Source of the DNA: Girardinichthys multiradiatus
Lineage: Eukaryota; Chordata; Actinopteri; Cyprinodontiformes; Goodeidae
NCBI RefSeq assembly: GCF_021462225.1
Contig: NC_061804.1
Span: 15,062,005 to 15,126,004 of the forward strand
Direction of reading: 5' to 3'
Length of the DNA stretch: 64,000 nt
Within the stretch, counting starts at the first letter, position 1, and each line of letters opens with the position of its first letter. Position numbers and translations under genes: made by a program. Shown piece after piece: positions 1-64,000 of the stretch. Below the pieces are notes generated by a model. The model was not told where the DNA came from. It saw only the letters and a list, made by a program, of their open reading frames with translations, and made no database searches.

Positions 1-158
1 TTATTTAAGCCCAAACTCTGGCAAAACAGAAGGCAGGCAGGCTGGGTGTATCAGAAAGTTAACAGAAGTCCAGGTCTAACAGAGCACGAGAATCGAAGGG
101 AACTTGGTGCAGGGAAGGTGACACAACAAACCAGCACTGAACTAGACTAACTAATATA

Positions 159-1724
159 CAGGTCCTTCTCAAAAAATTAGCATATTGTGATAAAGTTCAT
201 TATTTTCCATAATGTCATGATGAAAATTTAACATTCATATATTTTAGATTCATTGCAAACTAACTGAAATATTTCAGGTATTTTATTGTCTTAATATGGA
301 TGATTTTGGCATACAGCTCATGAAAACCGAAAATTCCCATCTCACAAAATTAGCATATTTCATCCGACCAATAAAAGAAAAGTGTTTTTAATACAAAAAA
401 CGTCAACCTTCAAATAGTCATGTACAGTTATGCACTCAATACTTGGTCGGGAATCCTTTTGCAGAAATGACTCCTTCAATGCGGCGTGGCATGGAGGCAA
501 TCAGCTTGTGGCACTGCTGTGGTCTTATGGAGGCCCAGGATGCTTCGATAGCGGCCTTTAGCTCATCCAGAGTGTTGGGTCTTGAGTCTCTCAACGTTCT
601 CTTCACAATATCCCACAGATTCTCTATGGGGTTCAGGTCAGGAGAGTTGGCAGGCCAATTGAGCACAGTGATACCATGGTCAGTAAACCATTTACCAGTG
701 GTTTTGGCACTGTGAGCAGGTGCCAGGTCGTACTGAAAAATGAAATCTTCATCTCCATAAAGCTTTTCAGCAGATGGAAGCATGAAGTGCTCCAAAATCT
801 CCTGATAGCTAGCTGCATTGACCCTGCCCTTGATAAAACACAGTGGACCAACACCAGCAGCTGACACGGCACCCCAGACCATCACTGACTGTGGGTACTT
901 GACACTGGACTTCTGGCATTTTGGCATTTCCTTCTCCCCAGTCTTCCTCCAGACTCTGGCACCTTGATTTCCGAATGACATGCAGAATTTGCTTTCATCC
1001 AAAAAAAGTACTTTGGACCACTGAGCAACAGTCCAGGGCTGCTTCTCTGTAGCCCAGGTCAGGCGCTTCTGCCGCTGTTTCTGGTTCAAAAGTGGCTTGA
1101 CCTGGGGAATGCGGCACCTGTAGCCCATTTCCTGCACATGCCTGTGCACGGTGGCTCTGGATGTTTCTACTCCAGACTCAGTCCACAATCTTCCTCAGGG
1201 TCCGGTCACCTCTTCTCGTTGTGCAGCGTTTTCTGCCACACTTTTTCCTTCCCACAGACTTCCCACTGAGGTGCCTTGATACAGCACTCTGGGAACAGCC
1301 TATTCGTTCCGAAATTTATTTCTGTGTCTTACCCTCTTGCTTGAGGGTGTCAATAGTGGCCTTCTGGACAGCAGTCAGGTTGGCAGTCTTACCCATGATT
1401 GGGGTTTTGAGTGATGAACCAGGCTGGGAGTTTTAAAGGCCTCAGGAATCTTTTGCAGGTGTTTAGAGTTAACTCGTTGATTCAGATGATTAGGTTCATA
1501 GCTCGTTTAGAGACCCTTTTAATGATATGCTAATTTTGTGAGATAGGAATTTTGGGTTTTCATGAGCTGTATGCCAAAATCATCCGTATTAAGACAATAA
1601 AAGACCTGAAATATTTCAGTTAGTGTGCAATGAATCTAAAATATATGAATGTTAAATTTTCATCATTACATTATGGAAAATAATGAACTTTATCACAATA
1701 TGCTAATATTTTGAGAAGGACCTG
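159..1724 (-). mobile_element. Tc1/mariner-type DNA transposon, complete ends
   Basis: Long near-identical terminal inverted repeats of about 200 bp run inward from CAGGTCCTTCTCAAAA at 159 and from its complement ending at 1724. The element is flanked by the TA duplication expected of Tc1/mariner (157-158 and 1725-1726). At about 1.57 kb with one transposase gene it has the canonical size. It sits inside LTR-like sequence, so it is the younger insertion. The transposase is broken, so this copy could move only if supplied with the enzyme from elsewhere. Confidence 0.93.
436..1396 (-). pseudogene. Tc1-like transposase, broken
   Basis: This gene would cut and paste the surrounding element. An open frame of about 250 codons (436-1188) carries the DDE catalytic core: LDESKF supplies the first Asp, the FQYDLAPAHS block the second, and [11 protein letters not shown] the Glu 34 residues later, so all three acidic residues remain. 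The N-terminal DNA-binding part is recognisable from an ATG at 1396 (begins MGKTANLTAVQKA) but has an in-frame TAA after about 26 codons, a TGA near 1184, and a frame change into the main frame. The 250-codon frame begins at TTG, so it is not a real start. The protein is also shorter than usual at this joint, suggesting a small internal deletion. Confidence 0.9.
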
Positions 1725-2479
1725 TACAGAGGGTAACAAAGGGCAAGTAATCAAAAGAACTAAGAATAGGTGTGACACGGATGCAGGTAGGCTGAAGGAA
1801 CAGGTGAAACTAATACAGAGACTAAAGCATGAGGAAAGGAACTAATTAACACGACAGTAAGCAGAACAAAACGAAACCCCTGACCAAGATAAAATAACCA
1901 AAGAAGCATAAGAAATCTAGAATAACCATGAACAGAGAAACTAGAGGAAACATAGAAACAATACCAAGCAAAGCTATAAACAACATAAATAATCACATGA
2001 AGCATAAGGAAACTAGAATAACCATGAACTAAAGTAAGCAGAGAAACTAGAGGGAACATAGGAACTACAATGACAACCTAAGAACAAACAAAGAAAACCT
2101 GAATACAAAAGTAAACCAACATAACCACACTGACTGAATAGACTAGAAAGGAAATTAGTAAACAAGAAGAGTGCAAAGGAACAATTGCCAAGACATAAAT
2201 AAATACAAAGATACTAAAAGAGAAATTAAACTAGAGAATAGAAGGAAGACAATGAACCATAATAATTACAATAACAATAATACTAATAATAAACCATACT
2301 AAGTAATAAGAGAACACCCATAAGGAAACCTAAAAGGGAAAACAATAGGAGGCGGTAGAAGGAGCAAAAGGAACTAGAGGACATGATAACAAAACCCAAA
2401 ATAGAAACAACTAAGCAAAGAGTAAACAACAAAGCCACAAACAAAGTCCAAAAAATGTCACACTCTGACAGGAGGGAAT

Positions 2480-2886
2480 TGTTGGAAAACTGTATATAAG
2501 TTATCATTGTTCAGTTTAAATCATGTTTATGTTTGAAGTTCTACTCTGGCAAAGATGATTCTTATGATTGTTTTTTAGTGTGAAAAAGGGTTTGTGGAAG
2601 GTTAAAGAATGTGGTCTGGAGTGGATCACTCCCTGGACATGACAAGCTTAAACCATATATGGGAATGACTACTCTTTTAGGTTAAAATCTCTGTAAGAAT
2701 TGGCTGAACCAATTCCCGCTTTTTTGCTTGTTGGTATGTGAGTTATAAATACAAGGTTTTTTCCTTTGTGAGAAGGAAGTTGCTGTTCTGGCAGAGGACT
2801 GTCTCACCCTTGCAAGTCAAACTTACTTGGTTCACTTGTGTCTTTAATTACACTTGTCTGTATTTATCAGCTTTCTAACTCTAACA
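2480..2886 (+). mobile_element. Probable solo LTR
   Basis: The segment begins TGTTGGA and ends TCTAACA, the short inverted TG...CA ends of an LTR. It contains a TATA-like GTTATAAATAC near 2740, about 145 bp before the end. Flanking 5-mers are GGAAT (2475-2479) and GGAAC (2887-2891), a one-mismatch target duplication. At 407 bp it is LTR-sized and has no internal retroviral sequence beside it. It almost abuts the opposite-facing LTR-like region ending at 2470. I do not recognise the family. Confidence 0.5.
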
Positions 2887-3560
2887 GGAACATTCATTGT
2901 TAATGAAATAATCATCCACCCCAGAACCTTTATATGAGTGTGACAAAAGGAAATTAAACTGTACAAGGAGAAACATCAGCTCTGCACTCTTTTTTTCAAT
3001 GGCTGATCTGGGCCACTTTATGGAGGGCCTAAAAAGCTTACTTCCATGTGAACCCTTCTATTGTGGGGGAGAGGACTCAAGGCCAGTTGCAGTGTGAGCT
3101 GGGTGGCAGGTGAGGGTAAGGGGCATGGGCCTGCTAATTTAGGTAGTCAAAAACTTCAACTTTGTTTATCCACTTTGTTGAGTGCTTAAAATATAATACA
3201 TCAGATTTGTATGTCTTTTGTATCCCGTCTGTGCTGGCATGTCACATAACTAGTTGAGTCAAAACTAGCAGAATAAAGCATTTACTGGTGGCCATAATGT
3301 ATGGAAATCAGTCAGACACCTCAGCATCCACAGTAGCACCCAACATGGCTTGTGTATCATCAGAGCCCTGTGGTTTTAAAATTTAAGGTTGATCTCTTTG
3401 CAACTGTAATGCTCTCCATGACTGATTTGTATTCCAGAGGAAGTTTTTCTGTTCATCACAGAGCTACACAATTGCCAACTGGACAAATAATAATACACAC
3501 ACTCACTCAGACCCCTGCTGGTTCCCCTGCAGTTTGCTTACTGGGTGAACAGGTCAGCAG
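2887..3560. other. No feature recognised
   Basis: AT-rich sequence with no coding signal, repeat ends or RNA gene that I can support. The 70-codon frame at 3352-3564 resembles nothing known to me. Confidence 0.5.
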
Positions 3561-3561
3561 A

Positions 3562-3770
3562 TGATGCATTCAGTTTGGGACTACACTTCATCCTGCACAA
3601 CCTCAGCCACCAGGGACATACGCCAGGATCTGTTTGTGGACTTCAACACTATTAACCCAGACATCCTCCACTAAAAGCTCACCCAGCACACAGTGCCGGC
3701 CTCTACCTTTCAGTAGATCACCAGCTTCCTGACAGACTGGCAGCAGCAGTTGAGCATCTTCTCCCGCACA
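3562..3770 (+). pseudogene. LINE reverse-transcriptase fragment (CR1/L2/Rex1 group)
   Basis: A short plus-strand stretch translates to LHFILHNLSHQG, FVDF, NTINPDIL, KLTQHTVPAS and ITSFLTD in series. This is the order found around the first catalytic Asp of LINE reverse transcriptases, and it matches the homologous part of the large LINE at 33-35 kb. The SSAF residues that normally follow FVDF are missing, and stop codons and a frame change interrupt it. It is an old fragment with no flanking LINE sequence that I can follow. Confidence 0.6.
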
Positions 3771-3849
3771 AGAACATACGTGTACTTCTGCTCTCTTATC
3801 CTTATTTTTTTTCATCTACAGTTTACATATTTTTGTGTCTCTGCTCTGT

Positions 3850-4195
3850 TCTTTCAAACCCCCAGTCGGTCGTGGCAGACGGCCGCTCACACTGAGCATG
3901 GTTCTGCAGGAGGTTTCTTTCTGTTAAAAGGGAGTTTTCCTTTCCACTGTCGCTACATGCATGCTCAGTGTGAGGGATCGCTGCAAAGTCAATGCAAGTG
4001 ACTGTCCACTGTCCAATGCTCATCCAGGAGTAAATGCTGCAAATCAATGACTTGATGGAATCTGCTGGGTTTCAGAAAGAAAAACGTATTAACCAATTTG
4101 AATAATAAACTGAATCTGACTGCACTGTTTAATAGTTTAATAGTGAGGTATTGTGCATTGGTGCTATATTAATAAAACTGAATTGAATATATTAA
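3850..4195 (+). repeat. Common teleost interspersed repeat, 3' part
   Basis: The phrases GTTCTGCAGGAGGTTTC, CTGTTAAAAGGGAGTTTTCC and the end GCTATATTAATAAAACTGAATTGAAT match a repeat I recall as very common in fish genomes, which ends in a tandem GAATT-rich tail. I cannot assign it to a LINE or SINE family with certainty. The short ORFs in it on both strands are not genes. Confidence 0.55.
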
Positions 4196-5129
4196 GTTAA
4201 TGTCAGTGCAATGTGAGCACTGGGAACTGAAGTCAAATTCCTTGTTTGTGCACACAATTGACTAAAGAAGATTATGTGCTCATTCAATTCTGCATTTTTA
4301 TCATTTTCTTTTTTCTAACCTTGTGAGATTTTCCACTCTTGGATAAGTTCAGAACCAGATGGTGCTCAAGCGCTTAAAGGTTCTGGGACTGTATCTGATT
4401 TGTTCTTATCTGGCTGTGAACTGCCTCGCGTGCTGCTGAAAATATCTGGGCCAGTTGTTCATGTCTGTTTATGCATAGCACAGCTGACCTTTGGGGATAA
4501 GGCCTCCTAGTCTGCTACACACAAAGACAGGCTGTCCACTCCCAGTGCTCGATGATGCAAGGCTTGTGTTGTAAACAAGTACTGTTAAAGGACAGACAGG
4601 AGTCTATTTTGTGCAGCTTTTTCAAAAAAAAAGTGTTAATTTATTGGATATGTGGTGCACAATAATTAAAAAAGCTGACACATGCTCATTAGTAGCAACA
4701 ACAAAAAAAAAAAAAAAAGAAACAAATCACCCCAAGATGTAATTTGATATAATGTACAACTGTGAATGGTATCTTTTTTTATCTGTAAAACTGTGGGTGT
4801 TTACACTGCATGTGCTCATGAGATGCTATGCAATAAGGAGAGCGGATTAGAAAATGAAAAATCAGTGCATAAAAAACAGAAAAATACGAACATAAATGTG
4901 GTGATATGCTGTAAAAATAATAATAGAGCAACGATAATTCAATCCATATATTTTGTTTCCTCTAATGTTTATGTATTTATACTTACTTAAATATAGATAA
5001 AGGAATAAATAAAGGACAGGAAATAAAGGATAAAAAGTTAAAAAGAAATACTGACTGTCGAGATAGTTATTTGATAATTCAATGGAAATCCAATGGAAAT
5101 AAAAAGTGTTTTTTATTTTATTTTGGTTA
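4196..5129. other. No feature recognised
   Basis: AT-rich sequence with a poly(A) run near 4704-4718. No coding or structural signal. Confidence 0.5.
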
Positions 5130-6200
5130 ATAAACTAAAAAAGTATTGACTACTTTGTCTTTACACGCATGGACTTGAGTTTTATCCCATGCTTAAGCCA
5201 TAGGGTTTAATATGAGGTTTGAGCAACCATTGCAGCTTCAACAGCTTCAACTCTTCTATTAAGGCTTTCCTGAAGGTTTACTAATGTGTTTATGGAAATT
5301 TTGGACCATTCTTTTAGAGATGCATTGGTGAGTTCAGACACTAATGTCGGAGGAGAAGGCATGGTTCAAAATGTCCGCTCCTATTCATTCCAAACATGTT
5401 TTGGTTGGTTGAGGCAGGACGCTGTGCAGGCCAGTCAAGTTCTTTCACACTACTCGCTCATCCGCTGCTTTATGGAACCTTCTTTGCGCATTGGTGCAAA
5501 GTCTTGTTGAAACAAAAAGGGGCCATCCCTAACATCTTACCTCAAAGTTGGATATTCCAAAAAGTCTTGGTTGGCTGAAGTATTACAAGTCCCTTTCAAC
5601 TGGAACTAAGATCCATTGTCAACTACTGAAAAACACCCCCAGATTTTAATTCCCCTGCATCACACTTTATACTTCTACCATGTGCCAAACACAGACTAAT
5701 CAATTAGATGCCAGACGGAGACGCAGGATTTGCCATCCCAGATAACATGATTCTACACAGCTCTGGAGTCCAATGGTGCCGTGCTTTGCATTTAACTTGG
5801 GGATGAAACCCATTTCAAGAAAACCTCTACCCACTGTTCTTGAGGTAATCTGAAAGCCACATAAAATGGGGAGTTCTGGAATTATTGACTGTGCAGAAAG
5901 CTGGCGACCTTCGAGCACTACTCATCTTAGCATTTACTGACCATGCTTTGTTATTGTATAGCTGACTTTGGAATATTTAATTGCAAGATAATCTTGCAAC
6001 TGGATTTATTATACATTTGGCATCCTAATACATTGCAGGGCTGGAATTTACTAAGCTTCTAACAACACACTATTCTGTTTAGGATGTTTCTAGAAGCAGC
6101 CTGTATACCTAGGTGCTGGATTTTGTGGCCATGGAAATGATTGGAATGCCCAAAGTATATGATTTGGATTGGTAAAGAAAAATTATGTTGGCAATATAGC
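5130..6200 (-). mobile_element. Decayed Tc1-like transposon
   Basis: The whole stretch follows, in order, a Tc1-like family known from fishes with minus-strand transposase. It runs from AAAGTATTGACTACTTTGTC at the left end, through AACAGCTTCAACTCTTCTAT, TGTGCAGGCCAGTCAAGTTC, GATGCCAGACGGAGACGC and CTGACCATGC, to TAGGTGCTGGATTTTGTGGC and the terminal GGCAATATAGC. Many indels and stops destroy the reading frame, so this is a fossil. The short element at 44652-45004 has the same termini and belongs to the same family. Confidence 0.75.
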
Positions 6201-8599
6201 TTTTCTTTCTGATAAAATATATTTTATGTCTAATATATTAAAAAAGATTTAGTGAATGGCTTTTTTCTCTTCTTTTTTTCAGAGCATTTAATCCATAACT
6301 CTGAACTCATAATCTGTGGGTTAAGAGCTCCTTTGTTAAAACTACTGTCATGCATGTTGGTATGTTGCCACATATGTTGATGTATCTAAAAAGCATTTAA
6401 TGTATATATATGAACATAAGTGTCCCCCATTTTGTATAGTGCATGAGTATTAGAATGAAGGGTTTAATATCTACAATGTGCTACTGTGTTTCTTCTATAA
6501 CTGGTTGTAGAAAAACCATTTAATGGTTCCTGATCAAATGGGAGTGACAAGTTAAAGCTCTATATAATCTGTGACTGCCCTCAAGTGTTCAAATAATTGT
6601 TCGCAAAATTAATACCAAAGTAGATTGGTCTTCCCTGCATTGGAACCACCGGCAAGCTTTCAAGTATTATTTAATGTATAGCAGAAAATCTTCAGACATC
6701 ACTAAGACACAATGCATATACACAATGGGGGTATTACCATGGTGGAGCTCAATGAGCTCAACCTTCATGTTATCGAAAACTCAGACATTCAGGCAAACAT
6801 AGGCAGCTAAGTTATAAATCTTGTGTTGTAGTTTACCCCTTGGTGTTTTCATGAGTTCAATGAAAATTCCCTTTATTATTAACCTCTTAATACTTATATC
6901 ATCTGAGATTTTCTGCTCTATTACAGCAGATCTGTGAGATCCTGAGAAGTCCTATTCAATGATGTTCATATTAAGAAACAATAAAAGATAAACTCTTTAC
7001 ATGCCAAACATTCTGAAGTATTGCTAGTATATAAAGCAATTACTTAAGGGACGTGTAATGATTAAATAAAAATAAAAGCAAAATGACTACAGTCTGTGCA
7101 TGAAAGGGGAGTCGGCCGGGAGGTGCGCAATGAAGCAACCAAAATAGAGACAGAAATTCCCAATTTCTTGATTACTTTCCACTTCTCAAAGAAGGTTTAG
7201 ACAGTGTAAAAATCATTTTAAAAACTTCCTGTCAGACATTTACAACTTCCCAATAGAATTAACATTAGAGATGCTTTTCAAAGATGGAGGGAGCTTTGCA
7301 ATAAAGTGATAAAGAGTTAAATATGTTTAATTTAAACAGGTAAACCAAAATAATTTATTGTATTTTAGCAAGTTATAAAATGTTTTTTATTTATAATAAC
7401 ATAAATAACACTTTAGATTCTTTTAATATGCTGCATTTAGAATAGGCCAGTATGGCGCTAGCTTGAGTGCTCACCAGATCCTCATTGCATGTAATGTTAG
7501 TCTGTAGTTTGAATATCAAGCTACTGTAAATGTGGTAGAGGAGGGAGGAGAATAAAATGGGATTCTTCTTACATTGTATTTAATGTAGGCTAAGTTATTA
7601 CTATAGTGTTCAGTCTTGTGCTACATCAGTCTATTGCTTTTATTTTTCAGGTCTCTATTCACAGCGCTTACCCTGCGCGTGCATGTGTGTATAGGAGGCA
7701 TGGCTTTCAGCTCCTTCAGGAGTGGAGGGGGAGCAGGGGTGGGAACTAAAGCGCTTAGATTTCAAAATCCCCTCTCTCTCTCGGACTACAACAATTAAGA
7801 TAAGCATGTTTTCTTTTATAATTAGCAGTTTGTTGAAGCTGATTATTTATTTTGTCCCATGGCTCTTAAGTAGGTTGCCAGAGCAGCAACTGTTTTGTGC
7901 TCTACCAGATGTTTTCCCTTTTTCTGTTAATAAATTCACAGTAGACCAGTTGGCAGCATTGGTCTTTAAGACCAATAATAAACAAGACCAATGCTTAAGT
8001 AGGCATTGGTCTTAAGCATTTTGAGGTGCAGAACTTTACAAAGACTGATGCCCACTGGTCTATTGTGACCTTGTAGCATGATTTTCACAGTTTTTTCCTT
8101 CTTCTAAAATAGTTCATAAACAGAGAGACACACTGACAGAAGAAGGGATAAGGGTCACAAAAACTAAAGTAGGTGTTTTCCTACATGCCACTAATTGTCT
8201 TTTAAAACTATTTGACAAATGAATCTCTTTGTCAAGCCCATCTACTCCAAATATAATGTCATACTTGTGTCTCTAAAAGGACATGTGCACCTGTTTGTGT
8301 GTGTTTGCTCTTTTTCATATAATTGACCCCGGCACCACTCACCTAGATTCAATTTAGTCTAGTTTGGAAAGGTGCACAATGCCATTCATACTCATGAATC
8401 AAAGATGATGAGAACAACAAATCTCCTCTGATTGCCAGTAGTTGACTTTAGATGTCCTTCAGAATTACTCTTTACAGTGGAGAGCAGGGACTCATGAATG
8501 CATTTGTGTTTTTTTAGGAAGGATTACGAGACCTGCTCGAAATAAAGCCATACTCTCTGTAGACTCTTCAGCATTGTACAGGTTGTATTTGGACAAATA
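6201..8599. other. No gene recognised
   Basis: AT-rich sequence without a coding signal above background. A short imperfect dyad occurs around 7965-8020, where ACCAATAATAAACAAGACCA, GCATTGGTC and similar words repeat. Frames at 7616-8015 have no recognisable domain. Confidence 0.45.
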
Positions 8600-8772
8600 T
8601 ATGTACACTATTGTTTGTCCTGTGTGTGTCTGTGTTGCCCTGCGATGGATTGGCGACCTGTCCAGGGTGTACCCTGCCTCTCGCCCGTAGACTGCTGGAG
8701 ATAGGCACCAGCTCCCTCATGACCCACTATGGAATAAGCAGTAGAAAAGATGACTTGTCATTGACTGATTGA
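8600..8772 (+). repeat. SINE 3' end (5'-truncated)
   Basis: GGCGACCTGTCCAGGGTGTACCC followed by ACTGCTGGAGATAGGCACCAG and GGAATAAGCAGTAGAAAA is the 3' half of a very common teleost short repeat. The same block occurs in the composite SINE ending at 49262, including the AAGCAGTAGAAAA(T)GA tail. The tRNA-like head is absent. The 82-codon frame over it is spurious. Confidence 0.62.
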
Positions 8773-9689
8773 ATTTCAGTCTGATGGCTATTTGATGGCC
8801 TTTGGCTAAGGATGTTTTTTTCTAGCACATAGATATGTATTACTATTCTTTTGTTAAATAAATTCAAAAAACATTTTGCTGCCAAGTTTTGAGTGAACAA
8901 TAAAGAATAGTGTGAATATAAATGAACTGATGAACTATCTTTTAAGATATTTTCCAGAAAAATATTTCCAAACAGCTGCATTTGTCTCGCTCTTAAGTAA
9001 AGGAAAAAAGTGAAGTAACTTTATTTTAGCAACCTGAATTAAGTCAGCAGCAACAGGTAGATGGGGGTTAGAACTGTGTTCCTCTTCTTCATACAGCCAG
9101 ATAAAAAAACACAGAAAACAAAGGACATTCAGACACCTTCTTGCTTCTCATAAGACTTTATGATAAAAATATTAAGTGGCTTTGAAACCAACTTCTTAAG
9201 TATACCTTAAAACCAGTAACCAGCTCATATCTGGTTTTATTTACGTAAACGTTGTCAAGAATGAAACCATCTAAAGCCCTAGAGCACTGAAGAAGTTTCT
9301 GCTACCACAAAACAGATATTTTCAGTCCATTTAAACAATCATGACAACAAATGCTAAAGTCATAACCTGCTTAAATTTGTTCAGAACAATGGGCTATTTC
9401 TTTATTTTGTTTGCTGAGTGGCTTCATTTTCAAATGAAGTATTTTAGACTTTTGCTTTTAGATGTAGTATGAAACAGAAAATATGTCAGATTGGAAGATT
9501 GACAGTGAAATTACTTGAACATTCACAACAGCATGGTCAGATCCAATCTTGTGCTGCACATAGTCAAAATAAATTATGACAAAGCTTAAACAGCAGGCAT
9601 CCGACTTCCTGACCTGTAGATTTAAAAACATTCTGCATCAACAGTATTTTTTCTTATTCACACTTCTTCATATTCTCCATTAATGCAGC
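8773..9689. other. No feature recognised
   Basis: AT-rich, no domain-bearing frame and no clear repeat boundary. Confidence 0.5.
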
Positions 9690-10815
9690 TTGTTATTCCT
9701 ATTGATAATAGGTTGGTGGACAGCCATTTTCAGATCTCTCCAGAGATGCTCAATTGGATTTAAGTCAGGGCTCTGGCTGGGCCAGTCAAGAGTGGTCACA
9801 TAGTTGTTCCCAAGCCATTCCTTTGTTATTTTAGCTGTGTGCTTAGGGTGATTTTCTTGTTGGAAGGTTAACCTTTCGGCCCACTCTGGAAGAGGTTTCC
9901 TTCCAGGATATCTCTGTACTTGGCTGCATTCATCTTTCCTTCATTTGCTACCAGTCGTCCTGTCCCTGCAGCTGAAAAACAACCCCATAGCATGATGCTG
10001 CCACCACCATGTTTCACTGTTGGCATTGTATTGGGCAGGTGATGAGCAGTGCCTGGTTTTCTCCACACATACCGCTTAGAATTAACGCCAAAAAGTAAAA
10101 ATTTAGTCTCATCAGACCAGAGAATCTTGTTTCTCATAGTCTGGGAGTCTTTCATTTGTTTTTTGGCAAACTGTGCAGGCTTTCATATGTCTTGCACTGA
10201 GGAGAGGCTTCTGTCAGGCCACCCTGCCATAAAGCCCTGACTGGTGGAGGGCTGCAGTGATAGTTGACTTTGTGGAACTTTCTCCCATCTCTCTACTGCA
10301 TCTCTGGAGCTCAGCAACAGTGATCATTGGGTTCTTCTTTACCTCTCTCACCAAGGCTCATCTCCCACAATTGTTCAGTTTGGCTGGACGGCCAGGTCTT
10401 GGAAGAGTTCTGGTCGTCCCAAACTTCTTCCATTTAAGGATTATGGAGGTCACTGTGCTCTTAGGAACCTTAAGTGCTGAAGAAATTCTTTTGTAACCTT
10501 GGCCAGATCTGTGCCTTGCCACAATTCTGTCTCTGAGCTCCTTGGGCAGTTCCTTCAACCTCATGATTCTCAGTTGATGGACAGCATGCAAGTTAAATAT
10601 GAGTGTAACAGCAAAGGGTCTGAATACTTATGACCATGTGATATTTCTTCTTTAATAAATTTGCAAAAATTTATACATTTCTGTTTTTTTCTGTCAAGAT
10701 GGGATGCTGAGTGTACATTAATGAGAAATAATATTAACTTTTTTGATCTTAGCATATGGCTACAATGGAACAAAGGGAAAAATTTAAAGGGGTCTGAATA
10801 CTTTCTGTACCCACT
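9690..10815 (-). mobile_element. Tc1-like transposon, one end missing
   Basis: The right end, running inward from TGGGTACAGAAAGTATTCAG (complement of about 10795-10815), is the terminal repeat of a fish Tc1 family, followed by the usual noncoding leader. The left end stops soon after the transposase Glu motif near 9725. The matching left inverted repeat, expected about 100-200 bp further left, is not visible, so the copy is probably truncated or rearranged there. Confidence 0.87.
9725..10591 (-). pseudogene. Tc1-like transposase, fragmented
   Basis: The helix-turn-helix half lies at 10358-10591 (KELRDRIVARHRSGQG, STVTSIILKWKKFGTT, PGRPAKLN). It leads through stops into the catalytic half at 9868-10155, where ILWSDETKF gives the first Asp and [17 protein letters not shown] the conserved core. 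A frame change near 9880 passes to a third frame with FQQENHPKH and [11 protein letters not shown]. The usual second catalytic Asp in the FQQD motif reads Glu here. At least two frame changes plus this substitution make it inactive. Confidence 0.85.
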
Positions 10816-11813
10816 TTAAATACATATGCAAGAGTTCATTCCTGCCCCTTATCAGGGTCTATACTTTTCCATTCCCCTTCCATTAGCATCTGAAGGTCAT
10901 ACTGACGGGGTCTCTGGGAGACCACAGGAATTGCAATTTCAGTAAAAGACAATTAGACAGTGACAGGACACCCCACCCCCACTGCTGACAGATTTACACA
11001 CATATCGCATAGAGCTCATTCAGTGGTGATCATTCTCCTTTCATTTTCCCAACGTCTATTCATTCCATCTGATTCCATCTGCCGTTCTCTCACACAGTCA
11101 CTCCATCTGTCCTTTTCCTCACTCTCACTGACCGCTTTACTCATTATCTCCTTAATCACTGTTGCCCACATGTGGAGGATCCCACTTTTCCAACAAGGAT
11201 ACATTTATGTGCACTAATTTAAACTGTACAGAAAATATAAACGGTAGCGGTTTTTGAAATGTTCAGCAAAGTTTTTACATTAACCATGAATAATATATTT
11301 ATGGCACTACAGTTGATTATGAACAATGTTATCTATCTCTCTACAAGACATTTATTCTAAATCTCATACATACACATTTATGTCTACATGTTATTGTATA
11401 GTTATCATTTAGATATCATTTAGATAGTTTAAATGCATAAAATTGTACATCATGTTACTATGATGTACCCAAATATTTTATAATATTTTATTTATGCTAC
11501 TTGTGCGTTCTGAAACTTGGCAAAACAAATCAATTCCTGATAAAGACATTGCACTTGATGGTAAAATGTATTTTGCTGTATTTGTCCAAAGATAAGAGGT
11601 TGGAAAGCAATTTATATGAAAAAAACAAACTAAACTTTGTCATCATACTTCAGTTTCATTTACTAAACAGTCTGAAATCCTTGCGAAGGAAGTAGAACAT
11701 TTCAAGAACCATTTTGTCACTATAGACCCCTTCTAACAATGTATTTGAATGAGATTCTAATATTGTTTCTCCCTGTTTCTGACAGTTTTAACTCTTTTTG
11801 TTATTCTTTAAAT
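10816..11813. other. No feature recognised
   Basis: Noncoding AT-rich sequence. A pyrimidine-rich stretch at 11030-11160 creates frames on both strands with no domain. Confidence 0.5.
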
Positions 11814-12035
11814 CTTACACAGTTGATTACAGCCCAACTCGACCAAATCTTAGGTACCCAGACAAGTCATCTTTGAATGACTTGGTTTTAACTAACACTC
11901 CTCATAAATATACACAATGGAATTTTCGCAAATGACTTGACTGACCATTTCGCTGTAGCACCAATCAGACAAGGCACACTCCCAAAAGAAAGACCACACA
12001 TTATATTTAAACAAGAGTTTAAGCACACACTATAC
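11814..12035 (+). pseudogene. LINE endonuclease fragment (L2-like)
   Basis: Pieces in three frames translate to QLIT, then TRPNLRYPDKSSLNDLVLTN, then GIFANDLTDHFAV. This is the C-terminal part of the apurinic-type endonuclease of LINEs, ending at the conserved SDH/TDH motif with its catalytic His. Two frame changes and a stop show decay. No RT follows; the retrovirus-like LTR begins shortly downstream. Confidence 0.6.
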
Positions 12036-12179
12036 AGAAATATGAAGAAATGGAAGAACCACCCCTTGGGTTTCCTCTAAACTTGGTTTTAAAAAGCAAA
12101 AAGGGATGCTGCATGTGCAATAGCTCAAAAATCTTCATCCCAGGTTGACTGGTAGATTTTTAGACAGTGTAGAATATAA

Positions 12180-12571
12180 ACTATGTGTGTAACTGGAATG
12201 TGCTGATAGAGGTCATAAATTGGTGAAGGACAGGGGAGCAGCGGAAAGGGAGTGAAGGAGACAGGATAAGATGAGCCTGCTAGAAGTAATAACAGGACGC
12301 ACTTCTTATTTGGACATAAGGAACTGTTATCCTGTACAACTAAGTGATATGATATATGTAAAAAAAGGAAATTTTGAACACACCCTGGAGACTTAATAAA
12401 ATGAGCTGGAAGCAGAGAGAGAGCAGAGTTGTTGCTCGCAGGCGTTGATTGGGGCATTTCTCTCCCTCTGCGCAGAGGCGAATTTAAGCTGATTGTACTT
12501 TGTGTTTATTTCACTCTTTTGAAACCTGTGCCCAAATTAACGGACCTGGGGAAGCAGAGACGGCTTCGACA
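12180..12571 (+). mobile_element. 5' LTR of a retrovirus-like element (start uncertain)
   Basis: The right boundary is set by the primer-binding site two bases downstream and by a CA end (GACGGCTTCGACA). A polyadenylation signal AATAAA lies near 12394-12399. The left boundary is an estimate because I found neither the second LTR nor a target duplication. The small plus-strand frame across it (12429-12656) runs through the LTR end and primer site and is not a gene. Confidence 0.5.
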
Positions 12572-12574
12572 ACT

Positions 12575-12592
12575 TGGGGGCGTCGTCCGGGA
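12575..12592 (+). other. Retroviral primer-binding site, proline tRNA type
   Basis: TGGGGGCGTCGTCCGGGA is very close to the complement of the 3' end of tRNA-Pro used by many vertebrate retroviruses, with a small internal difference. It follows the LTR CA end after a short spacer, as expected of a priming site for minus-strand DNA. Confidence 0.55.
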
Positions 12593-12849
12593 CTTGGGAA
12601 AACAGGTGAAAATTGGGATCACTGACAAGGACCAACAGACACCGGACACAGGCTAGCCAAAACTACAGAAAAAGTAAGCAGAACCTGTTTTATCAAACTC
12701 TGCTTTTGGATTTTCTATAGGCTAAATTAATATTGTGTCCGATGTCTTCGTAAGTCTGAGTCTGCTAAAACTTAAGAAAAAGAGTGTCATAAATGTTGAC
12801 TAGGATTTAAACTGGTGAATAGGATGTTGTTTTAGGAAAATTACAAGAC

Positions 12850-13135
12850 AAGAGTCCGCACATTCCTCTTCATGGAACATATCCATTCTGCCAGTGGAGA
12901 AAAAAGGGACGGGTAAATGGCGCATGGCACATGATTTGCGGGCCATAAATGCAGCTTTGGCCACCCCTACCGTTCCCGTGCCCAATCCCTATGTTGCTCT
13001 GACAAATCTTAACCCTGACCATTGCTGGTTTACCTGCATTGACCTGGCCAACGCATTCTTCTGCCTTCCTTTAGCTGAGGAATGCAGGGACATTTTTGCA
13101 TTTACCTATAAATCCCATAGGTATAGATACAGCTG
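12850..13135 (+). pseudogene. Retrovirus-like pol fragment: reverse transcriptase fingers and palm start
   Basis: The frame contains GTGKWRMAHDLRAIN, PTVPVPNPYVALTNL and FTCIDLANAFF, the last carrying the first catalytic Asp of a retroviral RT, then CRDIFAFTYKSHRYRY. Translation then runs into unrelated residues, so the palm with the YxDD motif, RNase H, integrase and everything downstream are gone. Only about 260 bp separate the primer site from this RT piece, so gag and protease were deleted too. It is a fossil endogenous retrovirus with two large internal deletions. The small overlapping frames around it are noise. Confidence 0.85.
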
Positions 13136-13966
13136 CAGCCGGTCCTATAGTCCATTTTACATATAGACAGAAACAGGTGTTGCTCAATAAACCAGGAAAA
13201 TATCTCCTGGTGCCAGAAAGACAAAGAAAAAGCAAAAGTAAGGCTCCCTCATCTCTTTCATATTTTCTGATCCTAAACATACAGCTCTTGGTTGTTTAAA
13301 GCTGCAGAATTAATGAGAAATAAATTATAGTTAATCACAGGTAGACCATTAGTTAACGGTTTTATTTTTCTGAATAATACATGTAATATGTAATATTATA
13401 TCAACTAAACTCATTAAACAAGGACACAGTTTTACTCAATGTAATACATACATACAACTTTACGTACACATTTATTAAAAACTGTTATATTGATACTGAT
13501 AACAGGACAAACGGTGAGAGTCCAAGAAAGGTCCAGGATGAGGCTCCATGTTCTATTTTACATTATTTTTTCTCTACAGAAAGTATTTAATAGTAAAGAC
13601 TGGACTAATGGCTCACATGCGCAGTGGAGAACAACACACTAAGTGGAATAAAGGACTGGGACGATGGCAGTAAAACAACAGGTTCATGAAAGGAGGGACA
13701 TATTTTAATGAAATGTTGGGAAAGCTCACAGCATTATTAAAAATAAATGAATGTGTTTTTAGTGTCTTACAGTTCCATTAAAATAAAAAAAATAAAAAAA
13801 ATATGTTTTCTTTTTCGAAATGGAAGAAATTATGACAATGGAGCCTCAGGGGTAGAAGAGAGTGAGAGAGTAAAATTTAAAAAAAGTAATTTTATAGATG
13901 AGAAAATAAGTACATTTATTTGAGTCACAGTAAACATAGTTTCTCTGAGTTTAAGAACAACTTTAT
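13136..13966. other. No feature recognised
   Basis: The first 100 bp could be further decayed retroviral sequence. The rest is AT-rich with no LTR, gene or repeat boundary that I can fix. Confidence 0.4.
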
Positions 13967-14081
13967 GTAACCGGCCTTGCTGCTGCGAGGTCACACCATT
14001 CAAATCACCGATAAGATGCTGCGTTGTGTAATGACGACGGCTCAGGAGTTCTGGGTCAGCCTAACTGGTGGCATGTTTATT

Positions 14082-14173
14082 CTGCACAGAATGGAATCAG
14101 ACAGTTCAGTAGCACGAAATAAACACCCAGCCGACATCAGTTCACCTTCCTCCATAACATCCATGAACGGACT
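14082..14173 (-). repeat. Intron-less duplicate of a split LTR segment
   Basis: On the minus strand, 28 bp (14173-14146, ending GTTATGGAGGAAG) runs directly into a 64-bp block (14145-14082). In the neighbouring copy the same two blocks are 257 bp apart (14634 and 14376). The 64-bp blocks are identical; the 28-bp blocks differ once. The joint falls exactly where the other copy has GTGAGT on one side and CAG on the other. After the 64-bp block this copy continues AATAAACATG, whereas the other continues GTATGT. Confidence 0.75.
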
Positions 14174-14376
14174 CAGTTTTATCATAATATTTAATATAAA
14201 ATGCTAACATAATTAATCATGTTACATATTCTAGATCGAGACAAAACAATAAAAACAATAAAAGAAACACACACCACCAAAGTTCAATAAAAAAACATGA
14301 ATCACAACATACCTGCACAGAATGGAATCAGACAGTTCAGTAGCACGAAATAAACACCCAGCCGACATCAGTTCAC

Positions 14377-14633
14377 CTGCCCATGACAAAGGAACCACAT
14401 AAGCAAACCCCCCCCCCACGCAGCACCACGTGGGAAGAAAAGTTGGCCCGTTCACACACGTGCTACAACAGTAAGCCTTGACTTTCAACAAATGTATTCA
14501 ATTCTTTGCTGAGCTACATACATAAAATGAAATAAACATCTGACAAACATTTTAGCTGAAAGATTGTAGAGCATTTTATCTCCTACAGCAACTTTTAGAC
14601 CACAAATCAACGAAGGCTGTGTGGAAAACTCAC
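14377..14633 (-). other. Intron-like segment with GT...AG ends
   Basis: It starts with a strong splice-donor sequence (GGAAG|GTGAGTTTTCC at 14633) and ends with a pyrimidine-containing acceptor (GGTTCCTTTGTCATGGGCAG at 14377). A copy lacking precisely this segment lies 200 bp away, which makes real splicing likely. A second donor, CTGTGCAG|GTATGTTG, follows the 64-bp block at 14312. The joined segments can be read as a 41-codon frame starting at the ATG near 14652, but I recognise no product. Confidence 0.6.
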
Positions 14634-14654
14634 CTTCCTCCATAACAGCCATGA

Positions 14655-14700
14655 ACGGACTGAAGAAGGAGGAAATGACGTCACAAGTTACGGCCGCGTA
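14655..14700 (-). promoter_or_regulatory. CRE/ETS-type promoter motif in the LTR repeat
   Basis: The palindrome TGACGTCA (14676-14683), a canonical CREB/ATF site, is followed on the minus strand by TTTCCTCC, an ETS-like core, and preceded by a CpG-rich ACGCGGCCGTAAC. The start of the spliced segment lies about 20 bp downstream. The same cluster recurs at 19355-19400. This arrangement resembles a TATA-less promoter, so these motifs probably drive element transcription on the minus strand. Confidence 0.55.
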
Positions 14701-15375
14701 AAAAAACTAAATATATATAATAATAATAATAATAATTTAATATATATAAATAAAATAATTAAGTGAGGGATTTTTGGTGGAATGAATTGTTCTCTTTCAT
14801 CCATGCTACATTAACCCCCCCAAATGACACCAAAATCCTGATTGCTCAAACAGAATAGCACACTTCGTGAACTGGAAAAACCAACACTTCGACAATATAA
14901 TGGGGTTACTCCAAAGAATACCATCTTTAAAATCAGCTGTGGAAGCTACCTGTAAAGACAGGTCAAGAGAAATATAAAGGGTGATCAATCCTCTATCTCT
15001 CATGGAACAGTATGATGCCAAATACATCAAACCACCCATTTAATTATGTGCCATTTGCGTATCTCCACAACCATAATAACGGACGCCTTAGGAAATAAAC
15101 AAAATGAAAAAGGAACATCCTTACTAAAACAGTGTGAGAAGAGACTGCGATCTCCTGCCAATTGAGCTGGTAAACTGTCTGATGCTGAATGGCTTCTGAG
15201 ACATTGACTCTATGAAGCATTCAACTTTTTTAACAACCCTACCAACTCGTGTCCTAACTACACCTGATGCATCTGCTCTGCCAAGGGCTTCACTGGTAAA
15301 GCCCTGATCTCTATCAGCTGCAGTTACCGTATCTGTTAGGTTGTTGTCTGTTTGTGCTGCAGCTAAACCATCACA

Positions 15376-16164
15376 CTATGTGGGGCCATAAGTCTCAGTC
15401 CTTAATGTATGCATGTTCGAAGATTCGTGACCCATGTCTGGTGATTCTCCACTGCCACCCCCTGCCTGTTCTTGGCATAGCTGCTCTGGATCACAAATAC
15501 TGATATCCCTTGTTTTACTAGATATCCCTTCATTGATTGTGTCTTCTGAATCATCTTTCTCCAAGGAACCAATGACTTCTGCCATAGAAGACTCATCCTC
15601 AGATTCACCAAAGCTGCACATAGCCTCATTCATGTCACCATCTACAGACTCAATTGGCAAAAAGCTGATATCCAAAATGAGATTTCGGTGCACTATTTTC
15701 GTATTCCCTTTGTCATCCTCCAACTTGTAGATGTGTATCTTGGGATCTTTGTCTATGACTTTGTAGACTTTGGACTCCCACTTGTTGGCCAGCTTTTTTT
15801 TCCATCTCTCTCCTTTATTAGCGAGGACTCTGTCTCCTATGTTTAGCTGAAATCCCTTGACCTTCCTGTTGTATCCTCTGGCCTGTTTATCCTGTTCCTT
15901 CATGGTATGTTTTTGAGCAATGTATGCTTCCTCTTTCAAACAGGACATTAGTGTCTCAGCATAACTGCTATAATCAACCACCACTGGATCATGCAGAACC
16001 TGTTGAAACATCAACAGGCAGTCTCGGGACACGGCCAAACATGAGATGAAAAGGAGCATAACCAGTTGTTTCATGAATTGTTGCATTGTATGCAAATGTT
16101 AATGCTTGTACCTGCTGGAGCCATTTGGCTTTTTCTTTGAGTGGTAATGAACGGAGCATATTCC
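15376..16164 (-). pseudogene. Gypsy integrase C-terminal part and tail
   Basis: After the solo LTR, integrase reading resumes with NMLRSLPLKEKAKWLQQ and NATIHETTG in one frame. It passes by a frame change into a long open frame (15376-16095) holding a basic GYNRKVKGFQLNIGDRVLA block and YKVIDKDPKIHIYKLEDD, the usual small C-terminal DNA-binding fold of gypsy integrases. The remaining 90 or so residues are acidic and Ser-rich (SFGESEDESS, DDSEDTINEG) without a chromodomain. Further downstream to 14813 lies noncoding sequence ending in the G-rich tract. Confidence 0.8.
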
Positions 16165-16865
16165 CCAGATGTTATGATTCTGGCACGTCTGCTCTACCCT
16201 GTCTCCCTGGCTGCAATCAGCAGATTAGATGCACCTGGTGGCTGCTGCAGTGTAGTGCAATCTGTGGAATGCCAAGCACCTGTGTCTTCCCTGACTCTGA
16301 CAAGCAGACGGTGCCAGATTTTTGAAAGCCATCCTGTGAGTAGATATCCAGTGTTCCTTCCTGTCTGATCATTGTTCTTGACCTTGCCTTGCCTTTTGGA
16401 TTTATGCCTCTGCCTGCTCCCTGTCGGACTATTTGGATTTTGGTTGTCGACCTTGTTTCCTGCATCTGGTTTATGCCTCTGCTTGCCCCTTGCCTGACGC
16501 CTCTTGTTCCGATTGTTGACCCTGTTTCTGTCCTTGGATCATTGAGCCAGCCTAGCCCTCGGATTATTCAGCCTGGAGACACTTCTTACCTGTGCTGTGG
16601 AGATCACCGCCTGCTGCCCACTGAGGTTTCCCCTCTGGGTTTCAAGTTCCACTCAAGACAAAAGCAGGTTAGTGACTTTTCTGATCCTTGCAAAATCTGG
16701 AGAGACTACAAGTCACTAATCCCTCTTTCTGCCTCAGTGATTCCTGGAAGCTGTGAGGAGTGTTACCTGTGTGACGTTTTCCTGTGGCTGAATAAACCTT
16801 TTAAACTTTCAGTACTGTGTCTGGCTGAATCTTGGGTCCACCTTTTTCTGATTCATAGCACCAGA
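16165..16865 (+). mobile_element. Solo LTR with 5-bp target duplication, inside the gypsy integrase
   Basis: The LTR itself is 16170-16860 (691 bp). It begins TGTTATGATTC and ends GATTCATAGCA, with inverted termini, and is bracketed by identical CCAGA at 16165-16169 and 16861-16865. AATAAA occurs near 16791, about 70 bp before the end, so the LTR reads on the plus strand, opposite to its host element. Integrase coding sequence continues across it after FNRTL. No internal sequence remains, consistent with LTR-LTR recombination. The 172-codon plus-strand frame at 16389-16907 is a chance frame in it. Confidence 0.88.
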
Positions 16866-17929
16866 GTCCTATTGAATCTCTCTGTCTCACCATTGCCCAT
16901 CGGGTGATACGCGGTGGTATGTGACTTGGACACACCTGACAGCTTGAACAACTCTGTGATAAGTTCACTCTCAAAATTGGCTCCTTGATCAGTATGAATC
17001 CTTTCTGGAAACCCATACACACAAAAGACATGGTCCCATAGTTTCCTTGCAACTTGCTTTGCTGTCTGGTTTGCACATGGAAAGGCATGGGCCAACTTTG
17101 TGAAGTGGTCTGTCACTACAAGAACATCTACAGATCGCTGTCTGTTGTTTTCTGCGCTCCAAAAATCCAAACACCAATTCCATGGGAGCAGATGTTCTGA
17201 TACTCTCAAGTGGGGCTCTGGCAGAAGGTTCTGGAGTCTTGGCCAATATACATCTCTGACAGCACTTTACATAATTTCTGATTTGTTCCATTTTTGGCCA
17301 GAAAAAGCGCTGTCTCGCCAGATAGATTGTCCTTGCTTGGCCTTGATGGCCAGCTAAGTCATGCACCCCACACAGAGCTTTTTTCTCCAAACTTTTGGGT
17401 AAAACAAACTGGTGCCTCCTCTGTTTGCTCAAAGGATCTTTAATTACTCGGTACAGGACACCATCAAGGACCTTGAGTCTCTCCCATTGTTTTACAAGAG
17501 CGAGAGCTCCTAGGTCAAATCCCTCTCTTTCCCTTCTAGATGGCCTCCTTTTTTGGCTCAGAAATGCCATTATTCTTGAAATACTCAGGTCTTGCTCTTG
17601 GCTCTGTTGGAGTTCTTCAAGGGAAAAAGCAGACAACAGATCCAGTCCTGTTGAGGCAACTTGTTGGACAGTCTGAGCTAACTGGATTGCTCTAGACTCT
17701 GTAGACACACTCCACTGGTCATGTGCATCCATGAGGGCTTTTATGGCTGTGTGCTCCGATGTCCGAAGTGGGTGAGACTTCGCTACATTGCACCATGTCG
17801 CTCCTCTTATACAATGATACTGGACTTTAAGATGGAAGACATCTTGAACCCCATGTTCACCAACCCCATTGGACTCAACGAGTAACTTGTCATAACACTC
17901 AGTAATGAGCCTATGACCAACCGTTTTAA
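16866..17929 (-). pseudogene. Gypsy integrase: zinc finger and catalytic core
   Basis: The N-terminal HHCC zinc finger is readable: GVHDLAGHQG gives the His pair, and YVKCCQRCILAKT the Cys pair. After a frame change near 17170 the catalytic core follows: CLDFWS with the first Asp, HTDQGANFES with the second, and YHPMGNGETERFNRTL with the Glu. All three catalytic acids survive. The core would join the cDNA to the host genome. The frame change and the LTR insertion immediately after FNRTL break it. Confidence 0.88.
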
Positions 17930-18560
17930 CAAACGGGTCTCTGCTTAGAGTATTTGCCACAACATTCTTGGTGCCTGCGATATGCTTTAGATCGAATGTG
18001 TATGGAGCAAGTTTGGCAAACCAACGCTGTTCGCAGGCATCGAGCTTCGGCTTTGTTATAATATAGGTCAATGGATTGTTATTTGTCCATACTGTGAAAG
18101 TGTTGCCCTTCAGCCAATGGCTAAATTTCTCATATACACTCCACTTCAGAGCCAGAAATTAGAGCCGGTGGGCTGGATATCGTTTTTGAGAGCAACTCAA
18201 TGTCTTACTTGCAAAAGCTATGGGTCTTGCTTTGCTTTCACCCTCTGGTATCTGTGATAACACAGCACCGAGCCCATCTAAAGAAGCATCAATGGACAAA
18301 ATTTAAGGTCGAGAGAAATCAAGGTGAGCAACAACCACACAGTTCATCAGACTCTCTTTCAGCCCATCAAAAGCTGTGTCACATTCCAGTGTCCAGTCAC
18401 CTGGTCTGAGCTTCCTATAAGTTCCCGCATTTGCTCTTGCCTTTCCTCTTCTTTTCTGCCCAGCAGTAAGTGCAAATAGCGGTTTAGCCAAAGAGGAGCA
18501 ATTGGGGAGGAAGTGTTGGTAATATAGTACCATCCCCAAAAAAGATTTAATCCGTGTCAT
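17930..18560 (-). pseudogene. Gypsy RT connection and RNase H
   Basis: The frame starts with IKSFLGMVLYYQHFLPN and LAKPLFALT, the connection after RT. Following a stop near 18301 it continues with SIDASLDGLGAVLSQ, the start of RNase H with its first acidic residue, and later WTNNNPLTYI, RWFAKLAPYTFDLKHI and GTKNVVANTLSRDP, the conserved end of gypsy RNase H (usually NVVADALSR, so the Asp reads Asn here). It would degrade the RNA strand of the hybrid. Confidence 0.8.
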
Positions 18561-19275
18561 CTTCCATCAGATCAGATGTCGACATTTTGGATGTGACTTC
18601 AACCTTTGATGGGTCCACAGCTACACCATTTCCATCAATGACATGACCCAAAAACTTCACCGAAGCTCACATGAGATAACATTTCTTGGGACTCAGCCTG
18701 AGGTAATGTTCCCGCAACCACTGAAAAACAACCCCCAGTCTCTGCAAAGCTTCCTCTTCAGTTGATGCAAAACCAAGCAGGTCATCTAGATAACATAACA
18801 GACTGCTAAAGTTCAAGTCTCCAAAAATGCTTAACATCATGCGCATGACAGAGGCTGGACTATTGCAGAGCCCCTGTGGCATCTGGTTGTATTCGTGTAA
18901 GCCGAGTGGTGTAGTATATTTTTTGTCCTCTTCGGCCATGGGGATATTGTAAAAACCGGATGTAAGATCCATTGTGCTAAAATACATATTCCCGCCCAAG
19001 GCAGCGAGGCAGTCAGACCGGTGAGGAAGAGGGTGGGCATCTTTGAGGGTTCTGGCATTCAACCACCGGAAATCTGTGCATATCCTAAGGTTTCCATTCT
19101 TTTTCCAAACCATCACCAATGGCGAAGCATACTCACTCACAGATTTTCGTATTATACCTTGCTCCTCCAGTCCCGTCAGAACCTGATGCAATTTATGGTA
19201 GTGAGCAGGTGGAACTGTCCGATAAGAAAGACGGAATGGACGATCATCTGTGAGTCGGATGCGATGAACAAAACC
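18561..19275 (-). pseudogene. Gypsy reverse transcriptase
   Basis: Pol sequence starts at the deletion joint with RPFRLSYRTVPPAHYHK in one phase. It then runs QVLTGLEEQGIIRKS, SPLVMVWKKNGNLRICTDFR, FSTMDLTSGFYNIP (first catalytic Asp), LGLHEYNQMPQGLCNSPA and LLCYLDDLLGFA, the YxDD active site with both Asp. A TGA at about 18667 probably arose from CGA by CpG decay, because KFLGHVIDGNG continues in frame behind it. A frame change near 18560 leads to the connection. The active-site residues are intact, so the damage is limited to stops and shifts. Confidence 0.9.
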
Positions 19276-19278
19276 CTA

Positions 19279-19565
19279 CCTCCTACAGCAACCTTTAGAC
19301 CACAAATCAACGAAGGCTCTGTGGAAAACTCACCTTCCTCCATAACAGCCATGAACGGACTGAAGAAGGAGGAAATGACGTCACAAGTTACGGCCGCGTA
19401 AAAAAACTAAACATCCACAAAATTAATACAAAGATTTTGTTTAAGGAATAATCTCAAAATAAAAATGAAAGACAATAAAATTAATAAAACAAAAATATAT
19501 ATAAATAAAATTATTAAGTGAGGGATTTTTGGTGGAATGAATTGTTCTCTTTCATCCATGCTACA
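19279..19565 (-). mobile_element. Truncated 5' LTR-like repeat of the gypsy element
   Basis: Nearly identical to 14580-14812 apart from about 60 bp of extra AT-rich sequence. Both copies share the TGTAGCATGGATG start, the TGACGTCA promoter block, the GGAGGAAG|GTGAGT donor and the GGTTGCTGTAGGAG end. Here the repeat stops and pol begins, so the rest of the LTR, primer site, gag and protease were lost in one deletion. Confidence 0.6.
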
Positions 19566-20863
19566 TTTAGTCAGACGGACTGAACAGAAAGGTTTTTCTA
19601 ATTATTACGAAATGTTTCATTTTCTGCTTCAGCCAAATTTTGTTTTCATCATTTGTAAACCTTTTCTATTTATCCTTCACGCCAACTACTAACAACATAT
19701 TAAAACCAAGTCAAATTATTGTGAAGCTTTTTTGTTTGATTCACCATAATATTACATTCACTGAAAACCCAGCCAAGACAGAGAGCTGCTACAACATGTC
19801 TTGTGTTACTTTAAGTGACTTATAAACTGGGCCGCTGTCTGAGGAAAATTAAACTATTTAGTACCTGGGCTACAGACCCCAATGGTTCACACCCTAAAAA
19901 CGCCCCTGGTGGTGCCTTTACTTTACTTTTAAGTACTTTATAAGTTAATTTGTTCCGTGATGGAGATCTTAATGGAATGGAATTCATTGAAATGAATTGA
20001 AATACAATCCATTCCAGACCCCCGAAACACCACAATGCAGCATTCATGAATATGAAGGTGCTCTAAAAATATTAAATATTTGCTTCTGCGTTCGAAAAAA
20101 GATGAAATAAAAATAAGCCTTTTATTAATAGCTGAGCTGAGGTGGAACAGAAAAATAAATAGATAGTAAATAAAAAGAAAACAGGTTAAGTAAATCACAG
20201 TGAAAGCATTTGAATGAATTTCTAAAACAGGAACAGAAAATTTGCTATGGAACTCACTGTTTAAAGCACTGTGAAGCTGCGGGAATGAGTGAGAGGAAAG
20301 CCGCATCATTACCAGTGATAAGAAGCTGATTCTGAACAAAGGTTGAGCGCGTTGTAGCGCATATTTAGTCAATGACATGTACACACAACAGTATACATTT
20401 GATCACTTATTTTTGACATTTCCTTGCAGTTTTAGACCAATCACTACTGGGTCAAACTATTATGAGATTTTCCAGCTTTACTTACACTTTTGTATCATAT
20501 CTTTTTGCATGCTAGCGCTTTAACATTTAGGGATTGATGAGGGTAAAGAAAAACTACTGTGTGAAAGACAGCATGTTTGTTTCAGATGTGTTGTGGGAAA
20601 GAAACTATGACTTTTTAATATTTCCTCTCACGTGGTAAATATTGGGAAAAAAATGAAAAATGTAACATGAAGGTTCTGAAAATAAATATGAGTCTGGAGT
20701 AAAATTAGATGATAATAATGTATGGGAAACACTGTATTTGTGTGTTCAAAAAACTGGAAGAACTGCAATAACAGCAATTTATGTAAGCCAAACCCTAAGT
20801 CCCAAAACCTTTAATATCTTGGCATTTTCCTCAGAATTTGACAACTAAATTAGGAGCAAAACA
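19566..20863. other. No feature recognised
   Basis: AT-rich sequence. Overlapping GGAATTCATTGAAATGAATTG words around 19975-20010 form a short degenerate repeat. The 148-codon minus-strand frame (19938-20384) is hydrophobic and Phe/Leu-rich without a domain, and is probably chance. Confidence 0.45.
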
Positions 20864-23615
20864 CCAAGGGCCTGATCTTCAAAGATCCCAAATAGCGGGT
20901 GATAATTTGCATGTACTATAAACAAATTGCACATGCAACAAGTAGGCATGTTGCATGCGATTTTCAAAGATTTTCAAAGTATAACAGCTGCAAAATAGAT
21001 GCAGACGGCCCTATTTAAATAAGGAAATTGTGTGTGCTACTGGCTGGAACAAGAGGAAAAGCAAACAGATCCTCGCTGTGTTGCTAGAAATATGCAGGGA
21101 TTGTTATGTTGGATCATTATAAATCCAGTTGCTGATTTTTTACTTCTGTTCTGTTCGGCCCTTGCTTTTCTGGACTTTTAAGGTTAGTTAACTTCTGTTG
21201 TGCTACTCACAGCAGGTTTGTCATCTGCCCTGACGAGATTATTTATCTTCTTGCTCAACGTAACTTCCAACAAATTGGCCAATCAATATTGACAATATAA
21301 AAGACAAATATGTATGTTAATTAATTCGTCTCCCTTGATCTCCCTTGTTATTTTTTTGAGAGTATATGTTTGAAGAGTTCGGAGTTTATCATAAACAGCC
21401 TCAATATTTAAGCCTTAAAGAGCTGATGACACGATTGGATTTCATGTAATTTTGCTAAACAATAATACTGCATGACCAAACAAGCTTTTTGTGTGCGGTA
21501 ATAAGTCAAACAGCCTTGTTTTCAGGCGAATATCAGTTTTAAATTGCTCCATGGTCAGTAGCTAGAATGACCCCCCGCGATGTTGTGATGTCAGCAAAAG
21601 GACACTTTGCTGTTAGCTTACCGTTTCACAATCATAATGGAAGCGGTTGAAAACATCAATGATTTTTCCAGCACATCTAGTCTGGAATTGGTTTGTGTGG
21701 TGGAACCATCAGGAAATTACAGTCCAGAAGAGTGTAGTGATGCTGAGGAATGTGGGGGCATCACACCTTACAGGTTTGAACAGAGCGAGCTTAGTGCCTA
21801 GCGCATCAGATCTAGGAACGGGTTGGGATGTGCAGCTAGAAGCGGAAGTGCTGGCAGGACTGGCCTCAACACTCGCTCCCTTACTCCTCTTGCTTCTGGT
21901 CGATCCAGGCCCAGCACTGCCACTGACGCGCTCTCTCACGCTCCTGAGGAACACGGTAGGTACAGCCGAGTGCCGGAGTTTGTGTTGTACTGAACAACCA
22001 AGTGACTTTTTTAAAGCTGGAACAACATCAAAACAGTCCACCTCAAAATGTTCAGAGCACAAAACAGACGGGGATGGGCTCCCACTTCTCGCAAGTACAT
22101 CTGACCTGCTTAACCCACTTTGAACGTAGCTCAGAATCCTTAGGAATCTTAAATAAACTAACACCATCTTTATTTGTGTTTGAACAAAAACCTGCAATAC
22201 AACGCGAAGGCATAGCTGCAACTATTCACCAAATTAACTCACAAAACTTTAGCTTTGTGGCTAAAAAGCTACCAGTTTTTGCCAACAACACTGGCGGGCT
22301 TCCTTGCACTGATGTCACGTCCACCTTCTTCCTCAGCCGGTGAGCGGCACCACCTTCCATTCACATTTACCTGAATGGCCACAGTTTTTTGATTAAAACG
22401 ATCTTATACAGGTGTGCTTGTAAATGATAATTAAATAATCGGGTAATACGTTTTGCTTCATAAAACATGACAAAAAATGGCACAATTGTGTCATCAGCTC
22501 TTTAGCGCAATATTAGCAACATAAAAATAGATTGTTGTAGGAGTTGGCAATCTGTATGTTATAGATTTGCTCATTTTAAAACATAGCATCACATTAAAGT
22601 TAAAAATAAATTATTTTCCAATCAATTTACTAAATTCCTTTTGTTTACTTGTTTTAATATTTGAACAATATACTAAGTGTTTGACTGTTTAAGCTGTTTT
22701 TTGGTGACACAAAATAATTTTTTACTGCATAAACAAAACCCTCCCCTGGCATATGTTCACATTTAAACAACATAATCAAACTGATCCAGCTTAAATTTCC
22801 CTGCAATGACGTACCGTTACCGTCAATAATGCTGCCTTAAAATGGTGATTTTTCACCTGCTATGAGGTGATTTTAGCAACCAGTTTGCAAATGAAGGATT
22901 TAATCTGCCTTATAATGTCTTTAGTTCTTTCCTATTAATTATATTATCAACATCAAAGCACAGTGGGTCTTTTGCATAATGTGACTGTGTGCGCTTGATC
23001 AGTTATGTGCGCATTTTGCCATGATCAGGTTTGTGCACATTCAGCAGATGATTCCTGACAGCGATGTTACGCTGGAATGATGTTAAATGAAGTGTTGCAA
23101 GGAGTTTTACCATAGGAGAAATATTATGGCTTTGGTTGGTGATTGGCCCCAAATCAGAGTTTAGATAATCCTACATAGAATCCTCAATTCTCATCTATTT
23201 TTAATATTTTTATTTTTGACAGCCAAAATGTGTTGGCACATGTACAGAAGATTATCTCTCCCTGTCATCTGTCATTCTATCTATGCCTCCTGGTCAAAGT
23301 GACAGCAGAGATTTTTGCGTCCCAGTTAGTACCTGCATTTCAAACGTGCTAAATGTACACGCAAAAATTGCGCCCGCAAACCATTTCAGATTTTGACAAT
23401 CGCATTGTGGGTGGTAAGGGATGACATTTGCATATCATCCTCCCATGAATTTGCACATTTGGGTCATTATATGTTTTGCATATTCATGAAGGCAGACACA
23501 CTAAAAAGTTTGTGCCTGCAATTCCGCTGATTTTGCACATGCAATCCGATTACCACCTCGTTTGCAGATCAGCTTTGCTGACGCAAACAGGGTTGCATGC
23601 AGTTTTGTTCTCAGT
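20864..23615 (-). mobile_element. Probable DNA transposon remnant with a THAP gene
   Basis: The left end starts GGGCCTGATCTTCAAAGATC and continues with CAAATTGCACATGCAAC-type words. The complement of the right end has CTGATCTGCAAACGAGG and GGATTGCATGTGCAAA, an imperfect inverted match. Repeated TTTGCA/ATGCAAAT words near both ends look like subterminal transposase sites. A THAP-domain reading frame lies inside on the minus strand; THAP domains are common in P, Kolobok and some Harbinger-like transposases. No catalytic domain is visible, so the element is internally deleted or very decayed. Exact ends and superfamily are uncertain. Confidence 0.5.
21709..22213 (-). pseudogene. THAP zinc-finger protein, frameshifted
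   Basis: From an ATG at 22213 the frame reads MPSRCIAGFC, giving the Cys pair of the C2CH THAP finger, then SLFKIPKDSELRSKWV with the conserved Pro and Trp. A frame change of one base near 22085 leads into the second frame with VLCSEHFEVDCFD (the Cys-x2-His pair) and the closing HSAVPTVF box. After the finger come about 80 Ser/Ala-rich residues and a stop at 21709. The THAP domain would bind DNA, here presumably the element's own ends. Plus-strand frames at 21607-22123 are its antisense shadow. Confidence 0.75.
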
Positions 23616-24634
23616 AATTGCTCTTTACATTTCATGTATTCTGCATGTTAATAGCAACATGAATCTGTTTTTTAATGGCTGTTGTTGGCTGCTACCTTAA
23701 TAAGTCACTAAATTTAAAACAAAATTATACTTTACCCAAATCTTTACCCAGATGTTCAGAATATTATGAAAACTGCAGGAAAAAAATATCTAGAGAAGTC
23801 TAGAGAAGTATGAAATTTAGTAATGAATTGTGAAGGAACCCCAATCACAATTCAAGTCAGATACACAATATTGTGATAGTGGTATTAGAATTAGGCAGAC
23901 CGTGGTGTTTACTCTGCAGATTTGGTGCCTAACCAAGTAATAAAATAATAGAACACGAAACAAAGCGACAAAAAGAAAAGTTGTGAAAACTGGTATTGGA
24001 TTAAATGTAAGGGCACAAATGCCAAAGATTTCAGATAGACTAGTTTCACTTAAGGCAAGATAAAGTGAACCTTTCACCTCCTTCCTACTTCTTTGATGCA
24101 CTCTCACCATACCATGCAACTGATATTTGAAGCAAAAAGAGAAGAGGAAGGAAGGTGTGGAATTCAAACAAGTGAAGCATTTATTTTGCTGACAGCAGTC
24201 CAGCCATCTTTTCAAACACTGTTCAGGTATAACTGATAGTAGCTCAAGCTGAAATTCATCCTTATGTCCATCATCTTGCTTGTATCTGTGAGTGAAGGAC
24301 GCTTAATTGTGTGCTTGTGCTTTGTACATTTATATAAATGTGACATAATTATTACAAATTCTTGTTAAGTAATGCCTCGTTGTTTTAGTCTTGTCAATGA
24401 ATGAGTGAGAAACATTGATGTCAGGTCATGGTGTTTTAAAAAAATGTACCTTTGATAAATTAACAGAATTGTTCAACCAAATTGACATATTAATGTTTTT
24501 CATGTAATTTGTCTGCATCCCTAATGTTATAAAGGTCAGGATGATACTACTATATCAATTTCAGCTTGAATCCTAGATGAACAAAAGGGGACTTGCAAAT
24601 CCAATAAAATCATCTTTCCATCAACTATGACAAA
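23616..24634. other. No feature recognised
   Basis: AT-rich sequence. The minus-strand frame at 23817-24215 has no motif I recognise. Confidence 0.45.
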
Positions 24635-25470
24635 CTTCCCTGTCCATGCTGAAAGAAAGCTTCAGCATAGCAAGATGTTTACCCCACTATGTTTGCAGAT
24701 GTAAATGCTGTGTTGAGAGTGATGTGCATTGCGACTTTTCCTCCACACATGGAATTTTGCATGTAAGCCAAAAAAAGTCAGTCATGGCCTCAACCAACCA
24801 GAGCAGCTTCTTCCACAATTTTTGTTTCCTCTACATGGTTTGTCGCAGACTGCAAATGGCATTTTGTCCCCTCCAGACTTAAAGTGGAACTTTTTACTGC
24901 CTATGTGATTAATGCTCTCATTGCTAGGGCCGTCAGCTGGGGGCGACTGATAGGTTTTCAGTTTTGCCATACTGTTTCATTTTTTTTGGTGATGGATTGA
25001 ATAGTGCTCCGTGAGATGTTCAAAGTTTGGGATTCGTTTCTAACCCAACCCCGCTTTAAACTTTAAACACTGCTTTATGCATTGCTTAAAGTGAGGTGTT
25101 TGTCTTAGTCATCATGATACTGTTTATTCACTAATGCTCTCAAAGAAACACTTGCTGTCTTCACAGAACAGTTGCTTTTATACGAGTACCCAAAAGTATA
25201 CTGTGTCCTAACTATGTAACTTCTGAATGAAATTGGTTCCACTGGATTTTATTTAGGGGTATTAGTGTAAAGGAGGCTGAATATAAATGAGAGATAAACG
25301 TTTTTTATTTATAAAAAAAAATAAAACCATGTCATTTTCACTTCCTTTCTCAATTATGCACTACCTTGTTCTGGTTTATCACATACAATTCCAATAGAAT
25401 GCTTTGAAGTTTGTGATTGTAAACATTAATTATTTCAAGGGGTATAAATACTTTGGTGGGGCACTAAACC
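24635..25470 (-). mobile_element. Decayed Tc1-like transposon, one end missing
   Basis: The right end (TTATTTCAAGGGGTATAAATA followed by CTTTGGTGGGGCAC) and the ordered phrases TCCATGCTGAAAGAAAGCTT, AACCAGAGCAGCTTCTTCCAC, GATGGATTGAATAGTGCTCC and TTCACAGAACAGTTGCTTTTA follow a well-known fish Tc1 family with minus-strand transposase. The catalytic half and the left inverted repeat are absent. Frames are broken throughout; the short frames at 24646-24970 are debris. Confidence 0.7.
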
Positions 25471-25958
25471 TTAAATCAAGAGGATTTTACAACACACTCC
25501 AGATTTCATGAAGATTGCTAACTAAATCTGAGTGCTAGTTTTTGCAGAATTAAATACATGTAAATATGAATTTCAGAAATCTGTATCAAGAATATGAATA
25601 TAATAAAACATTCTTGAATTAATTACTTTTGGTTTTCTAAGATATGTTGAAAGATAAATTGTAAGTAATATAGAAGAAATCACAATTCATAAATTTGCAG
25701 AAATAATATATTTTTTTAAATGAAATGGATAAAAATTTCAACGAAATAAATACTGTAAATGTCAAACCCTAAACCAGGATGTAATGAGACTTGTTAACTC
25801 TTTTTGGTTAATTGGTATTTATTTTTGCTGTATTCAGACGCATTGTTATGGATACAGTCAAAAAGCCTTTCTCTTATATGCAACATTTAACAGTGGTTTA
25901 AAACAGTATATTGTGGGTTTAATTTGAAGAAGGTGTTCTTAGTAAATGATTTTTTAAC
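25471..25958. other. No feature recognised
   Basis: AT-rich spacer before the Rex3 insertion. Confidence 0.5.
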
Positions 25959-27345
25959 ATAAGCCATTATTCGTTCGTTCGTCGTCTTCCGCTTATCCAG
26001 GACCGGGTCGCGGGGGCAGCAGACTCAGCAGAGACGCCCAGACGTCCCTCTCTCCAGACACCTCCTCCAGCTCCTCCAGGGGGAGCCCAAGGCGTTCCCA
26101 GGCCAGCCGAGAGACATAGTCCCTCCAGCGTGTCCTGGGCCGTCCCCTGGGCCTCCTCCCGGTGGGACGTGCCTGGAACACCTCCCGAGGAAGGCGTCCA
26201 GGAGGCATCCGGTATAGATGCCCGAGCCACCTCAACTGGCTCCTCTCAATGTGGAGGAGCAGCGGCTCTACTCCGAGCTCCTCCCGGATGGCCGAGCTCC
26301 TCACCCTATCTCTAAGGGAGTGCCCGGCCACCCTACGGAGGAAGCTCATTTCAGCCGCTTGTATCCGTGATCTCGTTCTTTCGGTCATGACCCAAAGTTC
26401 ATGGCCATAGGTGAGGGTAGGAACGTAGACCGACCAGTAAATTGAGAGCTTTGCTTTTCGGCTCAGCTCTCTCTTCACCACAATGGACCGGCACAGCGCC
26501 CCCATTACTGTGGCAGCTGCACCGATCCGTCTGTTGATCTCCCGCTCCATTCTTCCCTCACTCGTGAACAAGACCCCAAGATACTTAAACTCCTCCACTT
26601 GAGGCAGGAACTCCCCTCCAACCTGAAGAGGACAAGCCACCCTTTTCCGGTCGAGTACCATTGCCTCGGACTTGGAGGAGCTGATCCTCATCCCAGCCGC
26701 TTCACACTCGGCTGCGAACCGCCACAACGCATGCTGTAGGTCTTGGCTAGAGGGGGCCAGCAGGACCACGTCATCCGCAAAAAGAAGAGACGAAATCCAC
26801 TGGTCCCCAAACCAGACCCCCTCCGGCCCTTGACTGCGTCTAGAAATCCTGTCCATAAAAGTTATGAACAGGACCGGCGACAAAGGGCAGCCCTGCCGGA
26901 GTCCAACATGCACTGGGAACAGGTCCGACTTAGTGCCGGCAATGCGGACCAAATTCCTGCTCCGCTCGTACAGGGACCGGATGGCCCCTAATAAAGGGCC
27001 CCCGATTCCATACTCCTGGAGCACCCCCCACAGGGCATCACGAGGGACACAGTCGAATGCCTTCTCCAGGTCCACAAAACACATGTGAACCGGTTGGGCA
27101 AACTCCCATGAACCCTCGAGGGTATAGAGCTGGTCCAGTGTTCCACGGCTGGGACGAAAACCACACTGTTCCTCCTGAAGCCGAGGTTCGACTATCGGTC
27201 GGACTCTCCTCTCCAATACCCTGGCGTAGGCCTTACCAGGGAGGCTGAGGAGTGTGATCCCCCTGTAGTTGGAACACACCCTCCGGTCCCCCTTCTTATA
27301 AAGGGGGACCACCACCCCAGTCTGCTAGTCCAGATAAGCCATTAT
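25959..27345 (-). mobile_element. Rex3 (RTE-clade) LINE, 5'-truncated, with 12-bp target duplication
   Basis: The element is 25971-27333. It is bracketed by identical ATAAGCCATTAT at 25959-25970 and 27334-27345, the target duplication made on insertion. The minus-strand 3' end is a short tandem tail of ACGA/GAACGA units, and the 5' end stops inside the RT gene, as is usual for LINEs. Two stretches match the primer sites I recall for teleost Rex3: GACAAAGGGCAGCCCTG near 26878 and ACCACCACCCCAGTCTGCTA near 27309. The GC content is far above its surroundings. The open RT frame and perfect duplication point to a recent insertion. Confidence 0.93.
25993..27333 (-). pseudogene. Rex3 reverse transcriptase, C-terminal 440 residues, open frame
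   Basis: The frame is open from the 5' truncation point through the natural stop at 25993. It contains GDRRVCSNYRGITLLS, EEQCGFRPSRGTLDQLYTL, FVDLEKAFDCVPRD (first catalytic Asp), GLRQGCPLSPVLF, SSLLFADDVVLLA (FADD active site), the FKYLGVLF primer-grip region and a C-terminal RRPRGRPRTRWRDYVSRLAW block. The endonuclease and the N-terminal RT part are missing, so despite an intact frame it cannot act. The Met at 27315 is internal, not a start. Minus 25967-26230 and the plus-strand frames here are shadows. Confidence 0.92.
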
Positions 27346-28449
27346 ATCCTTTTCAATTGTACAGTAATCAATTCTAATTAATTAATGTAAGTACAAGAAC
27401 AGAAGTTACTTGAACTTGTGTTTGCAACCAATCCAGATATTACACGTCGGTACACACGTAAAATTAGAGAGACTTGCATTGTTTTGCTTGTTGTGTTCAA
27501 GTTTACCTTAATAACACAACACTGGTTTTCAACTGATGCTCAAAAAGTAGGAAAACAAATTAACAACAAAAAAGAAGTTGACATTTGATAATGATGTATT
27601 AGTGGTATTCCACCCTGATTTAATGCACTAAAAACTGTGCACCCAAATGTGTATGTGTTGCTTGTATAAAACTTTAATAATGCAACAAATATTTCCCAGT
27701 TAGGAAATTCTAACAACCCAATTACTGCATGTGGTAGTATCTAATCAATTAGTCAAAGGAACACGCTTTTTCAAGAGATATATTTCGTTTTGCAATAACC
27801 TTAATTATACACTATAAGACGTTTCTTTTTTCTTAAGGTTGCAATGCCTCTTAAATAGTCCCTTACCACATTATATAAATTAATTATTTTCATGTAACAA
27901 ATTGGTTTCCAGTGTAACTTTTATATATTGACAAAGGCAGAATGCCATTTCCAAATGTTACATATACACATTGCTGTAAATAAACAATATTCTCGCTATG
28001 AAGTACTGAGAATATTGTTGTCAATATTGTACTGAGAAAGTTTAAACTGAGGGGTTAGGGCCAGGAATGAGGGGCAAGGAAATAAAATGGAATTGGACCC
28101 ATGAGGACACATTTCAGTCCCAACAATACATTTATTTGTGTCTAAATACTTAATAGGCTACGTTTGATTAATGATAGCATATTATGTATTTTGTGATGTT
28201 ACATAGGAGGTATGTAGGTTGGTGTTTTGCCCAAATAACCAGTCTTTTATTTTAATGTGCTTGATGTTTGAAGGTGATCTTTGTAAATTGTTGTCATTCT
28301 TAATTAAATGAATACTTTTCTATAGCTGAGTTTAGGAAGGCAGGTGACTCTTTGTTTCATAATACATGGTAACAACACACAATTGTGCAAGATTTCCATC
28401 GAACATTGAGGTGGAACATAAAAATATCAGTCCATAAGGCTTCCCTAAG
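27346..28449. other. No feature recognised
   Basis: AT-rich sequence. An AATATTGTT/GAATATTGTTGTCAATATTG dyad occurs around 27988-28030. No gene. Confidence 0.45.
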
Positions 28450-28850
28450 GATGTTGGAAAAGAGGCTGTCCAGTGCCATAAAAAGAGAGAGTTACGACAC
28501 TCCCATTGACTTCTATAGAAAGAATGGAATGCGGAAGTCACGTGGGTCATGGAGCTGCTAATAGTTCTAAACACCAGCAGCTCCAGCATTGGACGTAGTT
28601 CATTCTCGGTGTTTCGGAAGGATTTTTTACGGTAAGATGATGAAAATCCAACATTATTTTGCTATTGTGACGCTTTAGTTAACTGTTCTGTATCGCAGTT
28701 TATATTTTATATCGCCAGGTTTAGTTAATTAAGCATGTTAACTCGCTTGTTGTATTTTAACTGCAGCTAGCTCATTGCAAGCATGGCGGGTTTAGACGGG
28801 TCTATCTCATTGTGTCTGATTCTGCATTTTAAAATGTCCATTACAGCTTA
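28450..28850. other. Unassigned block with a CpG- and E-box-bearing segment
   Basis: CATAAAAAGAGAGAGTTACG at about 28478 recurs in inverted orientation near 32325-32365. GGAAGTCACGTGGG (28531-28544) has a CACGTG E-box beside an ETS-like GGAAG. A donor-like TTTTTACG|GTAAGATG lies at about 28630. These look like a promoter plus first exon, of either a mobile element or a host transcript, but no coding exon is identifiable. Confidence 0.3.
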
Positions 28851-28851
28851 C

Positions 28852-28995
28852 ATTTGATGGGACCCAAGCATGGATTTCAACATTAAAACTCCAGTACGAA
28901 CTCTTCTGGAACCTTTCAAAATAAAGTGCATCAACCTTCTTCTGGCACAGCCAGGAAACAGGATAACTGTGGACTTCCTGTGACGCCACTACCCA
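28852..28995 (+). repeat. Dispersed repeat, copy A, left part
   Basis: ATGGATTTCAACATTAAAACTCC and the next 120 bp (CTTTCAAAATAAA, ACTTCCTGTGACGCCACT and similar words) match 41712-41850 at roughly three quarters identity. Copy A's right part is 1.6 kb away (30575-30780), whereas in the copy at 41.7 kb the two parts adjoin. The family is unknown to me. Confidence 0.55.
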
Positions 28996-29694
28996 AATAA
29001 AAACACAGCTGTTTCTACATCCGCCCTCTTCCACACGGCCTTCGAAAGGGACCGGATAGGGGAGACAAGCGCGCTGATGTCTCTTTGCTGGCAAAAAGAC
29101 AACTCTTCAACTGGATCCAAGAGTGTCATAAGATCACGCGATCATAAGCACAAGTTAAGTATGAGTGAATAACTGTTTGTGTACCCAGTATTCATTCATA
29201 AAAATTGGAATTAAGGCAAACGCCTGGCTTGGCTTTCTCTCTCTGAGGCCTGCAGAAGCAAACTGTCCCAGAGAAGTTCCCTACAGAGAAGCGGTCTCTA
29301 TGAAGCCGAGCGGAGCGGACTCCCAGTCTGGAAGGAAGACAGCAGAGACCCCATCACCGTGGTAACGGTAACGTGCAGTGTGGTTAGCGGACAGAACGGG
29401 CCGTCTTTCATCCACAGCCACGGAGGTTAGCTAGAAGCTAACCCTTTGTTCACAGAGCTCTCTTTAAAATTCATCGTCGCTTGGACAACGTTCCTCACCA
29501 CAGTTCATGAGGTTAAGTGTTCGGGCAGAAAAACATAGAAGTGATTTAGGTTTAAATTATCTAAACGTTTTTCATTTTATGAAGTTTCGTTTGTTTGTGT
29601 TGAACTCAGCTATCTTGGTGCTAGCAGGCTATCTGCAGCACACGTGCTCAGGTTGTGTTCTTTGTGTGTTTTTAAAGTTAAGACAAACTTTATT
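28996..29694. other. GC-richer stretch without assignable gene
   Basis: Around 29240-29440 the sequence is more CpG-rich than its surroundings (AGCCGAGCGGAGCGGACTCC, GTGGTAACGGTAACGTG) and holds a perfect palindrome-like GGTTAGCTAGAAGCTAACC at about 29424-29442. Frames here (29165-29365) lack domains. It may be the leader of an unidentified mobile element. Confidence 0.3.
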
Positions 29695-29860
29695 ACTTCA
29701 GATCCGCTGTAAGCCGGAGCGCTACAGGAGATCCTTCCTGCCCACAGCCATCAGCATCTACAACGGCTCTTTGAAGAAACCTTCATAATATGAGCTATAA
29801 CAACATTTAATTTCCCTTTGGGATTAATAAAGTATTTTTGAATTGAATTGAATTAAAGGG
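29695..29860 (+). mobile_element. Rex1/CR1-group LINE 3' end
   Basis: The C-terminal coding end ERYRRSFLPTAISIYNGS is followed by a short 3' UTR with TTTCCCTTTGGGATTAATAAAG and a tandem GAATT tail, as in Rex1-type LINEs. Only about 165 bp are left, so this is a strongly 5'-truncated insertion. The Met used by the 93-codon frame at 29507-29788 lies outside the element. Confidence 0.65.
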
Positions 29861-30574
29861 TGATTTTAAACAGAAGATTGATCATAATGCACCGTCCGCA
29901 CTTATGCATTTTAACCCTTTTATTAATGGTATTTTTAAAGGTGTGTGTTTGAATCTGGTGCTAAGCTAGCAACTTATTTGTTAGCTTAACTGCTAACAGC
30001 TAAGGACATGTGCTTGCTGTTAAATAATATTTACCCAGAAAGGTTTAGTTTTCAATCCAGTAAATAATGTGTCCCTAACATCATTTTACTAAATTTGATA
30101 ACTAAGTAAACATCATTAAGCCCTATTTCTCCAGAAAGATTTGGCTCTTTCCAAAATATTCCCTTAATAATATTTATTTAAATATTATTTTAATAAATAA
30201 AGGCAGCTAATGAGACACCGTTGGGAAATGGTCATCCAGAAGGTTAGTTTTATTCAGCAGATCATTCTTTAAAACATAATTTTATTAAAATAATATTTGT
30301 GAATATTGTGAATGGTTGTCTACAGGTATGCTGATTATTGCCTAAGTTGGTTCCAAGACTAACTTAACTTCACTTCCAGATTCTTCAAGATAATCCTTGG
30401 TTCTCAAACATAAATAACATTGCATGGTAATGTTGCATCACTCTTTTGGTCATGGTTCTCAATCACCTTTGATCAACTTGTTTATATTGTACATAGCCCA
30501 TTAGTCTTTGTTATTCTTTAATTCTGCTTGGTAGTTTAGTTGGATTGTATTAGCATAGTAAAGAGTTTGTTGAT
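29861..30574. other. No feature recognised
   Basis: AT-rich sequence with short AATATTATTT words. No gene. Confidence 0.45.
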
Positions 30575-30780
30575 TGAAATATGTTTGACTTTGAGTATAT
30601 GTGCAGAGTTTTGCTGTTCAATAATGTCAGAGTTCGTCTCACACCTTTCTATTTTGTCCTAATACCATTGCCTTACTGGGCTGGTATTCACAGGACAACC
30701 CTTAACAGACCGAAATATTATTTGATAAAATATTAATATTAAATATTAAATAATATTCTCAGATTCATAATCCCAACATA
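30575..30780 (+). repeat. Dispersed repeat, copy A, right part
   Basis: AATATGTTTGACTTTGAGT, then TGTGCAGAGTTTTGCTG, CAATAATGTCAGAGTTCGTC, CTTACTGGGCTGGTATTCAC and a long AATATTAAATATTAAATAAT tract match 41855-42115 closely. The second copy has about 55 bp extra near its start. The ending resembles an LTR terminus or a 3' UTR. Confidence 0.6.
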
Positions 30781-32767
30781 TTCTTAATGTTGATAATTTT
30801 CTAATTTGTATTGTAATTCCAGCAACTGAACTAGCACATCTTGAAAAATACTGTGATATTGACATGGTTAATTTAAAGTTATAGAGTGTTTGTAAACGAC
30901 GGCTTAAGTGAACTGCTGAACCATGTTGCATACAAAGCACCAAAAAGGTAACAAGATCTCATTTTTCTGTCCTTAAAAATAATAGGAGCTGAATCAAGAT
31001 GTTTGAACAAAATTATTTTAAGACCTTCACAAAGTTGGTATTTAAAGCAGGACTGTTACTTAACATTTGTTTTATGTTATTAGTGTTGCATTTGCTATTC
31101 ATGGGTGAAGTTGAAGTAGATATTAGAATCCATCTAAAGACAGAACAAGAAATTAAGAATTATTACTGGAACACATCAGCATCAATACACAGAACAGTAA
31201 CAAAAAATACTTTTAAACAATCAAAGGTAACACTGCTGTATTCTTGTTGATTTGGAGTGCTAAATAGATATATATATAATATAGAGAGAGAGATAGTATT
31301 TTGAAGAAACACATTTACTTTTCTTCGTATTTACTGGAAGGCATTTACTTTTTTTGCCTTCCAGTATGACCTTCCAGCTATGATAGTGATTGATTCCGAG
31401 TCCTCTAAAATGTTTCTGTGTTGTTTTCAGGGAGGTCAGCAGATGTGGTAACTGACTTCAAAGTGTGCTGCTGCCAATGATGCCAAGGAGGATGAACCCT
31501 CATTTGGACTTGAGCACATTTCTACCTTGTCCAGATTTGCTCAGATACAGTTTATTGGTGCAGATGTAATTAATAACTGTATAAATGGTAGTGCAAGTAC
31601 TTCTTTATTAAAGCTAGTTTTGCATTTTACATATCTTACAGTAAATTGTTTGGTCATTTATTTTTGCACAATTCACAGTTGTTTTGTCATCTAATACGAT
31701 TTTAACTACAGTTTCAATTAAATGAACATTTTAGGGAATGAATTACAATTTTACAACAGTTGTCAGACTACAGTCACAATCAACTCTGTTATAGATACAA
31801 GTACTCAGTTCGCATGACAGCAAAAAATAGAATAATTATGTCTTCTACAAAAATTAAGAATTCATCCCAGGTCTTCAGTCATATTGTCATACTGCTACTT
31901 ATTTTCCTCATTCTTTTAAAAATAATTTATTTTTTTAATTAAATAATAAAAAAATTAAATTCTGCTCATTTTCCACCTGTAATATTTGGATATTTTTTTG
32001 AAATAAATAGACAATACATCTTTCCACGTAGTATAGGATGAAGATCTGAAGGTAAGTTTGATCAGAGCTCTTAACTGCTGGCACAGAATACAGTTATAGC
32101 ATTCCCATGCTAGCATGTGCTAGCATGCGGAGGAGATCAGAAAGAGCATTTATAATAGGTATTGTTACTTCTGTTTGGATTTTCAAATTATGATTTAGTA
32201 ACCAGTAATCCGTTCATTATTATTTAATTACCAAAAGTCGCAGGAAAGAGTGAAAAAAGTCGCTTTTTGCATTATGTCACGCCTGAAGCCGTTCAAACTG
32301 ACTGACACCTATCGGCGAGTTCAAAGAGTGTCGTAGCTCTCTCTTTCTATGGCGCTGAGGCTGTCAAAGATTGTCAAATTAGAGACTCAGAAGGAGTAAT
32401 ATCAGGATTTCCACAGGATCTTAAAAAAGTAATTAATTTTAAAAAGTCTTAAAGAAGTCCAGATTTTCCATAATCATGGTTAAATTGCATTTACTTAGGT
32501 CTCAAATACATTAGAGTCCTTTTCAACCAAAGGCCCTGGGATTTAAAGCCCCGTGATTTGTTTTACCTGAGTAAAAGGAATCCAGGGGATTTGCGTGCCT
32601 TCTGTTTCCATTGCTCAGAAAGGCCATGGACCATTTGTTCAAATCAGCCTAATGATGTATGGGGAAGTACTGAAGAAAACTGCAATACAACCTCAATCCA
32701 ACAGAGGACTTTACTTCTTTACTCTCTTTAAAGATTCTTATATATTTTTTTTGTTTCAACTAATAAA
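30781..32767. other. No gene recognised
   Basis: AT-rich sequence with a TATATATA/GAGAGA stretch near 31270, a GGAAGGCATTTACTT dyad near 31337-31370, and the inverted partner of the 28.47-kb motif at about 32325-32365. The frames at 30999-31250 and 31760-31942 show no domain. Confidence 0.4.
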
Positions 32768-35420
32768 TAATCAGAATCAGAATCAGAATCAGAATCAGAA
32801 AAGCTTTATTGCCAAGTACGTTTTTGGACATACAAGGAATTTGTTTTGGCGTAGTCGGTGCAATACAATACAAATTAAACAGTACAAACATATCTACAAT
32901 ATAATATAAATATAAGTGCACAGTTTTAAGTGAGTGAGAGTAAATATAGAGCAGTATAAGATGCAAGAGCAATACAACAGTGCAGGTGATCATTGTGCAA
33001 GTAAAGCAGTGCAAGTAAGCAGGAGTCCAAGCTGAGCGTTAATGTAACGCATAGAGTTACAGGTTACAGGTGTCCTGTCAGCAAAAAAAGGGGGGGTGTG
33101 GGGGAAAGGGACAGTGTCAGTGTGGTTTCCGGGCTTTGTTAACCAGGCTGGTGGCAGATGGGAAAAAACTGTTCTTGTGGCGTGAGGTTTTGGTCCGGAT
33201 GGACCGCAGCCTCCTGCCAGAGGGGAGAGTCTCAAAGAGTCTGTGACCGGGGTGGGAGGGATCAGCCAGAATCTTCCCTGCCCGCTTCAGGGTCCTGGAG
33301 GTGTACAGTTCCTGGAGCGACAGTAGACTGCAGCCAATCACCTTCTCAGCAGACCGAATGACACGCTGCAGCCTGCCCTTATCCTTGGCTGTAGCAGCGG
33401 CGTACCAGATGGTGATGGAGGAGGTGAGGATGGACTCAATGATGGCTGTGTAGAAGTGCACCATCATAGTCTTTGGCAGGTTGAATTTCTTCAGCTGCCG
33501 CAGGAAGAACATCCTCTGCTGGGCTTTCTTGATGAGGGAGCTGATGTTTGGCTCCCACTTGAGATCCTGGGAGATGATGGTTCCCAGGAAGCGGAAAGAT
33601 TCCACAGTGTCAATTGTGGAGTCACAGAGGGTGATGGGGGCAGGTGGGGCTGGGTTCTGCCTGAAGTCCACAACCATCTCCACTGTCTTTAGAGCGTTGA
33701 GCTCAAGGTTGTTCTGGCTGCACCAGTCCAACAGATGGTCCACCTCCCATCTGTATGCGGACTCGTCACCATCAGAGATGAGTCCGATCAGGGTGGTGTC
33801 GTCCGCAAACTTCAGAAGCTTGACAGACTGGTGACTGGAGGTGCAGCTGTTGGTGTACAGGGAGAAGAGCAGAGGAGAGAGAACACAGCCTTGGGGGGAA
33901 CCGGTGCTGATGGTCAGGGAGTCAGAGACGTGCTTCCCCAGCCTCACGCGCTGCTTCCTGTCAGACAGGAAGTCAGTGATCCACCTGCAGGTGGAGTCGG
34001 GCACACTCAGCTGGGAGAGCTTCTCCTGTAGCAGAACTGGGACGATGGTGTTGAAGGCAGAGCTGAAATCCACAAACAGGATCCTGGCATAGGTTCCTGT
34101 GGAGTCCAGGTGCCGGAGGATGAAGTGAAGGGCTAGGTTGACTGCATCATCTACAGACCTGTTGGCTCTGTAGGCAAACTGCAGGGGGTCCAGGAGGGGG
34201 TCGGTGATGTCTTTTAGGTGTGAGAGCACAAGGCGCTCAAAGGACTTCATCACCACAGAGGTCAGGGCGACGGGTCTGAAGTCATTAAGCCCTGTGGTCC
34301 TTGGCTTCTTGGGAACAGGGACGATGGTGGAGGACTTGAAGCAGGCTGGCACATGACATGTCTCCAGTGAGGTGTTAAAAATGTCTGTGAAGACTGGAGA
34401 CAGCTGATCAGCGCAGTGCTTCAGGCTGGCTGGTGAGACAGAATCCGGACCAGCAGCTTTCCGGGGGTTCTGTCTCCTGAAGAGTTTGTTGACGTCCCTC
34501 TCCTGGATGGAAAGAGCCGTCCTCGGCGTGGGTAGGGGGCTGGTGGGGGGGAACTTCAGGGTGGGGATTGGAGGTGCCAAGGCCCCTCTTGAGGTTGGGG
34601 AGGTGGGGGTGGTGGATTGTGGCTGCAGCTGTTGGGGGGCGTCGTGGGAGATGGTTGCAGGACTGTCCCTTTGTCTTTCAAAGCGGCAGTAGAACTCGTT
34701 CAGGTCGTTGGCGAGGCGTCGGTCGTTGATGGAGTGGGGGGCTTTCGGCTTGTAGTTGGTGATTTGCTTGAGCCCTTTCCAGACAGACGCAGAGTCGTTG
34801 GCTGAGAACTGGTTTTGGAGCTTCTCAGAGTACAGTCGTTTGGCCTCTTTCACTGCCTTGCCAAACTTGTACTTGGCCTCTCTGTATATGTCTTTGTCCC
34901 CACTCCTGAAGGCCTCTTCCTTATCCAGTCTTAACCTTCTGAGTTTAGCTGTGAACCAGGGTTTGTCGTTGTTGTAACTCACCCTGGTGCATGATGGTAC
35001 ACAGCTGTCCTCACAGAAGCTGATGTAGGAAGTCACAGCCTCTGTGTACTCGTCCAGACTGTTGGTAGTAGTCCTGAACACATCCCAGTCTGTACAGCCT
35101 AAACACGCCTGGAGATTCTACACAGCCTCACTGCTCCACTTCCTTGTCGTCCTCACAACAGGTTTGCAGAGCTTAAGTTTCTGCCTGTATGCAGGAATCA
35201 GGTGGACCATGATGTGGTCGGATTGGCCCAGTGCAGCACGTGGGACGGCGTGATAAGCGTCTCTGATGGTGGTGTAACAGTGATCCAGAATGTTGTCCTC
35301 TCTGGTCGGACATTTTATAAACTGTCTGTATTTGGGGAGTTCGTGGGTCAGATTACCTTTGTTAAAGTCACCAGCGACGATTACTAAGGAGTCCGGGTTG
35401 GTCCGCTCCACACTCAGTAA
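32768..35420 (-). mobile_element. CR1/L2/Rex1-group LINE, 5'-truncated
   Basis: The minus-strand element ends in a tandem (TGATTC)n tail (32771-32801), preceded by a 3' UTR of about 300 bp with the TTGGCAATAAAGC-type sequence common in these elements. Coding sequence covers the end of the endonuclease and the full RT to a stop at 33117. The 5' boundary near 35420 lies in the endonuclease, so most of that domain is missing. I saw no clear target duplication. The family is CR1/L2/Rex1-like from the RT motifs; I cannot pick one clade. Confidence 0.9.
33117..35411 (-). pseudogene. LINE endonuclease (C-terminus) plus reverse transcriptase, one in-frame stop
   Basis: The endonuclease end (35118-35411) has LVIVAGDFNKGNL and [10 protein letters not shown] with the catalytic Asp and His. 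A single TAG at 35118-35120 separates it from a 654-codon frame in the same phase. That frame carries DKPWFTAKLRRLRL, RKAAGPDSVSPASLK, LNDFRPVALTSVVMKSFERL, FVDFSSAFNTI (catalytic Asp), GSPQGCVLSPLLF, LLKFADDTTLIG (FADD) and FRFLGTIIS. The protein would nick target DNA and copy its own RNA there. Apart from the stop and the missing N-terminus it looks intact, so the copy is fairly young. The apparent GTG start at 35081 is not a real start. Confidence 0.92.
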
Positions 35421-36714
35421 TGGTAGATGATGAGCACTTTAAGAGTTATACCATTGATTATTTCCTTCCATTATTCATTAATTTGCACTGGAAAAGCAGG
35501 AAATATATAAATCATTATTTTACATTTATTTATTTTTCCAACATGCATCTGGCCAATGTTGCTTTACAACTACATGATTTATTTACAATAACTACTACAC
35601 ATTGATTAACACTCTTGTATTCCTTGACATAGGCACATTTTTGATAAACTGACTTCACAGATGACATTTTTGGGTCTACTTTCTCACCTAAAAATATCTT
35701 TAAACTACTTTTCATGAAATATTAATGGTATAAAAAGGATAACTTTGGATACTCACTGCTGCCATTACCACTGCTAGTGGCACAATGTAACTGCTACACA
35801 CAACCCCACCCCTTTAACAATCCTGGGGAAATCTGGAAACACCCTCCTCAGACTAGGACCTTTTACCCGTGAAAATAAGGGAACATGAAATTACCCGGGT
35901 AAATTGTATTGAATTATGCCCTGGGCTTTCAAAAGCCCCGGATATTTGAAATACACCATGGGCTTTCAAAAGCCCTGGGTATTTAAATTATGCCCTTGGC
36001 TTTTCATAAGCAATAGAAAAGGGGCTTCAGACTGGTAATAATGACCAGAGCTTTGTGAAGAAGAGATTGTTTGAGTTCCCGGGGAAGGTGAGTCCATACA
36101 CAGAGCTGAGGTTGGGAGGTGTTTGTTGTTTAACTGTCCAGTGATGTTTTGTCATTCTTTCATTCCAGGTAGGATTTGGTGAGTTGTGGCACATTGTAGG
36201 GTGGACAGGCATGTGAAGTGGAGAAAAAGGAATGGACTCAAAGAGCAGTTACCAGTAGGGCTAAATTGAGGAGCGGCAGAGGGAGGGACAGAGATCCAGC
36301 TAGGTGATTTCACACGGATGCCAGCAATCAAGAAGGAGATCACTGGAGTCCAAAATTCAGACATCGATGATGAAATACGGTTTCTGTTGTAAAAGACAGA
36401 AACTTACAGTCAGAACTTTTGGGAAGCAAGGAACACAAACAGATTAGGGCCAGATTATTTCATGTAAGTGAAACAATCTGGCACCTGTTTCAGGGAGCTA
36501 ACTCCTGTTAAAGCTCCTCCTGTGAAGTCCTAATGAGCAGCAGAGCCTGCACCTGCCAGTCACACTCTAGAAAGAAAGAGAGAAGAGAAACCACCAAAGC
36601 AACCTGTACACAGCTCTGTGGATATGATAATGGCACATTCTGTCACCTTTCTTAATGGCTGGTCACCTCCTTAGGGATAGAACGAGGAGTTTCAAACTAA
36701 AAAACATCAGGTGA
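35421..36714. other. No gene; short tandem repeat at 35925-36010
   Basis: Three imperfect units of about 33-35 bp with the core GGGCTTTCAAAAGCCC (itself a palindrome) lie at 35925-36010. The rest is unremarkable. The small minus-strand frames at 36027-36364 lack domains. Confidence 0.45.
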
Positions 36715-36895
36715 GCTGGTTCAGGCATCTGATTAGGTTACCACCTCCATGCCTCCCATTGTAGGTTTTCTGTCCACGTCAAATTGGGAGGAGAACCTGG
36801 GGAAGACCCCTGTTGTTCATTACTCCCACAAATAGATCTTGAACAAATGGAAGACAATGGTTGGATGAATGGATGTCAAGGATTAGGAAGGAAGT
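36715..36895 (+). mobile_element. Decayed Rex3-like LINE 3' fragment
   Basis: Words in order such as CATCTGATTAGGTTACC, ATGCCTCC, GGGAGGAGAACCTGGGGAAGAC and the tail ACAATGGTTGGATGAATGGATG parallel the C-terminal coding end and tail of Rex3-type elements on the plus strand. Identity to the copy at 26 kb is clearly lower, so it is an older insertion. No frame is left. Confidence 0.5.
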
Positions 36896-37098
36896 AAATA
36901 TAAATAGGTCTAAGTATGAAGACAAAAACAGATTTAAGACAGAAATCCAATGTTTTTTTTAATAAAAAAAACCCTATCAAATTTATAATCTAAAAAACAA
37001 AATATTAGTTTAATCAAGACAAAAAACCAGACTGAAGAACAACCCAAAGTTAAAGAAACCACCCTCTTCACAAGATAGACAACCATAAATGTCACCAC

Positions 37099-37923
37099 TT
37101 AACTGTCGGGATCTGGGTTATGTTTGTGTTTTTGTGCTTGCTACATGTGTTCAGTGTTTCAGATGGTGCTGGAGTTCTCAGGTGTGCTGGGTGACAGGCG
37201 CGACTTATTCTACTGATTACTTGGAGGAGTACTTAAGCAGGAGGCTGCCAGAACTTTGACGCCACAGTGTTTTGCCTTTAGTGGTAACAAGCTCAGCCAA
37301 CACTAAGTCTATGCTTTGTTCTTCGTTCCCAAGTAACTTTGTTTATGCTCCTTCGCAGACTGAAACCCTGAACTTTGGATTTACTTCGCTAAGCACTGAC
37401 AACGTGTCCAGACAATTCTGGACAACCAAGATTACCTACACTCTGAGACTTCGTCTCCTAACTACTGCTTCAATCTGGATTCAGACCAAGCTGGCAGTTT
37501 CCTGCTTCTTCCGTTTCCTGGACCAAGGCATAAGCGTACCCTGTCCACCCTCCAAAACAAAAATCTGCACATTGAACTCACTCCTGAAATCATCAAACTC
37601 ATTCGAACAGCACCAAAGGAAATCACCTGAACAACTTCAGCTTCGACAACCTGGATACCTTATTGCTCTACCCCTGGTGACCTGACCGCACCCACTTAGT
37701 AAGCCGCTTACCTGACTATCAGAATTACTTATCATTTGCTCAGTCTAATTTAGTCCCCTGTTTTCACCAGTTCTCTTCCCCTCTCTCCATACAGTTAAAG
37801 ATTATTCAGTTCACGTTCCCTGATTGTTTATGTCACAATAAAAACATTTTTTCACTAGATCTATTTCTCCGGAGTATTCCTCTGAATGTGGGTCAGATCT
37901 ATTACGAAAATAATGACGTTAAC
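37099..37923 (+). mobile_element. Solo LTR with 5-bp target duplication
   Basis: The LTR is 37104-37918 (815 bp), starting TGTCGGGATCTGG and ending AATAATGACG, probably a decayed GACA. It is bracketed by TTAAC at 37099-37103 and 37919-37923. AATAAA lies at 37837-37842. No primer site or internal sequence is present, so it is the product of LTR-LTR recombination of a gypsy-type element. The 137-codon frame at 37272-37685 inside it has no homology that I recognise and is probably chance. Confidence 0.72.
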
Positions 37924-38561
37924 TGGTTTTCTTCCTGCAGAAGCAATATACTCCAACCAGTAGAGAGCAAAAACACCATGAAGAAATCCTTTTCCACAAC
38001 CAAAACGGACATTTTTACAGCAAAAATGCTAAACTAATAATACATTTCATAATTATTAAACTCTATCAGTCCAAAAAGTCCACCCCTTGAGTCTCTTGCC
38101 TTAAAGCTTATCTGTATTTTGGCTTAGGAGTTTATGTTATATCTTTTTCAGCTATATTTTGCACATAAAAGCTTCCTTAGTGTCCTTGCTTCTCTTATGT
38201 ACAAGCATGGTGATAATATAGACGTGTTGATAAAATAGTAGGCGTTTCACTGCCATTTTGAGAACAACAGTTTGTTCCGGCTTACAAAAAATGCAGTGGA
38301 TGGATGTGACATCCTATTACAATCCATGCATCCCCTAAGTAGTTCCCTACCCTTTGGAGAACAGCAACTGTGGTGTTTTTGCATTTTAAATGCTGCTGGA
38401 AATGTATAATGCTTTGGAAACCTTTAAGTTGTGGTAACCCACAAATGCGGACTCCAATTAAATTTTCTGACAATCGACACAAGGGATTTACTCTGTGTAA
38501 GTTGTCTTATTGAAAGCTTTTCTCCTGATTTCTCATTTTAGTCCTCTCTGACACTTCAAAG

Positions 38562-38562
<1 letters not shown>
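37924..38562. other. No feature recognised
   Basis: AT-rich spacer with no support for a gene. Confidence 0.5.

Positions 38563-38620
<58 letters not shown>
38563..38620. repeat. (AC)n microsatellite
   Basis: About 29 uninterrupted AC dinucleotide units. Confidence 0.99.
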
Positions 38621-38622
<2 letters not shown>

Positions 38623-39224
38623 TTCCTAGCATGATATTAAAATTAACACAATACTCTAAAATGAGAGGATTAGTCAACATGACTATTTCATATTATTTCT
38701 TCTATTTTGGGGCACATGAAAGCCTTCATGATGCTCTGAATTCCTATAGTGTTTCTCCATCTGTGAATGTGCATTGTTTCTGAGCTAGCTATACAATACA
38801 TGCAAAGCTCTCATTGTGAATAAGGAAGATCATAACAGAATGTTCATTTGTATTGATTTTAGTTTGGAGCCATCACTGAAAAGAAAAGAGAGGCTTTCTA
38901 ATTGTAGAAATAGGACTAAACCACACTAGCTGTCCTAAAAACTATTCCTTTGAAGAGACCATAAATGTTCCTGTTTTGTTCATAAGCTATGCCTTTGTGT
39001 CATTATTACCTTTCAAGATGTTTGTTTTTACAAATGTTGCTTATTGGCTGTGGCTTATAGCTTATTTTAGGCACCTGACAAGGATTTTTTTAACACTTGT
39101 TCTTTTAGGGAGCACCTGTATTATTACTGTTTTTTTTTTTTTCAAATTTTCATATGAAATACAAATTTGGAAGAAAAGTAGATTGAAAATAGTTTTAATA
39201 GTTTTAAAAGAGTATACAACAAGA
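38621..39224. other. No feature recognised
   Basis: AT-rich. The 91-codon frame at 38976-39251 is Phe/Leu-rich and runs into the SINE, so it is not a gene. Confidence 0.45.
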
Positions 39225-39345
39225 GAGGGGGAAGACATGCAACAAATGTAACCTGGCTGGGATTTAAACCCAGGAGAGCGGCGTCAAGGACTAAGACCTC
39301 CGTACATGGGTCACATGCTCTACTACTGCGCCATGAGCCGCACCC
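39225..39345 (-). repeat. tRNA-derived SINE (teleost type)
   Basis: The minus strand reads GCGGCTCATGGCGCAGTAGTAGAGCA (A box region), then GTCCTTGACGCCGC and CCTGGGTTTAAATCCCAGCC (B box), then TTGCATGTCTTCCCCCTCTC. This order is a common fish tRNA-derived SINE. It would be transcribed by RNA polymerase III from the internal boxes. Confidence 0.68.
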
Positions 39346-40536
39346 TCCATAATGTTACTTTGCCTGGTTAGTCTTCGGTCTTCAGGTACGGAGCCTGAAA
39401 TGTTATACTTAAGGAAAGGTAGTTAGTTAAAACATTCTATGGAGCTCTTAGTGACCCACTGATTAACTGAATTTGAAAATTGGTGTACATTTCTTGGGGT
39501 TTTAATATAACTTAATTTTCGATGTTTTATTAGCACATATTAGACAAACTTTCTGAAAAACAATACAGCATGTAAAAGCCCTAAATTTATTCACCAGCTC
39601 CATGCCAATATGCTCTCTAATAGAGCTTATAACATTTTATGTGTGCAACTGATTTAGTGAGATAGAAAGCAAAGTGAGTATAAATAAACAAATTTATATT
39701 AGATGTATGTTTTGGTAATTGTATATTCTCATCAAAAAGCAGAGATAAGAAGCAAAAATCCAGTAATTATTTGATTTTTGTTTTAAAAGGCAAATGGGGA
39801 AATTCCACTTCGAGCCGTTTTGTGTTTTGTGGCCGACTAACAGATGAGTAAATTGTTGCATATAGTTTCATTTTTATTTGTATTTATTATATTAAAAACC
39901 GCAAATCGTTCTCTTGGAGAAATGAAAAATTACCATTTTTTAAAAATATTTCTAGACTGGAAACACATTTTACGATCATTATATATTGTGACTCTAGGAG
40001 TCGTTGTTTCTTCTGCACAGGAATGTATAGATCTGTTTTGTTTGAATGGGATAAATACAGTAAAGCATCTTAAACATCGAACAGTATTTATTTAACCTTC
40101 CTGTCTTGCTATAGGGGTATACAATCATATACTACTCAGCTAACATAATAAATGAGTGTTAGTTGTTTAGTCCTAAATCTTATGAATGTTTTGCCTGCTT
40201 ACATCCAGGAAATAATTTCTAGGACAAAGTATGTGGTGATTTGGCATTACAATGGTTTCAGAAGTCAGCCATAACCACAATGAACATTTGAAGCTACGTG
40301 AAGTACAATACTTGTAACTGACCTTTATAAACAAGCTATTGTGTTAATATTGTTCAGGAAATTAACATAGGTGCACAGAACTGTTTTTTTTTGTCATCGG
40401 TGATAGTCTGACAGATGCATTTGTAGGTGTAGTGCATCTATTGTTACATTTACGGTTTATTGTGTAAACTGATTCACACATTCTTCTAAAGGGGTGAAAG
40501 CCAAGGTTTGCAGGAAAAACAGCGTCTCTGTCATAG
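39346..40536. other. No gene recognised
   Basis: AT-rich sequence. Frame 39844-40095 has no recognisable domain. Confidence 0.45.
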
Positions 40537-41360
40537 TGTTACGTATGGCTCTGACCCACATGCAGAATCACGCTCAAGGGAAAATGGGTTCAAGTTTGAA
40601 AAGGTTTATTTAAGGAGAATGGATTTGTATGGTGTGCAGGAACAACTGTAAGGAAAAACGACAGGTAAGTGGCACAGTAAACAAAACCTGAACTTAAATG
40701 TGAAATGTCTCTTACTAGGAGGGAGTAGGCAATCCGCCAGGAGGAGAGGAATTTGGACTGGAGAAGAAGTGAATATGGAGACAATGGTAAGTCCGATGAT
40801 TTCTTAGTTACTTGGTTTAGAGCTTGGAGTGCAGGCGAAGCGTCAGCGGAGAGGTGGATGGTGGACAGGTTAGGTTGAATGGTCTCTGGAGAATCCGGGT
40901 CCGGAAGCACCCAGACGGGGAAGTTCCAGAGTTCGGCGTCGGGTAGGTGTGTGTGGAAAATCCTTCCTGCGGAGATCCTAGGAGCGAGGCTAGTGCGAAA
41001 CGAAGCCACCAGGGCCAGCCTGGGTAGCCTCCAGGTAGTCTCCGGTATAATCCTCGGAAGGTCCTTGAGAACGTAGTTTTCCACAGAACCACAGTCCATT
41101 ACAGGGCTTAACCTGAGATACATGGAAGGTAGTGTGTACTTGTAAAGAGAAAGATAACCTGAGGCGAACAGCAGAGGGACCGACTAAGGACTCAATAACG
41201 TAAGGCCCAATAAACCTAGGTGACCACTTCTTTGACATAGCCTTGAGAGGGATGTCCCGGGAGGATAACCAAACCCTTTGTCTCAGCTGATAAACAGGAG
41301 CTGGCCGTCTTTTGCGGTCAGTGATCCATTTGTTCTGGGCCGCAGTCCGATTGAGCACCT
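40537..41360 (-). mobile_element. Gypsy retrotransposon 3' end: integrase C-terminus and LTR
   Basis: The minus-strand frame 41358-40990 reads RPAPVYQLRQRVWLSSRDIP, KKWSPRFIGPYVIESLVGP and HTTFHVSQVKP, the basic C-terminal domain of fish gypsy integrases that precedes the 3' LTR. The far end, GCCATACGTAACA at 40537, is an LTR terminus, and AATAAA (minus) lies near 40606. The boundary between pol and LTR is not clear. Everything 5' of the integrase tail is missing, cut at a joint with a Rex3 tail. The 177-codon frame at 40590-41123 is a shadow. Confidence 0.7.
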
Positions 41361-41363
41361 GGA

Positions 41364-41440
41364 AGGGAAGTCTGGGTCTCTCTGCTTAGACTGCTGCTCC
41401 CACGACCCAACCCCGGGTAAGCGGAAAACAATGGATGGAT
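41364..41440 (+). mobile_element. Rex3-like LINE 3' tail
   Basis: GGGTCTCTCTGCTTAGACTGCTGCTCCCACGACCC, then CCCCGGGTAAGCGGAAAAC and (ATGG)n, correspond to the last coding bases and GATG-type tail of Rex3. About 75 bp remain. Its 5' edge abuts the truncated gypsy element, so one inserted into or recombined with the other. Confidence 0.65.
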
Positions 41441-41699
41441 GGACTAGTTTTCACTATGTTTTATCTCTGTTTGTTCCACATTGCTGGCACTGAATATGCT
41501 ACAAAAAAAAAAACCTGATAAAAAAAATAACTGTATTAATTTCAAAATGTTAAGAGAAAAAGTAATTTTACTGAGACATTTTTACAGCATCACAGTGATG
41601 TGGTGGTTCATATTCCCACCTTCATGGAATTTTAGCCAAAAGTAGCTGTTGTAAGGCAAGAGATTAATTTATACACCAAAAAGATTTTTAATTCATCTG
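41441..41699. other. No feature recognised
   Basis: AT-rich spacer. Confidence 0.5.
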
Positions 41700-42120
41700 G
41701 ACCACAGCCATGGATTTCAACATTAAAACTCCGGTACAAACTTTTCTGAAACTTTCAAAATAAATTGTATTTAACCGACTTCCAGCACAACGTCAGAAGG
41801 GGAAAGGGGGGTAGCAGCTGACTTCCCATGATGCCACTGGCCGTATAAAACATGAAATATGTTTGACTTTGAGTTGACTTATTTTTGTTAATAAATTCTT
41901 GTATTTTAAGAAATTGTGTGAATTCATTCCATGTGTGTGCAGAGTTTATGCTGTTCAATAATGTCAGAGCTCGTCTCACACCTTTCAATTTTGTCCTAAT
42001 ACCATCGCCTTACTGGGCTGGTATTCACAGGATAACCCTTAACAGACCAAAATATTATTTGACAAAATATTAAAATATTAATATTAAATATTAAATAATA
42101 TTCTCAGATTCATGATCACA
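41700..42120 (+). repeat. Dispersed repeat, copy B (contiguous)
   Basis: It joins in 420 bp the two segments that are 1.6 kb apart at 28852-28995 and 30575-30780. It starts ATGGATTTCAACATTAAAACTCC and ends in AATATTAAATATTAAATAATATTC. There is no reading frame, and the class is unknown. The simplest view is a family whose copies differ by an internal deletion, or whose copy A was split by insertions. Confidence 0.58.
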
Positions 42121-43339
42121 ACACATCAGACATCCAACTCTGACTCACACTATTCAAACAACTATCCACTAAAGCAGTCACTCTCACAGGAGATTTACAT
42201 TGACAATTTAATCTAATGCTATTTGGACTTTGGTGGGAAACCAGAGAAGCTAAAGTAGATCCGCACAGGTAGAAAGAAAAAAGGAATAATTACAGAAGAG
42301 GTGGGCAGGGCAAAATTGAGAAAATAACATGAGGCAATCTGTGACCACCAACGTATATATAGTCTTTGTAAAATTACCACTGCTTGTCATCTTTGTATTG
42401 TATTTAAAAATACATATTCATATCCATACCACTTAATGTTTTTTTATACAACCTATAATACTGTAAAGTCAAACTTTTCAGACCAACTTATTTGCTTACC
42501 ATTTGCCAACAAATCAGTGTATAGACTACATGTTTATATTACCCCTACCATCAGTGGTTTGATATAGAGGTGAAAGCTTCATTAGATTTGGTTAATCTAG
42601 GTGCAGCCTAATCACAACATGCTTGTTCAAGTATTAGTTAAAAGTCTTATCAGGAGACAGGATTACACCAGAGAAAGAATGCTATTTGTATGTGAAATGA
42701 GCAAATTATACATCCAGTTTCAGTTCAAGCAAAAACATAAAGCAAATGGAGTGAGAAGGTCAGGTGTAAGATGAGCTCTAAGGTCTCTAGAGCAGCATCT
42801 GCACATTTTAATAAGGCATAAAATGTGTTATCTAATAACAGCTGTTTGCTTTTTGGTTTAACACTTTTTGGCTTAACACTTTTTATCTGCAACTCAGAAA
42901 TTCTGGTAAAGTTGTTTTTTAAAACTGTGTTAACATACGGCAACATTCCGAAAAAAGAATTTTATTTTTTGACTAGCCAACTTGTTTTCAATAAACAACC
43001 CTTCAGTTATTTTGATCTTGTGCTTATTATTGGCAAACAGAAAAAAAAAAAAAAAAAAAAAAATCTCAGGTGGTGATTTCTGCAAACCTTTATCTTAGCT
43101 GCTTGTTTTTTCATCAGACATAAGGGTTTCCTCTTCAGTACATTTCAGTATGAATACATATTTTCTACTTTTTTTGGAAACCACAGAAGATGACAATTGT
43201 GGGTCAAATAGGGTAAAAACGTTTTTTTTTAAACGTTTTTTTCCAGCCTATTTAATGAGGTTTGTATTTATATGTCCAAAAGTCAATGATCATCTTATTT
43301 ACAGGCAATAAGAAAACTGAAAGAAAATGAGTTAATTTA
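42121..43339. other. No gene; poly(A) run at 43041-43063
   Basis: AT-rich sequence with no coding support. A 14-bp TTTTTGGTTTAACAC-type word is duplicated in tandem around 42852-42885. Confidence 0.45.
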
Positions 43340-43510
43340 TTATCTATATCTGATTAATCCCTGCGGGGTCACTGGGGGGGCTGGTGCCCCTCTCCAGCTG
43401 TCAGTGGGCAAGAGGAAAAATAGTTCCTAGACTGGCCACCAGTCTGTCACAGGGCCAACTCAGAGACACAAAATACCAAGAACCAGTCACATACGTTCAT
43501 TTTAATTCCT
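43340..43510 (-). repeat. Decayed SINE
   Basis: Words such as CTGCGGGGTCACTGGG, GGGCTGGTGCCCCTCTCCAGC and CCAGTCTGTCACAGGGCCAAC, in that order, are the reverse complement of the 3' part of the common teleost SINE seen in better shape at 48.9-49.25 kb. Confidence 0.5.
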
Positions 43511-44528
43511 GAGGACAGCAACACTCTCATCTAGATCCATGTTAGATGTTAAATATACTATCCAGGATACAACAGCTTGGGTTTAGATTATCTGCCCTAA
43601 ATTCTTAAAATCTCTTAGGAATATTGGGATATATAGTACAAAGAGAAACGTTATCATCAGCTGTGGTGAATGTCAGTAATATAGACACGCACCATGCTCT
43701 CTCCAAACATTTACATAATTTAGTTTATCCATACACCTAGAACACAACGCTGACACATCATTATAAAAGGCAGTGCAGAGAAAGTTATTCCTGTTGAACT
43801 TGTCACAGTGGCTACAGATCAAGTTTTACAAAGTAATTGGTAAAGGGCCTTAGGTTCAACCTTCATATAGCACAAAAGCAGACTGCATCAAAGAGTCATA
43901 GCAGTGGAGAATGTAATTGGTGTCACCTTGGCAACCTTTCAGGACTAATACTCTGAGATGAGTATGGAAAAAAATGGGGGAAAGAAACATCTACTGACCC
44001 CCATCACAAACCTGAAAGACAGATAGGTGCCACTGGCCAAAAAAAAGCAATAATGTGATTTTGTTCATGTTCTATAAATCAACTCCAAATGTTTTCTCAC
44101 AGTAGGATGTGACTGCCATTTGTTACAACTCCTTAATAGGAATCCACTTTTGTGCCATTAAAATGTCATGTATGCACATCATCTGAACAAAAATTCCTAT
44201 AAAATTCCTATGAAATGTTCTGAAATTTCTTAAAAAAAAAAAAAAAGAAGTTCTTAATCGTTCAGTTGTTCAGATTGTGTTCTGATTCTTACTGAAGCTT
44301 TTTCTTGTGTTCTGTCATTTTTGTAATGGTTTATACTGGTATTTTAGTGGTGGTCTTTTTGGTTTAATAAGATACATGTGTCTCCTGTTTAGACCACTTT
44401 GTGTTCTTTTTTGTGTTAATTAGTCACTTTCCTTCAGTTTCTCCATTCAGGTTCTTACCCAACTACACTGAATTCCACTTCTTGGGTCATACTCAACTTC
44501 AAGAATACATGACAAGCATGGCTTACCT
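43511..44528. other. No feature recognised
   Basis: AT-rich, no gene or repeat boundary that I can support. Confidence 0.45.
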
Positions 44529-44651
44529 TATAGGTGCATCTCAGTAAATTAGAATACCACTTACAAGTTCATTTATTTCAGAAATATAAATCAAAAAGTA
44601 AACCTATTTTTATCATTCATTACACTCTGAGTGATATATTTCAAACTTTTA

Positions 44652-45004
44652 TACTATATTGCAAAAAGTACTGGGTCACACCACCAAATCAATGAATTCT
44701 GGTGTTAAAAATCACTTCTATGGCTGTGAGTGTATAACGTTTGGTGTGGAGAAACTTGACTCCCTGAGTCCTGACTTCGACTTCTGGAACACCTTTGGGA
44801 TGAATTAGAGCTATTCTGGTTTTCTCATCTGATGATAATCACACTCATAAACCTTGTGAAAGATGTATACTGTATAGTTAAAGTTGGTATTTCTGGCAAC
44901 ATTGGATCTGTCAACAAATTGGACCTTATAAATTAAGAAAAGGATGTCATCAAAGTTCATGTACATTTAAAAGTAGACAAACAGACATTTTTGGCAATAT
45001 AGTG
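44652..45004 (+). mobile_element. Internally deleted Tc1-like element (353 bp)
   Basis: Ends TACTATATTGCAAAAAGTACT and ATTTTTGGCAATATAGTG are inverted, with TA on both sides (44650-44651, 45005-45006). Inside, only the transposase C-terminal region is left: GGTGTGGAGAAACTTGACT, ACACCTTTGGGATGAATTAG and ACCTTGTGAAAG. The family is the same as the fossil at 5130-6200. It sits precisely inside the leader of the larger mariner-type element, so it is younger. Confidence 0.82.
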
Positions 45005-45006
45005 TA

Positions 45007-45838
45007 TTTATTTTAATGATAAGGATTATGACTTACAACCAATCAAAACCAGTAATTCCATTTTTCAACAAATAAAATATTACATTAGATTGATAAAAAA
45101 TATGTTTAAAATAGAATTGTTATGTTCTGGCCATGTAATGTCCTAGACAATCATGGGAAAGACCACTGACTTGACAGTCGTCAGGCAGACAGTCACTGAA
45201 GCTCTCCAAGAAGCTATTAAAGGTCATTAAAGGTCATTGCTAAATAAACGGACTGTTCACAGAGAGCTGTTTCCAAACATATTAATGGAAAGTTCATTGG
45301 AACACTGATAGAAAAAGGTACACAAACAACACGGATAACAGCAACCATTAGACCAACTGCAAAGCAAAATCTATTTACAAGTTTGGAAGAGATTTCCAAG
45401 TGGACTGCAGTGGGAGTGAGTGGTGCAAGAGCCTCCTCACACAATGTATCTAAGTCATGAACTAAAACTGTCACATTTGTAGGATTACATTCTCTATCTA
45501 AGCCACTCCATAACTAGACAATGCATCTGAAGTGTCTTAACTGGGTTACGGTAAAAAACCAAAACTGTTTATGAATGGTCTAAGGTCCTCTTTTTAGCTT
45601 TCGAGTAAATTCTGCATTAATTTAAAAATCAAGATCACAAAGTCTAGAGCAGTGGAGAGGCATGGAAACCAGGTTGCTTAAGATCCAGTATGAAGTTTCC
45701 ATAGTCAGTGAAGATGGCAAGCTTTACAGATATACTGATTTGATTTTCCGGAAACTGCCCTCACCAGTACCTGCTTTATTGATAATGATATGACTGGGCT
45801 TGACTGGACGAGAATTTGCCTGACCTAAAGCAGAAGGA
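45007..45838 (+). pseudogene. Transposase of the split mariner-type element, N-terminal and central part
   Basis: Nucleotide words in order correspond to a Tc1-like transposase: GTCAGGCAGACAGTCACTGAA (N-terminal HTH start), TTAATGGAAAGTTCATTGGAA, GCACAAAG-like linkers, then GTAAATTCTGCATTAA and TGACTGGACGAGAATTTGCCTGACCT near the SPDLN motif. Stops and deletions, including most of the central core, rule out function. The C-terminal end lies at 49278-49410 beyond the SINE (AACCAGACCCAGTAATGCAGATGAGCTGAAA). Confidence 0.72.
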
Positions 45839-45884
45839 ATGGACGAGGTGGCTGCACCCTCTACCGACTGGCCGTCAAACTAGT

Positions 45885-45975
45885 TTCTAACAAATTCGTA
45901 ACACGGTCCTAAGATTCCTCTCAAAGTCCTAACATATTCTAACAAAGTCCTACCGATTCCTAACAACTCCTAACA
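45885..45975 (+). repeat. Subterminal TCCTAACA-type repeat cluster
   Basis: Five to six imperfect copies of (T/A)(C/T)CTAACA(A/T) within 90 bp: TTCTAACAAATT, GTCCTAACATATTCTAACAAAG, TTCCTAACAACTCCTAACATC, with related GTCCTAAG and GTCCTACC. They lie 30-120 bp from the left edge of the block, where transposases of hAT and other superfamilies bind arrays of short sites. Confidence 0.6.
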
Positions 45976-46243
45976 TCTTACGTTTTTTTACGTATCACGT
46001 AGGTCATGCGCAGTGGGCGGAAAACAACAGAAATTGATGTTGTTTTGGCTCCTTTTTTAAAGTCGTGAAAAAATTGGTATATATGATCGATAGTTTATCA
46101 GTTTGACGTGGGTCTGCTACAAATAAAAATCTCACTTTACATTATTATTTTTTACATATTGTTCATTGCATCATTCAGGTAATATTTTGCTTGAAATATT
46201 ATGATATATGTGGCATCTGCTGTGATTTTTAAAGGTTTTAAGA

Positions 46244-48479
46244 ATGACAAAGACGGGAAAACCGGATGCCGATTGGGCTGGTGTTATGCAGCTGTATGCT
46301 CAGGGGAAGTTTAGGTTTACCACCGGTAAGAGACCTGGAGGCAGAAGATGGAAGGCTGTCATCCAGCAGATAGACAGATGTCCACTGACTCCTGTCTTCA
46401 ATCAGAAAGCTCGAACAATTGATATATTTGGGGAAAAAATCCCCTGCAAATGTGGCTATCATAAGGTAAGTGAGAATGTTTCTATTATTTATGTACAGTA
46501 GTTGTATAAAGTAGATGTTTCACACAAGTGCCTTTCACAATAACTGATTGTGTGTTGTGTGTTTTAAGGTGTAATTTCACAAAAATGTGTTTGTTACCTT
46601 CCTCAGTATATAACATTAAATATTGAGGTTTACAAAATTCAGTCTAAACTGGAAAAAATTTAATGTTTTATCACAAATAACCTTTTAAAAGCATAGCAAA
46701 TTTATTGTTGTTTTCCCACAGTCAGCTGAGCAGGCAGGTTCAACAGGGATTCAAGCACAAAGCAAGTAAGGTGCAGGGACAGCATCAGCTTACCAAGCCA
46801 TCCAGAGCAGCCAAAGTGTATGTTGGGCCCCAGCAGATCCAGCCACACAGAGCAGTTCAAATGTAAAAAGAGCCTCAGTAGATCTTGCCATCCACAGGAG
46901 CTCAAGTCTAGATGGAGCTGCAGCAGATCCCGCCACACAGAACAGTTCAAGTGTAGGCAAAGTTCCAGCCAACCCCACAAAGCAGAGGACCTCAAATGCA
47001 GGGAGCAGGCAGCCTCAAAGCTTGTCAATCAATCAAAACCCAGGGCAGCTAAAGTGTGCAGTATGTAGTGAAAACATCAATGTGGAACTGTTTTCTGAAC
47101 ATTTGTCTGACTTTCATGCAGAGCAATGTTGTGAACTTTGTGGGAAAAAGGTGAATGGTGCAGTTGGGCTGCTTAACCATATTGAAGAAGGTCATGATCC
47201 ACTACGCCAAACATCAACATCTCCGCCACACCAACTACTACCATTCAAACAGCAACAATACCAACCACAACATGGGAAACCTGTAACGCCACACCAACAA
47301 CCACCACTTCAGTCACAACAGTGCCTTGGACCAATGCAACACCCCCAGCCAATTCCTCCGGCTGCTTCTTCTCATGTTGTCCACCTTAGGCCTCCAGAGG
47401 TGAATTGGGTGAGTTTTCTTCCCAAGCAGTTCTTGCGGGTCATCAAGGCAGCAGACCAGGAATGGATTGCACAGTGCCTTTACAACCCTGCAGGCCAATT
47501 CAGACAACAGTTTTCCCAAAACTGGTTTCATCCACCCAGTTCACCAAAGGTAATGACTGCACCTCCTGATCCCCATTTCTACTTCAGGCAGCGAATGTTT
47601 CTTTGGGCACCTATGCGGATGTGGGGTATTTCTCTAAAGTGTCCTCAGTGCAATACCAAAATGCACCACTCTGGGATCTACACAAAGGTAAGAGAAGTCA
47701 TTGACCTGGATTCGAGATATTATTTGATTGGGGCTGATTATCCAAGATGCAGTAAATGCATGATTCCTGTCTGTCCATGGAGCACCGAGGTCTTAAGCCA
47801 GTTAGATCCTGCCCACAGAAACAGGTTCCCAGCTATTCTCACAACACAGCTGGCTCTGGACAAAAGGTGTGTGACATTGCTGAAACCACGAACTGTTGGA
47901 AATAGCTCCAGTTATGTGCAGCAAGCATTAGAAGAGTTGCACAGCGAGGAGTGGGCAAAGCGCACCATTGAATATCTGTCTGACTGTGAGCTTCACAAAA
48001 AGAAAACTGCCTTAACCAGGAGCGATGAAGTGGTCTACCAGAAACCTCCACCGTTTTGCCCCCTTCCTCTTGCACAGTGGTTTGAGACAGTGCATGCCAA
48101 CGAAATACTCTCTCACTTGGATGAGATGAAGGGTGTCATTACCTCAACATATGGCAGGATTTTAGAGCTTGACTCTACCAAAAAGGTATAGTAAAATCCA
48201 AAAATATTTCTCAATCCAATTATTATTCACGTTTTGATGTTCTTGCTATAGATTTTCTCTAAACTAAACAGATCACAAAAAAACTTGCTGGTGGAATTGC
48301 AGAGACGGCTACGTGGATGACAAACATCACCAACGAGTATGGCCAAGTTCTGAACTGTGTGCTAACCACAGGTGAAGGAGCAGGTTTAGAGGAGCTATGC
48401 CAAGGCATTGTCCTGCGTTTTCAGAATGCTGGGGAGCCAGAGCCAGAAATCATTTATGTTGACTGCTGTGGTGCATCAG
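46244..48479 (+). pseudogene. Three-exon gene: C2H2-like fingers, DUF6729-like domain, start of a putative transposase fold
   Basis: Exon 1 is 46244-46465, ending at a perfect donor AAG|GTAAGT. Exon 2 is 46722-48185 after TTTTCCCACAG. Exon 3 is 48272-48479 after AACTAAACAG, ending at CAG|GTGTGT. The first two junctions keep phase 0. Only one stop interrupts the reading: TAA at 46767-46769. Exon 2 encodes a Ser/Gln/Ala-rich linker, two Cys2His2-like fingers (CAVC...H, CELC...H), a Pro/Gln-rich stretch, then a conserved region with FLWAPMRMWGISLKCPQC, DYPRCSKCMIPVCPW and NRFPAILTTQLALDKR, which I associate with DUF6729. Exon 3 reads ATWMTNITNEYGQVLNCVLT and EIIYVDCC, like the first strands and an Asp of an RNase H-like transposase. 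Later exons are missing. Function is inferred. Confidence 0.72.
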
Positions 48480-48800
48480 GTGTGTGATCTTATGATTATT
48501 TTTTTTTTTTTGCACTTAAATGTAGTGTTTGTTAAATGTCCAAATAAAAAAAAAAAACATTTTAGGATAATTAACACAATTTAAGAGAAATATATTTTGA
48601 ACAGGTTTTTATGGCCTATGTAACAGTTATGTTTTATGTCACAATCTTAATAACATGAGCCCTGAGTCATCAGAAAAATAAATACTGCAGAATTTAATTA
48701 TTTGAGATGTATTTAGTTTTTTTGTTTAAACCTCCAGTTCTTGAGTGGTTTCAACCATAGCAACCAATTCAACCAATAGCAGTCCCTTTTGCCCCATTTT

Positions 48801-48875
48801 TGGCCGAGTGGCTAAGGCGATGGACTGCTAATCCATTGTGCTCTGCACACATGGGTTCGAATCCCATCCTCGTCG
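48801..48875 (+). pseudogene. tRNA-Ser(GCT) sequence, 5' 11 nt displaced by 2.95 kb
   Basis: From the D arm onward the sequence is a textbook cytosolic tRNA-Ser: TGGCCGAGTGGCTAAGGCG, anticodon loop CTGCTAA with GCT at 48827-48829, long variable arm, T arm with GGTTCGAATCC (B box, 48854-48864) and 3' acceptor strand CCTCGTCG. The matching 5' strand GACGAGG is at 45842-45848, so the acceptor stem cannot form from one transcript. Joined conceptually, with the duplicated TGGC counted once, it is 82 nt, the normal length. It is the head of a SINE rather than a free-standing gene. Confidence 0.88.
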
Positions 48876-49694
48876 TCCAGTTGTTGCTGTAAAGAATTTG
48901 TCCCTGGAATGAAAAACAACCTCTAGGGCTGCACGGTGGCGCAGTTGGTAGCACTGTTGCCTTGCAGCAAGAAGGTCCTGGGTTTAATTCCTGGCTGGGG
49001 GTCTTTCTGGATGGAGTTTGCATGTTCTCCCCGTGCATGCATGGGTTCTCACCGGGTACTCCGGCTTCCTCCCACAGCCCAAAGACATGCCTGTTAGGTT
49101 AATTGGTCACTCTAAATTGCCCTTAGGTGTATGAATGAGTGTGTGCAAGGTTGTTTGTGTGTTGCCCTGCAATGGACTGGCGACCTGTCCAGGGTGTACC
49201 CCACCCATAGACTGCTGGATATAGGATATGGAATAAGCAGTAGAAAATGACTGACTGACTGACTAAAGCAGAAGGAAAGAAATGGTGGAAGTTTTTTATG
49301 AGAAAGATGAGAGAAACCAGACCCAGTAATGCAGATGAGCTGAAAACCTCAGCAGTACCAGGGACTGGTTGCCTCCATGCCACTTCACGTTGATGCAGTA
49401 ATTCCTTTACTGCCTCAGTACTCCTTTAGAACAGTATATGCATATACTGTACAATACATTGATTCAATGGGCCAACATTTCTTTAATAAAGATACGTTTT
49501 TATGGTCTTAGTATTACAATTTGTTCCTGTAAGTTAGATCATCAAACTTAAACAGAAATAAACATTTAAAATGTATCACTCACTTTGTGACTTTTTTAAA
49601 ATTAATTTAGAGACTTAGATAAACTAAGTCTCTAAACTAAATTAACTTAGAGAAACTTTATACTGATATCCTAATTTGTTGAAATGCACCTGTA

Positions 49695-51734
49695 CAATAA
49701 TTCCTATCAGATTATCTGAAAATGTCATTTTTCTATCTCAAAAATGTGTCCCATAAATTACGCTATTCAAAAGGATACAAAAAGCCTAAGCTCAGAAAAC
49801 ACAGGAAGACATTCTCACACCGAGTAACTTTGGGTAAAAAAAAGGATGCTTGTGCTGGTATGTCAAAGTGGAGCTATTTTGGACATCTTAAGCTATATTA
49901 TTTAATGTAAATTGCTTAGGGTGCCATCTTTGTGACTTCGACAGTCTGGTAGTTATTTAGGTCCTCCTTGTTTTTCCTTCACTTGTCCTTACAATTCACA
50001 GAGGCAAATTAACATGTAATTATACAACATTTGTGCACAGCCAGTTCACTCTGCAGGACCCACCTGGCATGAGAGGCCCTTGTTGTTGGGTTCACAGCAG
50101 CTCTCTTTCCTGACTCATGCTATTCCCAGGTTGTGGTGGTCATGTTAAATGATGACCTCATTCACCAAATGTTCCCTGTGCCTTTATATTGCCCACTGTA
50201 TACGAGTGGTGATAACATCAATGATGTCTATTTTAGAATCTGCACCATAAGTGGAAGGTTGTTTTCAAACTTCCATCTGTTCTGAATGGGCATAGACATT
50301 TGCCAGGTAGCATTTCCAGAGTGCCATCAGTGTATTTGTGGAAATGTCTTTAATGAGAACATGTGAATTGTGAAAATTTCCATGTGAGTATGAGGGCACC
50401 CATAACTGTGTCTTGTAAAGTCAAACGCAAATGTCTGTATCCCATAACCGGATACAGTGACTATAATTATCTAACAACCGCAAATATTTGCAAAATCTGT
50501 GTTGGAGTTATCCTTAAAGCAATATCGTGAACAGAACTGCATAAACACAAGAATGCAAAATACGTTTATTTGAAGCAAATTTTCACTATAATTTAAATGT
50601 ATTACAGTGTGATTGTCTTTGTATCTGAAAAAAACAATTGTTCATCTGTCCTGTTGTATTCCTGTAGAGTGAACTTCTGCATTTTTTCCCAGCAGTGGGT
50701 TGGGTGTAAATGTTTTCTCAATTTTTAGTATCCTATAGATTTCATTGTTGCTGTCTGTCGCCTTTTATGATGCGCACATTCTCTGAATAGTAATTGTTTC
50801 TTACAGTTTAATTAAATGTGTTGTCCCAAAAAATGCATTTATGTTTCTTTTTTTCCCACTAAAATGCTCATCACACTATTGTGTTTGTGTTTTGCATTTC
50901 AGTTGTGTAGATATACCGCTTTAGTTACATATCACTTCAGTATTCCCTCTCTTTGCATCTAGTACATTGGCAGACAATGTTTGTTTACAAGCTGAAAAAA
51001 TCAACGTCATGCGTGCAGCGACTGTGAGACCCTGTATATACAGCACATATGCAAATGCAATGGAATTTTTCACAAGTCTGACTTAAATGTCACAGATTTA
51101 CTTAATCGCATGCTACACTAAGTCTGGACTGATTAAGCGTCCACCTCACCATGCAGAATGCTTAAAGTAGCTCAAACTGATGGCAATCTAATCTACCTTT
51201 TAATTAATTCAGCTAATATTTTTTAACCGCATTGGGGAACTCAGAACAAAAAAAACAGTGCCTCACCGATGTAGTAGAATACTTCATTTTTAGATAGATA
51301 CACCAACAAACACGACAAGATAAGAAACAGTGTGAAAGTATATCTACTTAGAGTCTTTATTGCCGAAAGCAGCATTATTTCACCCGTTAATTTCTAAAAA
51401 GGAATTTTGTACCATAGATGCCAGTATTCACAAAGGGAGTGCCTCAAAAGTGAAACATACTGTAAGGGTATGGCAAAATCCCTTCATTTTCTCACATTTC
51501 AACATGCGTAACATGTTTTTCAATACTCCTGCAAGATAGAAAACTATCCATCCTAAAATTCCAAACATCTGCACCTAAAGTTGTTTGAAATAATCTTGTT
51601 CATAGTGCTTAGGTTGTTACAAACAAGAACTGACAACAAGTTTTTGCACAACATGTCTTAAAAATAATCCTTTGCTCTTTAAAGTAAGAAGGTGTTTTTG
51701 TAACATCTGGACAGTTGTGTGTGTTTTTTTTTAC
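49695..51734. other. No gene recognised
   Basis: Sequence of ordinary vertebrate intergenic or intronic type. Frame 49722-49910 (KKPKLRKHRKTFSHR) is basic but short and unsupported. I see no repeat boundary. Confidence 0.45.
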
Positions 51735-51960
51735 ATTGGCTGCATGGGGTTTCTCTGACTATCACGGCTTCCTCCCACATTGTGATAAGATATATCTTAA
51801 GCTACTTAACAATTCTAAATTGGCTGTGTTAAATGTGCCATTGTCTTTTTCCTTCCATTGACCTTGTGATGGACTTGATACACCACGCCTCCAGCCAAAC
51901 ACACCCAAGCTGCCAGTTGCACGAACCTATTGTCACCCTCTAAGTGGGTAGGTGATATAG
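51735..51960 (+). repeat. Strongly decayed SINE
   Basis: GGCTGCATGGGGTTTCTCTG, CGGCTTCCTCCCAC, CAATTCTAAATTGGCTG and CCTTGTGATGGACTTGAT follow the order of the common teleost SINE (compare CGGCTTCCTCCCACAG and AATTGGTCACTCTAAATTGC at 49.06-49.12 kb). Similarity is weak. Confidence 0.4.
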
Positions 51961-53224
51961 ATATAACTGCTAAAAAGGACTAAAGCAAAGATGATTGCTG
52001 TGTTCTGAGTTTCAGTGTTCTGGGTTTAAATCAAACATTTTATATAGCAGTCAAGCTTAGGCTATACTGAGAATGAAACCCAGAAAATGTATTTCTTCTC
52101 TTTAGTTACCTTTAGAAAATCTCTGAAATTGTTTTGTAAATCTTTGTTAATTAGCACAGAAATATAGCTCTAATACTGGTATTTTTACTGCTCATTTTAA
52201 TTGTACTAATCAGGACACACTTTCCTTTTTTTGGTTTATGCACCGCTGTGAGTCCCTTTGCTTCAACAGGAATGGCCTATTTACATAAATTGAATGCAGT
52301 AATCTTACATGTGTGGATGGCAGCTCATATATCAAAGTAAAAAAAAGCTGGTGTGGTTATGCTTGTACTATAAATGTTTAACAACAAAGATCGTGTGGCT
52401 ATACATGACCACAGGGGTCCAATGACACCAGAAAAGGCTAAACTGAAAATACCATCATATATATCGGGTATGTAAATGCATATTTTATATCAAGTTTTTG
52501 TTCTTTCAGTTATGTTGTCATTGTGAAGTTTTGTTGATTTACAAGTTTTTTACTTTAGCAGTTAGTGTTAAATAATGAAGTCATAGTGGTCACATTGATT
52601 AAAGAAGGCTTTAAAACTGAGATTTCCTGTTTCATTTAAATAGTCAGGTTTGAAATTAAAATCTGAATATGACTGTGTTTTGTTGAATGTTATAAAAGTG
52701 AACTTAATTCCATTGTTTTTCATAAACAGGATCTACTTAAAAAAAAATTTGATTATCTTTTTCCTAAGTTTGTACTATTTAAATAAAGTGAGCTGAATTG
52801 AACGTAGTGGAACATTTTTCACATTTTCTAAACTATACAGATTAATTCAGTAAATTTAAATATTATTAAAAATTTGATTTATTTCAGTAAGAATTTAGTA
52901 AGTGAAACATATTATATAGCTTAATTCAACATAGACTGATGTTTTAAAGCCTCTATTTTTGTTAATTATGACAATTTTACAATTTATTAATCTTACAGCT
53001 AATGACAACACTAAGATTACAATATTGCATTACCAACAAAAAACATTTTTAATACAGAAATGTGGGCTTAATGAACTGTTTCATACCCGCTTAAAGGTTG
53101 TAATTTTCAAACGGTACTTTTAACTAACAAATGAGCCTACCAAAATTACTTTATCAGCGCATCAACAACCCATCCAGGAGGTCATAAAAGACCCCAGAAG
53201 AACATCTAAAGCACTGTAGACCTC
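51961..53224. other. No feature recognised
   Basis: AT-rich; nothing supportable. Confidence 0.5.
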
Positions 53225-53475
53225 AACTGTGATTGTGCCTACGTAGGCATAGTGATCATTTCGCAATCTGACCACAGGTTTGATTCCAGATTCCTCCTAT
53301 CACATGTCGATGTGTCGTTTGGCAAGTTACTTAACCTTGAGTTTCCTACTTATCGTCTATCGATGTATGAATTTGTGTTTGTGTACCCCGCCTCTCAGCT
53401 GGAGATGGCCACCAGCTCCACTGCGACCCTGTAAGAAAGAAGTGGGTATAGAAAATGGATGGATGGATAGATGGA
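53225..53475 (+). repeat. tRNA-derived SINE with (GGAT)n tail
   Basis: A B-box-like GGTTTGATTCC (53278-53288) is followed by CACATGTCGATGTGTCGTTTGGCAAGTTACTTAACC, a phrase diagnostic of a common fish SINE, then a body with CCCCGCCTCTCAGCTGGAGATGGC and a tail GAAAATGGATGGATGGATAG. The three overlapping frames across it are not genes. Confidence 0.65.
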
Positions 53476-53554
53476 AGAGTTCCAAGATAAAAAAAAAAAA
53501 TCGGTTCTGAGCAAGAATAACACAAAGATCCACCTCAGATTTGCCAAAGAACCC

Positions 53555-54137
53555 TGGTGATGATCCCCAATTCTCATTGGGAAACATTAAGTGAACTAAT
53601 GAGACAAAAATGGAAGATTTCAGCAGGTATGCACCCCATGACATCTGGCCCATAACTAACACAGCATTTTATTTTTAAAAAGATCATGTTCACAGTCAAT
53701 GGGATCAGGTGGTGGTAATGTGATGGCCATTACCTGTTCTGTTGCTGCATGACCTGAACAGTTACTTGAAAATATTGATGGAACCATGAAATTTGCTTTC
53801 TACCTGAAATTCCTCAAGTTGAATACCCATCTACACATTTGCACTCTTAAGCTCAAACATACTTGATTTATGCAGCATGAATATGATCTGAAGCACACAA
53901 GCAAGACCACCAAAGTCAGAAAATAAAATAAAAGTTATGAAGTGGCTTAGCCAAAGTCCAAAAGTGATTCATATTAAGATGCTGTTGATGCTTCAGAACC
54001 CTCCAATGTGGCTGAACTAAAACCATTCTGCAAAGAAGAGTGGAACTTATCTTAAATGCTTCATAGCATTTATTTCCACCAAGGTCAGCTCAGACCGCTA
54101 TTTATTTTAGAGGGCAGTTACTTTTTCACATAGGACG
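53555..54137 (+). mobile_element. Decayed Tc1-like element, central and right part
   Basis: In order: GGTGGTAATGTGATGG, GACCTGAACAGTTACTTGAAAA, TATGCAGCATGAATATGATCTG (the FQQDND region), AAGTGGCTTAGCCAAAGTCC (WPSQSP), AGAACCCTCCAATGTGGCTG, TCTGCAAAGAAGAGTGGA and the end GGGCAGTTACTTTTTCACATAGG. This is the transposase C-terminal half and right terminal repeat of a Tc1-like family. Frames are destroyed. Confidence 0.72.
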
Positions 54138-55018
54138 AGGTTATAGCGGAAAAGCGGAAACAGAAGAAATTTGTAAGGTGGTGAAAAAGGTTTAACTGCA
54201 CCATATGCTGGTTTGCCAGCCATCTATTTAAAAAAGAGAAAGAAGAAAAAAAATAATAAAAAGCATGAATTAAGAAATGTCTTAGCAAGACATCAGTGCA
54301 GTCTTTGTGATTATGTTATCCATGAGAGATATTTTTACAAAAGGGGAAAAAAAACAACCTCTCCAGTGTATTTCTGAAAACCAACCATCATTACTGTTGT
54401 TTGTCTTCTGCTCATTATCTGACCTGCAGTTTTCTTGATGTGATGTGTGTTTAGCGCTACCCATTGATTAGGGTTTTTATTGACACTGTTTGTGGGCACA
54501 GTCCCCAGAGTCACAAAAATATTGGACTATATTTAGATGCCCTTTTTAAAAGCAATTATAGTGATTATTGTAGTGGATGAAATGAGAAAAAATATTATTG
54601 CTTACAGAAACACATTTGGCTTCAAAGGGTTAGAGAAAGTGGCACCCTGTAACACATACAGACAGTAAATCACATAGATGCAAAAAATAAAGAGAAACTG
54701 ATAGAGAAGTAACTATTTGCATGGATAAACAGCAAGACGTCTATTATTATATCTGTGATTCTGTCGTAAACTCAGCCCTTGGGCTGCAGCAAGTAAGCCA
54801 GGGGTTCATATACTGTCTTACTAAATAAATCTAACTCCTTCTTTGCAAAAGTAAAAAAACAAACAAACAAAAAAAAAACATTTATGTTCCTATATTTGAT
54901 AAATAACAATAGCTAATAATCAGTTTCATTTGCAAACAAGAAAACAAGAGAATGCATAACACTATCTGTAATCTTCCCAGTACATGTAAAAGACAAGGTG
55001 ATTTCCTTGACAAGGGAG
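54138..55018. other. No feature recognised
   Basis: AT-rich spacer with A-rich runs near 54245 and 54853-54880. Confidence 0.5.

Positions 55019-55089
<71 letters not shown>
55019..55089. repeat. (AC)n microsatellite
   Basis: About 35 AC units, uninterrupted. Cys/Val and Thr/His repeat frames on both strands are artefacts of it. Confidence 0.99.
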
Positions 55090-55090
<1 letters not shown>

Positions 55091-55644
55091 GCAAGTGCAT
55101 GCACACATTGGTACTAGCTGACAGCATTTTCACTCTAATCAGAATCTTAATTACTCTGCTAGCAGCATTGCATTAACATATATTTCTCCTAATTAACCAG
55201 GGACCCACACATGCAGGGAAAGAAAAGGAAGTGACAAAGGAATCAAAGACATTTCTTGGAGTTCCATGAGCTGAGAAATAAACTGACAAAGCAAAACACA
55301 AAGCCTTGATCCGCCAACCTTATTCTGACTCACTAAAAAACATAGATCTGGTCAGCTTTATAACTTTGGTGGGAAAGTCAATGCCAAACAATAACAGACA
55401 CTAATTCTATGTATTAGATAAATATGCAATTGTTTTTGGCCTGGTCATAAAACCAGTTATATGTCAAAATAGTTGGACAGCAATGAGGCTGAATAATACT
55501 AAAAGCAACGGGCCAAAGAATGGGAGGAAAATAAAGTAGGGAAATATTTAACATTCAATATCAAAATAATATTTGGTTTTTCATGTTGAATGTTGGAATA
55601 TAATCTCCTACAGTACCCAGAAACTGGATGTGTTTTAGGTATGT
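55090..55644. other. No feature recognised
   Basis: No coding or repeat signal that I can support. Confidence 0.5.
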
Positions 55645-56265
55645 AAAGTGCTGCAAAAAAGTATTTGCCCTCAGATGGTTATCATGCTGCATATCCCAAG
55701 TGCACTTGAGTTTAACATCACATACTGGTGGCAGCCTGTTCCTCAGAGATTTTCTCATGCAGAGCAGAATTCACTGTCATATTACATTAAATAATTTTTC
55801 ATGCCCCAGACCATCACACTGGCATTGCCCTATTTATTTTTCACGCACTTTCCAAAATGTTCTGCTTTTGTCTCGTCAGACAACAGAAAGTTTTGGCAAA
55901 TGTGAGGCAGGCAGTTGTGTTATTTTGGTCAGCACTAATTTTGCCCTGGGAAGTCTCCCATGGATGCCAATCATGGACACTGACCTTAACTGAGGCAAAT
56001 GGGGTTTGCAGTCCTTCAGATTTTCTTCAAGCCAACAATTTCTGGGTAGATTTACCACCTTTCCATGTTGTCTTCATTTGTAGATAATGGGTTGTCCTGT
56101 GGGTCACTGGAGTCCTAAAGTCTTACAAATGGCTTTCTAACCTCTTCCAGGTTGATTGATGCTGATAATGACCGAAGACTTTGTTTCTCACCTGTTTTGG
56201 AAATATCTCAGATCGGGGCATGATGTGGTGCTTTCCTTTTTGAGGATTTTGTGGCACTAGTGGCC
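55645..56265 (-). mobile_element. Decayed Tc1-like DNA transposon
   Basis: The left end AGTGCTGCAAAAAAGTATTTGCC resembles a Tc1-type terminus. On the minus strand the interior contains ATGGTCTGGGGCATGAAAAA (the MVWG motif), CTGACGAGACAAAAGCAGAAC (SDETK motif) and, near the right, GATCTGAGATATTTCCAAAACAGG. These are transposase core phrases in the expected order, with no frame left. Confidence 0.6.
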
Positions 56266-56420
56266 TTTTCTCATAGTAGTTAAATTGGAATTGGGTGGAG
56301 AGAAAAAGGGGGAAGACACGCAGAAAAGGTTTCAAGGTCAGGAACCAAACAGCGAGCAGATATGTCAAGATCCAGCCTCCATATATGGGGTGCCCAGTGT
56401 AATACTATGGCACAAGTTCG
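56266..56420 (-). repeat. Decayed tRNA-derived SINE
   Basis: The minus strand resembles the SINE at 39.2-39.35 kb (TTGTGCCATAGTATTACACTG, TCTTGACATATCTGC, GTTCCTGACCTTGAAACC, TGCGTGTCTTCCCCC), but with many changes. Confidence 0.42.
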
Positions 56421-57187
56421 AAGAGGGAAGAGCCAGGGAAGAGCAATGCCTCAAACACCATCAGAAAAATCTGTGCAATTATATCACATAGTATGTGCTT
56501 GATGTATTAAATGTCATCCAAGAACTCTCTGATAACTCAAGTGGGAATAACACTGACTGTTATCTGCTAAAGGTAAGATACTCGCCGCCTGTAAGTACTC
56601 CAAACCTCTTCAACTGAAATAAAGCAGCTATGCTCTCAACATTTGCAAGTAGAACAATTTTTTTTGTGTCTTTTATGTTATTAACCAAGTTTTTTGTTTT
56701 TATATGAAGCACTTAAAGATTATCAGTGCAATGAAATTATTGTTTTTCTCTGTCTCAGTTGACTATTGATATAAAAATTATAGACTATTGATATGAATAC
56801 GAGAGCTTTCGATGTCACGGATATTAATTAAAGTCTAGCATAAAATCTATAACAGGTGGTGGTAAAAATCAACACTTTTGTTTTACCATAACAACTAAAA
56901 TCTTTGGTTTTAATCCTGGCTCAGTGTGGCTTTTTGTGCAACCCCAATAATCCTTACTGATTTGTCAGGTAAGTCATTCTGTCCGTGTAAATACCCCAAA
57001 ATGTCTGAAAGAGGGCAATGGATCAATAGACATAAAATATTGGTCTGAATCCTTAAGGAGCAGGTATAAAGCAGGAAATGGAAATAAAGGGGATATTGGA
57101 TTTATGTTTCTGTGAAGGGATCTTGTGGATGACTTTTAAAAGAGGCATTCAAAAGACAAGTGTGTACTTGAAGTCATATTCCATTGA
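56421..57187. other. No feature recognised
   Basis: AT-rich; nothing supportable. Confidence 0.5.
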
Positions 57188-57450
57188 TCCATCCATCCAT
57201 TGTCTATACCTGCTTTTCTGTGCAGGGTTGCAGGAGAGCTGGTGCCCATCTCCAATGGTCATTGGGCAAGAGGTGGGGTACACCCTGGACAGGTCGCCAG
57301 TCAACCACAGGGTAACATAAAGACACAGAGGATAAACAACCACCCCCCACCCCCCCCCCCCCCCCCCCCCCCACACACACACTCATACCCAATGGCAATT
57401 TAGAGAGATTACCTAACAATCATGTTTGTGGATTATGGGAGGATGCATTC
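57188..57450 (-). repeat. SINE with poly(C) expansion
   Basis: Reverse complement of the common teleost SINE: (CATC)n tail, GAGCTGGTGCCCATCTCCAATG, GGGGTACACCCTGGACAGGTCGCCAGTC and, at the far side, CAATTTAGAGAGATTACCTAAC. An irregular C run at 57342-57372 interrupts it. Gly- and Pro-rich frames over the run are artefacts. Confidence 0.62.
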
Positions 57451-57924
57451 ATGTTATTTTATATTTATTTATTTTTAGGAAGTCATCCTGGGGAAACTGA
57501 TCTTATCTGGGAAATAATGCTTGTCCCACTTGTGGCATCTAGCACCTTAATGAGTGACATTACAACAACACACAAGGGAGATCTTTTTTTAATTTTTTTT
57601 AAGGAAAGGTACACTTATTATATTTTTTAGAACACTTATTAAACTCTTAAAGTCTGAATGAAAAAGAAAAAAGAAATTAAAAAGTGACATTTCAGTTAAG
57701 TAAGTTAGCCCAACCAGGCTGTACTTAATACAGACAAACAAAATCAGCTGTTCAGCCGCACCCTCTTCTCTCCCAAAATCCTACAAAACAAAACCAACAT
57801 CAAACATGTTCAATAAATGGACATTTGATTTCATTTTCTTTTTCAGCTGGAAAAACATTGACAAACATGAAGTTTTGTAGATAGCATAGAACTGTGAAGT
57901 ATGACTAAATATGTGATCTATTGA
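57451..57924. other. No feature recognised
   Basis: AT-rich spacer. Confidence 0.5.
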
Positions 57925-58238
57925 TCTATTGAGTGAAGTTGAACATCTCCCATGGCCTGCACAGTCACCAGATCTAAATATTATTGAGCCACTTTGGGGT
58001 GTTTTGGAGGAGCGAGTCAGGAAACGTTTTCCTCCACCAGTATCATGTAGTGACCTGGCCACTATCCTGCAAGAAGAATGGCTTAAAATCCCTCTGACCA
58101 CTGTGCAGGACTTGTATATGTCATTCCCAAGACGAATTGATGGTGTAGTGGCCGCAAAAGGAGGCCGTACACCATATTAATAAATTACTGTGGTCTAAAA
58201 CCAGGTGCTTCAGTTTCATTGTCCAACCCTTGTATATG
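57925..58238 (+). mobile_element. Tc1-like transposase C-terminus and right terminal repeat
   Basis: An 84-codon open frame (57929-58180) reads LPWPAQSPDLNIIEPLWGVL with the catalytic Glu, then ATILQEEWLKIP, DLYMSFPRRIDGVVAAKGG and a stop after TPY, the normal end of this family. It is followed by GTTTCATTGTCCAACCCTTGTA, the right end. The upstream two thirds are missing, so this is a truncated copy. Confidence 0.83.
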
Positions 58239-60123
58239 CAAGTTGTTTTGTTTCACACTGTGATTTCTATGACATAACCCATTAAAGCAGTAATGGTTAC
58301 ATTTTCCCTGTGGATGCACTGATCTTATTTGGTTACTTTTTTCGACAATCCAAAAACATGGAACTTAGATCAATCAGTGATTCCATATTGTTTTGACAAG
58401 TGAGTGTGTGAATGCATGGCTGTTTATCTCCTGAATCTTTGTGTTGGCACTTTGTTCAGGGTTAGAGTATTCCTCTTACCCAATGATTGCTGCAATAGAC
58501 TGCCTTTTGAACCCATGATCAGAAAAGAGCATATACAAAATATTGATGACTAAATAGTGGTGTTTCAAAGATTATTGCATTGCAACTATTACGAACTCTT
58601 GGCGTTAATCTCTCACTAGCGACATTGCTGTCATAATAACATATTGTTCATATAAGTTATTTATTGAGTCATTAAGAGCTAACTGTAGAGTGTTGTGTCT
58701 AACAGAGGGGATGGCACAGCATGGTCTTGACAAATATGATTCATTCAAAAGGGGAAAATATATCCAGTGTCATCAGCTCTTTTAAAATTTTGGTTTCAAT
58801 TCTATTTGTCACATGGTTTTTTTTTTACAGTTACACATGATCTGTGATTCATGCTTTACAATAATAATGGTATGATATCTTTCACTGAACAAACATTGCT
58901 TCCCTTTGTCAGTGTAATGTGAAACCAAAGCCGGAGGGTGACGACCAAAACACAGAGCTGTGGGTGAAAGATGAAAAGGAACATTTTGTATTAGGCTCTA
59001 ATGTCTTTGTTGGAATTCCAGGCCTGCCTACAGCGCTGTGTCATGACTCATGTCTTGCTATCCAGAGACACCAAATCTCTATTCCTACAATACAATCGCA
59101 CTACTAAATCTCAGCCTTAGACTGCTTGTTTTAAAAGTTATGCAAATTTGGATAGATTTTTGTTGACAGGATATGTAGTTGTTTTTTTCTTTTTAATTAG
59201 CTCCTTTATATTGTGCTATATACCAGTATTTTTGCAATAAATAAAAAAAACAAAAAAAAAAACAAATGGAAAGTGCACAAAATTTGCAATTCATTTAAAC
59301 AGGGACATAGCTGATACAAATACAGGAGGAATATTTGAATAACACCAAAGAAAGAAATGTATTTTTCATTCTCAATTGCGAGAAAATAAAATGGAGGAAA
59401 TAAAACTTTCATAAACTGGTTTGTGTTCATGTGGGCACTGTGTCCTGAATCCCTGGCAGTCTCCCTAATGCACCTGCAGCTCATTAACTCATCACCATCT
59501 AATCTTTGGTCCTTTCTTCACTCTTTGCCAGATCATCTTTTATTGTCAGATGGATAACAGTAATGTTTTTTTTTTTGTTTGTTTTGTTTTGCTTACATAG
59601 TAATTCGACTCTCTGTGTGCCTACCTGCTCTCTTGACAGACTGTCAAACATTGCCAGCAATCCATCTGAACTTGTTTGTTTGGATACTTTTGTGTAGGGG
59701 GCAACATTAAAGCTAGGAACATATGGGTCCCTCAGGACTCAAGATACAATGTTAAAGGTCAGGCTTGAGTGAATGTTTCATTGTGGATATCAGACATATG
59801 TGGTATATTTAGATGGAAATAAAATGCAGCTTAATACAGAAAATGCCATCTTTGTTGTTGGTTGAATTTATTATTAAGCAGAAATATACAGTGGGTGACA
59901 CATTTCAGAATCTGACAGCAGAGAAATGCCTTCAGATAAAAAGTAAGTAATACCCTCATCACACAATTGTGTGATGAGGGCTTGCCTTGGATTTTATGAA
60001 GATACACAGATTTAGGAAAATACTATTTAAGCCTTGCCATTCTTTCTTTCTACTGGCATTGATTCCATTCCATATGTGATATGATCTCCAATTAATTCGC
60101 TATGAGTTTGTAGTAAGACCAAA
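58239..60123. other. No gene recognised
   Basis: AT-rich sequence. Frame 58919-59107 has mixed composition and begins after a possible acceptor (CCCTTTGTCAG), but I recognise no domain and would not call it an exon. A perfect TCATCACACAATTGTGTGATGA palindrome lies around 59956-59977. Confidence 0.45.
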
Positions 60124-61469
60124 ACACAGACAAGAGCTTGGAAGCAGCATGGTGAAAAGAAGGCTTTTGTAATAAAATATGAAACTTACAGGCAGGGCAC
60201 AAGGAAAACAGGGCAAGAAATTGGGAAGGATGCAACAGAAGGAGCTTGTAGGGAAAAACGACAAAAATGAGGGGGCTCAAATATTGAGAAAAGGCTGGGG
60301 AATGACATTGACACCAGGGAGGCATAGTCAGGGGAAAATGCTGAACAGCTGTGAAGGACAGCAAAAACTGTGACTGAGGGAAGGGCCCTCGTTAACACAG
60401 AATACAGAGGGAGCTGAACGTAGACACAAAATAATAATAAATCTACAAATCAAAAAGGGAAAAAGCCTAAGACTAACATAAGGAAATAAACTAAAATGCT
60501 GTAATGAGTAAAGAACACAAGAAATAAATTAGAAACTAGTGACAGAGGTAGAAAGAAACAGAGGTGGAAACAGAGGTGTGTAGTCACCAGTCATGTTTAC
60601 TAAGTTACATTTACTTGATTCATTTTTTAATGAAAGAAACACTTTTAGGAATGGTTTTACTGCACCATACTTTTAACTTTTAGTTTATTATTAGGTGTCA
60701 CCACTCTTACCTGAGTAAAATTTCTGGCTACTCTACAAACCTGGAGTTACTTCACTAAATGAAGAACAAGCTTGTTTAACCAAAAAATGCACCAGACACA
60801 CACCTACAATTTATGTTTAAGTGAGACCTCTTGTTTGTACACAAGCCATTTTGTTATAAACATGTTTTAATAGTTTCTATCCCCTGAGCCTGCCGTGCCA
60901 GTTGGAGGACAAGTAAACATACAGTATGATTATATATTGTCACTGGAAAACCCTTACCCAGTTCTAAAATATTAACATTACCTAATGTAAGTATTGGTTT
61001 CATAAAGTTTATGTTGAAAAAGTTTGATTTGGAAAAGTGTATCTTCTGCCTGAATTTGTTGTTTTGTATTTGTGTTATTTGTATGTTATTTTTATTTTAG
61101 TGTTTCAAATACCTGAATTTGCACATCATTTTATATTTTATATTTCATTTTCAGTACTGGAGTAGCCTTGTTACCATATACCATTTACTCTTATTTAAGT
61201 AATTTCCTGAATGGCTTATTTTAACTTTTACTTGAGTAAAAATATATGTTGAAATAATGCTACTTTTACTCGAGCCCAATTTTTGGTTATTTTACCAACC
61301 TCTGGAAACTACACACAAAAGAAAGAACCTTTATGGTGAGAACCTTCCAACAATAATGAACACAGAGAAATTAACTGAATGCAAGACCAAATGGCAACAA
61401 TAAACCCAGAAACATCAGGAAACAAACATAAAAGAGGACTAAAACACAAACACCAGTGAATCATGACAA
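60124..61469 (-). mobile_element. Gypsy-type LTR, split by a hAT-like element
   Basis: On the minus strand it starts TGTCATGATTCACTGG (61469) and could end TTGGTCTTACTACA near 60112-60124. Composition matches the purine-rich sequence at 1-2470, with phrases such as AACACAAACACCAGTGAATC on the plus strand. The sequence is interrupted at 60571-61304. I found no target duplication, so the ends are tentative. Confidence 0.42.
60571..61304. mobile_element. Non-autonomous hAT-like element
   Basis: The left end CAGAGGTGTGTAGTCACC and right end TTTTACCAACCTCTG form the terminal inverted repeats of a short fish element known for phrases such as TTACATTTACTTGATTC, ATGGTTTTACTGCACCATAC and CTTACCTGAGTAAAATTTCTGG, all present here. 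TGGAAAC flanks both sides with slight ambiguity, compatible with the 8-bp duplications of hAT elements. It encodes nothing. Confidence 0.75.
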
Positions 61470-62185
61470 TTTGTAACAAAGTGATGCCATACCTACCTGG
61501 AAAACATTATTTTGTGTTATACAAATGTAGCAATGCCTTGACAATGTTTCTTAATTTCATGTTTTGCACTCCAGGTTCTAGGTTTTGACTGATTAGTATT
61601 CACTCACCTTAGGGTAGCAAATGCTTGAAGTGGTTGACAGGGCAGGGAACCTCTGAGTAATTCAGACCACTTGGGGACTCTCATGAATAGTGTTTGGAAC
61701 ATTGAATTTTCAAACCAAAATGATAATGTTATTATTGAACATGTAGAAAGAAAAACAAAAAAAGATTAGATGGTGACGCTATAGCATAAAGTCACTTGCC
61801 CTTTCATTACTTAAAAGCAAACAGTAAATTTTACACCCTACATCCAAATGCACATGGGGTATATTTAACTAGGACACACTGTAAATGCACATAATGCATA
61901 TTTTCCAAGTCATTGTTTAATTGCTGGAGTAACCAATAAACTTCTGCAACAAAATTAAATTCTTAGCAGTAGTTTATAGTTACACAATTTTAACCTGTGT
62001 TTTTCGTGACCTTTGTACAAAATAAAAACATCAATAAAACTATTTAGTGCCTTTTGTAAATACATAGCTTAGTGGGATAAAACAGTTACTTATGTAAGTT
62101 ATTTAACTACTTACACAATATCAGGCTTTAGATTTTAGATTTATCTCAAAGAGCCAGAATCAAACCACTTTACCAAAAATGTATA
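61470..62185. other. No feature recognised
   Basis: AT-rich; nothing supportable. Confidence 0.5.
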
Positions 62186-62465
62186 GAATCAGAATCAGCT
62201 TTATTGCCAAGTTTGTTCACACAAACAAAAAATTCAGCTCCAGTACCCTTTGCACTCAGAATTCTTTTTTTATTTTATTTTAATATACAAAATGCGATTA
62301 AGAATTTTAAATTTTTTTTTTATGTATACACAAGTGATTTTACAAAAGAAGATAAGAAGGTAATATGGGATCAGCCCATATTCACAGCGTTGTTCTGGAA
62401 CTCTGACTGTCAAGTGTTCATCAGAGAAACCTGGGGGAAGAAACTGTCTCTGTGGCGGACATATA
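62186..62465 (-). mobile_element. LINE 3' end (CR1/L2/Rex1 group)
   Basis: The minus strand ends with (TGATTC)2 preceded by CTTGGCAATAAAGCTGATTC, as at 32.77 kb, and begins with CCGCCACAGAGACAGTTTCTTCCCCC, matching the SFFPSATSLVN coding end of this LINE group. It is strongly 5'-truncated. The plus-strand 88-codon frame is a shadow. Confidence 0.65.
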
Positions 62466-64000
62466 ATTAAAAATTTAAATCTCTTTGTTGATGGTGCAGT
62501 CTATTTGCTGTTCTTCATAAAGGTGATGGGAAAATGTGGTCACAAGTAGGCAATTTAGCCAAATTTAAACAAGGTTTTGGGGAGCAAAGGGAACAAGGCA
62601 GAATCAAACAAATGTAAATGGGATGTAAGTAAAAAGTTCAGATTACAAATATTATAAGATGACATAATTGATATGCTCACTGAAGCATATTATCTATATT
62701 TCTCAAACTTTATCTTGACTTACAAAACACCAAGTAAGACCTCTATATTGTTGGGACCTTTAGTTTAGTTCAGAATGCTTAGGTGGTTTGTTCTGCTTAT
62801 CTCTGTGTCACCGGGTGATAGTCTGACGAATTTGTCCAGGTTGGATGCCTCTTCTGGCTCATACATGAACCCTACCCCTACAGCATTAAATATTTGCTAT
62901 AACTGTGTGAAGAGAACTTAGAATTGATTTGTATTAAATGTGAACATACAAAACTATGATAATTTTAGTAGGTAAATAAATGTGTACGTTGCCACCTTTT
63001 ACATTGAATATACTGTCTTTACTACTCCAAAAATAATCAACCAAATAATGACTCAGATTCAGAACTGTGTACAATATTTATTGACAATGTAGTAAATTCC
63101 ATTGTTTTTATAGTAAAGACAAAAACTGACTTTTTACAGGGCTTATCTTTAAGAAGTGAAGAGCTCTGAGTTTCAGGGCTGTGGGTGTTGAGAAGGTGAA
63201 GAGGGGCTAAAACAGTTTGGCAGGAGGTCCAGGGGAGCAGGAGGCTAAGGCTTCTTCTGTGAGTGTGTGCAAACATAAACCATTTTCAAAATGTGTTGTG
63301 TAAGCTTCGACAACATCAGTCTTCTACTTTCCAGAGGATATAGCTCTCTACAGTAAACCTTGCATTTGTACAACCGTCAAGCAAACACAACAAAAGTTAA
63401 AAACACAATTTCAAACCACTGGAGAATTTGTAGCTTTGAATTTTGCACAATTTATTATGAAAGGATTTCATTCTAATGAATATCTTAACATTTTATGCCG
63501 TATAGGGCAATGTAATCTTTCTCAATACTATAAATATGAAAATTGTATTCTTTTCTTTACATAGAATATAGAAGTAGAAAAATATATGAAACAAAATAAC
63601 AAAAAAGCAGTGTGAATTACAAACACATATCCAAAATGTAGAATTTTACTTGTGCTTTAAAACACATGTATCTGGAAAACATTCACTCCTAGTACGCTTA
63701 CATTTAAATGTACCACGTCAAACCATGTATGATATTACTCTGAATATTACAAAGCTATAACTCTAGCTAAGGTGGATTTAGTCTGTTAAAGACACTTAAA
63801 AATATTTTTAAATGGCTAGATTTTGTCTTGAGTAGAACAAAAGGTCTATGCTCTATATGTTTGTGTATATAGTATAAATTAAGATGTGAGGCGCTCAAAA
63901 TAAGAACAGTAAGAAAAGAAAATAATCAGAAACAAGCTCACAAAGCATCTCTCTTTTAAGAAAAAATATTTAATCATTAAATATGGTCATTCAAGTGAGT
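62466..64000. other. No feature recognised
   Basis: AT-rich sequence to the window end. The 79-codon minus frame at 63037-63276 has no motif I know. Confidence 0.45.

Follow-up and report, generated by a model that had tools for sequence, protein, structure and literature searches.

A very probable Dada-tS-type DNA transposon, internally deleted, within a tRNA-Ser(GCT) sequence

The split tRNA-Ser(GCT) sequence and the edges of the insertion

The window (the whole stretch of DNA analysed, 64,000 nucleotides, C11:15062005-15126004) contains a tRNA-Ser(GCT) sequence interrupted after nucleotide 13 by a 2.95-kb block (45855-48800). All features of the window described here lie on the + strand. 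Nucleotides 1-13 of the tRNA, which comprise the acceptor strand and the left target-site duplication, occupy positions 45842-45854; within them, GACGAGGTGGC (45842-45852) occurs once on the + strand of the whole window and nowhere on its - strand. The tRNA restarts at 48801 with TGGCCGAG and extends from nucleotide 8 through the discriminator base (48801-48875), including an Rfam tRNA match of 41.1 bits at 48801-48867. The two acceptor strands, GACGAGG (45842-45848) and CCTCGTC (48868-48874), pair exactly. When the flanks are joined without the block, ARAGORN calls an 82-nt tRNA-Ser(gct), and it calls no tRNA in the unjoined window. An earlier sequence-only reading of this DNA had located a foreign block in the A box of a tRNA-Ser(GCT), with the head of the tRNA at 45842-45852 and the remainder from 48801; the joined tRNA and its complementary acceptor strands bear out the location, and both positions stand.

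The block is bordered by a 6-bp target-site duplication with one C/T mismatch, TGGCTG on the left (45849-45854) and TGGCCG on the right (48801-48806), from which the limits of the element are set at 45855-48800. Hexamers within one mismatch of TGGCCG account for 135 of the 63,994 hexamers of the window. The same reading had proposed a 4-bp duplication (TGGC) and a left edge at 45853. The shorter duplication was rejected because all junctions agree better with a length of 6 bp, and the left edge is moved to 45855.

The target as a probable retrocopied tRNA-Ser and SINE unit

The interrupted tRNA is followed by a tRNA-related SINE with a (TGAC)n-like tail (48926-49262). A 15-bp direct repeat, CTAAAGCAGAAGGAA, flanks the whole unit: its left copy (45825-45839) ends 2 nt before the tRNA and its right copy (49263-49277) directly follows the SINE tail. 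Positions 45825-49277 hold, within this repeat, the tRNA-Ser(GCT), a 50-nt linker and the SINE, as if they were one retro-inserted transcript.

It is fairly probable that the transposon entered such a retrocopied unit rather than a working tRNA gene, a reading compatible with the Dada explanation given below. The repeat around tRNA-Ser, linker and SINE argues for it, as a shared 15-mer was seen in none of 200,000 pairs of randomly drawn 30-mers. Furthermore, the SINE copies at two other loci examined carry no tRNA-Ser and have their first base at, or inward of, the position equivalent to 48926, and the tRNA/linker/SINE junction has a single match in the genome, itself, among the best candidates scored. 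However, the genome search returned no source locus among those candidates, and the CTAAAGCAGAAGGAA repeat may have a chance or segmental origin. Most likely, retro-insertion of a tRNA-Ser transcript that extended into the SINE came first, and Dada entered the tRNA head afterwards. The suggestion that the tRNA was part of an abundant SINE, and that this SINE was the target, was rejected upon that one junction search, which recovered the junction itself only.

Structure and deletions of the element

Close to the left end, positions 45885-45979 contain subterminal direct repeats of about 21 bp with the TCCTAACA motif, the 21-bp units being seen at 45922-45963. Subterminal repeats had already been noticed from the sequence, and are now defined as 21-bp direct repeats. 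In a copy on contig C24 (locus L012), these repeats are expanded to a long tandem array, located about 1.5 kb ahead of the element body.

The right part of the element is best understood by comparison with a longer copy on contig C8 (locus L014). Homology between the two extends up to 48758 and begins again at 48777. Positions 48738-48758 are the remnant of the exon that follows the 48272-48479 exon, and homology to the C8 copy stops at its end. An 18-bp junction follows (48759-48776), in place of 4,514 bp that the C8 copy possesses (L014:4721-9234). Just 24 bp are left of the right end (48777-48800). The C8 copy has a deletion of its own and lacks the equivalent of window positions 47032-47749, and a different deletion, starting at window position 46238, is common to the copies on C11 (the second one on this contig), C18, C22, and C24.

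The transposase gene

Three coding exons are recognised upstream of the deletion. The first (46244-46465) begins with MTKTGKPDADWAG, has a putative splice donor, and is 69% identical to residues 1-78 of the homologue P0006. The large exon (46770-48185), whose 5' splice acceptor is provisional, lies in the largest reading frame (46770-48191, 473 codons) and encodes a zinc-finger region, the DUF6729 domain, and the first catalytic Asp (LELDSTKK). The next exon (48272-48479) ends in the second catalytic Asp (IIYVD), and splicing from 48185 to 48272 places the two Asp residues 68 residues apart. A four-Cys motif is present at the N-terminus, with a spacing of 3-33-3. The resemblance of the gene to DUF6729 proteins, reported from the sequence alone, is confirmed by a Pfam match (PF20499) in the large exon with an E-value of 4.4e-86 over model positions 3-229 of 229.

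The window copy ends soon after the second Asp, and the DxxH motif, the catalytic Glu, and the CCHC finger are absent from it. These are found in the C8 copy, where DIFH lies 22 residues past the second Asp and the Glu of SSVESFH 164 residues beyond DIFH, yielding a second Asp-to-Glu distance of 186. Near its end, the C8 copy carries CSVC-x9-H-x8-C, a CCHC arrangement with a spacing of 3-10-9. In the copies on C5, C8, and C14, tblastn matches to P0006 and P0090 follow one exon after another. A Pfam search of two open frames of the C8 copy gave nothing above the cut-off.

Among 7,995 candidates scored, 91 homologues were found, and PF20499 is present in 89 of them. Ray-finned fishes supply most of the named relatives, which also include lancelet and sea urchin sequences. 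Regular expressions for DxxH and for the Glu both match in 18 of the 91 homologues, at a distance of 164-165 residues in 15 of them and a shorter one in three; the other homologues do not match both expressions, and many are partial sequences. A narrow regular expression for the first Asp matched none of the homologues, and this residue was checked in the window copy and by visual inspection of P0006 and P0090. The AlphaFold2 model of P0006, computed from 41 sequences, is poor (pLDDT 59), and a Foldseek search of the PDB with it returned 151 matches at E ≤ 10, of which not one reached E ≤ 0.001.

As read from the order of its sequence motifs, DUF6729 is a part of the Dada transposase that lies before the DDE core. 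Of note, DUF6729 is harbored by many fish proteins annotated as uncharacterised, and by some from Labeo rohita that bear the name "Carboxyl-terminal PDZ ligand of neuronal nitric oxide synthase"; these are probably Dada transposase fragments.

Recurrence at tRNA genes in the genome

The genome searched comprises 1.15 Gb in 72 contigs. The left terminus, YACCCTCTACCGAC, is found at four places including the window, with up to three mismatches allowed, and the reversed-pattern control at none. Four of the five readable left ends abut a tRNA sequence, of Ser(GCT) in two cases and of the Ser(aga) type and Leu(taa) in one case each, and the fifth is irregular. The left flank of the window copy is GACGAGGTGGCTG, from tRNA-Ser(GCT). 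On C14, the flank is GATGAGGTGGCCG followed by five extra nucleotides, GGCCG, and the copy lies within an array of tRNA-Ala and tRNA-Ser(gct). The second copy on C11, located beside a tRNA-Leu(taa) array, is preceded by ACCAGGATGGCCG, identical to nucleotides 1-13 of both intact tRNA-Leu(taa) genes that lie no more than about 2.2 kb away. The C8 copy lies within a tRNA-Ser array, and its left end starts a few nucleotides inside the element, after GCATGGCAGTTGCTG (GTTGCTG at the junction); these are the same 15 nt that lead into nucleotide 7 of a nearby intact tRNA-Ser(aga), and 10 nt may have been lost at this junction. The irregular left flank, on C22, consists of a tRNA-like head, GGACGAGGTG, 12 unrelated nucleotides, and then TGGCCG. 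Upon reading the flanks of the second C11 copy and of C22, no match was seen beyond the tRNA head.

Right ends are known at nine places or more including the window, eight of them from the search, and six reach the terminus. Three of these six abut tRNA-Ser and one is doubtful. The window and C8 right ends are followed by TGGCCGAGTGG of tRNA-Ser, starting at nucleotide 8 with TGGCCG. The right end on C25 continues into AGTGGTTAAGG, read as nucleotide 14 onwards of a tRNA-Ser(tga)-like sequence, without TGGCCG and without an ARAGORN call. The doubtful case, on C22, continues into TGTCAGCAAC, which resembles a tRNA-Ser 3' end, one other right end shows no tRNA in its few readable bases, and the flank of the sixth is unreadable.

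Left ends thus stop after nucleotide 13 and right ends resume at nucleotide 8, so that the overlap is 6 bp, nucleotides 8-13, with the sequence TGGCCG. The sequence-only reading had asked whether the termini recur at a fixed tRNA position with a duplication of fixed length. The termini do recur at the same tRNA position, elsewhere in the same genome. The length is answered in part: the junctions imply a 6-bp duplication of nucleotides 8-13, but a recognisable duplication at both edges is kept in the window copy only.

Heads of tRNA-Ser are also observed apart from these junctions. Locus L034 (C14:36280600-36290500), in the array of tRNA-Ala and tRNA-Ser(gct), contains 22 further sequences within two mismatches of GAYGAGGTGGCCG (tRNA-Ser nucleotides 1-13), eight of them exact, and loci L017 and L011 contain two and one, respectively. 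Nearly all those in L034 continue with TGTGAACGATAG or similar, instead of the rest of the tRNA. They resemble tRNA-Ser cut just after the Dada-tS target, and are perhaps relics of older insertions that were amplified with the array.

Probable affiliation to Dada-tS

The following comparison draws on two papers; the literature searched on Dada and tRNA-Ser yielded, besides these, one on casposons. Kojima 2022 (PMC8869645) names Dada-tS in fish, with a target of TGGCCG followed by AG at tRNA nucleotides 8-13, and describes tRNA-Leu as having the same target site as tRNA-Ser and duplications as replaced or missing in other Dada families. Kojima and Jurka 2013 (PMC3706591) give for Dada-U6_DR a D567-D635 spacing of 68, a D-to-E distance of 176, and a zinc finger formed by C1359, C1362, H1372, and C1381.

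The element shares with Dada-tS the insertion site at nucleotides 8-13 of tRNA-Ser, TGGCCG followed by AG, as well as the 6-bp duplication and ray-finned fish hosts (PMC8869645). It differs in that the window copy is cut internally to 2.95 kb and has one mismatch in its left duplication, and in that one relative in this genome stands at a tRNA-Leu(taa) head, a site possible by sequence according to the same paper. With Dada-U6_DR and Dada-U1, it shares the D-D spacing of 68, the DxxH motif, and the CCHC spacing of 3-10-9, together with introns, internally deleted derivatives, and the lack of terminal inverted repeats (PMC3706591). The target RNA gene is different, the D-to-E distance is 186 in the C8 copy versus 176 in Dada-U6_DR, and the N-terminal zinc spacing is 3-33-3 here versus 5-35-3 there (PMC3706591). 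Four traits that characterise Dada are found, distributed between copies: a duplication of 6-7 bp (of 6 bp in the window, where one position differs), a fixed site in a multicopy small RNA gene (4/5 left ends and, with or without TGGCCG, 3/6 right ends), a DDE triad with DxxH (the D-D pair in the window; DxxH and Glu in 18 of the 91 homologues and in the C8 copy), and a C-terminal CCHC finger (kept in the C8 copy, missing from the window copy).

We consider it very probable that the window copy, which resides in a fish-like genome, is a non-autonomous Dada DNA transposon with an internal deletion, and that it is of the Dada-tS type. The element would belong to this described lineage on the strength of target and motifs, rather than of a tree. 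The alternative that it represents an undescribed superfamily, defined by a DUF6729 protein, a 4-bp duplication, and the targeting of tRNA genes, is very improbable. In its favour, Pfam lists the domain as of unknown function, the term DUF6729 is not found in Kojima 2022 (PMC8869645) or elsewhere in the literature searched, and the exact identity at the edges amounts to 4 bp. However, the catalytic and CCHC spacings equal the published Dada values (PMC3706591), the duplication fits 6 bp, and the target site and sequence are those of Dada-tS (PMC8869645). The DUF6729 gene, once held to argue against Dada, lies in the Dada transposase itself, and the notion of an undescribed tRNA-targeting transposon loses its support since Dada-tS, with the target TGGCCG, was already named in 2022 (PMC8869645). 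A single chance hit of an ordinary transposon on a tRNA, which had also been envisaged, is the least probable reading and was rejected: several genome copies are truncated or lack clear tRNA flanks, but the termini recur at the same tRNA nucleotides.

What is new beyond the published Dada-tS amounts to small additions, namely the DUF6729-Dada link, the tRNA-Leu(taa) junction, the 9-nt match described below, and the retrocopy-like unit. The published Dada-tS target is confirmed in one more genome, and an uncharacterised Pfam domain is tied to the Dada transposase. Few DNA transposons are target-specific, and those that are have been discussed as tools for gene delivery.

Proposed mechanism and resemblance of the right end to the target

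A mechanism can be outlined that is consistent with what is observed, namely the position of the element, its termini and duplication, the repeated occurrence at one tRNA position, and the protein motifs. The Dada transposase would be a DDE enzyme bearing zinc fingers at both termini, and would make a staggered cut in tRNA genes at the TGGCCG of nucleotides 8-13, which forms part of the pol III A box. The element would then be joined at the staggered break, generating the 6-bp duplication; this cut-and-join chemistry is attributed to the Dada transposase by presumption. The C/T mismatch in the left duplication would reflect later decay. The stretch between the second catalytic Asp and a point close to the right end, about 4.5 kb, may have been lost after insertion, or before it if the copy transposed in trans.

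How the target is recognised may be hinted at by the right end. Dada-U6 and Dada-U1 possess subterminal repeats that are also present in their targets at the same distance (Kojima and Jurka 2013, PMC3706591), whereas equal-distance subterminal inverted repeats at both ends, as described for these families, were not found in the window element. The reverse complement of the right terminus (48777-48800), however, shares GGACTGCTA in register with the tRNA-Ser(GCT) target, at +16 to +24 from the duplication, and in the tRNA this segment lies in the anticodon arm. A 9-nt in-register match was reached by 20 of 200,000 random 40-mers of the window, a frequency to be read with the fact that the match was sought after seeing the sequence and that both ends were tried. 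The longest in-register run between the left end and the target is 3 nt, and an extra ATTTT in the C8 copy shifts its right end by 5 nt. The 9-nt match is thus suggestive, as a pattern in sequence. It is possible, albeit rather doubtful, that one transposase domain reads both the right end and the tRNA gene and tolerates any TGGCCG-containing tRNA (Ser, Leu); if true, the target mimicry of Dada-U6 and Dada-U1 would extend to tRNA-targeting Dada. The match offers a concrete and testable lead on a possible mimicry of the tRNA target by a Dada end.
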